From positions 314,573,536 through 314,637,535 of the forward strand of contig NC_073693.1 in the NCBI RefSeq assembly GCF_029784155.1: a DNA stretch of 64,000 bases, read 5' to 3'. The notes under the pieces were generated by a model. The model saw nothing but the letters and a program-made list of their open reading frames with translations. It did no database searches and had not been told where the DNA came from. Positions 1-64,000 of this stretch are shown in pieces (the first letter of the stretch is position 1; each line of letters starts with the position of its first letter). Origin of the DNA: Uranotaenia lowii (Eukaryota; Arthropoda; Insecta; Diptera; Culicidae). The position numbers and the translations under genes were made by a program.

Positions 1-515
1 GTTTTTATTCACATTTGAACAAAAACAAAGTTGGCGAATACAAACATATAACGATTCAAAAAATTATTGATATAATCAACAAGCTTGATTTTTGACCCTT
101 GGACCCAAAATTTTATAAAAAAGGTAGCCGAAATCACTGAAAAATCTGGTTTACCACAGAACTTTGAGCAAAATTTCATCACAGAATCTATGTTTGAAGA
201 ATTTTTAAAATTTTCACATAGATAACAAACTTTTATAAATTTTTGTAAATATTTTCAAAATAATAAACTTTTAAGTCACTTTAAACTTTTATATTCCGAC
301 TCTAATTCATTAACACAAGGTCATGTTAATCTATGATATCTGTAATTAGTTTTCAATTTATTGATGTTTCACATGATTTCCGAATAAACTTCATAGAAGT
401 AGCGTTACAGAGAACCGTAACAGAATTTTAGGTTTAAATAACAAAATTTGAGCTTGGATTCCGGTAACGATACAGGATTTGTCTATGTATCGTGTGACAA
501 ACATATTTTAACTAA
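1..515. other. Unassigned AT-rich DNA
   Basis: No open reading frame of note, no RNA gene and no repeat structure that I can recognise. The stretch from 661 to 1766, after the foldback, is equally featureless apart from AT-richness. Confidence 0.5.
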
Positions 516-660
516 GTGCTGGTGAATCTCTTTTTTAAGCTTTTTTTTCCTAAGATTTAAGCTTTTTTTTGCCTTGAGAGCATAGGAGATGAAAGTTTAA
601 ATCTGAAGAAAAAAGCTTAAATCTGAGGAAAAAAGCTTAAATTTGAGAGATGTGCTCCAC
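516..660. repeat. Small foldback repeat
   Basis: Two arms face each other. The left arm (about 516-580) contains AAGCTTTTTTTTCC and AGATTTAAGC; the right arm (about 595-660) contains the complementary GCTTAAATCTGAGGAAAAAA twice in tandem. The outer ends also pair roughly (GGTGAATCTC against GAGAGATGTGC). It looks like a short foldback or hairpin MITE. No target duplication was identified and the family is not recognised. Confidence 0.5.
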
Positions 661-1766
661 ACGGATTGTACATCGTTGCCGGGATCTGCTGACGACAGCA
701 AAGATGACCTCATGTGAGCTTGAAAGTCGAAAAGCTTCATTCTTATTCATTCAATAAGTGTTGCGCAACTTTGAGCTTGTGTGGTATTCAGATTTCAATG
801 ATTGAGACGTTTCCATCACATTTTCAAAGGCCATTTTATGCTATTCTATTCTGTTTTGTTTATTTATAGAGGATTTTAACCAACATGGTCATTCGTCCTC
901 TTATAAATTTTTTTTTATGCTTACGTCATTTTGCTTTTTGTCAAATAAGTTTGTTTTTAACATAATTCAGCACCAGCGCATAAAGCATTGATCATTCAGA
1001 AATGGTGAAATCAGATATTGTCCTGTTTCATCAGTTCACCTGAATGGACTGCTTCATCACCAGTTTTGAACCCATAAAACTTCAGTATCTGTTGATACAT
1101 GCTACACTCTGAATAAAAGCATTGTAAAACTACTAAATTCGTGGTTTAAATTTACAACACGCAGCCATGTTTTTGAGTCAAATATGTGTTGTTGTTTAAA
1201 TTACCTCCCGCATAGCTATTCTAATATGTGTGAAATATGGCTACGCATAGTAAATTAAACTGCGTTTCACTTTGTGCGTAGTAATGTTGATATGGTTTAT
1301 GATAAAACTTATGTGTGTTATGATAGAGATTATGCATACCGAGCTTGATTTAAATAAGATTACTATGCATTATGACATTATTAAACAGCAGCATAATATA
1401 CTTAGCGCAATAAATAAATAGTAATTTGAATATTTAAAATGCATTAGGTTTATTAAACGTAAGTTGAAAGTGAACCTGCAATACAAAACAGCAGAATTCA
1501 TTTAAAGAACATTAATAAGTATAAACAATAAGAATATTAACCGAGTTCAGTGCAGTCGAAACTTTGAAAAGTGTTGATTTTTAGGAATATTTTTGTTTAT
1601 GGAAAACTCTCTACATCAAAAAACAATAGTACAACATCTTAAAGACTTATTCATGAATCATCGGGAACAGTAAATTTTATTGTTGTGTTTCAGTTTGTTG
1701 GGGTACACAGAAAAACTTATACTTTCCGAATCCGTTCTTCCGAAGGCCCTGTTGAAAAGTAACGAA

Positions 1767-2740
1767 AAACTGTCATAACTCCTTTTTGCGTGCGGTGGCT
1801 CAAATAGACTTCGTTGGATTCCCCTTAAAAAAAACTACATTTGATACGTCCCTTTTTGTTCAAAAAAATTGGATCGGGAATGTAGGGGAATGGAGGGTGA
1901 AATCAGTCATAGCTCCAGTTTCCGAAGCGTGTGGTAACTCAAGCAGCTTTCATTGGATTTTTTGTGAAAAATTGCACAAGATACGTCCCATTTGGAGAAA
2001 ATTTTCTAGTCTATACATCCTTTTTTTAAATATTTGAAAAATTTTGGGGCATTGAAGGTAAAAACAGCACTTTCTCCATTTTCCAGAGCATGTGGTGGCT
2101 CAATAAGTCTTCATTTGATTTTTCGGAAGAAAAAAAGCATAAGATAAGTCTCATTTTGTTCTAAATTTTCAAGTCCGAGCATGCTTTTTTGCAATGGAGT
2201 GTTAAAACAGCCATTACTCCATTTTCCGAAGCTTGCGGTAACTCAAACAGCCTTATCGTCGAAAAAAAATTACACAAGAAACGTCATAGAAAATGCGTTT
2301 TCTAAACAATTTGAAAAATGTAGGGGAATTGAGAGTAAAACATCCATAACTTAATTTTCCGAAGCGTGCGGTGGCTTAAACAGCATACATTAAATTTCTC
2401 GAAAAAAATCACAAAAGATTCGTCTCATTTGGTTCAAAAATTTCAAGCCTGAACATAGTTTTTTTTCGGAAATAATTGAAAAATATGGAGGAATAGAGGG
2501 TAAAAACAGCCATCACTCCATTTTCCGAAGTGTGCAGTGGCTCAGGCAGCCTTCATTGAATTTCTTAGAAAAAAAAATCACACAAGGTATGTCTAATTTT
2601 TTTTTTAAATTTTCATATCTAAATTAGTTTTTTCCTGGACTGTTTACAAAATACAGGGGAATTAGGGGTTTAAATGGTATTATGACTCCGTTCGTAAGCT
2701 TTTGTGGCGTCTGAAACTACGTTCAATCAATTCTCCGGAC
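1767..2740. repeat. Degenerate tandem array, about 135-170 bp units
   Basis: At least six units follow one another, starting near 1767, 1907, 2067, 2209, 2343 and 2509, with a decayed start near 2677. Each begins with a form of CCATAACTCCATTTTCCGAA, followed by a GTGTGGTGGCTCAAACAG-like stretch, an A-rich segment, a form of ACAAGATACGTCTCATTTGG, and ends GGGGAATTGAGGGTAAAAACAG. Unit length drifts because of homopolymer indels. Divergence is high, so this is an old array. Short open frames inside it are chance. It is probably satellite or minisatellite DNA; no coding function is visible. Confidence 0.75.
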
Positions 2741-2901
2741 ATTTTAACCAAAAGAAAATACTTTTTCAGAGATTTGTTTTGTGTAGAAGGGAAGATATTT
2801 AATTTCTTCGCGGATTATACACTTTTTCTCATTTGTGGAATGTTTTGCCAACGGTTGATGATATAATTAATACAGGGTTTTTCGATTTTTATTGTTCCTC
2901 C

Positions 2902-3118
2902 TGTGAGGACTTGATTGCCGCTGGGAAATGGGACCTCGGTAACCGAACACAACCTACCTGCTGAAAAGCTGGGAATTGAAAGAGGACGTTACCTCGTCGG
3001 CTACAAGCAAGTGTGCCGAGTCGGGGATGGGCACTCAACGATGAGTGTCGTGCTTGAAGTGGCATCATCGCTCAGCCCATACCGCGTTGGGTTCGTGTGC
3101 TCAAAGTCAGCCCACACA
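2902..3118 (-). repeat. 3' LTR of the gypsy element
   Basis: 217 bp, matching 9553-9769 throughout. In element sense it starts TGTG and ends CACA. The outer flank 2897-2901 is CCTCC, matching 9770-9774. A purine-rich tract immediately precedes it in element sense. Confidence 0.93.
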
Positions 3119-3131
3119 TTCACCCTCTTCT
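3119..3131 (-). other. Polypurine tract of the gypsy element
   Basis: In element sense the 13 bases before the 3' LTR read AGAAGAGGGTGAA, a purine-rich run at the place where plus-strand DNA synthesis is primed in LTR elements. Assigned by position and composition. Confidence 0.65.
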
Positions 3132-3818
3132 CAGAAAAAGAAAAGAAGAAAAAAATAAGATAGAATAAACCTAGCGCTAATTGCTAACACCTCTTTTGAA
3201 ATACTATACGATAGATTTACTTTTTCCATTTTAATTGAATATTTATACATTTGTTTTTGGGAATTTTTGCTACACGGGATGTTACAATTTCTCCGGTAGT
3301 GTGCTTGCCCAATCAGGTTTGATAGGATAGTTACTCAACCTTGGTACACTCACTTTTGCGTGCCATCGTATGATGACTGAGTTTCCGCAGGGCCCGAGAT
3401 CAGGAATGTTCGAGCTCCCCAGAAGAAAAATTAACCCACCTGCAAACATATTTAATAAACTAAAACAATGTTATGGCCATTTACTTCGAGTTATCCTGAG
3501 TAACAAAATTTAGATTGATTGTTCTTTTCCTTTTTTTTTTTTAGTTTGGCGCAATTGAAGCTCACTATATAGGTAACCAACCAATTAAGCTTAAGATGAA
3601 ATCGTTTGAATCGTACCCCACTAAGTAGTGCATGAAACTATGACTATCAAGCTGATTTTCTTTATGGGGTGTTAAAGGAATTGAATCAAAACAAAAGAAA
3701 GAAAACGGTATTGACAAAAGTATTTTCGCAGCGACTGATATCACCATAAGTTAAAAATAATTAGTTCTATTACTGCGTATTTAATCGTTGATTTATTTTT
3801 CCAGATTTATTGCACTTA
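3132..3818 (-). other. 3' noncoding region of the gypsy element
   Basis: Between the integrase stop and the purine tract. I see no envelope-like frame, signal peptide or membrane segment that is convincing. A 60-residue frame at 3565-3747 is hydrophobic but has no supporting context. Confidence 0.6.
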
Positions 3819-4405
3819 TTACTGCTTGGTTACGATTTGGACATAGTCATTGAGGAACGCCGGTGTTCTTTTAACACGACTGGAACGGCTTGCAATGCCT
3901 GGTTGTGGTGATTCAACATCGCTATTTGTTTTGGAGAATTCGCTTGTGGAAGATTGTGCGGTTGAATCCCGCCACGGTTTTACTTTTTTGGTTTGTGATA
4001 CGTGCCGTTTAGAGATTTTTCCATCCTTGTCGCTGAGGATGAGGCTGCCATTTCGTTCCTCAATGACGGTGTGCCTAGTTGGTGAGAAGCGCGAATCCCC
4101 CTTCATACGTGTTAATCTTTGGACGACCACCTCATCCCCTGGTTTGGTTCGACAATCTCGGGCTCCCCGGCGAGCATCCTCACGCTGTTTTCCGTCTTGC
4201 TTAGCTGCTTGGTCCCTTAGCTGCACCAGGTTGTCGTCAATTGCGGGCTTGTTACGTAGAAGGAGGGGCAGCCCACGCTTGATTTTGCGCCCATACATTA
4301 GCTCTTCAGGTGGCACTTTAGTTATACTGTGGGCAGCCGCGTTGTGAGCCATCACTGCCTTCTTCAACTCCTCGTTGTAATTAGTTTTATCTGCGATAGC
4401 TTCAT
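3819..4405 (-). pseudogene. Integrase C-terminal part, out of frame
   Basis: This is the distal half of the gypsy integrase, continuing the core and the C-terminal tail. About 190 residues are open here: a stretch with NEELKKAVMAHNAAAHS and PPEELMYGRKIKRGLP, which in Ty3/gypsy integrases follows the catalytic glutamate, then a basic tail that ends near the stop at 3819. It lies in another frame than the upstream RT-integrase segment, whose frame ends at 4364. The distance between the glutamate-containing NGLAE and HNAAAHS is about ten residues shorter than in typical relatives, so a small out-of-frame deletion near 4395-4410 is more likely than a single-base change. No splice-site pair is seen here. 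Confidence 0.8.
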
Positions 4406-6398
4406 GGCGCTTTCCGCCAAACCATTTTGCTGCGGAAATAGTGGAGTCGATAGAACTAATGTGATGTCGCGTTGTTTGCAATAGTCTGCAAAATCCTTCC
4501 CGCCAAATGGAGGTCCGTTATCGGTCTTGACTGTCTTTGGGAATCCTTCTTTTTCAAAGATATCATCAAGGACCTTTCTTGTACACTCAAAACTGGTAGA
4601 TTTTATAGGTTTGGCCAAAATGTATCTTGATTTGTAATCGATAATAACAAGTATTAGAATGCCACCGAATTTTACGTAAGGCCCGTTGAAGTCTAGAGCA
4701 ATGGCTTCCCAAGCTGTTTTTGGAATGGGTATTCTTTCCATAGGCGTAGTTCTTTCTGGCTTACCATTAATACAACATGTCCTACACGATTCGACCCAGT
4801 TGGTGACGTCTTTGGGCATGCCAGGCCACCATACGCGTTGCCGCGTTATACTTTTCATTTTTGCGGTAGACGGGTGTCCTTCGTGTGCCACTTCCAAAGC
4901 ACGCATCTGAAGTGCCTTTGGTATAATAGCACATCCAGTTTTGATTATTATTCCTTCCCTTACAAAAAGATCTTTCTCTATTGTTTGATATCTTTTTAAT
5001 TCTGGAGACCAAGTTCCCGTATTTAATGCTTTCATAACATTTTTCAGAATCTCATCCTTATCCGTTGCGTTTCTTATCTCTGTTTCAGTCAGGAATTCAA
5101 CAGCATTTGCCTCGAGAGTGGCTATCTCCCACGGACTGCTCTCTTCATCGAACGGGACGTCTTCTGCGTTATACAACCTTGACGGTGGGTCAGCAATGTT
5201 CTCTTTACCCCGCACATACTCGACATCGTAACGATAAGGACTCAACCTCAGGGCCCATCCATCAGCACGTGTTAAGGCACGCCTTGAGTCATCTCTGGAC
5301 CTGTTCAGGATAAACGCGACCCCTTGCGCATCTGTACGTAGTGTGAAATGTCTGCCGAGTAGGAAGTAGGAGAAATGCTCTACCGCCCACACCGCAGCTA
5401 GTGCTTCCCTTTGGTTCTGTGCGTACTTGCGTTCCGTAGGTGTCAGGGACTTCGAGGCAAAACTGATCACACGCGGGGCTGCATTGCTTCCCTCTTGCAC
5501 AAGCACAGCACCCAGAGCGACAGGGCTAGCATCCGTGTAGAGAATTGTCTTATCATACTCCGAGAAGAAACCCAAGGAAATTGTACAGTCGATTATTCGC
5601 TGTTTAACCGTGACGAAAGCTTTTCTTTGCTCCGGACCCCAAGACCACGATTTCGACGCAGTCGCTGTCCACAAAGGACTGGAAATATCAGCAAAGTTTT
5701 TCAAATACGGGCTAAGAAAAGAGGCCAACCCTAAAAAGCTTCGGAGTTCTGACAGTGAAGTTGGTTCTCTGAAATTGCGGATGCTTCTAATTTTTTCATC
5801 GTTAATATGGAATCCCCGTTCATCGAGCTTATGACCGATGAACTCTAAGCTAGTCTTGTCAAATTCGCACTTAGCAGTGTTTAGTGTCAGGTTGTTGCGT
5901 TGCAAAATTTGTAAAACTTTTTCAACTGTTTCATGAAGTCCTTTTAGGGTGTCCGAGAAGATTAAGAAATCGTCGATGTAAACAATCATGTTGCTGTAAA
6001 CTGGTTTCAGAATTCTCACCATTTCCTGCTGAAATATTTCAGGTGCACAGTTCACGCCAAACATGAGTCTGGTGAATCTGTACATACCGTCTTCAGTCAG
6101 GAACGTGGTCAGTTCCCTAGACTCGTCACATAGTTCTAGGTGATAAAAGGCGTTTCGCAGATCGAGCTTTGTGAAGAATTTTGCTCCGTGGAGTTTGATT
6201 CTCATTTCCTCGAGCAATGGCAATCTAAAAAATTGGCGATTGATCGCTCGATTAGGGGCGCGCATGTTCACCACGAGTCGAAAATCGCTTTTTCCCTTTG
6301 CTACCGCGGACATGCCGCTTATCCATGTGGGGGCGGAGTTTACTTTTTCTATTATATTTTGCGCTTCCATTTCATGTAACCTCCGACGAGCTCCTTCC
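4364..6398 (-). CDS. pol: Gypsy pol: reverse transcriptase, RNase H, integrase
   Basis: The catalytic part of the polyprotein that copies the element's RNA and inserts the DNA. The frame is open from 6553, but the part above 6398 is intron. Counting from 6553, RT motif A (DLRNAF) is near residue 131, YIDD is at 192-195, the RNase H motif TDAS is at 340-343, and the integrase zinc finger has His 557 and 560 and Cys 590 and 593. The integrase triad residues are Asp 621 (DFNG), Asp 678 (TDNG) and Glu 714 (GLAE), so the last spacing is 35 residues. The frame then runs off into a short unrelated tail and stops at 4364. Protease lies upstream across an intron-like gap. RT and RNase H look intact; integrase is broken downstream of the glutamate. 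Confidence 0.93.
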
Positions 6399-6611
6399 CT
6401 GTAAGTATCGTCAAGTGTTATCATGTGTTGAGCGTAAAAATTTAGAGCAGTTATCTTAAAATATTCTGTGACTAGTTTAGTACATTGTTCAGTAGTGAAT
6501 CTTGCAATGATTATCATATTAGCTTTATTAATTATGTTTGTATTGGAAGCCAAGAAATAGGAATAATTGAATAATAATTGTGGTTCATCTTTTTTGTTTT
6601 TTTTTTTTTAC
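6399..6611 (-). other. Spliceosomal intron candidate between protease and RT
   Basis: A 213-bp interval on the minus strand. It begins CAG|GTAAAA (first intron base 6611) and ends CTTACAG|G (last intron base 6399). The protease frame stops two bases into the interval with TAA. RT-domain homology begins immediately after it. Removing the interval joins a split arginine codon and keeps one continuous frame into the conserved start of the RT domain. The interval itself also happens to be open in the RT frame back to 6553, but its sequence there does not resemble RT. A T-run on the plus strand (6595-6609) is an A-rich stretch just after the donor. Not tested by RNA. Confidence 0.8.
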
Positions 6612-7102
6612 CTGTACGCTGCAGGAACATTATAGTAGGCGCTTTTGGTAGGTGGGACTGTTCGGTCGATATTAAATCTAACTTTAACGTCCGGCATTTT
6701 AGGGAAAGGTTGAACCTTTTCGAATTGATTAATGTTTCCTACGCTGAGCAGTCCGATATCACTTGATGTAGATCGACCCAAAAGTGACTTCATCCCTCTA
6801 GGTATGACATGAAAAGTAGTGGTGAGCTTAGGCTTGTTAGACCCAATAATTGCGATTTCAGCTCTGATGCTACACTCAATGGCCAGCGGTTCACGAGATC
6901 CGTAAGCGTGAAGTTTTTTGTTCGGAGAATCAATAATCTCTATTTTTGCTTTCCCTGATTGAGCCTCATTTTTCAGTTGAGTCCAATCATTCCCTCCAAT
7001 TATATTGGCGTCAGCTCCCGAGTCCACGAGAAACCGTATTGGGGTTGATGACCCAATCGAACAGTCAAACTGCACATCCTCGAGAGAAAGGGCATGAACC
7101 GT
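6612..7102 (-). CDS. Gypsy aspartic protease
   Basis: The polyprotein-processing protease of the element, about 163 codons plus two bases. The active-site motif FLVDSGADANIIGG lies near residue 22, which is the expected position at the protease start, and ILGRSTSSDIGLL-like sequence (SLLGRSTSSD) follows about 80 residues later, as in retroviral-type proteases. The downstream part already belongs to the link with RT and ends at an AG|GT donor (6612/6611). The upstream end is an AG acceptor (7103/7102). It has no convincing start codon of its own; a GTG at 7075 is not likely to be used. It therefore seems to be an internal exon between gag and RT. Confidence 0.85.
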
Positions 7103-7242
7103 CTGATTATAATAAAAAGAAAATGTGATGTTGGAGATCAGTCATATTGAAAATCAATCATTGTTTTCCTAATTCCTAAGTTAGTTTTTCTTCTAAAATC
7201 AGTTTATTTATTATTTAATCTCTATATTCAATCATCGTATAC
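7103..7242 (-). other. Spliceosomal intron candidate between gag and protease
   Basis: A 140-bp interval on the minus strand starting CAG|GTATAC (7242) and ending AATCAG|AC (7103). It falls between codons (phase 0) of the gag frame. Without splicing, gag stops five codons later at 7228. With splicing, the gag frame runs directly into the protease frame, which is open for nine codons before the first protease-like residues. The stretch before the acceptor in element sense is T-rich. As with the second intron, the evidence is the coincidence of GT-AG ends with exact frame restoration. Confidence 0.78.
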
Positions 7243-8637
7243 CTGTTTGTGGTCCTGTTTATCGTCATCTGGGGAATCTAACTCCTTTGAAGGGATTTCG
7301 TGAATTCTCTGGCTATGCATGGAGTTGATGTGCTGTTGTTGTCGACATGCCGCCGAGTAGTGACCACGTTGGCCACATTTCCTGCAATCGCGGTCAAGTG
7401 CCGGACATTTCCTATTTCTGTGGCGGTAGAGGAAACACATTGGACATCTGCGCCCCGGTGGCCACTGTCGCTCGCTGTCGTTGATTCGATGGTGTTTAGC
7501 ATACGGTTCTTCGTTTCTGTTGCCGACCCTGTTACGTTTGTGATATTGCTGGTAGTAAGGGCGACCTTGACCACTCCGAATCTGTAAGATGCTAGGCTCC
7601 TCTCGTCGTCTACCTTCGGATTCGAATGCTTCATTGCGGGTAGCGGATTGTACAATGAAGTTCGTTTCGTAGCCAAATGTTCTAGCCTGCTTCACTAGCT
7701 CCCTGCTCCTGAGCCCTGCTAGGAGTTGCGCTCGTACAAATCTGTCCTCGTCTTCAACGCTATAGTTGCAAGATCTCACCTTGCCCATCAATCTAGCGTG
7801 AAAGGACACGGCAGACTCGTCGATTGCTTGGACCATTCTCGAAAAAGCCTCATGTTCTGCGGCCGTATCTGTCATAGATTTTAAGTATTTCTCTATGTTG
7901 GACACGAATGTGCTGTAGCAGCTAGCACTTGACAAACTTGGGCGTAATTTGGCGGCATTTACGATTCCCTGGAGTTCGGTGCCCATAGATAGGTAAAGGA
8001 GCTGGGTCCTCTTGACAGGATCTAGCACGTTGCTGAGGGACGCCGCAATCTCAAAATTCTCAACGTAGCGATTCCACTCCTCCCACATCTTGTTGGCTGC
8101 TACCCCTGGGGGGAACGGTTTTAGATGGTCCCATCGGATGCCTGAATTTACTCTACTACCGTGAATGCTTACTTCATTCGAAAGTTTCCAGCTTTCGTCG
8201 GGGCGAGGATCGGTCTCAACCCTCTTCACCGGTGGGTTTTGGATGTGCATCAAAGCGGTATTAATATTGGCAATCATCTCCTCCATACGCTGGATTCTTT
8301 CGGCGTTGGCGCGGTTCAACGATTCTTGTCCCTTACGCTTGCACGGGGTTGTCTCGGGTGTCGTGTCGGGAGTTGACGAAACCGTAGACGGAGAACCTGA
8401 TGAATATGATGGGGAGCGCGTTTCATCCGAGCTAGAGCTGTTTGCATCATGACACGTAGGGTGCGAGTTTGAGCTTTCGGCGGGAGGTAAAACATCGATG
8501 TTGCTGTGAGTAGTCGCTTGACTTTTCTCGCTGGATTGTTCTATGCTAACCAAACTGTTCGTTTGGTCGTCGCGTACATCTTCGCTGTCTGATCCGGAAT
8601 CGACGATGCGTCGTACGTAATTCGATTTGCGTAGCAT
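7228..8637 (-). CDS. gag: Gypsy Gag with two zinc knuckles
   Basis: The structural protein that coats the element RNA. From the ATG at 8637 it has 465 codons up to the splice donor at 7243, or 469 if translated to the stop at 7228. The frame is open up to 8742, but the upstream part crosses a possible acceptor (AG at 8679-8680) and is probably leader. The N-terminal third is Ser/Thr-rich and low-complexity. A central region around WDHLKPFPPG and MWEEWNRYVENFEIAA is typical of insect gypsy gag. Two CCHC knuckles end the protein: CX2CX4HX4C beginning CPMC and again CRKC. It lies upstream of protease, separated by the 140-bp intron candidate. Confidence 0.9.
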   Translation of the reverse strand: MLRKSNYVRRIVDSGSDSEDVRDDQTNSLVSIEQSSEKSQATTHSNIDVLPPAESSNSHPTCHDANSSSSDETRSPSYSSGSPSTVSSTPDTTPETTPCKRKGQESLNRANAERIQRMEEMIANINTALMHIQNPPVKRVETDPRPDESWKLSNEVSIHGSRVNSGIRWDHLKPFPPGVAANKMWEEWNRYVENFEIAASLSNVLDPVKRTQLLYLSMGTELQGIVNAAKLRPSLSSASCYSTFVSNIEKYLKSMTDTAAEHEAFSRMVQAIDESAVSFHARLMGKVRSCNYSVEDEDRFVRAQLLAGLRSRELVKQARTFGYETNFIVQSATRNEAFESEGRRREEPSILQIRSGQGRPYYQQYHKRNRVGNRNEEPYAKHHRINDSERQWPPGRRCPMCFLYRHRNRKCPALDRDCRKCGQRGHYSAACRQQQHINSMHSQRIHEIPSKELDSPDDDKQDHKQVYDD

Positions 8638-8954
8638 TTTTGTATTTCTTTCGAATTCAAGATCGGGTTGCTTCGTAACTGTAATCACAAAATAAATACG
8701 AACGCGATTAAAAATAAATTTCAAATTAGGGTGATTACACATGCAAGTATGTTCATTTTTTTTCTGCGAAAAATTAGTTGATTTTTTTGGATGTATTAGG
8801 ATGCTACTGAATGTAACGATTTTTAAAATTTGCTTCGAACGTTCTCTACCGAATTGGCGTGAGTGATTTCTGCTTTGTAATAATATTATGACTTTTTTTA
8901 TTCTTGCGCAGCTATTTATGGACCGCTGTTGCGCGCCTTTCTAAACCAGATTTA

Positions 8955-9320
8955 CACGACAGTTTCTGACTCGCTATTGAGCGGTCATGCCTGACTAGCT
9001 TTTGCTCGGCCATTTTGGTTAGCTTTTGCGCGGTCATTCTGAACCAGCTGTTGCGCGGCCATTTCCGACCCGCCATTGCGCGGCCATTAGTGACCCGCTG
9101 TTTTTACTATCTAAATCAGCTTTTGCGCGGTCATTTCCGACCCGCCAGTGCGCGGCCATTTGTGACCCGCTTTTGCTATAATCTGAACTAGCTTTTGCGC
9201 GGCCATTTCGGACCCGCCATTGCGCGGTCATTCCAGACCCGCCATTGCGCGACCATTCCAGACCCGCCATTGCGCGGCCATTTCGGCCCGCTGTTGCGCG
9301 GCCATTTTATCGATCCGCTT
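8955..9320 (-). repeat. Tandem repeat in the gypsy leader, 25-bp unit with 72-bp period
   Basis: About 14 units of the form TTGCGCGGCCATTTCCGACC + CGCCA, with variants ending in AGCT. Two consecutive blocks repeat the order unit, unit, TA-rich spacer (GTTTTTACTATCTAAATCAG near 9099 and TTTGCTATAATCTGAACTAG near 9171), which gives a higher-order period of 72 bp. It lies in the 5' leader between the primer-binding-like site and gag. On the minus strand it happens to be open for 78 codons with a 24-residue repeat; I regard this as a by-product of the 72-bp period. A role in RNA packaging or promoter function is possible but not shown. Confidence 0.85.
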
Positions 9321-9537
9321 TTGCTCATTTTGGTACCCTGTTTAGGTATCTTGCGTTCGCTGAGTGACTAGTATGCGCAGCCATTTTGGCTCGCTCTGTG
9401 CGATTAACTTCTTTGAGTTTGTGTGTTCAATGCTTTTTTTTTTTTTTAGCTGCTCTCTTTTCCAGCGTAAATGCTTGTGGCTTAATCCGAGGTTCACAAA
9501 ATGTACAGAACAAAACAAATAAAAGAAATGCTCTACT

Positions 9538-9550
9538 GGCAGGTTCGCCA
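9538..9550 (-). other. Putative primer binding site of the gypsy element
   Basis: In element sense, TGGCGAACCTGCC starts two bases after the 5' LTR. TGG at this place is complementary to the CCA end of a tRNA. The tRNA species is not identified. The non-coding LTR element at 25773-30363 has almost the same site (TGGCGATCCTGCC). Confidence 0.65.
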
Positions 9551-9552
9551 AA

Positions 9553-9769
9553 TGTGAGGACTTGATTGCCGCTGGGAAATGGGACCTCGGTAACCGAACA
9601 CAACCTACCTGCTGAAAAGCTGGGAATTGAAAGAGGACGTTACCTCGTCGGCTACAAGCAAGTGTGCCGAGTCGGGGATGGGCACTCAACGATGAGTGTC
9701 GTGCTTGAAGTGGCATCATCGCTCAGCCCATACCGCGTTGGGTTCGTGTGCTCAAAGTCAGCCCACACA
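9553..9769 (-). repeat. 5' LTR of the gypsy element
   Basis: 217 bp, read as identical to 2902-3118. The outer flank 9770-9774 is CCTCC, matching 2897-2901. Confidence 0.93.
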
Positions 9770-9876
9770 CCTCCTATGTCCAAACAGCTTTCAAATTGGA
9801 AGTCAAAAGCGCTGAAGTTTTGGAGAATTTTTTTTTAAATCGTTAAACGTCGAAAAATTTTTTTGGGTTACAAGTA

Positions 9877-11212
9877 AAGCTTAGTTCTTTTAGAAATGGG
9901 ACACTTTCTTTTGCTAATAACTCGTTTCCTAGTAATCGGACATTCAAAATTTCTACAGCATTTTGTTGCCCGTAAAAATTTTTATCTTATCTTTATTTTT
10001 CAAAATTTAAAATTTACGCGTTTTTGAGATATTTACGATGCAAGAGAAAAAGGAAAAATAATTTTGCACAGTTTCATTCAAAATCCATCATTATCAAATT
10101 GATAGCTGACAAACCCGTTGATTAATCGAAGAATTACCGTGTGTGAGTAATGGAAAAGTATGCAACTACTGTCAAAAATGTCCACAAAGTTCAAATCAAG
10201 CATTGGAATAAGGCATATAATCGGCAACTACAGCTAATTGTCATCAGGGAAGTCAAGTCTCATACCAGCATTTTTAATTTTTAATAAGCGAAAACTAAGG
10301 GTAGATTGCTGAAATTTCCAATTTGTTTTTCTCCGATAAGCTGAAAGTGTTGCCCAGTTATGAGGCATTTAAACCTTATCTCAAATAACAAATTTTTGCT
10401 AGTTCCACAGCTCGTAAGCTGTATAGCCGGTTCAGAGGCTATGGGACAGATGATTTTTGATGAACGAAAAAACTTTATGAAATATCCTATTTCAAATAAA
10501 TTCCAACATTTGAATCCTATACTATGTCTGCTCGTGGCAAGGTCCCGAATTTATTAAAGTTTGAATTTGCTGGTTATTTTGTATAAAATATAATGATTTG
10601 CCAAAATGTTGCTCCTGTGAAAACAACAACAATTTTCAAAACGAAAACTATGGTTTTCGCTGTTTTCAAAAGCCTGAAAAGAGCGATCTTTTATGTACCC
10701 TTCGCAACCTACGATCTAAACTAACCGATTATACTTTAAAATTAGTCTCCTGATGGTTTTACTTCGTTATTGCCAGATTTTGCCAGCAGAAATTCCATTG
10801 AAACGCTCAAAAAGTGGATCAAAAATAATCAAATTTGTTAATTTCGAAACAGTTGTGTCCACTAAATTGCCCTCAGTCTCCTTTAAAAGAGAAGTATTGG
10901 TACGAAAAGTAGCAGAAATTGCAGGAGGAGGATGTAGCCACCTAAAATACAGATTAGACGAAGTATTAGTTTGAAAAACTGATCTTTATCATGACTGAAA
11001 AAAGTGTGCACTGGCCGATGGGAGGTACGAAGAATAAAGTATTTAAGTACTTTTTTTTCTTACAAAAATAGATAAATAATTTTTTTTTAATTTTTTCATG
11101 AATAATCATAAGATAACCTTCATTTCCTTCATAGAAAGTATTTAGATCAAACGAAAGTTTTTGGAGATACACGCATTCGTAACTGTCCCATTTCTAAAAA
11201 AAAACTAAGCTT
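9877..11212. mobile_element. TA-flanked non-autonomous DNA transposon
   Basis: The left end starts AAGCTTAGTTCTTTTAGAAA (9877) and continues TGGGACA. The right end is its reverse complement, ending at 11212. Both sides carry TA (9875-9876 and 11213-11214). Terminal repeats are about 28-30 bp with a few indels in the T-run. The 1.3-kb interior has only short frames without recognisable transposase motifs. TA targets suggest the Tc1/mariner group; the superfamily is inference. Confidence 0.75.
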
Positions 11213-11545
11213 TAAGGTTTGTGGTTGGTTTACATGCAATGTACTGCAAAAACCAAGTAATGTTGAAAATTCGAAGTTGAAATGAAAAATTAAAAAACGA
11301 ATGAAAAATTTTGTTTTCCTTTATAAATTCCTATACGGAATAAATACTCGTTGTGCTAACTCAGGACTGAGTGAATAGGTTTAATATTATGTAATGCTGT
11401 TTTCGCCAGTTAGAACAACCAAAACAGTAATGGAAGGTGAAAAAATGTATATCTAAATTCTAAATTTCCATACAAAGCTCACAGGTCTAATGGACACTCT
11501 AGTCCAAATGCGGTTTTTTGTTGAGATGGACTGCTTCTAGTATAA
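11213..11545. other. Unassigned DNA
   Basis: AT-rich, no recognisable gene or repeat. Confidence 0.5.
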
Positions 11546-11840
11546 CGTTGGCAGAACTTTTTCAACACATATCCGGACCCGACAAAACCGTACATTTGAT
11601 TAGAAAAAATTTGGATAACATGCAGTCAAATTTAGTCAAAACCAAGAATTACTCTACAACAATCCACAACGATCAAGAAAAAACTTGATAAAAAATATTT
11701 TTAATCAATATTTATTAACAGATTTCAATCGAATTTTAGGCTTCCAAAAAACCTTTCATGAATATTGATATAAAGCTTACTCGAAAAATCTCGTTTTGGA
11801 TGCATGAATAAAAAATAATAACTTATTTTTTTGTGTGTGA
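11546..11840. mobile_element. Fragment of the GGTTGCCAG MITE family
   Basis: This matches the left two thirds of the better copy at 53047-53497: a TTGGCAGAA-like start, then ATCCGGAC, a CATTTGATT stretch, and further on CTTCCAAAAAACCTTTCATG, which is present in both copies. The right terminus is missing or unrecognisable. It is an old, truncated copy. Confidence 0.65.
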
Positions 11841-13778
11841 TTTAAAGAACAAAGTGGATAAATCTGGGCTCAAGACTTAGCAAGCTTCGTTGAATAAATT
11901 TTATAATCGAACTGATAAAATCCATTTTTTGCCACTTGTGCCATAGAAAACTATTTGGAGGCTTTTTTCTAGTTGTACAATTTTAATTCATCAAAACAGT
12001 TTTAATACCCTTGTTCTCTATTCTAGTAGTATAATTATAACTCTTCAAAATGGTTCCTCTAATCTACCAGAGGAATGCTTCAAATAATGTTCCCATTCTG
12101 GAATTCCGCTCCCTGATCAGTTTAACCAACAACACTAACAAGCGCCGCGCACAATCCTTCGCTCTAGCCAGCTGCAGCATCGCTTTAGTTATGCCAGGCG
12201 CTATGATGAATGTGGCACACCGCAAAGGAGCGGCTGGATGGTTGTCTGGCAAGCCCAGGCACACGTTAGGGCACACAAACACAAGCCACAAATGTAACCA
12301 ACTATACTAGAGAGACTAGAGACAAGGATAGCTGTCGCATCCTCAACAGCAGCAGCAACGAGGACCCCTAAAGCTGCCAACCGGCGACGTTTTTGGGTTC
12401 AACCCGACTCCGGGAAAGCCAAACTATCGGTGAGGCTGCAATCCAAGGTAGCACACATACACTTCAGGGACAATCCATCTTTGAACGTGTGTTCGGGCTC
12501 TTGTTTGTGTGAGTAGTACTGCGAGCTGTACGGTAAACTGAAACGTCTCATAATTTATATTCATTAGCATGAATCATTGAATTATTTTGAAATTAAACGA
12601 TGCCCGACTCTTGGTCTGTGTGTCTCTCTCATCGGGTGAACTAGTGGAATTTCGGTTCTCGGAAAACCGCAACGGAGAGAAAGGTCCAGCTTTTTCCGTA
12701 TTTTTTTCATCTCATTTTCCAGATCACTCGGAAGGTTCGGTCGAATTTTGGTCGACCTCAAACAGAAACTTTCGCCAGACTTGGCATATCTTAACGACTT
12801 TCCCATCGTTTGTTCGTTTGTTTATCCAGGGAGTCCTCAAATGAAGAAAGAACCCAGTGGGTGAGGTGAAGCACGAGGACTTGAGGACAAACACTGTCAG
12901 GTTGAGTTCGAATTTGATTATTTCAAGTTGTTTTCTTTTCGCCTTTGGAACAATTTTCCCATTTACCATGCTGTCAAATCAATTTGCATCGAAATGAAGA
13001 ACGGATCTCTCAATAAAAGACGACATTCGGTGTGATATTTGGGAAAAATAACAGACGAATAAAATGTGCACTCGTTCGTACCTTGAGGGCGAAATGGGAT
13101 GCTCCTGTGAGAATCTTCAAATAAGGCAAGGGGAGAAAATTCAAATGGGACGTGCCCTCTCACAGGGAGTCAAAGATGATGGAGGTTCTGTTCCCACGCC
13201 AGACCTCCAGCGTCCTCACGATTCGGAAATGAAATCAAGCCAATCTAATGACATTACGATCGAAATTGACTGTGATGGAACAGGCGACACACCGTCTGGT
13301 TCTCTGTTTGAGGGAAGCAGGGCTGAGTTTTGGTTCTATCTCATCTCATCAGAAGATCCGTATCCCGAGATCCGATTGCTGGCTGGGTGCTGTATTGGAT
13401 TAGTGTTTGGCAGCAGCAGCAAATTTGAGTTGGAGGAAGTCTTAACGCTGGGAATGAATTTGGCATTTATTATTTTCGATCCAATTAAAAGGGGATGCGT
13501 CAAAAAAAGGACATTTCAAAAGCTCAGAATAGACTCCTTTTGATTTTATTCATTTTTCATTTTCATTTTAATTTTTTTTTTTTGTTAAATTCGAAGAATT
13601 CACATTTGTTTGAACTCATAAATTTAAAAGGAAATCGAACTCGAAGTTTATGGATTTGAGCTTGTTGTTGGTCAACATAGTGAAATATTACAACAACTTT
13701 CGATTCTGAATTCTGAAACAAATGTTAATTTAAGGTGATCTTATGATTTTTAAAATGTGGACTCTGATCATTAAATAT
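11841..13778. other. Unassigned region, no convincing gene
   Basis: About 1.9 kb with GC content higher than its surroundings between 12060 and 13540. The longest frame is 13064-13543 on the plus strand (159 residues, Ser- and Asp-rich in the first half, hydrophobic in the second). It has no motif that I know, no neighbouring exon with matching splice sites, and starts from an unremarkable context. It could be a decayed coding region or chance. A short Gln/Ala-like codon repeat (CAGCAGCAGCAACGAG) is at about 12345. Confidence 0.35.
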
Positions 13779-13833
13779 ATTTTTTTTTTGTTTCGATTAT
13801 AGTCGTTTTACCATCTTTATGGCATTCGCGACT
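13779..13833 (-). mobile_element. 3' end of a tRNA-derived SINE
   Basis: About 55 bp matching the 3' end of the SINE at 61275-61475: in SINE sense GTCGCGAATGCCATAAAGAT, then ACGACTATAATCGAAACAAA followed by A. The tRNA-like head is absent, so it is 5'-truncated. Confidence 0.7.
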
Positions 13834-15380
13834 TTTTAAATATAATGTAAAAAATAGTTCATACGCCGTCTGTTTCTGGCAAAATTCGCTTTTGGCAACA
13901 TTCGATTTATGCACATGAGCCAAAGTCGAACGATTTTAAGAAAGAACATTACATTTTAAGAAAAATCCCAAGTAATTAAAAGTTACATATCTACTTAATC
14001 TAGTACGTTTTAAGTTCACATTTGGCTGAATAAAAGGTACTCGAGAGAAATAAAAACCGTTTTTTTATTGAAACAAAAATGAACAAGTTCTATAATAAAA
14101 ACAAAATTAAATATTTAAACACTTACGTCCAATTTCAAATTCTGTCCAATCCGGAATGAATCTGTTTTATCCATCGTTTTGTGTATTGCAAATGTTTACA
14201 GTTTTTTATTCTGCCTACTATGAAAAGATCAATCCTAAATATATTTCAAATTGATGTTTTGAAAACCAGCAAACCAAGTACTAAAGGTAACGTTCAGCTC
14301 TCATCTAAAGAGTCCCGGTTCAAATGTTCCAGCATACAAATTTTTAAGTAAGTACAAATTCATAAAAAGTTGAAAAAGTTACATGAAATTAAAAACTGTG
14401 TAAATGGTGTAGCTCGACAAAATTGAACTTATTTCATCTATTTTCAAAATATCTTTATTTTTTGAAGCCTCATACAAAAGCTGAATAGCCTTCTACTCAG
14501 CTTTAACTATGGATCTATAAAGAATCAAAAAGAAATTAAATTTTAAGCTAAGAAGAATGCTATACAGCTTCAAATCAGTGCTGAGTAAGCTTTTAATAGA
14601 CCGTTTCATGGAACTTTTGGTTGCTTGGGATAACATTTTAAGAAGAAACAACATGAGTTTTCGCTGTAATATAATTTAGACATACACCATAAATATATAT
14701 TTAACGTTCTTAAACGGTGATAAAATACAGCAAAAAATATTAAAAAATGTATAAAATACTGAAAAAATGACAAAAAGAAAAAAATTCGCAAAATGAAAAA
14801 AAATACCAAAAAAAAAGACTGAAAATGTACGAAAACAAAGAAATTATGAAGAATGTCAAAAAAATAAAATATGATGAGAAAAAACTTATCGATTTTGACA
14901 ACATTCTATTTTGGCAACATTCAATTTTCGCAACATTCGATTTCGGCATCAAAAAATGTACAGACGTGTTGCCAAAATCGATCGGGGTCTGTATATAAGA
15001 ATTTTGAAACTTTACACAAGGGAATCACGTTATTGGTACCTTTTAAATTAATGTTTAGGAATTTTAATTTTAAAAAACTTCTAACAAAAACGCTATCAAA
15101 ACGCAAAATCTTCGATCCTTTAATGAAAAAAAAAACAAAGTGATACTCTAAATCGTTGTGGTCTCTTTGAAACTTATTCGAACCACCTTTTATTTGACTC
15201 AATACCTCAAAAACAAGAACTGTTGAAAAAATTGATATGGGGTTTTTGAAGCCAAAAGAGTACTTATGCATAGAAGCTTATTTTGAAAAAAAAACGCGTT
15301 GTTGTGTTCTGTCATTTTTCCTTTTTTTTCGAAGGTTTATAATCTTCTTTCAAACGTTGAAGTATATATTTTATATTGTT
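13834..15380. other. Unassigned AT-rich DNA
   Basis: No gene. A short motif like TTTTGGCAACATTCGATTT occurs near 13893 and three times between 14890 and 14945, and its complement TTGCCAAAATCGAT lies near 14970. This may be the worn remains of a repeat bounded by 13870 and 14985, but ends could not be defined. Confidence 0.4.
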
Positions 15381-15419
15381 CACGGTGAAAAAGTATGGTG
15401 TTTCCAAAAATAATCCACT

Positions 15420-15840
15420 TATATTCAATCATATATCTGATTGCTTCTTGACCAACTATAATTATCGAAATTTCAACAAAACATATAATCAACATTCTGA
15501 TTGATTTCGTTCATTCAACTATGGTGGTATGATTAATTATGTGCATTCAACCATAAATATAATAAATTCAGCTATAATGTACGATTGATGTCATACATTC
15601 AAAAATAATTAAAGTAGATTCAAATATATTTATATGATTGATTTGATTATAAATATGATAGAATCAACCATAAAAATATGATTGATTTTATTTTAAATAT
15701 GATACATTCAACTGTAAAAATATGATTGATTTCATTATAAATGTGATAGATTTAATTTTATTTCTATGATTAATTCAATGAGGTCAACTATAAATAATGT
15801 AAATTAACATTCTGTTTATATTAGAAGTAATCATGTTTTA
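15420..15840. repeat. AT-rich degenerate array, left arm
   Basis: Repeated forms of ATTCAACTATAAATATGAT and TGATTGATTT over about 420 bp, without a fixed period. The same motif reappears inverted right of 16490. Confidence 0.6.
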
Positions 15841-15942
15841 AGATGTTTTTTTTTTCTCGAAACAATTTTATGGCTACGATTTATTTTCTTTTAATTTATT
15901 ATTTCAGCATTTTGCATCTAGTTCGTTTTAGCCGCCACGATG

Positions 15943-16202
15943 CTAGAAAAGCTGACCGGAAATCCCGATATTCACGTCCTGGTTCCTCCGCTGTTGTTCT
16001 TTTTGCATCTTGATGCATTTATCCAGCAAATTGTGCGACTTAACTAATCGGTCCCGGAAGACGTCCTTGAAAGTCCGTGCTTCTGCATCCAGCGAAGATT
16101 GACCTTGTAGGGGGAAAATTCATTCAATATCGTGACATCAATCTATCATTTGCTGACTTACCAATGCTAGTTTCTTGTGGGATCCTACCAGGATCACGTT
16201 AA
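15943..16202 (-). pseudogene. Possible two-exon coding fragment
   Basis: On the minus strand a donor (ATTG|GTAAGTCAG, first intron base 16161) and an acceptor (TTTTCCCCCTACAAG|GT, last intron base 16104) bound a 58-bp intron, a typical insect size with a good pyrimidine tract. Joined, they give a frame of about 65 codons, mostly polar and charged with a Lys/Gln-rich end, from just after a TAA at about 16203 to TAG at 15943. It sits between the two AT-rich arms, where the core gene of the enclosing DNA element would be expected. It may therefore be the last exons of a transposase. I do not recognise the family. Confidence 0.35.
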
Positions 16203-16600
16203 GGTACGTCGAAACCCACGCCGATTTCGCGGGCAGCCAGAGTAGGTGTACCTTTTCCAATTCCATGAACTGTCGGCCTATTACACGACCGCTGCCAGAA
16301 ACTGGTAGAAGAAAATGTTTCCTCATCGCCGGAGAGCGCTTGCGTCTTGCTACCGACGAGACGTCAGAAACTACCAGCTGAGCCCTTAAACAGAACTACG
16401 ATTGCTGTAGAGAACACGTGCTGCTCTCACACTTACGGTTTTTTTTTATATTTGCTGATGAACACGGATGAACACAAAAGTATCACACGACCAATCATAG
16501 AAAAAAGTTTGATTTACTATATTTATAGTTCAATACCTAGAATCAATCATAAATTTGTAGTTGAATCTATCATATTTACAGTTCAATCAATTATACCACT

Positions 16601-17911
16601 TGTAACGATGTAACATGTTTTCTCCGTGCATTAACACTACCTTAAGGCAACTCCCTATCGTTCCTGGTCTCTGACACTGACTCAGCTAGAGACGCAGAGT
16701 AACTTGGTAGCGAGAATGCGATCAAGTTTGGGGCCGTCAATAAATGACGGACTTAAAGAAAGAGGAAGCAAAACGGACCTACCGATAGTCCTCGGGTCGT
16801 GATCGTATTCTTGGGGTTAAGAGTCCCATTGCAAGTAGGCCTCGTTCATTTAGAATCTGACCATACGAGAGTTATCACGGTGCGAAAACAGAAAGTTATA
16901 AAAAAACGTGCTTAAGTCGTGTAGAGCCAAACTGTAAGTTACAGAGCAGTTTAAAGTGAGTTTAGTATTAAATATTGTATATATTTATTTAGGCTCATTC
17001 ACTATTTAGAAACGCGATAAAAAAAAAGTTTTTGATAGTGCATAAAAGAAAAATCAAGGTAACTATTTGTGACTGGACCTATGGTCGCACATGTTTTACA
17101 AGTTGTTTTTTCCGTGCTCTCGAAGGTTTCCCTTCGAGAAGGGAGTACCCAACCCGGGTCGTCAACAGCTAAGTGAGCATCCCTCGTTGGAAGGCACCGT
17201 AGTCAAAATCTGGCCGTGCAACCCCGACCGAAGTCGAAAAGTTGGGTTGTGGTCGCGACTAAACATCGTGGTCATCGATTGAGGTGAACAACATAATTTC
17301 CCCTTTCACCCACTCAATCGGCAATCGTTCGAAGCCGGTACAAGAACCATCGTAAACGTCGCACGAAACCGTTTGCGATTGGATCGCCCTCTGACGGTCC
17401 CTGGCAACATCATCGAATCAACCCTGTACGAGCCGGTTAAAGAAAAAAACAATTTCCGATAACGACAGCACCACCGCAAGCGCTTGCTCAAGAATAAGGT
17501 TAGGTAGACATAAGACACCAATGAAATTTTTAATTACTAACCTCCCCCACCATCACTCAATTAAAAAGTTAAAAGGATTTCGCTCTAGTGGTCAATTTTA
17601 AACTCGAGATTTCCTTGTTCCGCGTATTTCGGGATCCGTGTAGTATAGGCTCTAGCGAGGAAAACCTACAAAGGACACCTCGCTACCCTGTTGGATGTTG
17701 CTGTTTGTTGTAGGATCATTCGTTAGGTTTGGGTTTGTCTTCTCTTTCGTCTAGAACGTGTTCTTGCGATCAAGGCCTGCCCTGAGGTCTCTGGCTGGGT
17801 ACGGGTATTTCTATAGGGACAAATTGCTACTCCACGGTACTCTCGGGTACCTGGCGCATGAAGTGGAGGATCGTTAAGGAATTGCCTACTACTACCTTCC
17901 CCCCCGTTACA
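16601..17911. mobile_element. Probable solo LTR, 1.3 kb
   Basis: It begins TGTAACGATG (16601) and ends CCGTTACA (17911), so the termini are a TGTAAC / GTTACA inverted repeat as in many LTRs. CACT flanks both sides (16597-16600 and 17912-17915). Removing the interval rejoins the AT-rich array. The inside is richer in GC than the surroundings and has no long frame. A 4-bp duplication and absence of internal genes fit a solo LTR formed by recombination between two LTRs. The family is not assigned. The orientation cannot be fixed. Confidence 0.65.
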
Positions 17912-18064
17912 CACTACAGATGAATCTATCATAGGTTTATAGTTAAATGTTATAGGCCAATAAGAAATGTATAATTGAATCTATTAAATTTATAGTTGAA
18001 TAACTAAAATCCATCATACAATTGCAGTAGAATTAATCATTTCCACAGTTAAATTAATTATACT
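17912..18064. repeat. AT-rich degenerate array, right arm piece
   Basis: Forms of TAGTTGAATCTATCATA in the opposite orientation to the left arm, lying between the two LTR-like insertions. Confidence 0.55.
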
Positions 18065-18731
18065 TGTTCGCTACGAAAACTCCCAGTAGCAGCGAGCGAT
18101 TCCCAACACGCGACGCCGATGTCCAGCAACGATGCCCGGAGCACTCAGGAGAAGGAGAAGAGTGCCACACCGACGTGAGAGTGCCGCACCGAGAGAGCGA
18201 GGAGGCTGCTCTAGCTGAAAACAAGATTATACACGACGCGCCTAGCAGGTTCGAGGCGTTTCTATCTGGCGCAAGCACGTGGTGCTGTGTATGCGCGACA
18301 GCCTATTTAAGGGCTCATTTCTCAATGCGCCTTGAGTTAGTTGCATTTAATACGCAGTGTCGTTAATATCAGTGTAAAATGAAGAAGTGAAGAGAAATAA
18401 ACGTGTCAAGAGAAAAATTTTGAATTTTATTGGAGTTCCTGCCTTTCTCGTCTTGGAGTTTGATTCTCTGCTCTATTCCACTGCTTGGATCTCCGGTAGT
18501 GGTTGGTGGCGCAAACCCAGTTCTTGTCAGAACCAAACCCCAAGAGTTTAGTCTTCTCGCGTCCAGACCAATACTATCGATCCAGTCTGCCGTGTCTACT
18601 GAAGAGAAGGCTCTCTTCTGACACGTGTATCTCTGTGCGCTGTTTGCACAACGCTTGCCAGTCCGTAAACAATCAGTCCACTAGCAGATCCATCCCGTGT
18701 GAGTCACACGTCAAAAAACGATACTACAACA
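18065..18731 (+). mobile_element. LTR-like insertion with TATA box and polyA signal
   Basis: This GC-richer island starts TGTTCGCTACG and ends near CTACAACA. A TATA-like TATTTAA is at 18304-18310 and AATAAA at 18396-18401, spaced about 90 bp as in an LTR's U3-R-U5 layout. It interrupts the AT-rich array. Target duplication is ambiguous: TACT occurs at 18061-18064 and 18722-18725, which would set the right end at 18721, whereas the TG...CA rule would set it at 18731. Probably a solo LTR. Confidence 0.5.
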
Positions 18732-18850
18732 ATTGAATCTGTCGTATTTAAATGTGAGACGTTAACCAGGAATGTGCAGCTGAATATATTATATTTTTAG
18801 TTTAATGCCTAAAATCAATTAAACAAGTGTAGTTGAATCTGTCAAATTAA

Positions 18851-19290
18851 CCCTCATACACATAATAGTGTCATTTTGACACTATTGCAAGTTTGAAGGC
18901 TTGTAACTTTGTTCAGAAGCTTCAAAAAACAAAAATTTCTTCGGGTACTCTAAATGAATTCAAAAGTTCTTTATTATTGCATCTTTACTTTATTTATGGA
19001 CGAACCCTGGAAGCCTGGACAAAAAAACTCCCTTTTCCGACTTAGAGTGTCATTTTGACACTCCAAAAGTAAAATCTTTTTAAGTCGTTTGAATTATTAT
19101 GAATTTCATATAAAACTTATATCAATAGAAACCTTGTTATGTCAGTAAAATATGTTTAGAACATTATATATAGCTAAAGCTTCTAGTTTTCTCGTTATTC
19201 AGCATGAAAGAAAAAAATCCGAAAAAACATGCCTCAGGAAAACTGCTGTAGTTCATATATTACACGTCCAAAAAATATTGCTTATGCATC
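18851..19290 (+). repeat. Left inverted arm of the piggyBac-like element
   Basis: Matches the reverse complement of 40495-40776, with an extra stretch of about 100 bp near 18890-19040 that is missing from the right arm. It contains two TGTCAnnnTGACA palindromes. Confidence 0.75.
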
Positions 19291-19819
19291 TATCGAAGAA
19301 GAAATAATTATGCGTGTCGCGCATTTCTTGGTTGGAAACTTTTTATTTCGGTTCTCGGCTTCGCTCTCTGTCCAAATCACCACCCACCGTACCTAGAGCA
19401 AACAAACACGTTTTGATGGACGTGCTGCTTGTGGTTCTAGAAATTCAGGAATGATTTTACGTTTATAATTTTCATATTTTTGTGAAATCTCACAGCGTGA
19501 ATTGTTGCACCTCACTAGAAAGTAGATTAAATTTGCTTTCCATTGAATATACTTTTTATTGGTCCAAGCATAGTAAAAGCACTGAAAATCCGGGAACAAC
19601 CTGACGGTGGACCACAAAAACAGATGAAATTTCAACTTGTGAAAAAATCGCGCAAAGTAGTCAACTTTGCAAAATTCCAGTAAATTCAATTTTGTATCAT
19701 CAAAAATCTAAAGAGAACAAAATGTCAGAATTAGAATAAAATTTGTAATGATATTTTTACAAAATTTCTTCCACCGCTCAAACAGTATTTACTAGCAATC
19801 TAATGAAAAGTAGGTTTTT
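19291..19819. other. Interior of the piggyBac-like element
   Basis: No recognisable gene. A minus-strand frame of 98 residues (19393-19689) is aromatic-rich and ends with a Lys/Arg/Cys-containing tail, which is loosely what the end of a piggyBac transposase might look like, but I cannot support this. Confidence 0.35.
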
Positions 19820-19824
19820 CAGAC

Positions 19825-20500
19825 TGTTGGAACTCGACTCGTGGACTGTATGTAGAGGGGCATTGGGAACGACCACTGGATGCCCGCTCCCCTTGCGGGA
19901 TTGGGCCGGACAGGGCAACCCCCTGTGGTTGCCCAACCAGTGGAGGCAGGTCATCGGGGGACGCTGCCTGGAATGCCAAGACTAATCGACGATTGCCACC
20001 AAGACTCGCTAAACTCTTTCGATGGCTCTTAAAAGAGCCGTTTGGGGGGTGGCAATTGAGAACCGGGAGCAAAATCGTTGGAGCAGCAAGCACTGAGAAA
20101 CACACACTTCACTTAGCTTTTCATGATGTTGTTGTTTATTTCTCTATTCACTGTTTCTCTAATAGCACGATTTGCTTCCGCAACTCAATCGGCTCCGTCC
20201 GAGCACGATTATGGTGAGCAGATTTCCACCCTAGCTGCTTCTCTCTCTGGAGGCTGCTTCTCTCTCTGGCTACTGTTTCGGTTTCTCTTCTTCGGGGATG
20301 TTTTCGGTTCCACGATTGAATGTAGACTCAACTCGCTCGACGAACGGGACCACGGTTTTTATAGCCTCGGCTCGTCGCGCGCTGCTCGCTGATTGGTCGA
20401 TGGTTTTTCTCCCCGCTCTCACGCTTCGGACCGCTTACCTTCTTGCGGTTGCTCTCCTTCGGCTCGCGCGTTTTCTTCAGTCCGTTCTGCGGACTGAACA
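19825..20500 (-). repeat. 3' LTR of the BEL element
   Basis: 676 bp, matching 39712-40387 with scattered substitutions and a small change near 20090-20110. TSD CAGAC lies at 19820-19824. Confidence 0.92.
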
Positions 20501-21579
20501 TCATCCCCGCCGAAAAGTGCGCTCCTCGTGATATGTGGATTTAGGTTGTCCAGTATTGGTAATGGTGCTAGCTTGTGAATTGGTCTCTTATGGGTTTCAG
20601 ATTTAGTTTTAACGTCCACAACTCTTACCAAACCGTCTACTCCAGGGTCAGGTACTGCACAAAGGGTACGTCCTATCATGAGGGGTGTAGAAGTGAGGGC
20701 TTCAGGATCATGAGGATCTTTGTATTCTTGGATTTCTTTGGAATAATTAAGCGATTCTTCGAAGAATGCGGAATATTGAGCTTTTAAGTCGAGTTTTCGA
20801 GTTAACTTTGATTCAAGAAGAAAGAATCTCCTTAGTGCCAAAGAACGGGAGTCTGCTAGTTGCGCCAGATTGTCTTTTAAAGGAAGTTGGACCACATAAA
20901 GACCATTTTTATCACGACGATTGGTGGCTAGGAAATGTTGCTCACATTCATCAACGCTATTGGACGGAACTTCCTCAGGGGTAATGTTCTCAACTTCGCA
21001 AAACCTTTTATCTAGCTTGTCTACAGGATCTGTATTCACGACAAATGAACCCAAGACTGCTCCAGTATGAACGCCCTCATAACAATTTCCTCCTACCAGC
21101 CAACCAAATTGAGAATCTTGCAACGTAGGAAGATTGTCGGACAACTTCAAATAACCTGGTTTCATTATTTCGTAAAAATGGTCCATACCTATAAGCATGT
21201 CTATAGTGTTCATTCTAAAAAAGGAGGGATCTGCGAGTTTGATGCCTGAAGGTATTTCCCAAGTCTCAATATCAGTTGTGTATGACGGAAGAAGGCCAGT
21301 GATTTTTGGCGACACAAGGCATGACAGCGACAACGTAAAGTTATTGCACCTGGAGTAGACTTGGACGGTACCCATTCTCTTCATTACGGATTTAGCACTA
21401 CCAATACCATTAATAGGGACACTCACCTCATTTGTTGGGATCCTCAATGCGTTAGCCATCGACTGCGTTATGAAACTAACCTGTGAGCCACAGTCTAGAA
21501 GCGCCCTGCAGGGATGCGGCTGTTGATCCTTGTCCATCACATTGACCAGAGCGGTGAGCAGGAACACTTGACTCGTCGA
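20419..21579 (-). CDS. BEL pol remnant: protease, RT start, integrase end
   Basis: About 380 codons on the minus strand that begin at the Jockey insertion site and run 80 bases into the LTR. The protease motif LLDCGSQVSFI is near residue 25 and marks a Pao/BEL aspartic protease. A segment GLYVVQLPLKDN and SLALRRFFLLESKL belongs to the start of the RT region. After about 20 more residues, at EIQEY, it changes to ALTSTPLMIGRTL and GVDGLVRVVDVKT, which are C-terminal integrase motifs. The RT active site, RNase H and the integrase core are absent. Two deletions seem needed, one before ALTSTP and one after LIGR-like LMIGRTL, and both kept the frame open. Catalytically dead for replication, though the protease looks complete. 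Confidence 0.85.
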   Translation of the reverse strand, partial: STSQVFLLTALVNVMDKDQQPHPCRALLDCGSQVSFITQSMANALRIPTNEVSVPINGIGSAKSVMKRMGTVQVYSRCNNFTLSLSCLVSPKITGLLPSYTTDIETWEIPSGIKLADPSFFRMNTIDMLIGMDHFYEIMKPGYLKLSDNLPTLQDSQFGWLVGGNCYEGVHTGAVLGSFVVNTDPVDKLDKRFCEVENITPEEVPSNSVDECEQHFLATNRRDKNGLYVVQLPLKDNLAQLADSRSLALRRFFLLESKLTRKLDLKAQYSAFFEESLNYSKEIQEYKDPHDPEALTSTPLMIGRTLCAVPDPGVDGLVRVVDVKTKSETHKRPIHKLAPLPILDNLNPHITRSALFGGDDVQSAERTEENARAEGEQPQEGKRSEA

Positions 21580-21597
21580 TTTTTTTTTTTTTTTTTT

Positions 21598-21829
21598 AAA
21601 TATGTTTTTATTTGTATCAAATCATGATTACACTTATATTACATTATTGCATTAAACTAGGTGTTCAGCTCAATAATGAACTGTTCATAGCCCTATAAGT
21701 AACTAGATTATAAAAATTTATTTATAAGATTTAAATTTGCTGAGCGCAATCAAGTTTTAAATGTAGGAGAACATCCTGTAATAGCAAAAATATTTTATAC
21801 TTAAAACTAAACACTATCTTAAAATTAAA
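21598..21829 (-). other. 3' UTR of the Jockey-like LINE
   Basis: AT-rich DNA between the ORF2 stop and the poly(A) tail. No polyadenylation hexamer is needed for such elements and none was sought in detail. Confidence 0.6.
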
Positions 21830-23620
21830 CTAAACATAAAGAGAACGAATCTCTGCGATGGAAGACTGCATCGATTTGCCTCTGAAGTTGGAGATGATTT
21901 TATTGGCCATCTCTTCGATAGATTCAATGCCTGCAATTCGATGAAGATCTTCGGTGCTGTGCCAAGGTGGAAGCCGCAAAATAATTTTCAGAACTTTGTT
22001 CTGAATCCTCTGGATGACTTTCTTCCTCGTCGCGCAGCAGCTAGACCAAATCGGAACTGCATACATGATCGCTGGTCGGAAAACTTGTTTGTAGATGAGC
22101 ATCTTATTTCGCATACACAACCGGGATTTCCTGTTGATGAGAGAATAAAGAGATTTAGTGTATTTATTACATTTAGATTGAATATCTTCAATGTGATTTT
22201 TAAAAGTAAGATTCCGATCAAGTGTAAGTCCCAAGTACTTCACGTGATCAGACCATTCTAATGAAACCCCATTAAAAGTTATGGAATGATTTTCATTAGG
22301 TTTTAAAAAATTTGCTCTTGGCTTATGGGGAAATAAAATAAGTTGAGTTTTGGAAGCGTTAGGAGAAATTTTCCACATTTTCAAGTAATTCAAAAAGGAA
22401 TTTAAATTTTGTTGCAATCTACTGCGTACCACCCGTAAATTTCGACCTTTTGCTGAAAGCAAAGTATCATCAGCAAAAAATCTTCTACCTTTTCCTTCTG
22501 GTACATCAGGAAGATCAGAAGTAAAAATATTGTATAAAATTGGCCCAAGTATACTGCCTTGAGGGACACCAGCTCTAATGGGTGTCCTTTCAGAGCATGA
22601 ATTTTGATAGCTTACTTGTAAGGTTCGGCTAGTCAAATAATTTTGAATAATTTTGGTGAGATATACAGGAAAATCAAATCGAGCTAATTTAGCTACTAAA
22701 CCTTTGTGCCAAACACTGTCAAAAGCTTTTTCAATATCAAGAAGAGCAACACCAGTTGAATAACCTTCAGATTTGCTAGCGTTAATCATATTAGTTACAC
22801 TCAAAAGTTGATGTGTAGTAGAATGTCCATGACGAAAACCAAATTGTTCATCAGGGAAAATGGAATTCTGATTAATGTGAATTAACATTCTATTCAAAAT
22901 AACTCTCTCAAATAGTTTACTTAAAGATGGAAGCAAACTAATTGGTCGATAACTTGAAGGCTCTGAAGCACTTTTTCCAGGTTTCAAAATTGGAGTTACT
23001 TTGGCATTTTTCCATTTATTGGGAAAATAGGCCAAGTGAAAACATTTGTTGAAAATTTTAACTAAAAAATTTAAAGTGCTTTCAGGCAACTTTTTAAGAA
23101 GAATATAGAAAATCCCATCTTCCCCTGGAGCTTTCATATTTTTAAATTTTTTGAAAATCAATTTAAGTTCATCAATATTTGTCTCACAAGAACTTTCAAA
23201 CACAATTTGCTTAGAAAGAATATCATCAAATTCTAGGGAAATTTGAGCATCAATTGGACTTACAACGTTTAAATTAAAATCATGAGCAGACTCAAATTGT
23301 TGGGCTAATTTTTGAGCCTTTTCTGAATTAGTTAAAAGAAGTTTATCCCCATCTTTCAAAGTAGGAATTGGCTTCTGGGGCTTTTTCAAAATTTTAGTTA
23401 ATTTCCAAAATGGCTTTGAGTAGGGTTTTATGTCCTCTACTGCTTTAGCAAAATTTTCATTACGAATGAAATTTAAACGACGTTTGATCTCTTTTTGAAG
23501 GTCGCAATAAATTAATTTCAAATAAGGATCTCTAGTACGTTGATATTGGCGTCGACGAATGTTTTTCAGTCGTATCAAAAACTGAAGATCATCATCAATT
23601 AAAGGTTGATTGAATTTATG
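21830..23620 (-). CDS. Jockey-like ORF2: reverse transcriptase part
   Basis: The element's polymerase, used for target-primed reverse transcription in the nucleus. About 596 codons are open from the TTTAA insertion site (the first few codons of the wider frame belong to the inserted element). Motifs in order: APGEDGIFYILLKKLP, YRPISLLPSLSKLFERVI, QFGFRHGHSTTHQL, LLDIEKAFDSVWHKGL (motif A), GVPQGSILGPILYNIF (motif B) and FFADDTLLSA (motif C with the catalytic DD). A C-terminal region with KYLGLTLDRNLTFKNHI and a Cys/Arg-rich stretch follows. No internal stop is seen. The endonuclease continues across the inserted element at 25227. Confidence 0.93.
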   Translation of the reverse strand, partial: HKFNQPLIDDDLQFLIRLKNIRRRQYQRTRDPYLKLIYCDLQKEIKRRLNFIRNENFAKAVEDIKPYSKPFWKLTKILKKPQKPIPTLKDGDKLLLTNSEKAQKLAQQFESAHDFNLNVVSPIDAQISLEFDDILSKQIVFESSCETNIDELKLIFKKFKNMKAPGEDGIFYILLKKLPESTLNFLVKIFNKCFHLAYFPNKWKNAKVTPILKPGKSASEPSSYRPISLLPSLSKLFERVILNRMLIHINQNSIFPDEQFGFRHGHSTTHQLLSVTNMINASKSEGYSTGVALLDIEKAFDSVWHKGLVAKLARFDFPVYLTKIIQNYLTSRTLQVSYQNSCSERTPIRAGVPQGSILGPILYNIFTSDLPDVPEGKGRRFFADDTLLSAKGRNLRVVRSRLQQNLNSFLNYLKMWKISPNASKTQLILFPHKPRANFLKPNENHSITFNGVSLEWSDHVKYLGLTLDRNLTFKNHIEDIQSKCNKYTKSLYSLINRKSRLCMRNKMLIYKQVFRPAIMYAVPIWSSCCATRKKVIQRIQNKVLKIILRLPPWHSTEDLHRIAGIESIEEMANKIISNFRGKSMQSSIAEIRSLYV

Positions 23621-23625
23621 TTTAA

Positions 23626-25221
23626 CCACAGACAAACAGACAGGACACTTAGAAGGAAATTGATAAGAATTTTCGCAAGAACCTACACTGCCATCTATCG
23701 CCGGTATTGCCTACCAATCAGCTATGTTTAAAAAAAACTGATCCAGGTAGCCAACGATATTTAGATGTTATCAGGAAATGTAAACAAATAAATTTTCCAT
23801 TTGTGCTTTCCAATTTGCTTGTTTGAAGCATGATCAACATAGTTTAAATCACTGGAGAATAAAAACAAGAAATCTGACAATTATTTTAAAGAAAATGACC
23901 CTTATTATCGTTCAGGAGTGTCCTGGGATTAGGAAGTGGCCTGGTTGGGACCGAAGGTAATATGGAGACTCCGCAAACTTCAATGAGCGATAGCAGCATA
24001 GCGGATTGTTATTATTACTGTATTAATGTATCGTTATGTGTTTAAGATTAGTTATCTCATTGCAGATGGATTGATTGGAAAATTCACAAACTGAACCGTT
24101 TACCAACATCATTTTTTTGTAATCCTGTAAAAATGTTTCCAAGACAGCTCGAAAACATAATAGAAACTGGCGGATAATAAATATTTATTTTGGTGGAATC
24201 AATTATCACTGTGATGCTCGTCAGCGAATACAGTCCGCCGGAAGTGGAGAGTTTCCGAAATTTGAAATGCCTTCAAAAACGCTACGGATGTTAATCTGCG
24301 CCACAACTCAAAACTCAATTGAAAATAAAATGTTTGAGCCTCGAAAAAAAAAGTGCATCAAATATACTGTTTTCCTATTTGAGGTCTTTTGAAAAAAAAA
24401 AAAAAAACAATTATAAAACGTTTACTTATTGACATCTTGTGATTTTTTTAAACGATCTTTTTATTTTATTCTCAAACAAGTCAGAAAAGCAACGTCTGCA
24501 TTCAACAATTTGCGGGAACATAAAAAGGGCATCAGGACAGGATAAACATGATTCGAGTATCTCTTACGCTCTGCACAGGAAAACAATTTTCGGTAGTTCG
24601 TTCCGTTCCGGTATGGGTGGTCATAATCAAAACACAGTTAACTTTTAGCACTTTTAGGTCCTAACTAACTGCACAATCTGTGTAATGCTTCCGTTAATTT
24701 TCCGTGTCAACGTTCGATAGTAATACTCAAAGAATCAATTTCTTGAAGTTTTCTGAAAGAATTCATAAAAGTATTAGAATTATGGATTAAGATACAACCT
24801 ATATTTTCTGCATACGAAAAAAAAGAATGAGACTACTGATTCCTTTGAACAACTTCTGCGCTACATACTTGATCTCAGGTCGTTTTCCGTTAAATACAGG
24901 AACTTTCGAGGCTCAGAGGCGAATCTACCCAGCAAGCCTCTATAATAAAACAAACAAACAAACAACAGCACCAAATACTGCCATCCGGATTCACAAAACC
25001 GTTTTTGATTCATGTATTTTTTTCAAATAGAGTTGCGTATTGAAGTGGTTTCGAATCGTCAAAGTAAACAAACAAAATCACAAGGGCTACCATGATGCAA
25101 AATTTTGATTTCTCAAAAAGTGAGGCAGAGTTATCTGGTGGCGACATTGCCTACCTTCGAAGCTTAGTGATTACAGTTTTGCGAAGAATGAAAACAGAGT
25201 GTCCCGTCTGTTTGTCTGTGG
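23626..25221. mobile_element. TTTAA-flanked inverted-repeat element, non-coding
   Basis: Terminal inverted repeats: the left end is CCACAGACAAACAGACAGGA, then CACT; the right end is the complement, reading GTGTCCCGTCTGTTTGTCTG then TGG. TTTAA is duplicated on both sides (23621-23625 and 25222-25226). Removing the element and one TTTAA restores ORF2 of the Jockey-like LINE in frame between a Val-Lys and a His-Lys pair. The 1.6-kb interior has only short frames. The core TTAA in the target recalls piggyBac-type targets, but the termini do not start CCC-like in the same way as the element at 18851, so the superfamily stays open. Confidence 0.82.
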
Positions 25222-25226
25222 TTTAA

Positions 25227-25767
25227 CTTTAGGTATTGAAGCGGCTTTAGCATTGACTATTGCAGTTGTCAAATTTTCTACAGCCAAATCAATATCTTCT
25301 ATTGAATTCAGTGGAACGTTTACATCTAAATTACGTTCAATAAAATTCATATATCGCTCCCAGTTAGCCTTTTGAAAGTTAAAAGTTGATTTTAAAGGGT
25401 TTTCAATGGGACTTTGGGATAAAGAAAATGTTACTGGAAGGTGGTCTGAATCGAGGTCCGCATGAGTAACTAATTGACTACAATGCTCGCCTAAATCCGT
25501 TAGAACCAAATCAATTGTGGAGGGATTTCTAATTGAAGAAAAACAAGTATGCCCATTAGGATATTCAACAGTATAATAACCTGCAGAGCAGTCATTAAAC
25601 AAAATATTCCCATTTGAATTTGATGAAATATTGTTCCAAGATCGGTGTTTTGCATTAAAGTCACCAATAATAAAAAATTTAGATTTATTTCTGGTGAGTT
25701 TTTGTAAATCTCCCTTCAAAAAATTTTTCTGTTCACCGCTACATTGAAAAGGCAAATATGCGGCAAC
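25227..25767 (-). CDS. Jockey-like ORF2: endonuclease C-terminal part
   Basis: The second half of an APE-type endonuclease, which nicks target DNA. Motifs: FFIIGDFNAKHRSWNN (metal and phosphate site), STIDLVLTD, and the C-terminal SDHLPVTF with the catalytic His. The frame continues into a linker rich in Asn and Ala and reaches the TTTAA insertion. The last residues before a false stop at 25171 belong to the inserted element. The N-terminal part is across the LTR element at 30369. Confidence 0.9.
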
Positions 25768-25772
25768 AATTA

Positions 25773-26052
25773 TGTGGGTTCTGCTTCCAGAGAAAGGGTG
25801 AATTGTTCCGTTTCTGTTTATGTTCTTACCTCCTGGGAATTCTAGCAGGAATTCTGCAGGACCTCAATCACTACGCACTGCGCGTCCGTTTGGTCGCCGA
25901 CTGCGGACTGTCGAATGCTTGCGCGAATACGACGGAAGAGTGGGAAAGGAGAGGAAGGATTTGTCGACTAACAAGGGGCTATCAAATAGTGTTTGACGTT
26001 TATATGCAAATCTATTCCGCATTTCAAAGAGACAGTTTCTTAGCTCTCCACA
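25773..26052 (-). repeat. 3' LTR of the non-coding LTR element
   Basis: 280 bp, matching 30084-30363 throughout; TSD AATTA at 25768-25772. Confidence 0.93.
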
Positions 26053-26067
26053 TCCTCCTCCTACTCT
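26053..26067 (-). other. Polypurine tract of the non-coding LTR element
   Basis: In element sense AGAGTAGGAGGAGGA ends exactly at the 3' LTR. It is preceded by a T-run, as is usual. Confidence 0.75.
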
Positions 26068-29019
26068 AAAAAAACATTTTTTTTTTTTAATTTGGGTAAA
26101 CACTCTCGAAATTCATAGCTTAAATCCAAATCATCCTTTGAAAAAAACTGGAATTTTAAACATAATCAAACAAGTGCTGATAATTTTAAGGCAGTATTTA
26201 AATATATGTATTTTGCATCCACCCAAAATGTGGTTTGCCAACATCTAGAACTAACTAGAACAAAATAAAATGGATATCATCAAATACACCAAAACAGTTT
26301 CCGTTCCCAATCCTTTTGTTCGAGCATCAATTAAAATTAAAATTTAGGCACCGGCCGAGCACAAATAATTCGTTTAGGTCATCTTCTAAAGTGAGTCTTG
26401 AAATTTTCGTTCACTTCATTCAGCCCGATGTACACTTTTAGCTATAATCGGTTTAAATTTTATGTCATTTCGATGTTCTTCGATAAGAGTGTAATTCAGA
26501 ATGTAAACAAACATGAAGTCTTCGAAATCTTCCACCCAGCGGGGAATAACGATAACAGAGTCATCAGCGAAAGAGATTCAGTGCCGAATAGCGACTTTAT
26601 CCACCACCGAAAATTCTTCAGCACTCCAGCAGAATCTTCTACGGCTGCCGCTTATCAGAGCAATACATCGCCAAGCGGAAAATTGATATCTCCAAGCACC
26701 AGTGGCGAGACGGTGCCTCCTAGTCGACTCATCCCTCAGCAGTAGTCGATTGGCTCGTCCAACTGCGGCGAAGCACCAGAAGAATTATTCACGGGCAGTT
26801 CTGGTGCCGAATTCAATATATCTCAGCAGCATTATCAACAGTGATCCGTGAGTAAGGACGCAGAAAGTATTTTTAAATCATCTGCAGCCTCAGCAGAATC
26901 ATAAACGGAAAGTTCTGGTGCAGATTCTGATTCATCAACTGCATAACACTCACAAGTAGAACCACGGCAGCCGATCCCGATGTTTTGCATAGCATCACGC
27001 AGAACATGTTTATCTCACATATGACGCTTGCGTGCACCGGCCTGCCGGTAAGACCACCTTTGTATCTTCCTTAACTTTTCATGGGCCCCCAAAACCGTAT
27101 TGAAGTCCACGACGGTTTAGCGCACGATTAGGGGACAGGTTTTTACTAATCTATACAAAGCTTTTTCAGATGAAATTATGCAGCATATTTATTTGCGACG
27201 AGCATCTAGGAAAGATGAACGATTCAAACCCCTGCTGGAGTAGAACGCGGGATGCATGGGGAAACTATGAACGTGCTACAATTATACTCTTCGATGCAAC
27301 GGTTGAACTTCGAAAATTATCCCATCTCCTTTTATCGATAAGCGAAAAAAGATGAGCTGAACTGATTTCCTCTCAGTGCCTCTCGGAATCATGCAGTCGT
27401 ACATGAGGAGTAAACATTAAACTGCTAAAAGCTTAGATTGCAACGGACCTTCCGATGACAGCAAACGTAAATGAAGATGCTGATCATTCGGAAATGGAAG
27501 GCGAACCAAAACCGTTCACGAAGATTGTTTCGGGAGATGTTGTTCGCAAACGGCACCAGTCCGCAACATCAGCCAGAATCAGATGCCGTGTATTACGAGG
27601 CAAAATAAAACAATTTCCTCTACTGGATAAACTAATGAACAATTGCAACTTAACATTGAAAATATAACGCACGTACGATATTTGTAGCACCATCAATTGA
27701 TGGTCTGGATTCATTATTTAGAGTATCGCTATCAGTTTCAGTAAGACTAAAGAGGCTAGTAAAATCATCCGCAATGGGTTCTGATGCAGAATCAGCATTC
27801 ACTGGTAAGCTTACATCAGATTCCTGCCACTTGTCATAACTAGTTCTATGCCATTTTCGTCGTTGAATAGTTCGTCTGGGTCTCCAGGCCATCTTAAGCA
27901 GCCCTTGGACATACACACGCAGAAGCTAAATGCAGAAATCTTGGTTGAGTACGATGTAAAGAATCTTCTAACACGACTTACGTGTTTCATAAGAGAATAT
28001 TTATTTGCAGAGAGTATAATGGTCAACTTCTTTCAAACTCTAATCTGTCTTTCAAACTTGAGGCTTACGGTACCATGTTCTGCTGGAATAGGACTTAAAT
28101 ATCACGGACTGCTAGTATCACTATAATAAACCTGGCTGGTTCAATTCCAAAATACTGCTCTAGAAAACCATCAATTCAAACGATCCCTCAACGGAAGTGC
28201 CAAGCGGAATAAAAACTTTGTTGCTTTTTTATGTGTCGATTAAGGTATCGTCCGGTTTTGCAGAACGCTTCTGATGCACTTTAACCACAACGAGACTTTG
28301 AATTGAATGAAGAAAATGCCCATATTTTATCGTTTCAAGTTGGCCAAATAATCCGCTGGGTTTCCTCAATCTGCCGAATCAAGTGGAGATTTTCAGTCAA
28401 CCATGGTGCTGTATAACGACTGAGTTTATTCATACCCAATCAACGGCTGCTGTTTGTAGGACTAGTTAATTTAGTGTAAGATACTAATTAAAGATTTTCT
28501 TTGGGCTATAACTAAGTTTTTTTCAAACTTTCTTTGTGGGTTAGCTAATCATTGATTATTCATTTCTAAATAACTTTATATAGTTAACTGAATCTTGTCC
28601 ACATAAGCCCAACTAAAGCTCTACTATATCTTCATGATTTAACATGCACCGCGATATCAATTGATCGATAAGGGTTTCTTTTTCGAAACCAATTTGCAAT
28701 TTAAATTCGTTGTTTATCTTTAATCTGTCGAGATCTCAACGCATATCGTTCCGAGTTAAAAAATCTTCAAGATAAATGCTACGCGCAAGGTTCAAAATGC
28801 TAAGTTCGGACTATTTTTTTCAATCAATATATATTCATTAATCACTAAATAAAACGCCTCGCATGTAAGCCAAATCAATAATGAGGCTCTTCCTAAAGGT
28901 TCTTTTTCTGAATCTTAAGTTGAAGATTTCACTTTACGCTCTCATTCTTCCAGATATTTTTTCTATAGCAGTCTTTAGGACATCTTGTCATTTTTACATG
29001 CAGAATATAACAATTTCCC
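26068..29019. other. Unassigned interior of the non-coding LTR element
   Basis: About 2.9 kb without gag or pol motifs on either strand. Frames that look slightly protein-like are 26398-26745 on plus (Ser/Pro/Thr-rich end), 27170-27355 on plus (with Cys/His residues in SIFICDEH), and 27650-28026 on minus (basic RPRRTIQRRKWHR). They are interrupted and do not form one gene. They could be pieces of captured host sequence or decayed coding DNA; I cannot name any. Confidence 0.4.
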
Positions 29020-29950
29020 TTACGGAAGCATGCATCGCGCCAGTTATTAAGAAATGGTCAGTTGACGTCCAGTCCATCAAACTGTTCCAATTTGCATTCT
29101 TAAGGCGGAAGTCTTCATCGCGCCAATATACAACCACTCACTTTGCAACATTTATTTCCCTGACGGAAGTCTGCATCGCGTCAGATGTTTGGAAATTGAC
29201 AGTTGACACCCATCAGTGTTCCCGGCGGAAGTCTTCATCGCGCCTGCAGATATACTCTTTTCTAAAATCTCAGACGGAAGTCTTCATCGCGCCAAACTAC
29301 ATGCGTTCATTTTTCAACACTTATTTCCCTGACGGAAGTCTGCATCGCGCCAGATGTTTGGAAATAATTCAATCAATCAGGTGGAAGTCCACATCGCACC
29401 TGTATTCCATTCCATTCATGTTTCTTTTTTTCGGCGGAAGTCTTCATCGCGCCAACATATTCATATTATTCAACATTCTCAGGCGGAAGTCTTCATCGCG
29501 CCAATCTTAAACATTTGCCTTTAAAAATTAATTCCTCTGACGGAAGTCTGCATCGCGTCAGATATTCGGAAATAATAAATTCGATCTGGTGGACACCACA
29601 TCGCACCAAACTACTTTCTATTCTTCGGCGGAAGTCTCCATCGCGCCTGCACAATCTCGATGGTCAATTTTTTTAAACATTCAAAGGCGGAAGTCCACAT
29701 CGCGCCAGGCTACACTGATTTCATAGAAATAAAAATTTACTTCACTGACGGGAGCCAGCATTTCGTCACATATTTATGAAAAAAAAATCAGTTCAGCTAG
29801 TTAAAGTCCACTTTCCTCTAATCTGATTAAGAAAATTCGATTGATCACATCAATTTTTTTCCAAAGAAGCACTCATCGCGTTAATTTATAAATATAACTT
29901 TCTAGTAAAGCTTGGCGGAAGTCCGCATCGCGCCATTAAATGATTTATTA
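29020..29950 (-). repeat. Stem-loop array with covarying arms
   Basis: At least 14 copies of a 21-27 bp unit lie 40-110 bp apart. On the plus strand the core is GAAGTCnnCATCG (13 nt), enclosed by complementary arms that differ from unit to unit but match each other. GGCG/CGCC: 29104, 29224, 29433, 29482, 29627, 29686, and as TGGCG/CGCCA at 29913. TGACG/CGTCA: 29161, 29746, and the longer TCTGACG/CGTCAGA at 29536-29562. GGTG/CACC: CAGGTG/CACCTG at 29378-29402 and TGGTG/CACCA at 29587-29608. Units at 29272 and 29330 have one A-C mismatch. Two weaker units lie at 29020 and 29950. In element sense the loop reads CGATGnnGACTTC. The array begins about 150 nt after the primer-binding-like site, where packaging signals lie in retroelements. 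Confidence 0.88.
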
Positions 29951-30068
29951 GAAATCGCTATCGCACCGAAAATTCAAAATGGCTGCCTTCAAGTTGACGG
30001 AATATTCACCCTTTCTCCATCAAATTTCCAAAGTTCTCAGTATTTTATTTTAACACGATGTATTATCC

Positions 30069-30081
30069 GGCAGGATCGCCA
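30069..30081 (-). other. Putative primer binding site of the non-coding LTR element
   Basis: In element sense TGGCGATCCTGCC starts two bases after the 5' LTR. It differs in one base from the site of the gypsy element at 9538-9550, which suggests that both use the same or a related tRNA. Confidence 0.65.
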
Positions 30082-30083
30082 AT

Positions 30084-30363
30084 TGTGGGTTCTGCTTCCA
30101 GAGAAAGGGTGAATTGTTCCGTTTCTGTTTATGTTCTTACCTCCTGGGAATTCTAGCAGGAATTCTGCAGGACCTCAATCACTACGCACTGCGCGTCCGT
30201 TTGGTCGCCGACTGCGGACTGTCGAATGCTTGCGCGAATACGACGGAAGAGTGGGAAAGGAGAGGAAGGATTTGTCGACTAACAAGGGGCTATCAAATAG
30301 TGTTTGACGTTTATATGCAAATCTATTCCGCATTTCAAAGAGACAGTTTCTTAGCTCTCCACA
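30084..30363 (-). repeat. 5' LTR of the non-coding LTR element
   Basis: 280 bp; matches 25773-26052; TSD AATTA at 30364-30368. Confidence 0.93.
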
Positions 30364-30368
30364 AATTA

Positions 30369-30684
30369 TAATTTTCCCCATAGAAGTTTCTAATTCAATT
30401 CCAATTGTTTCTAAGACTTTTGTATTGAAAGAAGGAAGAAGTCTAAATTTGAGACGACTATTGATGACAATAGCTACACCCCCACCTTGTCGATCAAGTC
30501 GATCATTTCGTAAAATTTTAAAGAAAGCATTGCTTTTCAAGTTATTGTCTGGCTTTAAAAAAGTTTCAGTGATGGCAGCAATATGTATGTTTTGAGTTTT
30601 CAAAAATAAAAAGAACTCGTCTTGGTTAGCCAGCAAAGATCTAGCGTTCCAATTCATAATATTTAAACATCTATTTGGATCCAT
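30369..30684 (-). CDS. Jockey-like ORF2: start of endonuclease
   Basis: ORF2 starts at the ATG at 30684 (MDPNRCLNIMNWNARSL). The APE-type motifs NWNARSL and ITETFL, which carry the metal-binding Asn and Glu, are at about residues 11 and 39. GGGVAIVI follows. The frame is cut by the LTR element at 30364. ORF1 ends 11 bases upstream at 30695, a typical LINE spacing. Confidence 0.9.
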
Positions 30685-30694
30685 GAGGGAATCG

Positions 30695-31191
30695 TTAAGT
30701 CATAATAATTTTGTTAGCATAATTAAAAGAAGTTTGGAAAGCTTCAAACATTGAATTTGCTTTCAACATAAGTTGCATCATTTCCATTAAATTTTGATGC
30801 AAAAATTTTAATTTTTCCTCAGTAATCTCACCCAAATCAACAAAATTGTTAGAATCAGAAGAGGAAGGAGAAGAAAAAGTATTTGAATTTCGGGGATTTT
30901 CCCAAGCCTTCGCATGAACGTTGAGACTTGGTTTTTTCCCATTTTTATTAGTTAAACCTGAAGAGGGCAACCCATTTTCAACCACCTCTGAGAACGATAA
31001 ACAACGAGTCTGGGGCGCAGAATCAGCCCAGGTAACATTAAAATCACTTCGGGTATTACCCAGCCGTGATTCCAATGTAGACCGAGGCTGAATGGAATGA
31101 GCAGCATTTGGGGACGCAATACTAGTCGATGGCTTGCATTCTGGAACTAGAACCTGGGACCATGTCGCTGGTGTTGGCGCTGGTAACACAT
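30695..31191 (-). CDS. Jockey-like ORF1, C-terminal part
   Basis: About 165 codons of the nucleic-acid-binding ORF1 protein, Ser/Pro/Asn-rich, ending in a helical stretch (LKFLHQNLMEMMQLMLKANS) like the ends of Jockey and Juan ORF1 proteins. The usual zinc knuckles are not here because the LINE is 5'-truncated at about 31191. The frame remains open upstream to 31570, but that part reads antisense through BEL gag and the OTU LINE leader and is not ORF1. Confidence 0.75.
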
Positions 31192-31196
31192 GTCGA

Positions 31197-31245
31197 GTTG
31201 GCAGTTTCATATCCTTTAGGTGTAACAACGAGTGATGTTTCCGTT
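31197..31245 (-). pseudogene. BEL Gag sliver between two LINE insertions
   Basis: About 49 bp of BEL gag, just after the last zinc knuckle (KHHSLL), caught between the Jockey-like LINE and the OTU LINE. 31224-31245 is the left copy of the 22-bp target duplication of the OTU LINE; the right copy is 38125-38146. Gag and protease frames of BEL are not in register across this piece, so a small indel exists nearby. Confidence 0.8.
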
Positions 31246-31821
31246 CACGAAAATTGATCGGGTTTTGAAGAAAGCGGACCGGAGAAGCAAGCACTCGGGA
31301 AGTGAAACGGGAAAGGGCAAACGAGTGTCTCGGGCAGTGCAATTTGCGAAGAAATTGGGGAGTGGAATAGGAAAAGAGGAGAAATAAAAAAGTGCAAAAG
31401 TTATTTAGTGGTGCGTCATTAGATTTTGGTACTTTGTACCATTTTGCGAGGTTATTGGTGAAGTGTTTGGGGAGAATTATTGAAGCTAAAGGAGCGAAAG
31501 AGAGCGAGAAATTCTCTCGCGCCAAAATCAGAGCTGAAGCGTTTGCATTTTCAGCAACGGGGGTTGACAACTGTCAAAAAGTGCACGAAGATTTCGAGCA
31601 GTGGTAGAAGGGTTCAAAAGTGCTCGAAAAGTTTTTAATTTAAATTAATTATCTCTTCTTTTTTTTCGTATTATTTTCTCTAGGTTTTCTGATTCATTCA
31701 TCTAGGTGAACTGGCGGATTCATTCCTTCTGCATTTTGGTAAGTCATTCACTCTTCATTCTCCAATTGTCCGCGGTATTTGATTTTCACTATCCGAGATG
31801 GAACAAATTGTCACCGAATAG
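31246..31821 (+). other. 5' leader of the OTU LINE
   Basis: Purine-rich 576-bp region directly after the target duplication. It presumably holds the internal promoter. An ATG at 31798 is followed by a stop after seven codons, and the main first frame begins at 31822. Confidence 0.55.
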
Positions 31822-32304
31822 ATGTACCAAAGAAGGGTGGGTTGCCAAAATAGATTTATTTTGACGGTGGAGCAATTCGATAACACGAAAAGCTTTTCCA
31901 GCATGGTTCTTCATCAAATTTCTAGGAAAATTGGGGGCACGGCTAGAAGTGAGGATGGGAAGGAATTGAATGAAATTTTGACTGAATTTATGAAAGAAAC
32001 GTCATTCAAAAATTTGGGGGAGAAGTGCCAGTGGTATTTGGAACAATGGGAATATTCCTTTGAGTTCAACAACTTTGGGAGAAATGTTTTGGAAGCTTTG
32101 GCTAGCATTTTTGAGTGCCAAGTAACAATTTTTTCTGAAATTGGGGGTGAAACAATATTTCTAAAGAAGAAGAGAAATCCAAAATTTGGATTCCAATTGA
32201 ATTTTTTCATTAATGAGCAGGGCAACATTGAAAATGTCACAAATGTGGAATCGAGTTACGGAAACAAGAACAAATGTAACGTGTGGGAAAGTCGGGAAGA
32301 TTAA
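31822..32304 (+). CDS. OTU LINE first frame, OTU-like fold remnant
   Basis: 160 codons from ATG 31822 to TAA 32302. The next ATG follows at once and in the same frame (TAA ATG). The C-terminal half (FNNFGRNVLEALASIFECQV then TIFSEIGGETIFL) follows the pattern of the second half of an OTU domain, but no catalytic Cys or His is visible. Either it is a separate ORF1 joined to ORF2 by stop-restart, or the TAA is a later mutation like those at 34202 and 36422. No nucleic-acid-binding knuckle is seen. Confidence 0.6.
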   Translation: MYQRRVGCQNRFILTVEQFDNTKSFSSMVLHQISRKIGGTARSEDGKELNEILTEFMKETSFKNLGEKCQWYLEQWEYSFEFNNFGRNVLEALASIFECQVTIFSEIGGETIFLKKKRNPKFGFQLNFFINEQGNIENVTNVESSYGNKNKCNVWESRED

Positions 32305-32750
32305 ATGAATTCGGGTGAAATTTTAATGATAGGAGCTAATACAAGAGCAAATTCGGGAGGTAAAGAATCAGGGTTTCGTTCTTTTTCCACACAGAATGAA
32401 CTAATTAAACTGGAATGCCCGTTCTTGGAAAATGATAAGTTAAAAGACTGCTTGAGTAATGGGTTGGGCAAATGTAAGTTGAATAAAATGATGATTGATA
32501 AAATTAGCGATATTATAAGTGAAAAGCAATTAAATGAACAAAACATGACAACCTTAAACATTCACTTAATTACAGATAAAATCATTACATACTTGGAAGA
32601 AATAGTGGAAGGAATTAAGACAATTATAAATATTGAAATAGTATTGTTCATATTTGGGAAGGGAGAGATAGTTGTAGGCAGAAGGTCAATTAAGACTGAG
32701 AAACTATCGTTGATGGTGTACATTGAGCAGCAAGGCAGTAAGATAATATA
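32305..32750 (+). CDS. OTU LINE main frame, N-terminal part
   Basis: About 149 codons up to the MITE insertion, rich in Ile, Lys and Glu. The end (VLFIFGKGEIVVG and LSLMVYIEQQGSKIIY) again resembles the strand order at the end of an OTU domain. The frame resumes exactly at 33995 after the MITE and one TA are removed. Confidence 0.7.
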
Positions 32751-33994
32751 TGAGGCCCTTGGAGCCAAAGGGGTATAAGTGACAAAATGGAAAAAATCGA
32801 GATAACCATCTAGAACGAATCCTTGACTCTCAATCATCATATGCTATTTTAATCATAATTTTATTTCACTATTTTATTATGTTTAGATGTCGTTGAAAAA
32901 ATCCTGCTAACTGAAATTTCCTTTTTGTTTGGAGCCAAAGGGGTATAAGTGTTGTACTTATACCCCTTTGCCTCCAAAGTCCATTAAACTGATGTACTTA
33001 TACCCTTTTGCCACCAACCCTTACTTGATTTCAAGAAAGTAATGTTTTTTCATCGGGACCAAAAAAATTTAAAATAAATGTAATTCACTTTTCTTTTGAA
33101 TAGCTGATGATGTTTAAAAATTTACTATCAACTGTGTCTCATCTGATTGCATTTAGTGATAATTCTAGTAGAAAATAAAATTAATATATTTAATTATTTG
33201 TTCTAATTCAATAACAAATTAGCGGATCACAAATTCCTGATTTCTGAATATATGGAGTGTGTCACGGATTAAAGGCTTATAAAGTACAAAAAAGTATGTT
33301 TACTAGATAACTAGGTTAATATTGAAGCGCCTATCGTTAATTTACTGTAAAAAACCAACTCAGAGTGACCGCAAGTCCCATTCCAATACCCAATTGATTA
33401 GGCAAAGACGTACAAAACATGTGATGACTGGAATTTAGTGGAAAATACCTTTCACGAATTAATATTAATTAATCCTGATGAAAAAACGTTGTTTGGAGAG
33501 ATTTACTAGAAATTGCCAAGACCAGGTCGATCTTCAGCCATGAAATCTCTTAACCTACTGTACCAGAGCATTTTTCTCATCAAAACACAAAATTATATTT
33601 ATACAAAAACTAATTGACTCTTGTAGCAATGAATATTTATGGTTTCTGACCCATATCAACAAGATCAAAAAACTTGGATGTGAAAATTCGTTGGTGGCAA
33701 AGGGGTATAAGTGAATTTATTTGGTGGCAAAGGGGTATAAGTGCATGTGTTTGGAGCCAAAGGGGTATAAGTGCCAAATTTGAAAAATATGCGTCGCCTC
33801 ATAAAACGTCAAATAAACGTTGTTTTTTTTGGGAAAATGTACAAAATGCTTTGTTTTTATTTAAGAAAATCATTCACATGAAAAAAATTCATAAAAAATT
33901 TCTATGGAATTCACAGAAACATAACGAAGTTCAAGTGCTTTTTTCTCGAAATCAGCTTTTATGCACTTATACCCCTTTGGCTCTAAGGGCCTCA
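32751..33994. mobile_element. TA-flanked MITE with iterated GGGGTATAAGTG motif
   Basis: 1,244 bp. The ends are TGAGGCCCTTGGAGCCAAAG and its complement; TA flanks both sides (32749-32750 and 33995-33996). The terminal repeats are about 32 bp. The motif GGAGCCAAAGGGGTATAAGT, or its GGTGGC variant, occurs eight times near the ends: direct at 32759, 32931, 33690, 33720 and 33749; inverted near 32960, 32990 and 33964. The interior is non-coding. Removal restores the host LINE frame. Iterated subterminal motifs are typical of transposase binding sites. Probably Tc1/mariner-like by its TA target, but the transposase source is unknown. Confidence 0.87.
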
Positions 33995-36421
33995 TATGAT
34001 TGCGTAACGAACATTGAAATTCATCAGCGGGAGAATTGGAACGGGGAATGCTTCACATTTGCTTTAGAATATTATCAAACTGAAAAACTGTTTTATGAGT
34101 TTAACCTAGGAATAAGCGGTAATGAAAAACTGAAAATAAAAAAAATTGAACCAGATGGAAATTGCCTCCTACGATCAATATTGGACCAATTAGGAATGTT
34201 CTAAGATTGTTCACTTACTTCTGATTACAATACTTATAAAATAAGACAAACAATAGCTTCTTATATACAGTTACACAGAGAAAGGTTCGAAATATATCTC
34301 ATTGAATATATGGATCAAGTTAATAGTTTTGACAGAATAATAGCAAGGTTTAGAGAAAATGGATTCTGGCTCGGGCATGAGGCGATAGTTACATGTTCAG
34401 AACTTTTCAAATTGGGTATCCAAGTACTTAGTCAAAATCACTCACAGATACTGATGGGGGAAACATTCGAAAGGAATGGTGTACTGAGCATATTCTACTG
34501 TGGTGCTGGTGTTCTTAACCATTACGACAGTGTTGTTAGCTTTTCAGAACACCCGAATACCTCAGAAATACAGAGTACAACACACTTAACTACTAATGAA
34601 GGAGTGGAGAAACAGTATAATCGCCAGAACACCGTATTGAAAAATAGCTCAGGTTCCAGGGATGAGGTAAAAGATAAGAGAAAAAAAGAAATCAAAATTG
34701 CTTCTTGGAATGTTAAAGGGTGTAGAAGTGTAGACAAACGTACTGAAATCGACGAAATATTGAACCAATTCAAAATTGATATAGCTTTACTACAGGAAGT
34801 AAATGCTCTAGGACAAGAAATAAGTACTGCTAATTTTGATTGGTTTATAACAAGACAAAATGACAACAAATCACGAGGACTAGCTATAGCGGTTAGGAGG
34901 CAATTAGACATTCAAGTAATCCAAACTAAATGCGAATATAAAGGAATATTATGGTGCAAAGTAAGAGTAGGAGGAGATTTGTTGATTTTGGTTAATGTTC
35001 ACGGGCCGAATAAAAAACAAAACAACTTTCTGACAAATTTGTACGAAACAACAAAAAAAGACAGAAGAAAATTGATCATTGCAGGAGATTTCAATGCACA
35101 ATTGGGTAGGGAAGACTTAGCCAAAATAGACGAAGAGATCATAGGTAAAGTGCTGGGACATGATTATTGTAATGAGAACGGTGAATTATTTAAAATGTTT
35201 CTTCATAACGCATCTCTTAAAAATATTTCATCAATAATAGGTAAACGAACTGAGACAACTTGGAAAGCTGCGGGAAAAGAAAGCCAGATAGACCATGTTC
35301 TTAAGCCAAAATTTACAGACTATTATATAAGATACATAAAAGGATTTTGGACATCAACAAAAACGGACCATAAACTTATCACAATAGGATTAGTTATACG
35401 AGAAGGAATACAAAGAAATATAACAGGAAAACTTAATAGAAAGCTTAATCTAGAATTATTGAAAATACCGAAAATAAGAGAAAAATATCACAAAAAATTG
35501 GAAATTGGGTTAAGTTCAATAATATCGGGAAATAACATTAGTGAAAGATATAATGACTTTGCAAATTGCATTAAAAAAGCAGCATATGAATCATGTACAG
35601 ATGCTAAAATCCCTCTCACTCCAATTAGAAAGAAGGCATTCTCACGGCTCAAGAAAGCTCTAGAACTCACAAAGAAATATCCGGACATGCAGAATTTCAA
35701 ATACAAATTGTCGAATAGGAAATTGGAATACAATCAAACAGTCAAAAAACACAAGGAGAAAGAAATAACGCTATTCTTTAAAAACCTAAATGACTTTGAT
35801 GCAGGAATTCGAACTAGAAAAACATATAATTATCTCAAAGATTTTGTGAAACAAAAAAAACGAAAAATTGCTAATATTAGTTCTAAAACTTGGGAAAATA
35901 TATTGGCATTATGCAAAGGGGCAGAAATTGAACTCTGTAAAGTTCATGATTATACTCCTCTTCCGAATCCTCCTACTTTTGAAGAAATAAATACCATTAT
36001 TAAAAATTGTTGCAATGGTAAATCACCAGGAGCGGACAAAGTACACACGGAGTTTATAAAATATGCGAACGAAGATACTATAAAATTGTTGACAGAAATT
36101 ATCAGGGACGCTTATACCACGAATGAACTCCCCGAAGAATGGAACAAATCAATTCAAGTACCGATTCCCAAAAAAGCTGGAGCAAGAGAAGCAGATGACT
36201 TTAGAAGGATATCGTTGTGTAATGTTGTGTATAAAATATATGCTAGATGGTTAGACGGTAAAATTAGATCTTTTGCGAATGAAGTAGGATTACACCAAGC
36301 AGCATTCACAAACAACCGTTCTACAGAGGATCATATTTTTGTAGCCAGACGTGTAATGGAGGAATGTTGGAATGCAGGTCAGGATCTTTTTGTTTTGACA
36401 TTAGATATAAGAAAAGCTTTT
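33995..36421 (+). CDS. OTU LINE main frame: OTU protease, endonuclease, RT start
   Basis: It continues the frame after the MITE. The OTU-type cysteine protease begins with EPDGNCLLRSI (catalytic Cys codon 34163-34165) and ends with NHYDSVV (His codon 34520-34522), with WLGHEAIV between them; such enzymes cleave ubiquitin-like chains. One TAA at 34202-34204 interrupts this domain. The APE endonuclease follows: SWNVKG near 34697, LLQEV, IAGDFNAQLG, SQIDHVL and TDHKLI. The RT region begins near 36000 with KSPGADKVHTEFI, ISLCNVVYKIYARWL and AAFTNNRSTEDHIF, and motif A (LTLDIRKAF) is cut by TAA at 36422-36424, just where the next residue is usually Asp or Asn. Confidence 0.9.
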
Positions 36422-36424
36422 TAA

Positions 36425-36829
36425 AATATCAATCTACACTGTCTAGATAACGTTCTCCTCAACTTAAATGTGCCATCTCGATTGATTGACAGAGTTTTAG
36501 AAGCCATTAGAAATGAAATGACACGAATTAGATGGGAGAATCAGCTATCTGAGGAAGTGAAAAGAGGAAAAGGTATCAAACAGGGGTGCCCATTATCACC
36601 ACAGCTGTTCAACCTTATAATGCAGGATGTGCTGCAGAAAGTTCAACAAAAGATTCCGCAACTTAAACTTATGGGATTAGAGGTGCTGGAGTTACCCTTG
36701 CTTCTTGCCTTTGCCGATGATTTGCTCTTGATTACGATGAATAAAACAGATCTTGAAATAGCAACGAAAGTTATTGAGGAAGAGCTAGCGAGGGTAGGAC
36801 TAGACATAAATAATAAAAAAGCCAAGTTT
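36425..36829 (+). CDS. OTU LINE RT core, motifs B and C
   Basis: In frame with the segment before the TAA at 36422. It carries GIKQGCPLSPQLFNL (motif B) and FADDLLLI (motif C with the catalytic Asp pair). It ends with a frameshift in the T-run AAGTTTTGATAAG near 36830. Confidence 0.9.
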
Positions 36830-37554
36830 TGATAAGTTACCCAGACAATTCCAAACTTAGAGCAGAGATAATTTTAAATGGGAAAAAATTTAAGGTCAGT
36901 TCCAAATTGAAATATTTGGGTGTTTGTTTAACTGCCACATTAAATAGGAAGATGTCAAATAGAGATAGGTGCAGAAATGCTTTGCAGGTATCAAAATTAG
37001 TTAGAGAGTTTTGTAAGAAATTTAAACCTAAGTGGGAGTTGGGTAAACTTATCTATAAGACTGTCATTGCCCCATCTCTTTTATATGGAACTAAAGTGTC
37101 AGTTCTCGTAAAGAAAAGTAGGATTTCTCTGGCCAACTACGAAAAATTCATCCTTCGGCAGATCTTCATGAACTGCGTGAAGCCGACGGGACTTAAATTC
37201 AATGCTATGAATCTTTTAGAGGGAAAAACGATAAACCGAAGAGTAAGAGTAGGAAGGATTTGTTATTATGGTCATATTGAGAGAAGGGAACCAGGACATC
37301 CTTTGAAATTAGCTTATAATATGAAGACAAATAAAAATAAAGAAGGAAGACCAAGTTTGACATGGACGAAAATGCTTGAGGCGGATTTTCAAAAGTTGGA
37401 ATTTGCATCTGAACAAGAATGGCAGGATATTGTGAATGATAGAGAAAATGTGAAAAAAAAAGCAGAGGAACTTTATAGGAGTATCGAAAGTGAAATCTCG
37501 GATGGTAGGTCTTCGGATGACGAAAGTAAACATTGGAAAAACAAAAAAATCTAG
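36829..37554 (+). CDS. OTU LINE C-terminal part of ORF2
   Basis: About 240 codons in a shifted frame. It contains the RT thumb-like KYLGVCLTATLNRKM, ALLYGTKV-like SLLYGTKVSVL and a C-terminal GHIERREPGHPL with GRPSLTWTKML, a pattern often seen at the end of RTE-like proteins. The stop is at 37552-37554. Confidence 0.88.
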   Translation: MISYPDNSKLRAEIILNGKKFKVSSKLKYLGVCLTATLNRKMSNRDRCRNALQVSKLVREFCKKFKPKWELGKLIYKTVIAPSLLYGTKVSVLVKKSRISLANYEKFILRQIFMNCVKPTGLKFNAMNLLEGKTINRRVRVGRICYYGHIERREPGHPLKLAYNMKTNKNKEGRPSLTWTKMLEADFQKLEFASEQEWQDIVNDRENVKKKAEELYRSIESEISDGRSSDDESKHWKNKKI

Positions 37555-38124
37555 TGGAGAATGAAGCTTGAAAGATTTATCCTTGTCCATTTAGTATTAA
37601 ACATAATGATTCGCTATTCCTAACTTTAAAGCTCCTCACCTTACACATTTAATAAGTTCTAACCCATATTTTTTTACAGAACAAAAAAAGGTTTGTTATA
37701 AATATTTATTTTTATATCCATATATTCATATTTTCATAATTAAATGACGGGGAGGGGAAGGGCCATCCGGACACCCGATCGAAACGATGTGGGAAGGTAG
37801 AGTGCACTGGGCAGTTACCTTCGCATCACATCGCCGAGAGAGGGCGGGTTCGTCTACACATCCTATGGAACATTCCACATCATAATAGCTAAACTTCCTG
37901 ATTATTGGCAATAGATTGTTCTTTCGGCGGAGACAAACCATCCTTACCCTAACTGAACTGTACTAGTTACTCTACTAGAACCTTCACTCCCTTGGAACAG
38001 TCCGCTCAAAGGCAGTTTAGAGTTAGTAAACATGAGATTTGGATCAAGTTATGATGCGAGATAGTTCGCTGCAAACGGGCTGTGCCATGCTACATAGGAT
38101 GGAAGATTACATCATACATCATAC
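37555..38124 (+). other. 3' UTR of the OTU LINE
   Basis: 570 bp. It includes an AT-rich part and a GC-richer block at 37745-37870 (with CCGGACACCCGATCGAAACG). The end is two copies of ATCATAC, directly at the target duplication. Short tandem tails instead of poly(A) occur in RTE-like LINEs. Confidence 0.65.
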
Positions 38125-39380
38125 AACAACGAGTGATGTTTCCGTTGGCATTTGGAGCAGGACATCTTTGAAGGACAATCAATTGCTCGATGTCTTCGGC
38201 TTAGGCAATTGAAGCAAAGATTTTTTTCTCTTACGTTGCTGATCCTTTGGCTGACCGACATTTCGTTGAACTGGGGGCACTCGTAGATCCGGTGACCTCT
38301 GGCACAAAAATCACAGTTTTGCTCTTGTTGTGCTGGGGAAGTGGCCGTGTTGATCCTCGGATGTCTTGGTAGATTGAACCTCGAAACATGGCGATGCTTG
38401 GTAAAACCTATCTCGGCTGAGGATTGACAGCGCTCCAAGACGGACACCCTCTCCTTGAGAAAGTGAATAGTGTCTTCATATGTTGGCAGCTCACCCTTCC
38501 TGATAGTGGACTCCCACAGCTTCTTTGTCTCGTCATCCAAGGCACGAGAGATCAGGAACACCATCATGTATTCGGCTACCTCAGCGAAACCTTGGCCCAG
38601 AAACTTGAGGTTGTCGACATGACCATCAAAAGTCTCTACCAGAGACCTCAACTCGGTGAATGATTCGCTGTGTAACCTTTTCACACCCAGCAGGCCTGCT
38701 AGATGACGATCAATCATTCGTCGCTGGTCGGAATATCGTTCATCCAATAGTTGCCAAGCTCGAGCGTAGTTGCCGTCGGTGATAGTTTTGGCATCTATCA
38801 ACCCGGCTGCGTCTCCAACTAGAGCCTTCTCAAGATGGTATAGCTTGATGCGATCTGGCTCGTTAGTTCTGTCGACCACATCCTGGAACATAACCTTAAA
38901 CTTCTCCCATTGTTCGAAGCGACCATCGAACGTTGGTATTGCTCTGGGAAGAGAAGGTTGGATGACCAAAGGCGGCTGGCTGTTGGTGAGCTGCGGCTGC
39001 GGCTGCTGTTGCGGCTGTGGCAGTAGAGTTGGCGAAAGCTTGTCGAGCCAACTTTCTAGCATCATCGATACTTCCTCATGCAGGTCAACAAAGTTGAAAT
39101 ATTCGTCGTCATTTTCTTCACGCTCGGCTGGAGATGACTGGGCGAGGATTTCATTGTATTGCTTGGTGAACTCGGTTTTCGAACCTTCCACACTCCGCTG
39201 GTATACCTTTAACTGAGCAGGAGTTAGCTCAGCTCCTTCCTCTTCCGCCTGCTGCAGGATGGACTTTATCCTGGATACATTCCGCTGCGCTAGTCCACGG
39301 CTATGAATCAGCACCTCCAGCATGTCGTGATTCCTCACTGAATCAGGGCTGTTTTTCACTGGTGTTCTTTTTGGAGGCAT
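38125..39380 (-). CDS. gag: BEL/Pao Gag, cut at its end
   Basis: About 418 codons from ATG 39380 to the OTU LINE insertion. It is a BEL-type Gag: N-terminal coiled-coil-like region, a Gln/Pro-rich linker (PQPQQQPQPQ), the conserved LPRAIPTFDGRFEQWEKFKV and FQDVV core, EKALVGDAAGLID and HSESFTELRSLVE. It ends with knuckles CDFCARGHRIYEC, CFNCLSRRHRAIDC and CSKCQRKHH. The frame continues into the LINE for a few false residues to a stop at 38112. The leader to the 5' LTR is 331 bp. Confidence 0.92.
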
Positions 39381-39711
39381 GATGTTTCACTGTAAACACT
39401 ACAGTACTTATGTTTTCTTCAAAGTTCACTTTTATTACTCAGTACTTTTTAAATTCAAAGTTCACTTTTTTACTCAGTACTTTTTTAATTCACTGATAGT
39501 CCTTTTCACATTTATTTGCATTTATTTTTGTCACCACTTTTCTCGATTAATTGTTCGTTTTCACTTTCTTTCAAACTTTTGCTTTTCTATTTGATATTTT
39601 TTCTCTGTGCTCCACTCCAACAATCCGCTTCCCGATTCACACTCTCTCAAAGACGGAGGTATTCCGTCTGAAGGTACCGGCTTTTTCATCCGGTTCGAAG
39701 GACCAATTCCA
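39381..39711 (-). other. Leader of the BEL element
   Basis: Between the 5' LTR and the gag ATG. It has three near-copies of AAAGTTCACTTTTTTACTCA (39420-39490). In element sense TGGAATTGGTCC follows the LTR and could be a primer binding site, but I could not match a tRNA. Confidence 0.5.
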
Positions 39712-40387
39712 TGTTGGAACTCGACTCGTGGACTGTATGTAGAGGGGCATTGGGAACGACCACTGGATGCCCGCTCCCCTTGCGGGATTGGGCCGGACAG
39801 GGCAACCCCCTGTGGTTGCCCAACCAGTGGAGGCAGGTCATTGGGGGACGCTGCCTGGAATGCCAAGACTAATCGACGATTGCCACCAAGACTAGCTAAA
39901 CTCTTTCGATGGCTCTTAAAAGAGCCGTTTGGGGGGTGGCAACTGAGAACCGGGAGCAAAATCGTCGGAGCAGCAGCACACAGAAAAACACACACAAACT
40001 TAGCTTTTCATGATGTTGTTGTTTATTTCTCTATTCACTGTTTCTCTAATAGCACGATTTGCTTCCGCAACTCAATCGGCTCCGTCCGAGCACGATTATG
40101 GTGAGCAGATTTCCACCCTAGCTGCTTCTCTCTCTGGAGGCTGCTTCTCTCTCTGGCTACTGTTTCGGTTTCTCTTCTTCGGGGATGTTTTCGGTTCCAC
40201 GATTGAATGTAGACTCAACTCGCTCGACGAACGGGACCACGGTTTTTATAGCCTCGGCCCGTCGCGCGCTGCTCGCTGATTGGTCGATGGTTTTTCTCCC
40301 CGCTCTCACGCTTCGGACCGCTTACCTTCTTGCGGTTGCTCTCCTTCGGCTCGCGCGTTTTCTTCAGTCCGTTCTGCGGACTGAACA
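39712..40387 (-). repeat. 5' LTR of the BEL element
   Basis: 676 bp, matching 19825-20500 with scattered differences; TSD CAGAC at 40388-40392. Confidence 0.92.
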
Positions 40388-40494
40388 CAGACCACTTTTT
40401 TGAACTTTTTGTGACCATTTAATTAAAAAAAAAAAATTTTAAAAATATTTTTATCCTTCATGGTGTAGACATTAACTTTAGCTTTCATTTGCAT

Positions 40495-40776
40495 AAGGCA
40501 TATATTTTTTTGGACGTGTAATATATGAACTACAGCAGTTTCCCTGAGGCATGTTTTTTCGAATTTTTTTTCTTTCATGCTTAATAACGAGAAAACTAAA
40601 TGCTTTAGCTATATATAATGTTCTTAACATATTTTACTGACATTACAAGGTTTTTAGTGACATAAGTTTAATTGTAATCGGTTAGATATAAAAAGAGTTA
40701 TGACGATTTTAGCTTGGAGTGTCAAATTGACACTCCTAGTGCTGATTAGGGTAATGACATCTAATGCGGATGAGGG
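40495..40776 (-). repeat. Right inverted arm of the piggyBac-like element
   Basis: Reverse complement of 18851-19290, ending GATGAGGG before TTAA (40777-40780). It contains the palindrome GGAGTGTCAAATTGACACTC. Confidence 0.78.
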
Positions 40777-40959
40777 TTAACAATTAAATAAAATATACCA
40801 TTACAGTTGAATCCATTATATTCAAAGTTAATTCCGTAAAGTCGATCATCAGTTTGTAGATGAGTCTATTATATTTATAATTGGATGCGAAAACTACGCT
40901 TTGATGATCGGTATAACCAACTGAAATAATTAGAAGAACTGCGGTCTTTTTTCTCCGTG

Positions 40960-41676
40960 TTAGGTAAAATGTAGAAATGTGGTTTTTTGCACTTAAAACC
41001 CTTTGGTCCTGAAGGCCTAAAACCATACAAGGAGTTAAAAAACGACAGTGGTTCCAATTATATCAACTAGCTACACCAATCAGTAAAGTATAGTTTATTT
41101 TTTTGCATTCAGCTATAAATATAATAGACTAAACTACAAACTGCTGATTGACCTTACGCAATCAACTATAAATGTAATGGATTCAACTGTAATGATATAA
41201 TTGATTCAACTGTAACTACGAAAGATTGTATGATTATTTTTAGGCAATCAACTATAATTATTATTGATTCAACTACAAACTGCTGATTGCCCTTAGGCAA
41301 TCAACTATGCATACAATAGATTAAACTTTAATAATATAATTGATTCAACTGTAAATATGAAAGATTCAACTACAAACCTTTGGTTCAGTTTAGGCATTGA
41401 ACTATTGTTAGTATGTATGTTGGTAATCCACCATGGGTGCATGGATTCACCGCAATTTCTGCTTAAGTATGTGTTCACGTGCATTTTTTTTAAAGTTTGA
41501 CAAATCTCCAATGCAACGCTTACACTATACCCGGACCTCATGGCTTCGTATGAACTGTTATGGAGTGAATGTATTTGTGTTGATCACCTAGTACGCCAAT
41601 ACCAGACTCGCACCATCCTATCCACGAGACCACATCGGCATTGATTGTAGGCATTGAACTATTAACATATACAATA
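40960..41676. repeat. AT-rich array and MITE remnant
   Basis: 40985-41020 has GCACTTAAAACCCTTTGGTC then CTGAAGGCCT, which looks like a worn right end of the GGGGTATAAGTG MITE family. 41100-41400 is an array of GATTCAACTATAAATATAAT forms like the left arm at 15420. 41400-41660 is unassigned. No gene. Confidence 0.5.
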
Positions 41677-42536
41677 GACTAAGTCGATTTGGGATCATTT
41701 TTAAAATTTTCAAACCCTGGGGTCTAAGATACGAAGTTACGGTCTTCGACAAATATGTTCAACGGAAAATTTTCTTTAGGAATTTTTTTCATTTAATTTT
41801 TGGCATTTCGGCGAGTTGTGAGAATTCAAGGTAGAATGCGTGCTACTTTTTTAGGTACATCGGATGGTTGCTACTTTTGTTTCGCATATTATCCATCCGA
41901 TGCCTTACTTTTTGCCAATGTACCTGAAAAGTAGCACGCATCGATAGAATTGGCTTAGCAATAGAACAGCACATGTGAGCGCTGCTTGGGTGTTTCAATG
42001 TGGGAAGGAATACGATGGGTTTTTTCATCGCTTCCTATCAACATTGAAACGGTGAGCGGCAAAGAATCACGCAAGTAGTTCAAAAGCTGTTCACAAAACA
42101 AAAGCCCTGCTCACATTTTCACCAACTATTCAATTTCTTCTACCCAAAGCGCTCTAGCTTTGATCTTTCCACCTATAATACTTTCATATTCTTTCTAAAT
42201 ATTCTACCTTGAATTTTCGCAACTCGCCGAAATGCCAAAAATTAAATAAGAATAAATCCCAGTGGCGATTAAAATATGATAACAGAATCCTTAGGAATTT
42301 TATAAACTGGTATAAAAACTGTCAGCTGACCCGGTTCCACAGAAGAAACCAAAATGAAGTTAAGTTTTCACTACAAAATATTAAATTTTCTCATACAAAC
42401 CTAAAAGTTCAAATTTACTCATGTAAACGTTACTTAAAAATTCTGCAAAAAACCATGGATGAGATTTAGATCAAGACGAAGCTTTTCAGACCCCAGGGTT
42501 TGAGAAATTCAAAAATGACCCCAAACCGACTCAGTC
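41677..42536. mobile_element. TA-flanked MITE with long terminal inverted repeats
   Basis: The ends are GACTAAGTCGATTTGGGATC and its complement GACCCCAAACCGACTCAGTC, with TA on both sides (41675-41676 and 42537-42538). The outer repeats run about 60 bp, to GGGGTCTAA. An inner pair follows: TTAATTTTTGGCATTTCGGC near 41795 against GCCGAAATGCCAAAAATTAA near 42226. About 860 bp, non-coding. Confidence 0.8.
41836..41941. repeat. 106-bp near-perfect hairpin
   Basis: Starts ATGCGTGCTACTTTTTTAGG and ends CCTGAAAAGTAGCACGCAT, with an inner pair CATCGGATGG / CCATCCGATG. It lies inside the MITE at 41677-42536, so it is either a nested tiny MITE or an internal foldback. As RNA it would be a long stem suitable for small-RNA processing; nothing shows that this happens. 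Confidence 0.75.
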
Positions 42537-42848
42537 TAATATATGTACAATGCCTCCTTCTTCCAAGAGCACAAGCTACTGGCCATCGCCTATAGACAAA
42601 CATCAAGGTGCTCGTTATCCGGGCGGAACTGGTGGTACTGTCGAAGCCGAAATGGGTCACCTCGACAATCAGGCAAAAATTTCTTTGCCATGAGAACTCT
42701 GTCAATCATAAAGAACCGAGGATCGGCTGGTGTCAATGGAAATTGCAACCAAGTGCCCAGAAAAATCATATTATTTGTGAACAGAGCCTGAATTGAATCG
42801 CAACTCAATCGATATGTTCCAAAGGATGGCATTCTTCGAAATATAGTA

Positions 42849-43803
42849 GAGTAAGGTGGGGTAAAAGTACGAGTCGGGTAAAAGTACGTTTTGGGATTAT
42901 CACAAACCAAGAACAGTAAAATTCAAAACTCTGGCGTGGATGGATAGTGATTTGGACTGCCAACAACCAGCCATAATTTTTTTTTGTAGAAATTGAAAAT
43001 GCTCCGAAAAATGAGGTAAAGTAGCTTTTTTGCTAGAATGATGTAATATTTCAAATAACGGCAAACATGTTTGTGCACTCAAAAGTCTGGCTTTCAATGA
43101 AAGTTTTATTGTGTCTTTTTAGTTGTTTTCAATCACTATCAAATGCCGAAGAAAGAATTTAATTACTATGTCTCTGTTTTGCACAATAAACTGTGAATCA
43201 TAAGAAACCTTGAAGGGGCAAAAGTACGAATTGCAAATGGGGCAAAAGTACGAAGGGTCTACTGAAGTAAATCTGAACGGAAAATTTTAACTTCTTTTTT
43301 GAATGCTCTGGAAACATCAGCGCATATTTTTGTTCCTACAAGACTTGCTCACGCGAAAAAATGCTCAAATTCGATGGGAATTGGATTTCTAAAACCTGCT
43401 GAATATGAACAGTTAGTGGAGAACTCCAAATTCACGCAGGTTATTTACCCATGTATAGGATTTGTATCAGAAGCGAACAAGGAAGCTGCTGCTGTAAGCA
43501 GAAATTAAAACAAAATAGTTTTCCTGTTGACTTCATGCAGAATTGGGGAATTTTGAATGGTCGTACTTTTACCCCACATCGTTCGAACTTTTGCCCCAGA
43601 GGTGGGGTAAGAGTACGTTTCGATAGCAGTTAGGCATTTTCACTACTGCTATCAAATGCGTCGATCAATTATCTTCGTAATTTTATAGAAGAGAGCTAAA
43701 AGTCTAAAGAATCAAATGCTGTTCTTGGTTTTTTGGAAAACAACCGGCAAAATTTTCTAAAAATAGGGTGGCACTAAGGTCGTACTTTTACCCCACCATA
43801 CTC
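42849..43803. mobile_element. TA-flanked MITE with iterated GGGGTAAAAGTACG motif
   Basis: The ends are GAGTAAGGTGGGGTAAAAGT and the complement of GAGTATGGTGGGGTAAAAGT; TA lies on both sides (42847-42848 and 43804-43805). The motif GGGG(T/C)AAAAGTACG occurs eight times: direct near 42858, 42877, 43217, 43239 and 43606 (last with TAAG), inverted near 43561, 43589 and 43781. 955 bp, no coding capacity. The motif is clearly related to GGGGTATAAGTG of the MITE at 32751. Confidence 0.85.
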
Positions 43804-44605
43804 TAAGTAATGTCCTTTTTTGAATTTTCTCAAATTATAAAATGATTTTTTTTCTGCACGATATTTTTACGATCAACCCGATCGATTACATAGAAGCGAG
43901 AGCCCCGTATATAGAAAACATACCTGTGCTTTAATATCGGACCCTTTCCCGATGGCACCAATTTCAAGTCTGTGGAGGAAGAGTTATGGAACGAGTGTTT
44001 ATAATAGAAACTTGGAATAAATAATCAATATAAATTACAAAATTTTAAAATAAAATGAATAATGTCTACCCACAAAAAAGAAAGCAATCAACAATAAATA
44101 TGATGACTTATAAAATAAACATATGTTGAATCTGCAATATCCGTAGTTGAAATATAATTGAATCTATTAAATTTAGAGCCACCAAATAAAAAAACTAAAG
44201 AATTAACTTATTTGGCCATTACCTTTAGGATCTCTCTGTTCTTTCAAAGAGCAGCAAATCGTTTGCTGCAGCTCAGAAAGAAATTTTCAGAAATCATGAC
44301 AGGGTCAACTTCTACTCATGAAATGGAAGATACAAATAGAACTCCATGAACCTTCACACATTAGTAGTCTAAGTGTGATTAGCACCACAATTTGAAGCTA
44401 AGATTAATGAAATAAAAATCTGATAAAAAGTAGTGCATACTATGTCAGCAAACTATCGGAGTTCCGTTCGATTTAACTTACATATTTAGTCTCCTATTCT
44501 CGCAAGTTCGTGACGGATCTGATTTTAATTATATAGTAGCTTTAAGTATAAAACATGGTAATGGAATTTCAATATATAAATTTTAATTTTTAATACCTTT
44601 AATCG
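43804..44605. other. Unassigned DNA
   Basis: AT-rich. A short piece of the TTGAATCTATTAAATTTA array type lies at about 44110-44180. No gene. Confidence 0.45.
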
Positions 44606-45094
44606 AAGGTTGCCAGATTGCCCAGTTTTATCCGGGTTTGCCTGGATATTTAGTGAAAAATTTGGGAACAGCCCAACCCGGCCCGGTTGCCCAGATTTCA
44701 TAAAAAAAAAAACTTAAATTCTGCCCGGATTCTGCCCAAATTTGTTCATTTTATTTGGCAAATTAAACAAAAAAAAAATTAGTTCTAAATCATTTTATTT
44801 ATGCCTCCAAAACGAATTTTTTGGAGCAAATTTTGTTAAAATAGTTCTGAATGGTGTTGTCCAAGCCTAGGTTACCCAAGAATAGCCTAGAAGTTAAAAT
44901 CTTTCAACAAGTTTTGATAAAAAAAAAAATTTAAATTATTACTTGACATTTTTTTTGTCATTTCTGGGTTTTGACAAAATTTGCGCGGATATTTCCCGGA
45001 TTTTTAGTCGTCATTTTTGAAATCAAACGCCTGGATTTTGCCAGGTTTTTATTCAAAATTGCCCGAATATGTACTGAAAAAATTTTGGGAACCT
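44606..45094. mobile_element. GGTTGCCAG MITE family copy
   Basis: Starts AAGGTTGCCAGATTGCCCAG and ends with the worn complement TTTTGGGAACCTT. Inside, forms of GCCCGGTTGCCCAGATTT and CCCGGATT recur, as in the copies at 53047 and 59535. About 490 bp, non-coding. The right end has decayed and the target duplication is not clear. Confidence 0.7.
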
Positions 45095-47353
45095 TACTTT
45101 AATCTTAATGTGGTTCTAATATGATAACGATTCGGCTACAAGTGAAGTGTAATGTATAAAAAAAAAAGGAAATACGATCTGAGTCAATCTAACTATAAAG
45201 CTGTCAACTCTTGACTCTACATGAGTCTCATGTTTCTCTCGCTGCTACATGCCCCATATTGGATGCACCGGGAAAAAACGCACGCAACATACTTCGAATG
45301 AATTTAAGACCGGGTTTCAACATTAAGAATTAGAATAGATATCGGAAGATTTATATCTAGCAAAGAAATTGAAAATGAACGAGTATTTTTTTCTTAGTAA
45401 ACTTGTTAGCCAAATAATTGTAAAGAACACTACTTTTAAGTTTTTTTTTTACAATTTGTATTCTTCATAATTTTCTAATCATCATTTAATGCATTTTTTT
45501 TTCTTTATTCAGTCTCTCCTTATCGTTGTAGTTATCAAATGTTATTCATTAGGTGTTTCTGATTCCAAAAGCAGCCAAATTTATCAGCCACTATCAATGC
45601 TAATGTGAAAGACAATGAATGCATTAAGATGCGAGATCAAAATTGACAGGAGCCTGCTGCCGAAAGATGACAGGCAGGCAGGCAGGCAGAGCAGAATCAC
45701 GTTTGATTTCCTGTGTCAATATCTAGCAGCTAAAATGCTTATTTTCTACCCATTAGCAGTGATCCAACAATGATGGCAAATATATTCGAATGACTCGCAG
45801 CTCCCAGACAACACCGATATCAGTTTTCCTTTCGAAGGAAACCCTCACACAAACATTCGGTGCCAAATGGCTCCGTACAAAATAGATGGCTGAATAAAAT
45901 TACAATAACATTCCGTTATCGAGTCGAACTATGTAGTACCTACTATAGCTCTAGAAGTTAGAAGACGGCGGCGAAGGAAGAATTTTCCTGACACGAGGAC
46001 CCGAAGGATCGAACGCAACAGTATGGTGAATTCTAGAAATGCCGAATCATTCCATCTAATGACGGTTTCATTGATGTCGATGTTCGCGACTAAACAGCAA
46101 AACGGAAGTCTATCGATGATAGCGGAAGCAGGTCCCTTGCTTGCTCCCTGAGCTCGGATATTGACTTGGAACAGTAGAGTGTGTCAGAAAGGAAACCTTT
46201 AGATCTTAAAAATGAGACCGAGGTACGCGAGTTTTAGTTTAAATTTTGTTTTTGGTAAATAATAAATTTAAAAAAGACATACACCGTCTTAGCCGATTAA
46301 GGTTTTACAGACTGAATAAATGACGTGGAAGAAAGTCGCTCTGTTTTTTAATCTTTCTTCTCAAACCAAGACCGTTTTAATGGATAACTCCCTTCTCTCC
46401 CCTCCCTTCCCTTTATAAGATTTTTTACAAATCATATTTACATTTCAATTAATAAATATAAACGGCATTTAACAACATGTGTTAACACAAATGTCAGAAA
46501 ATTTGAGAAATTGCTACAGTTTTTTTACACAACTCTAAAATAAACTACTCAAAAATTTGAAATATAGTTTTTAAATACATTATCAACTATCTCCATGACC
46601 GCAAATAATTTTGACTTTTGCGAAAGAAATATTAATAGAAGTTTTCTTTTTCTAAACTTTTTCCTATTCTGTAGAACATGGGAATTTTAACGATTTAAAT
46701 AAAAAATAAAAAAGCTGATTTTAAGCTTTATTTTACAGAAAAAATTCAATATAAAAAAATTTAATAACAAATTTTTTTTCAACTTATTCATTGATATCAA
46801 AAATATTTGTAATGATATTCAATCAAGCTACGGTAATCTTATATTAGAAATATTTGTAATGGTATGTTTTTAAATAATTAAAAACTGTTATTTAAACTTC
46901 AATATAGACTTTTCATCATCATCGTCATCACAGTATTATTCCTCAGTTGATCGAAATATTAAAAACTAATTCAGCAATAGTATTTTTATATCATGCAGAT
47001 TTGTTAGTTCATTAGTTATCGATAATGAATTTAACTTACTCTGATTCATTTTCAAACTTATAAACTTCATATTACCAAAACAAGAGGTGATAGACAAAAT
47101 CTGACAAATTATTTGAGTTCAGGACGCAAAAATTAACAAAATCTATCATTTAAACAGAGGCATTAAATCGCTGATCCCTTGAATTATAAATAAGTTCAAA
47201 AATGGTTTCACGTTTTTATTGCACAAATTTCATGCTATAAAATATTTTGTTTCCGATTTCAGACAAACTTATCGAATTTTTTAGTCAAACTATTTATTTT
47301 TTTTTTTAAATATTATTGATAAGTTTGTCGCTGTTTTTCATTTTTATGTTTTT
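45095..47353. other. Unassigned DNA, no gene
   Basis: 2.26 kb, very AT-rich from 46240 on. A short (GGCA)n tract is at 45670-45690. No frame, splice pair or repeat that I can support. Confidence 0.5.
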
Positions 47354-49425
47354 ACTAGCTGACCCGGTGTGCTTTGCTACACCTTCCAAAAATTATTGAA
47401 ATTAGTGGTACCTGTTTTTTTGCTTTTCATTTATTTGCACAAAATTCTTAATTCAATTTCATTCAATTCAATTAATAAAATGTTTTTTTTTTTTCAAATA
47501 AAATTGCAACTTTTTTTTTTTTATTTTGAAATCTTAAATCTAATATTATTTTTAATCCGTGCTTTAATCCTTTTAAGGACTCTGGATTTCTTTGCTTCAT
47601 AAGTTTATAACTTATGCCAAAATATTTTTCCATATATGGAATCTTCGCTGTCCTTTTTTAATGTGGAGAGGGTCTTAAACAAATTTAGAAACATTTTTTT
47701 GTAACAAAATAAAGTCACGGGACACTTATTTTACCTATTCGTCTTCGAATTATTTTACAAATTGAGAGAGTAACTCCTCCCCCATTCTTTTATTCCCAAT
47801 AGGAGAAAAGGGTGTTTCATAACATCAGAAAAACACTTCTTATATACAAATACGATCTCATATCATATATGGCTTCACTCTCGATAAGCTCTCGAGCTAT
47901 TCAAAAAATGGCTGACCCTCTCCTCACTTCATATCTCCCCTCTGGTAGGAGAAGGGGATCTCAAATCATCAAAGAAACATTGCCCATACACAAATATGCT
48001 CCCATGCAAATTTGGCTCCATTTTCTCGATTAGTTATCGAAATATTAAAAAAAATTGTATGAGAAACCCTCTTCCCGTTTTTTAAAGTTCCACTGAATAG
48101 AGGGAGGGGTGCTAAACTACCGGAAAAACATTCCTTTTGCTCGAATACCCTTTCATGCAAAATTTGGTTTCGTCTGTGCTTTATTAGTAGTCGAATTATG
48201 CTGTAAATTTTTTATCGAAGTCCCCGTTACTATCTATCCCCTACCTGGAAGAACGGAATCAAGATGAATAAAATACTAAATGCTAAATTTTGTTCCATTC
48301 GCTCGATTGAACTTTCCCATGTCATATTTGGTTCCATTTGTTAGATAAGTTCTTGGTTTATGCAAAACAATCGTATGTGAGCTCCCGTCTTCTCTAACTG
48401 TATCTTCATTTGAAGGAGAAAGATGTCTTAAATAAGCGAATAACCATTTTACGTATTCAAATGCTTTCTCATGACAAAGTTGTTTCCATTTGCTCGATTA
48501 GTTCTCAAATTATGCGAAAAATTGTAAAGGAGCCACCCTCTCTCCTTCCTATCAACCCACTGGAAGGAGGCAGTAGTACCAAATATTCATAGAAACATTC
48601 CTTGTGCTCAAATACCCTCCCAAGCCGAATTTCGTTCCATTTGCTGGATAAGTTTTCGGGTGATGTATAAAATTTTATGGGAGAACCCACCTCCCTGAAG
48701 ATTTTCCGACTTGAAGAACGGAGGGTTTTCAATATATCATAAACAAATTTCTCGTATTCAAATACCTTCCCACGCCTAATTTGGTCCCATTTGCTCGATT
48801 ATTTTTCCAGTTATGCTAAAAGTGGTAAAGGATCTCCCTCCTCTCTTTCTTCTCACTGGAAGGAGGGAGGGGTACAAAAAATTCATAGAACTATTTATCG
48901 TACCCAAATACCTTTCCAAGCCAAATCTGGTTTAATTTGCTTGAATAGTTTTCAAGTTATGCAATAAAAATTGGTTAAAGCCCCCCCCCCCTTCTTTCTG
49001 TATCTTCGTTGGACGGAGGGAGGGGTCTAAAATAATCGTAGAACCATTTCTCTTATTCCCCTACCCTCCCATATCAAATTTGTTTCCATTAGCTTGATTA
49101 GTTCTACAGTTATGTTAAAAAATTGTAGGGTAGGCCCCTCCCCCTTCCAACCTCTCCATTGGAAGGAGGGAGGGGTACCAAACTATTATTGAAACATTTG
49201 TCGTACCGAAATACGCTCCCATGCCTATTTAGATACCATTTGCTTGATTGGTTCTCGAGTTATGTAAAAAATTGTCTTTTGTTCGGGAGGCCCCTCCCCC
49301 CCTTCCTGTTTGGGGGAGGGTTCCCAAACTATGATAGGAACCTTCCCCGGCCTCCAATACTCCCACCTGCCAAGTTTCACGTAAATCGGTTCAGTAGTTT
49401 CTGAGTCTATAGGGAACAGACAGAA

Positions 49426-49456
<31 letters not shown>

Positions 49457-49480
49457 AATTCATTTTTATATATATAGATA
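47354..49480 (+). mobile_element. Microsatellite-tailed repeat, copy 1
   Basis: Head ACTAGCTGACCCGGTGTGCT (47354), tail CCAAGTTTCACGTAAATCGG, TCTATAGGGAACAGA, (CAGA)n, AATTCATTTTTATATATATA (to 49480). The body from about 47750 is made of diverged units of about 150 bp. Each has CCATTTGCTTGATTAGTTCT, GAGTTATGCAAAAAATTGT, then a hairpin with arms CCCCTCCCCCTTCC / GGAAGGAGGGAGGGG, then CATAGAAACATTCCTCGTA. Purine-rich arms recur near 48863, 49014, 49165 and 49315, so spacing is about 150 bp. Non-coding. This type of repeat is widespread in insects; its class is not settled in my reading. Confidence 0.85.
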
Positions 49481-50751
49481 CTAGCTGACCCGGTGTGCTT
49501 TGCTACACCTTTCAGAATCAAATGATATTTTCAGAAATCATTCAAATTTTGATTGTTTTTTGTATTATTTCAAATCAAATTATGACGAAATAAATAAGCT
49601 ACCACTATTAAATGAGAGATTCAGCTGGAGTTTCAAATTGCAACACAAACCATAACATATATTCTGAATCTTGATTTATAAATTTGTTTTTAAGATCTGA
49701 TAATTTTCATCTGTTTCATTAAGTTTCGCCCTTAAAAAGAAGGGTCCCAAATTAATCGTTCGCAAATAATCTAACTTATAAAGTATGGTTGTTTTTGCTT
49801 GATATGTTCTGGATTTATGCTAAAAAACTGATTAGAGAGCCCCCCCCCCCCTGTCCTTCCATTCACCCCCTGCTGAAAGGAGATTGTAATCTTTAATAAA
49901 CATTTTTTTTGTTCCCAAAAATCCTCTTATGTCCTATATAGTTCCAGTTATACTGAAAATTGTAAGGGAGACCTCGCCTCCCCCTTTTCATCCACCTCTT
50001 CGAAAGAGTGAGGGATACCAAATATTCATAGAAGCATTTCTCGTACCCAAATATCGTTCCAAGCCAAATTTGGTTCCATTTGCTGTTGTAGTTCTTGAGT
50101 TATGCAGTAAAAATTGTATGAAACTCCCCTCCCTCTTTCCTTCCTCCCCGCTGTAAGAAGGAAGGGGTCTCAAACAATCATTAGAACATGTCACGTTCCC
50201 AAATACCCGCCCATGCCAAGTTTGGTTCCATTTGCTTAATTACTTTCTAAGTTTTGTTAAAAACTATAAAAGAAGCCCCTCCCCCCTTTATATCTCCCTA
50301 CTGGAAGGAGGGAAGGGTCTCAAATAATCATAGAAATATTTTTCGTATCCAAATACCTTCCCATGCCAAATTTGGATCCAATATCTTGATTAGTTCTTGA
50401 GTTATATGAAAAATTGTAAGGTAGCCCCCCTCCCCCTTCCTATCACGCCACTGAAAGGGGGGAGGGGTACCAAATATTCATAGAAATATTCCTCGTTCCC
50501 AAATACCACCTCATGCCAAATATGATACCATTTGCTTGATGGGTTCCCGAGTTATGCAAAAAATTGTCTTTTGTTTGGGAGGCCCCTCCCCCCCTTCATG
50601 AGAGAGGGAGGGGTCTCAAACCACAATAGGAACCTTCTCCTGCCTTCAATACCCCCACCTGCCAAGTTTCACGCAAATCGGTTCAGTAGTTTCCGAGTCT
50701 ATAGGGAACAGACAGACAGACAGACAGACAGAAATTCATTTTTATATATAT
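49481..50751 (+). mobile_element. Microsatellite-tailed repeat, copy 2
   Basis: The head CTAGCTGACCCGGTGTGCTT follows directly on the tail of copy 1. Same body units and same tail ending at about 50751. Shorter than copy 1, with fewer units. Confidence 0.85.
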
Positions 50752-52565
50752 ACTAGCTGACCCGGTGTGCTTTGCTACACCTTTCAAAATCAAATGATAT
50801 TATTCAATTATTCAAATTTTTATTGTTTTATTGGCATTATTTTGAATCAAATTATAACATAATTCATAAGCAACCGCTATAAAACGAACTGCAACATAAA
50901 GATAACTTAAACTAATATTCTGAATCTTGCTCTATAGATTTGTGTTAAAGATCTGATAATTTTAATCCGTCTGGAGGGTCTCTAATTAATCGTACGCAAA
51001 CAATCCAACTTATTAAATATGGTTGTTTTTGCTTGATATGCTCTGGATTTATGCTAAACTGATAAAAGAGCCCCCCTGCCTTTCCCTACACCCCCTGCTG
51101 AATGGAGGTCGTGATCTTTAATAATCATACACATTTTTTCGTTCCCAAAAATCCTCTTATATCAAATATAGTTCCATTGGTTTATAAGTTTTTATACTTT
51201 AAAACAAAATTTATATGGAGCGCCTTCCTTTCTTTCCCTCTCTACTCTGTAAAGCGTAAGGGTCTATAACAATCGTAGAAACATATCTCGTAACCAAGTA
51301 CCTTTCCATGCCATATTTGTTTCCATTTGTTGGCTTCATTAGCATAAATTGAGAACTTATGCTAACAAAATTGTATTGAGCTCACCTCCCTTCTCCCATG
51401 TACCTACTCACTGAAAGGAAGATGGTGTGTCAAATAATCATAGAATCATACCAAAATGATTTTCCATGTTAAGTTTTGTCCATTTTTCGGATATTGTAAA
51501 AAAAGTTAAATGTAGGCCTCCACTTCCCTTCCTATATACCCAATTTTATCATCCTTCTGCAAGAAAGGAATTGTTTCACATAGAAAAAGTATTTGCGTAC
51601 TCAAATACTTTTATATGCCAAATTTGGTTTCATTTGCTCGATTAATTCTCGAGTAATGCAAAAAAAAATGTATGGAAGCCCCCCTTTCCCTCTTTATGTC
51701 TTTCCGCTGAAAAAAGATGGGGCATTAATTTATAATAGAAACATTTTTCGTATCCAAATATCCTCACATGCCAAATATAGTTCCATTTGCTCGATCAGCT
51801 CTCCAGTTATACTGAAAATTGTAAGAGCGACCTCTCCTTCCCTTTTTCATCCACCTCTTTGAAGGAGTGAGGGATACCAAATATTCACAGAAGCATTTCT
51901 AGTACCCAAATATCGTTCCATGGCTAATTTGGTTCCATTTGCTGTTGTAGTTCTTGAGTTATGCAGTAAAAATTGTATGAAACTCTCCTCCCTCTTTCAT
52001 TTCTCTTCGCTAGTAGAAGGAAGGGGTCTCAAACAATCATTAGAACTTGTCACGTTCCCAAATACCCTCCCATGCCAAGTTTGATTATATTTGCTTAATT
52101 AGTTTTTGAGTTATGTAAAAATATATAAAAGAGCCCCCCCCCTTTTAAATCTTCCTACTGGAAAGAGGGAGGGGTCTCAAATAATCATTGAAATATTTTT
52201 CGTATCCAAATACCTTCCCATGTCAAATTTGGTTCCAATATCTTGATTAGTTTTCGAGTTATATCAAAAAATGTAAGGTAGCCCCCCTCCCTCCTTCCTA
52301 TCACCCCACTGAGAGGAGGGAGGGGTACCTAATATTCATAGAAATATTCCTCGTTCCTTAATACCACTCCATGCCTAATTTGATACCATTTGCTTGATTG
52401 GTTCTCGAGTTATGCGAAAAATTGTCTTTTGTTTGTGAGGCCCCTCCCCCCCTTCATAAGAGAGGGATGGGTCTCACACCACAATAGGAACCTTCCCCGG
52501 CCTCCAATACCCCCACCTGCCAAGTTTCACGCATATCGGTTCAGTAGTTTCCGAGTCTATAGGGA

Positions 52566-52602
<37 letters not shown>

Positions 52603-52626
52603 AATTCATTTTTATATATATAGATA
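50752..52626 (+). mobile_element. Microsatellite-tailed repeat, copy 3
   Basis: Starts ACTAGCTGACCCGGTGTGCT at the tail of copy 2 and ends with (CAGA)n, AATTCATTTTTATATATATA and GATAGAT. Its last five body units resemble those of copy 2 more than those of copy 1. Confidence 0.85.
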
Positions 52627-53046
52627 GATTTTGGAACTTGTAGTATTTGTAGCAAAATTTGAATTTTTAAACCCCAATGCATGACCCAATTGGAATAAAG
52701 AGAAATAAGTTACTATTTGAACAGATTTGTAATTTATTCATTAATAGTTAGACACGAATGCCACAAGGTGGTGAAGTGATAAGAAATAAAAAAAAATCAT
52801 TAAGAGAACCTAGCAAAATGGCAGGACCAAAACTAATTCAATGTTGGATAAATTCTTCAAAAAGGAACAACATCCCTAACTTATTATCAGTCTTATACAG
52901 TTTTCGTATAATAACCATGGTTGATTTCACCCTTCGCTTCTGGACTGGACTACCGACTTTTCACATAATGACATGATTCCAAATCCAATCCAAAATAGGT
53001 AATCAACTTTGTGACAGATTTGTAAGAAAAACGGTCTTTCAGAGTA
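52627..53046. other. Unassigned DNA
   Basis: No gene and no recognised repeat. Confidence 0.5.
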
Positions 53047-53497
53047 ATGTTGCCAGAATTCTTTCAGTCCGTATCCGGACTAGACAATCCGAGCTATTTT
53101 ATCAAAAAACTTGGCAAAATCCGGGCATTTGATTTCACAATTGTTGACCAAAATCCAAGCAATATCCGGGCAAATTTGATCAAAACCTAGAAATTACTGG
53201 TCAAAAATAAAAAAAAAACTTGAAAAAAAATATTTTCCACTTAATTTTATCAGCAGATTTAATATCGTATTTTTGGCTTCCAAAAAACCTTTCATGATTA
53301 TTTTTATAAAACTTTCGAAAATTTTTATTTTGGCGCATAAATTAAAGAACTTGACAACAAAATTTGTTAATTTTTGTTTTAATTTTAGATCCGGGCTTTT
53401 CCAATAAAATCCGGGCAACCAGGCCGGCCGGACTTTTCTCAAATTATATATTGAATATCCGGGCAAACCCGGATGAAACCGGGCAATCTGGCAACCT
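53047..53497. mobile_element. GGTTGCCAG MITE family, best copy
   Basis: Starts ATGTTGCCAGAATT and ends CAATCTGGCAACCT, flanked by TA (53045-53046 and 53498-53499). It contains many GGGCAAAT and TCCGGGC pieces. 451 bp without coding capacity. Other copies: 11546, 44606 and 59535. Confidence 0.8.
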
Positions 53498-54002
53498 TAG
53501 TTTAGAGTTAGTAGGTAGTTCAGATTGTCCGGATTTATACGGGTTTTCCCGGTTTTTTAACGAAATTCACATGAAAAGTTCGGTCCGCTCCAGACTTTGC
53601 AGAAAACTGTTCGGTTTTATGGTTTGCTGATTTTTTGGGAATTAAATTAAAATCTCAAATCTCTCTAAAATTTTTATTTTTCGTCCTAAATGGTCTTGTA
53701 AAAGTTTCTGTCTATCTGTCTGTCTGTCTGTCCGTCTGTCTGTTTCCTATAGACTCAAACTAGTGAACCGATTTACGTAAAACTTGGCAGGTGGGGGTAT
53801 AGAGGACAGGTGGTTCCTATTATGGTTCCTTCTCTCATGAATACACTATGGGGAAAGTGGTGGCCAAAGATCGGAAAATTTACTTGCTTTGAATGACGTG
53901 TATTGTATACTATTTGATAGCCAGAGAATTCAAACCTAGATTCCCAAAATTTCAGCCGTCTGTGATGAAAACTCATTGCGCCACAGACATCAGACCTAGC
54001 AA

Positions 54003-54250
54003 GCGCCCGTGGCGTAGAGGACAGCCTTCAAGTCTTCTAAGCCAGGGGGTGTGAGATCGAATCCCGGTCACGGCATACATAGTACACTTTCGGTGGGTTG
54101 GTGGTTTTAGCATTTGTTAGATGCTAGCCATCATATCCTCGAAAGATGTACGCTTAGAGTTAAGAAAAAAGTAATCTCTTCGAGGAAACATCATGTTTCA
54201 TTGAGATCCTGTATGTGTTTGTGTAAGTTAAAAAAAAAATTAAAAAAAAA
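54003..54250 (+). mobile_element. tRNA-derived SINE
   Basis: A tRNA-like head with box A TGGCGTAGAGG (54010-54020) and box B GAGATCGAATCCC (54053-54065), 32 bp apart as in a tRNA promoter. A tRNA-unrelated body follows (GGAAACATCATGTTTCATTG, AGATCCTGTATGTGTTTGTG) and an A-rich tail near 54230-54250. Not a tRNA gene, because the cloverleaf is poor and the head is joined to a body and tail. Confidence 0.8.
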
Positions 54251-55020
54251 ATTGGGAAAATTGTAGAAAAAATGCATTTTCAACAAATGCAATTTTCTCA
54301 ACAAATAATTATCCAATTTTTGAATGTAATACACCGTTGGAAAGGTAATTGTCTGAACTTAAAAATGGGTTTGATTTGAAGGTTACACGGTTAAAATAAA
54401 TTAACAAAAAAGTGATTAATTGTTGAAAAAAATGTATTTTTTAGCCTAAGTTGGGCCGAGCAGGGCCGAGCAGTCTCAAGAGACCACCATCACAGTTTAG
54501 TTTGGAATCTATACTATCTGAGGAACGTGATTTGTTGTTTTTTTGTCAGTTATGATTATCGATTATGCAAGCATAAACCAAAAAAATCTAAACTACTAAT
54601 TGTTACTACTGTTGGTGTTATTAAACTACCTAAAAGAAATGTGCCACTTTACATTTAGTCGAGATATTTAGTCGAAAAAAATCTGAAAAGAATTGTTTGT
54701 GATAATATGGAACATAAGAGCATAGTGTTACTTTTTGATCCAAAAAAATCTCAAATAGTCAATGCAACAAAAGCATTTGAATTTATCAAGGCAAAATATA
54801 ATATTGATCTTGCCAAAGAATAATTTTGATCTTGATGAAGATGTAGAAAATGAATGGAATTGGGCGGGGGGTCAGATCTGGGCTTGGCGGGGGTGGGGGG
54901 GGGGGGGTTTCAGATAGTATCGACATCCCGAACAAATTTGCCGAAGACAGTAATCTGCTGGGACTACAATTGGCGGAGATATATTTTTGGCCACCAGTTT
55001 GCATGGATATGCCCCATAGT
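54251..55020. other. Unassigned DNA inside inverted copy 4
   Basis: Contains GGGCCGAGCA twice near 54455 and a G-run of about 14 at 54894-54907. No gene. Confidence 0.45.
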
Positions 55021-56009
55021 TGAATGGGGGGAAGGGTCTCCCAAATAAAAGACAATTGTTTGCATAACTCGAGAACCAATCAAGCAAATTGTATCAAATT
55101 TGGCATAGGAAGGTGTTTGGGTAAGGGTAATTTTTTTACGAATATTAAGTACCCCTCCTTCCTTTCAGTGTGGAGAAAGGAAGGGGGGAGGGGAGCTACC
55201 TTAAAATTTTTTCACATAACTCGAGAACTAATACTGATATTGGATCCAAATTTGACATGTGAAGGTATTGGAACACGCGGAATGTTTCTATGGTCATTTT
55301 GGACCCCTCCCTTTTATCAGTGGGGATAAACACAGGGAGCGGGGGGGCTTCTATTCATTTTTATTGCATAACTTGAGAACTACTCGAGCAAATGGAACCA
55401 AGTTTAGCTTGGAGGAGAATTTGGGTACGAGAAAGGTTGCTATGACTTTTTGACACCCTTCTCTCCTTTTTGAGGAGAGATAGAAAGAAGGGAGGGAACT
55501 TCTTTACATTTTTCAGCATATTTGGAAAACTTATATATTATATGGTTCCCTCTGTTCTTCCAGTGGGAAAATCTATAGTGGGAGGGTGTACTCATACAAT
55601 TTTTTACATCACTCGAGAACTTATTCAACAAATGGAACCAAATGTTGCTTTGTAAGGTATTTGAGTAGTTACGAAGAATGTTTCTACGAATATTTGGTAC
55701 TACTGCCTCCTTCCAATGGATGATAGGAAGAAGATAAGGGGGCTCCGTTACAATTTTTCGCATGGCTCGAGAACTATTCCAGCAAATAGAATCAAATTTG
55801 ACATAGGAGAGAGTTTGGATACGATCAATGGTTATATGCTTATTCGAGACTCTTTTCTTCTTCAATTTGGGATACAATTAGGAAAGAGAGGAGCTCACAT
55901 CAAAATTGATTTGAATAAACCAAGAACTTATCAAACAAATGAAACCAAATATGACATGGGAAATTATTTGGGTAGGAGAAATGGTTCTATGATTATTTGA
56001 AACACCATA

Positions 56010-56894
56010 AAGCATGGATCAATACAAATCTGGACGCATTAAAAAGGGTCTGTCTCGGAGCTATGTAAAGAAATAAAAATGTTTTGTACCTCAATTGTAG
56101 GGTTTTTTTTTTTGCACTTTTAAGGAAAAATAATAAAAAAAATTATTCCGATGTTGTTTTGATGAAATTTCGAACTTTTCGTCCAGAACCACTCATCTAA
56201 GTTTGGACACCCTATTCACTGACCTCAACGGCCATTTTGTTCCACAATCTCTTTATCTCTGTTGTCTCCCGCCCGAGTCGTCCTACCATTCTTCTTCATC
56301 TTCTGATTCACAATAGCCCAAAATTTTTCGATTGGGCAGAATTGAGGGCAGTTGGGTGGGTTGACGTCCTTTTCGAAAAATCCACCAGTTGGCCCGATAT
56401 CACTTTAGTACCTCTGCGCTGTAGTGGCAGCTAGCCAAATCTAGCGAAAACTTTACAGGTCCTTTGTGAGATCTAATGTAAGGAAAACACATTATTCAGG
56501 CACTCCTCCTTGTAAATTTCGGAGTCCATGGTCTTGTTTTTCACCAAAAAAAACTGGGGTTTTTCGGCCGCAGCTCCAAATATCTTGCCAGATCAAACAC
56601 TTTTCTGCAAAGTTATTGGCAAAAACGAATTGAACTTGATGGAGACATCACCCCGACCAGTGGCTTTGTAAAATTTTTGGTCAAGAAGCCTCCAAAAATC
56701 AGATTTCGCGGTTTTTTGAACCAGACCACATCGGGTTTTTGACGTGGGTGTCCAAAATTAATTTTCGTCTCGCGGCTTCTATCACGTGTAACTTTTTTGG
56801 AACAAAACGAATCGCAATGAAAATTCCAGATCCGACAACTAGGAACGCTATGGTAAAATAAACAGTGCGTCCAGATTTTGGATGACCCATGCTT
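56010..56894 (-). pseudogene. DD37E-type Tc1/mariner transposon relic
   Basis: Inverted ends AAGCATGGATCAATACAAAT and the complement of AAGCATGGGTCATCCAAAAT, both continuing to CTGGACGCA. TA flanks both sides (56008-56009 and 56895-56896). On the minus strand the interior still shows transposase pieces in several frames: a KTMDSEIYKEECL-like segment, then NPPNCPQFCPIEKFWAI, whose Glu (codon 56327-56329) corresponds to the last residue of the DD37E triad. Stops and frameshifts break it many times. At 885 bp it is shorter than an intact element of about 1.3 kb, so the N-terminal half of the gene is deleted. Confidence 0.82.
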
Positions 56895-57117
56895 TATTTT
56901 TTCCAGTGAGTACATAAGGAATGGGGAGGGGGTCCAATACAGTTTTCTTGGTACAGAAGTAATCAAGCAAAAAAAAAGGAAATTTGACATGGGAGGGTAA
57001 TTGAGCACAAGATATGTTTCTATGGAATTTTACAGTTCTTTTATTATAAACATCATTTAAAAGTTTCTTAAAATTTCATTTATTTTTGGAGAGTTTGGCA
57101 AAGCACACCGGGTCAGC

Positions 57118-59534
57118 TTATTGTATTAAACAAAAACACTGAATACAGGAAGGAAAACGTTCATATTGGAATTTGTTTTGTTTACCATTTTGTTAAGATG
57201 ATTCAATAATGGAATTTTCTTAGCTACTACCAGAACCGCATCCCTGATTCTCGAAGATCTTCAGGAACCATCAAAATCAACTGACTCATTCGCGGGAAAA
57301 CTGCTTCATTAAAATTTTCTGGTGCACGACTTGAGTTTGTTTGTTCTTTTTTCCTGATAGTTCCTTTATTTATATGCATTATCGCGTTCAGTGTATTGTA
57401 ATGTTAATTTAATTCCAATTCAGTATCCTTATAAAATTCCATGTCGTGTAATTTTAAGAAATTTCTAATTCACTGCTGTTAGGAGTTTTGTGTGACAAAA
57501 ACATTTGTAAAACTACATCACATATGATGTAACGAAAAAAAGCATCACATATGATGGAATTTTTAGTGCGAATTGAATATTACACGTATAAACTTCAACA
57601 AACGTGTATAATTTAAAAGACATGTAAAATATTTAAGACATGTAAAATTTCTATAGCACTGAAAATTCCAACATACGTTATGCTTCTTTTTAATTGCATT
57701 GTATGTGATGTAAATTAACAACAAATAATCGTGTTCCGTGTCAAGCTATATTTGTTTCATTAGAATTCAGTGCTGTTCAGGATTAAATTTTTGTTTGTAA
57801 ATTTGTACATCATGTAATATAGAAGGTATACAATTTCGGTGTTATTAAGGATTCAGGTTTTTTTTCCTGTGTGGAGCATCAAGTCGAACCTGCTGCTTAT
57901 CGATCAGCTGTTCGATGTTTGTTCATGAAACGATTCTCCTACACAATTTTCCCGAATGAGAAAACGCATGGTTTTTTAAGGGCTGCGTTGTCATAATACA
58001 TATAAGCTTTACAACACATTTGACCGAATTTTACATGAAATAAAATTTCACATGTAATGTAAAGCTCAGCTTTTTTTCTGTACACCCTAGAAATTGGTTT
58101 TATACAAAATAAAACTATAGGCGAAGTGAAATTCAAAATCAGTATGAATTTGAAACACCTTATTGGACAGCCATGCCGCGACACGCCTAGTGCCTCTTGA
58201 TGCTGATGGAAGTTAGAAGTCGGGCGATGGCGGGTGACACATTATTTCCAAACATGTGCTTAATACATAATTTAGATTTAAGGGTTTTCAGCCTGTGTCG
58301 TCGTCCATCGATGACGTCTCGGATGGAAGTAGGGAAAGAAGGGGACCTGAAAATTTCACTGCGAACAAGAAGTCAGCCCATTTGTGTGGAAATTAATGGC
58401 GTCGTGCAAAACCATCGCAAGGTTTCCGGAAGTCGAACGCGGTCGCCAATGTAATGTGCGCTACTGGCCTCTTATTCGGAAGGCAGAAGGCAACTCGGCC
58501 GTTTGTTCTCTCTTTTCGTGCCTCCTCACACACACATAAACAATAAACTGTTTGGCAGCAGTTAACTTTTCAGGAGCTCGGATGGAAAGTGAGCGAATGA
58601 CTGCATTAAAAACCGATTCATTTACATTAAAGAACAATTTCCTGTTCTACCCCCGAAGGCTCGAAGCCGAGCTAAAGCTGAGTTGCTAGCTGCTGCTGGC
58701 TGAAAGCAGATGTGAATTATTAACATTCGGAACGAAACCCGACTCCAGCTCGATTGCAGGGCTATATGAGCGAGGCCGGGAGCGTGGTGGACACAGTAGT
58801 CAATTTCATTACGTGAATGCATGGGGAAAAGGCTTTTCATGAATGAAACAGCAATCACTCGTACCTTTTACAAATTTATTGTCAGTATTAAATAAACATC
58901 GTATCAAAATGAGTGCGCAATTACCGGCAGTTTGTGTCTACATATCTACTCTTGATGTGCTATGAAGTTATTAAGTTACTCCTCGAGGGGAGAACGATAG
59001 GTCAGAATAATATTGATGAAGAGCCATTCGAAACTATATTAACTTTTGAACTATAGTTAGAAGATTATAGAAGATGATGTGATAGAAGATTAGAATAAAA
59101 TGAGAGATGTTGAAAATGAGCGGAAGGGTAATTTTAATTCGTAAATCTTTTCATCACATTTCATCGTTTTGTTCCTCACGGGTCTACCTACCTACTACCT
59201 TGCAGTGGTTGATAACGGATAGAATTGTATCAACCACCACACAATAGTAGGCCTAGCGTGGTTCGTCCCACAAGCGGAAACTTGCAGTACGAACGAACAA
59301 AAAGATAAAATGTGATCGCTCAAAAAAGCCTCAAGTACGACCGAGACATATTTATCGATAGATGCGGTTCTCGGTATTGTATCATTACGTGCGGTCTAGT
59401 CGGTTTTTTGACTATTCGCGCTACAGTCGATGGTCCGATACTAGGCTATCTACCGATGTAATGAAATATGTTTTTTATTTTCTTTTTAGCCAAGTAAACA
59501 CAATTAATTTTTTTTTATTATTTGCCTAATAAAG
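57118..59534. other. Unassigned DNA, no gene
   Basis: 2.4 kb. CATCACATATGATG occurs twice near 57525 and 57550, and ACATGTAAAAT forms recur at 57620-57650, but no element ends could be fixed. 58190-58860 is richer in GC, with short frames only. Confidence 0.45.
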
Positions 59535-59664
59535 TGAAAAAATCCGGGCAAAATCCGGGCATTTTTCAATGAAATCCGGGAAACCAGGCCGGGCCGGACT
59601 GTTCTTAAATTTTGTATCAAATATCTGGGCAAACCCGGATAAAATCGCACAAACTGGCAACCTT
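59535..59664. mobile_element. Right-end fragment of the GGTTGCCAG MITE family
   Basis: TCCGGGCAAAATCCGGGCAT, then GGAAACCAGGCCGGGCCGGA and the terminal AAACTGGCAACCTTA. It matches the right third of the copy at 53047. Confidence 0.75.
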
Positions 59665-61274
59665 ACTGAAAACGAATTGAATCCATGTGAAGATTACAAA
59701 TAAATCAAAGAACCAAAAAAAATACTATTTATTTTCAAATTCAAATTGTTGGAAAATATTTTAATAATCCCATCAATCCATTTTGCAGAAGGTTAAAAAA
59801 TGGCTAGAGCAAGGGCATGGTTTTTGTCCAAAAACGCTCTGTCAGACAACTTACCATTGTCTGATAAAATGTTTTACCAGGTTCTTGAATCGGTCAAATA
59901 TTTGTCTGTTTCTTGATTCCGTTCAAGACCATTTCTTCCAATCTCGCACCATTTTTTTTATCAAAAATAATTCGCAGTCTAGCGTAGATGTAGCTTACAC
60001 CTTGTATAAAATTTTGTAAAGCTAGCACTGCAATGTTGTCTGCTGATAAATGTAAACTTGTAAACAAATAATTCAAGAACGTACAAATCAAGGTGAGAAA
60101 AAGTTTTATGAAAATTATTGGCAAAGGAAATGATTTACAAGCGAATCTTGTTATTCAAGAAACTCACAATAAGTAAGGACTTATCCACTCTTTCGAGTTA
60201 AACATCTTTATTTACAAAATACAGGGATGATAACTGTCAGAATGTCATTTGACATTTCTCCAAAGCCTAGAGCGACATTCATCAGTACGAAAACGACCGT
60301 CACAGTCCTGTCCGTTTTGGATTTTGCGAATGTCATCGCTAAGAAATTTTCTCGAGAAAATGTCAGAAAACATTTGAGATGAATGTCACTACCTGCATCG
60401 AGATTGTGATATAGTCATGGAAAAAAAGCTTAAGCTAAGCAGATGAAAGTCGTTGCTTCGATGATATTCATATAAGCAAATGTTATGACCATTTTGAATG
60501 TCACAGAATCACAATCGTACGTTCATAGGAATCTCAATGAAATGTTACCAAATGAATGTCACGACAGTTAAAACGGTTCCTTGCTAGTTTTATTCAGGAG
60601 AATTTGAAAAAGAGACTTTGCCCATGTGGACTGAACCAGTGTTCGGCACAAAAGCGCTAATCCGCTATTCGCTAGTTAGTCCGCCAACTTTTCGTTAGCG
60701 GTATAATTTTGCCACTAAGTTATTGATCTAGCGAATTAAAAACTTCCGCTATTTTTTGATTCCGCTAATGGAAGACCGCTAACTTCCATATATTTGTATC
60801 AATCTCTCGAAGTATTAGTGACAGAATATACTTTTAGTCATTAATCGAGTTAAGGTGACATTGGGCCTCATTCTGATTGGTTAATTGGATTAGTTGGAGG
60901 AATGCATACTCGACTTAGAGAAAAGATGAATTTAGTGTCATTTTGCTCTCTTATAGCACTTTTTTCGCAACATTTACAGAAGAAGATAAAAATGAAAGGT
61001 GCTAAACAATATAAAACTATTTTTAACATCCCTTCATCAGCTTTTGGTTTCAAATGGTTGAGATATTTACTTTTCACAATACAGTTTTTGGAGTTTTAAA
61101 AGATGAGTTCATATAAAAATAAGATAAAATCGCTATTAAAGCCTTCGTTTTAAGTTCAAATAGAAATTGTATAAATGTTTACGTTTGATAATGCTCCTGG
61201 AAGTTTGAAAAAGGGGAGAACAACTTAAAAATTTCAAATGATGATAACGTAAAATAATCCAAAATACAGCAAAA
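59665..61274. other. Unassigned DNA, no gene
   Basis: 60636-60790 has CAGTGTTCGGCAC followed by many CCGCTA pieces, like one end of a hAT-type MITE, but the other end is not found. GAATGTCA forms recur at 60240-60560. No gene. Confidence 0.4.
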
Positions 61275-61475
61275 TGGATTTTTTTTTGTTTCGATTATAG
61301 TCGTTTCAACATCTTTATGACATTCGCGACTTATATCAACGATGAAGTTGGCGGACAAGTCATTGAAAAATTTATCCGGTACAACTGTTACCGATGTTTA
61401 CTCTTGGGCTCGAACTCACGGACATCGGCTCAGAAAGCAACTGACTTGCCAACTGAGCTATATCACAAGCTCCTA
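61275..61475 (-). mobile_element. tRNA-derived SINE, near full length
   Basis: On the minus strand the head has box A TAGCTCAGTTGG (61449-61460) and box B GAGTTCGAGCCC (61406-61417). The body follows with AGTCGCGAATGTCATAAAGA, and the 3' end is ATAATCGAAACAAAAAAAAA. A 3' fragment of the same family is at 13779-13833. Similar SINEs occur in mosquitoes. Confidence 0.85.
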
Positions 61476-61489
61476 GCAAAATGGAATGA

Positions 61490-61778
61490 TTTGTTAATAT
61501 TGTTCGGTGAAATAAATGACTATGTACTTTATTCTTTTACGTATCGATTTACTGTTATTTTTCAATCATTTTAAAACTACTATAAAATATTTAAAAAAAT
61601 ACTTTATCTAGTTATAAAATGAGTTTAATACTGTTCGTACACTAATTACTATTCCCGTATCCATCCGCATGGGGGTACAGAAATAAATTGGTCTGAAAAT
61701 GATTGGAAAATAACAGTAAATCGGAACATAAAAGAACAAAGTACATAGTCATTTATTTCACCGAGCAATATCAACAAA
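61490..61778. repeat. Foldback element with about 90-bp arms
   Basis: The arms 61490-61575 and 61695-61778 are complementary with few mismatches; both contain GGTGAAATAAATGACTATGT and GATTTACTGTTATTTT. The loop is about 120 bp. It lies 15 bp beyond the SINE head. No target duplication was determined. Confidence 0.75.
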
Positions 61779-62109
61779 ATCCTAAAGTTTAATTAAACGG
61801 TGATCGAAACACTTCGAAAAAAATGGGATGAATTGCACAAAAGATTGTTTGCAACGAAATTGCTTAATATCTACTTTGCACAAAACCGATAAATCGAGTA
61901 AATTTTTAACCAAAATTTGAATTAAAAAAAAGATATAGCTCCCATGTTCCACATTCTGTTCTTTACTTTTGTAAGTGTTCGGATATTCGGCTTTTTTTTT
62001 GGAATAGTAGAACACAGACTCTGGATAAAATTCCCATTTCTGACGGTTTTTTTTTTATCATACAATAATATGAAAAATCGATCAATTTATCTTATTTCAA
62101 ATTAAATAC
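61779..62109. other. Unassigned AT-rich DNA
   Basis: No gene or recognised repeat. Confidence 0.5.
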
Positions 62110-62331
62110 TTGAAATTTAATTTATTCCCCTTTGGGCAGTTGAAAAAATCGAGGGGTGGAAGGACGTTATTACGATTATTACGCCATCAAGATCGCCGAA
62201 GTAGTATTCATTCCACTTTTGGAATAGCTCAGCTGACACATTCAATCCAAATGGAAGCCTCAGGAATTTGAAAATTCAAAACGGTGTGCTGAAGCTGCAT
62301 AGATCGCTAGACTCGTCGTCTTACTCTAGAT
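62110..62331 (-). pseudogene. Ty3/gypsy RT fragment, distal part
   Basis: Continues the RT of the fragment at 63683-64000 after the hAT insertion. The minus strand reads FLRLPFGLNVSAELFQKW (RT motif B region) and then degrades. There are stops near 62322 and 62276. CTCTAGAT at 62324-62331 is the left target duplication of the hAT element. Confidence 0.75.
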
Positions 62332-63682
62332 CAGTGGTTTTCAAAGTGGTCCCTACCGCCCCCTTGGGGGCGTTGAGAGCTTCCAGGGGGGCGGTGAGCT
62401 CAATTTTGAAATTTGGGGGGCGTTGCAAGGGCTCAGAGGGGCGATGAGGTCGTAATTCACATTTTAATAAATCACGAAACAATAAATTCGACGCAAAAAA
62501 AAATAAAATTACGTTACAGAACTAAACATCAGGTTCAAGATTAAAATATCAATAATTTCACAGAGCTCCATGCAAATTTTTGTTCCAGTATCTCATTTTT
62601 TTTCTCTAAAAATGCATCTTAAAGATGTTTTTATATTGTCACAGATTTTGTATACCCTCTTCAGTTTGATCTGGTTTGTAAGATTATTTCGGGTTATACT
62701 TAAAAGATTGGTTTTGGATGGCAAGGCTTGATAATTTTTCAAATGTATAAAAACTGATAAAAAACAGAAAAAAAACCATCGAAAAAATCTGTGTACAAGG
62801 TATGATCTGTGATTTAGTGATAGCTTTTTGGAAAGAAAATTTGAAAGCATTTTTTTAAGGCAAGAGAATTTTATATTTACATTCTCACTTGTTCATCTTT
62901 ATTTTAATTGTGCCATTTGCAATCGATAAACTTTTAATCTATTCAGTTATCGCTGACATTACCAGAATTCAGTTATTTAAATCTAATTTAAACTTCAAGA
63001 CCAGTGAATGCTGCATAACTTTGAACAGGACACAAATTCAAATATCAAGAAATAATACTATTTTACGGTGAAATCATCGGCTGGACAGTAATTGTATTCA
63101 ATAATGCAAATTAATTGTGAATATAGTATTTTGTTTACCGACATTTAAGATACATGCATGATTTTATATCAAAACAAACTAATAAATCAGTTAATGTAAT
63201 TGTTTAGCAAATTTTAAATAGATTTAAGTGTTTGCTGCGACAAAAGGATATAAGTGAATAAAAGCTAATTTCGAGAAAACTTGCTTTTAAGTTTTTATGT
63301 TTGGTCATTTTTCATATATTTTTTGAAAATTTGCATTTTTCTCCCGGACGAAATAGTATGTAAATAAAATTCTGAAATTCTGAAAAATCACAAAATATTG
63401 TTTGAAATATGAAGAAGCGTTTGACATTATAAAGTTAAAATGGACCATTTTTACACTTACAATACCCTATGGACTAGGTTGCCATTTGACTATGAGGGCC
63501 TCATATAGATTTGACTGAATTTTGTGTTAAGTCTTACAACAACATAAAGCCATTAGCTAATGGTTTTTCAACGATCCAGATTATCATTATTTTGGAATTA
63601 TTATAAAAATTTGCCAGGGGGGCGTTGAGCTCGAAAATTTTGCAAAAGGGGGCGGTGAGTGAAAAAAGTTTGAAAACCACTG
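62332..63682. mobile_element. hAT-like non-autonomous transposon
   Basis: The ends are CAGTGGTTTTCAAAGTGG and the complement of CAGTGGTTTTCAAACTTT. An 8-bp target duplication CTCTAGAT flanks it (62324-62331 and 63683-63690), as is typical of hAT. Next to the ends lie GC-rich pieces with GGGGGCGTTGAG and GGGGCGGTGAG on both sides. 1,351 bp, no transposase frame. Confidence 0.87.
63222..63500. mobile_element. Worn copy of the GGGGTATAAGTG MITE family
   Basis: The left part TGTTTGCTGCGACAAAAGGA, then TATAAGTG, mirrors the inner motif of the MITE at 32751. AAAAGCTAATTTCGAGAAAA matches its subterminal part. The right end is CACTTACAATACCCTATGGA and then GAGGGCCTCATA. It is nested in the hAT-like element. 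Confidence 0.6.
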
Positions 63683-64000
63683 CTCTAGATGATAGAAACC
63701 ATCCTTAAGGTCCAGTACTGTATAGTATTCAGCACCACTCAAAGCTGAGGCCAAGTCGTCTAGCGTAGGAATTTGGTAGAAATTTCTTCTCAGGACTGCG
63801 TTTAATTCCGAAGGGTCCAAACACACCCTAATTGCCCCATTGGGCTTCTCAACGATTGTGATATGATTCAACCAACCTGTGTGTGCATCCACTAGGCTAA
63901 TGATCTGCGAAGTCTCCATTTCCTCCAACTTTCTCTTCAGCTTCTCTCGCAATCCTAGCGCAATACGTCGAGGTGGGTGTTGAACAGGTACGTCGTCTGG
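63683..64000 (-). pseudogene. Ty3/gypsy RT fragment at the window edge
   Basis: The minus strand is open from the window edge to the hAT insertion. It carries NHITIVEKPNGAIRVCLDPS, ALLRRNFYQIPT-like LRRNFYQIPTLDDL and YYTVLDLKDGFYHLE, the N-terminal part of a gypsy RT up to motif A (LDLKDGF). It differs from the gypsy element at 2902, so it is another family. The rest of the element lies beyond 64000 or is lost. Confidence 0.85.

What the first reader, a model, noticed from the sequence alone, without database searches (positions are those of the whole stretch)
6399..7242. Two frame-restoring introns inside gag-pol of a young gypsy element
Seen: two intervals (6399-6611, 213 bp; 7103-7242, 140 bp) have GT-AG ends with CAG|GT donors. 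Removing each joins gag to protease and protease to RT in one frame; unspliced RNA stops within 5 codons at the first and at once at the second. Known: some plant Ogre-type Ty3/gypsy elements carry a spliced interval between protease and RT. Inference: unspliced RNA would serve as genome and gag mRNA, and spliced RNA would make Gag-Pol, replacing the usual ribosomal frameshift. The LTRs are identical, so the introns survived a recent round of retrotransposition, which requires that unspliced RNA be packaged.
Basis: partly seen in the sequence, partly recalled or inferred. Interest (0 to 1): 0.88.

Follow-up and report, generated by a model that had tools for sequence, protein, structure and literature searches.

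The report
Mosquito retrotransposon with two gag-pol introns
A mosquito jumping gene appears to make its structural protein from uncut RNA and its enzymes only after the host cell cuts out one or two short introns, and relatives in other mosquitoes carry marks of the same arrangement.

Summary
On the minus strand a 6,868-bp Ty3/gypsy element (LTRs 217/217 identical, 5-bp target duplication) has gag, protease (PR) and RT-integrase split by GT-AG intervals 7242-7103 and 6611-6399. Among GT-AG removals tried that keep the frame open, only these restore the gag-PR linker and the PR-RT sequence (NVPAAYR|EGARRRL) seen in relatives. The gag and PR frames do not overlap, so a frameshift cannot join them.

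The pattern is not private to this copy. In relatives (all named ones mosquitoes), 78 of 89 testable gag tails end in Q/K/E-V plus 0-5 residues, as an AG|GT donor would read. 13 of 25 PR hits stop exactly at the window's last PR residue, as an AG|GTAA donor would cause. Gene models of Aedes albopictus and Armigeres join Gag to PR at that site and still stop at that Arg.

Best reading: splicing replaces frameshifting and gives Gag, Gag-PR and Gag-Pol. No RNA data or second genomic copy could be read, so splicing is inferred. This copy's integrase frame is broken, and interval 2 is oddly open in the RT frame. It works like plant Ogre but belongs to another lineage: a new variant of a known kind.

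The parts
9770..9774 (-). target-site duplication GGAGG, upstream side
9553..9769 (-). 5' LTR, 217 bp, TG...CA
8994..9307 (-). tandem repeats in the 5' untranslated region (periods about 24, 25 and 72)
7243..8637 (-). gag exon (465 codons from the ATG at 8637, chosen by comparison with P0147; the frame is open from 8742). Weak zinc-knuckle match, below Pfam's cut-off
7103..7242 (-). proposed intron 1 (gag-PR), 140 nt, phase 0; gag stop TGA first base 7230
6612..7102 (-). protease exon; aspartyl protease matches just below Pfam's cut-offs
6399..6611 (-). proposed intron 2 (PR-RT), 213 nt, phase 2; stop TAA at 6610 lies inside the donor
4364..6398 (-). RT, RNase H and integrase (zinc-binding and core) exon; frame ends early, at 4364
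3819..4481 (-). rest of integrase in another frame (integrase broken in this copy)
2902..3118 (-). 3' LTR, identical to the 5' LTR
2897..2901 (-). target-site duplication GGAGG, downstream side

Best explanation
The two intervals are spliceosomal introns of a mosquito Ty3/gypsy element and act as its gag/pol switch. Unspliced RNA is the genome and makes Gag, because a stop lies a few codons behind the first donor. RNA that has lost intron 1 makes Gag-PR, because the second donor itself holds a stop (AG|G UAA). RNA that has lost both makes Gag-PR-RT-IN. Donors that depart from the consensus keep splicing partial, so Gag is in excess and intron-bearing genomes remain for packaging. Shown: anatomy, exact frame restoration, and recurrence of both boundaries in relatives at protein level. 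Inferred: splicing itself, its partial nature, the protein ratio and the packaging.
For: Unique frame- and homology-restoring GT-AG pairs. No overlap of gag and PR frames. 78 of 89 short gag tails end in Q/K/E-V plus 0-5 residues, shuffles reach at most 24. 13 of 25 PR hits end exactly at the window's Arg. Gene models P0150 (Ae. albopictus) and P0155 (Armigeres, isoform X2) join Gag to PR at the site and end at NVPAAYR. P0230/P0198 are 98.9% identical over 276 residues up to the site, then part into PR or into V and a stop; P0249/P0211 likewise over 275. The U. lowii gene model P0058 leaves PR at the same place (NVPAAY|S), to a later acceptor. Identical LTRs and target duplication show a recent copy made from RNA that kept both intervals. 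0 of 78 gag tails have Ser after V, as a GTRAGT donor would give (consensus recalled).
Against: No RNA evidence; gene models are predictions. The DNA of relatives was not read, so their donors and acceptors are inferred from protein ends. Interval 2 is 3n and has 0 stops in 69 further codons of the RT frame against 5.4 expected (P 0.0023), which an intron does not predict. Its acceptor is poor in pyrimidines (by eye). Close relatives P0004, P0008 and P0135 read through the PR-RT join, and one clade of all stop-at-Arg rows is rejected. 3 of 89 gag tails (P0149, P0188, P0207) lack the donor-like pair altogether.
Confidence: 0.78

Rival explanations
1. Both intervals are spliced like ordinary host introns, but splicing does not set the Gag:Gag-Pol ratio. 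They are passengers that persist because unspliced RNA happens to be copied now and then.
For: Rows with and without the PR-RT break lie side by side in the tree, so the second break is not essential.
Confidence: 0.1
2. Only interval 1 is an intron. Interval 2 is an in-frame insert: ribosomes read through the TAA at 6610 and make PR, about 70 extra residues and RT.
For: 213 nt is 3n; no other stop in the RT frame (P 0.0023); the stop position is conserved in 13 of 25 PR hits.
Against: 27% GC; relatives that read through have no insert (NVPAAYREGAKRRL in P0008); exactly one GT-AG removal restores that sequence; interrupted relatives P0002, P0003, P0005, P0006 and P0007 begin at a Met after the join, with no insert-coded residues.
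Confidence: 0.07
3. Decay: the intervals are insertions in a dying copy and are never spliced.
For: The integrase frame of this copy is broken.
Against: Identical LTRs; the same boundaries in relatives of other genera.
Confidence: 0.04
4. Gag and PR are joined by a programmed ribosomal frameshift.
For: Common in the superfamily (PMC3735527, passages).
Against: Gag ends at 7230; the PR frame has stops up to 7144 and is open only after that.
Confidence: 0.01

Closest known systems
Ogre elements of plants (Ty3/gypsy)
   Same: A spliced interval between reading frames of pol; passages call Ogre's introns functional (PMC3735527 and PMC12786077, passages; the primary paper PMC2596294 is not held). 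The position between PR and RT is recalled and is in the finding.
   Different: Here two intervals, the first between gag and PR; a stop built into the second donor; all named relatives are mosquitoes.
copia of Drosophila and BARE1 of barley (Ty1/copia)
   Same: Splicing used to shift the balance of Gag and Pol (PMC3735527, passages).
   Different: There the spliced RNA makes Gag; here the unspliced RNA would make Gag and the spliced RNA Gag-Pol.
Cer1 of C. elegans
   Same: An animal LTR element whose genomic RNA holds splice sites and must leave the nucleus unspliced (PMC10309623, start of abstract in the listing).
   Different: The spliced RNA there encodes a separate protein (passage in PMC12786077), not Gag-Pol.
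Mag-lineage elements of mosquitoes (Culex quinquefasciatus)
   Same: Tandem repeats in the 5' untranslated region occur in three Culex Mag-like elements (PMC3286476, section read) and here.
   Different: The passages and section seen report no gag-pol introns. Membership not tested against reference elements.

Membership tests
Ty3/gypsy LTR retrotransposon | domain order PR, RT, RNase H, integrase | tested here: met
   (PR matches below cut-off, the others well above)
Ty3/gypsy LTR retrotransposon | direct LTRs TG...CA and short target duplication | tested here: met
Mag lineage | groups with Mag reference elements in an RT tree | not tested
   no reference elements were fetched
Mag lineage | primer-binding site complementary to tRNA-Leu or tRNA-Ser | not tested
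   the sequence behind the 5' LTR was printed but not matched to a tRNA; feature from PMC3286476
Ogre | spliced interval between PR and RT | tested here: inconclusive
   interval present with exact boundaries; splicing not tested
Ogre | plant Tat-lineage relatedness (recalled) | tested here: not met
   all named proteins among the 120 listed RT hits and the 112 gag hits are from mosquito genera
Programmed frameshift Gag-Pol | overlap of gag and pol frames | tested here: not met
Spliceosomal intron | GT-AG ends, AT-rich, removal restores the frame | tested here: met
Spliceosomal intron | spliced RNA | not testable with these tools
   no RNA reads; origin of the Logan contigs (RNA or DNA) is not given

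The most novel reading that the evidence does not exclude
A large mosquito clade of Ty3/gypsy elements has given up ribosomal frameshifting for a splice-or-stop switch at the gag-PR join. Selection keeps an off-consensus donor that is read as Q/K/E-V just before the gag stop. Two groups within it carry a second switch at the PR-RT join whose donor is itself the stop codon (AG|G-UAA), giving a three-step ladder of Gag, Gag-PR and Gag-Pol. The second intron was gained or lost several times at one fixed place, as expected if spliced RNA is now and then copied back.
Probability: 0.5. Interest if true: 0.82.

Novelty: new variant of a known kind. Interest (0 to 1): 0.72.

Why it matters
Many retroelements set the ratio of Gag to Gag-Pol on the ribosome. 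A clade that sets it in the nucleus would tie retrotransposition to host splicing and RNA export, and would raise the question of how an intron-bearing genome keeps its introns while being copied through RNA. Elements with and without the second interval at one fixed place give a natural series for intron gain and loss. Split reads in mosquito RNA data could test it directly. It also shows that annotators turn such elements into multi-exon genes (K02A2.6-like and LOC models).

Tried and rejected
Frameshift at the gag-PR join: rejected by the stop map. A private, decayed insertion: made unlikely by the relatives. One clade of all 16 stop-at-Arg rows: rejected (AU p 2.1e-10), so a single origin without losses is out. 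A first quick tree of 124 rows counted P0058 as reading through; that label was wrong, because P0058 leaves at the donor and skips to a later acceptor, and it was left out. The careful tree used 66 of the 126 rows: all 16 stop rows, 40 near and 10 far rows, chosen by hand after the quick tree. The same mislabel stands in the 101 of 120. Other copies in the window, by BLAST of nine pieces: none, only two short chance-like matches of 24 and 16 bases. Viral contigs: none in two scans. Rfam: 0 matches. tRNA genes: 0 (a scan in bacterial mode). Literature: nine searches listed no paper whose title or abstract start reports gag-pol introns in a mosquito Ty3/gypsy element. Beyond listings I saw passages of PMC3286476, PMC3735527, PMC12786077, PMC3026039 and PMC5248466 and one section of PMC3286476; subscription journals and Repbase notes are not covered.

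Full report
WHAT IS THERE. The element lies on the minus strand from 9769 to 2902. Its LTRs (9553-9769 and 2902-3118) are identical over 217 bases, start TG, end CA and have GGAGG on both outer sides. Gag starts at 8637, judged by comparison with P0147; the frame is open from 8742. Pfam gives a weak zinc knuckle in gag, protease matches just below their cut-offs, and clear RT, RNase H and integrase matches. The best match by identity is a Uranotaenia lowii gene model, P0058, 99% identical over 63% of the RT-IN query; all named proteins among the 120 listed of 801 hits are from mosquito genera. The window is probably from U. lowii or a near relative (inference).

THE TWO INTERVALS. Interval 1, 7242-7103, is 140 nt, CAG|GTATAC...AATCAG|A, phase 0. 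Interval 2, 6611-6399, is 213 nt, CAG|GTAAAA...TTACAG|G, phase 2. They have 24% and 27% GC, the exons 44-50%. Unspliced, gag ends at TGA 7230 and PR at TAA 6610. The PR frame has 11 stops from 7267 to 7144, so gag and PR frames do not overlap and a frameshift cannot join them. I tried GT-AG removals of at least 60 nt round each join, on short flanks only. At interval 1 three keep the frame open, all from donor 7242, and only acceptor 7103 gives KQ|TVHALSLEDV. At interval 2 fourteen do, and only 6611-6399 gives NVPAAYR|EGARRRL.

RELATIVES, PR-RT JOIN. Of the 120 listed RT hits, 101 match the junction pattern in one reading, such as NVPAAYREGAKRRL in P0008. One of these, P0058, is really a gene model that leaves PR at the same place and skips to a later acceptor. 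Six begin at the first Met after the join (P0002, P0003, P0005, P0006, P0007, P0067) and 13 begin elsewhere or miss the pattern. P0067 may only be an annotation choice, since its nearest kin read through. A search with the PR exon, whose length limit favours short ORFs, gave 25 hits: 13 end exactly at the window's last Arg, 11 read on towards RT, 1 breaks earlier. In this phase a donor AG|GTAA or AG|GTGA puts a stop codon exactly there, which would explain the common end in elements only 54-69% identical to the window.

RELATIVES, GAG-PR JOIN. Of 112 gag hits, 14 lack a recognisable second knuckle and were dropped; of the other 98, 89 end within 45 residues of it and 9 run on. 78 of the 89 end in Q, K or E, then V, then 0-5 residues; shuffled tails give 13.0 on average and at most 24 in 2000 rounds. 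Of the 11 misses, eight have the pair 6 to 16 residues from the end and three (P0149, P0188, P0207) lack it there. CAG|GT, AAG|GT and GAG|GT read as Q/K/E-V, so this is what a donor looks like when translated. Of the nine that run on, eight pass into a linker like INALSL or VNALTL; seven of these do so after Q or K, while P0214 has H before it, and P0250 has a less clear join. Five gene models from the RT search (P0031, P0041, P0050, P0060, P0081) show the same kind of linker. P0150 (Aedes albopictus) and P0155 (Armigeres, isoform X2) join gag to PR and then end at NVPAAYR, the product expected when intron 1 is gone and intron 2 is kept. P0230 and P0198 are 98.9% identical over 276 residues up to DRDAGK and then part, into PR or into V and a stop. 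P0249 and P0211 do the same over 275 residues, up to EKQ. P0249 is an annotator's model, so it shows only that the site was chosen. P0230 comes from Logan contigs, which may be RNA or DNA; a spliced RNA or a copy without the intron are the simplest readings.

ONE CONTIG, THREE READING FRAMES. Gag P0147, PR P0122 and RT P0002 all have 5313 as their contig length; P0159, P0130 and P0006 have 6631. That each set shares one contig is inferred from the equal lengths. P0156 (gag) and P0004 (PR-RT unbroken) both have 5832, so that contig would have the first break and not the second.

HISTORY. In a careful tree of 66 proteases (of 126), the window lies in a group of 12 rows that all stop at Arg (support 93/64), with P0150 of Aedes and P0155 of Armigeres. 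A second group of six holds the four other such rows, with P0008 and P0135 unbroken among them. One clade of all 16 is rejected (p 2.1e-10); the tree needs at least four changes. Repeated loss by copying of spliced RNA, or repeated gain at one favoured place, both fit.

MECHANISM. Most likely unspliced RNA is the genome and makes Gag; removal of intron 1 gives Gag-PR; removal of both gives Gag-PR-RT-IN. None of the 78 gag tails has Ser after V, which a GTRAGT donor in this phase would give (consensus recalled), and both donors here lack G at position +5. That fits donors kept weak so that unspliced RNA survives, as in retroviruses (recalled). Identical LTRs and the target duplication show that RNA with both intervals was copied recently. 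Every RNA-level step is inferred.

WHAT DOES NOT FIT. Interval 2 is 3n and has 0 stops in 69 further codons of the RT frame, 5.4 expected (P 0.0023): chance, or a trace of a coding origin. Its acceptor is poor in pyrimidines (by eye). This copy's pol frame is broken within integrase (4364-4481), while P0058 reads on there, so unbroken copies exist; this copy would need help from others.

COMPARISON. It works like plant Ogre and, in reverse, like copia and BARE1 (PMC3735527 and PMC12786077, passages), but its named kin are mosquito elements. Three Culex Mag-like elements share tandem repeats in the 5' untranslated region (PMC3286476, section read; repeats here); membership in Mag was not tested. 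Nine literature searches listed no report of gag-pol introns in mosquito Ty3/gypsy elements, within the limits of an open-licence library.

Noticed in passing
6399-6607: Interval 2 behind its first codon is open in the RT frame for 69 codons (0 stops, 5.4 expected, P 0.0023), and contains an in-frame ATG. Unexplained.
   Followed up: partly
4364-4481: The pol frame is broken within integrase; P0058 of U. lowii reads on there.
   Followed up: partly
8994-9307: Tandem repeats (units of about 24, 25 and 72) between the 5' LTR and gag, as in three Culex Mag-like elements.
   Followed up: partly
6394-6620: The six bases TACAGG occur at both edges of interval 2, as a duplicated target site or as splice-site consensus would give. 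May bear on how the intron arose.
   Followed up: no
33674-37554: Non-LTR element: endonuclease and RT matches in 34310-36424; the ORF 33674-34204 ends in GNCLLRSI, which recalls an OTU-type protease, but Pfam gave no match.
   Followed up: partly
38112-39380: Minus-strand gag-like ORF with a DUF1759 match, recalled as typical of BEL/Pao elements.
   Followed up: partly
20419-21567: Minus-strand ORF with aspartyl protease and DUF5641 matches, perhaps a BEL/Pao remnant.
   Followed up: partly
21830-23635: Minus-strand non-LTR reverse transcriptase ORF.
   Followed up: partly
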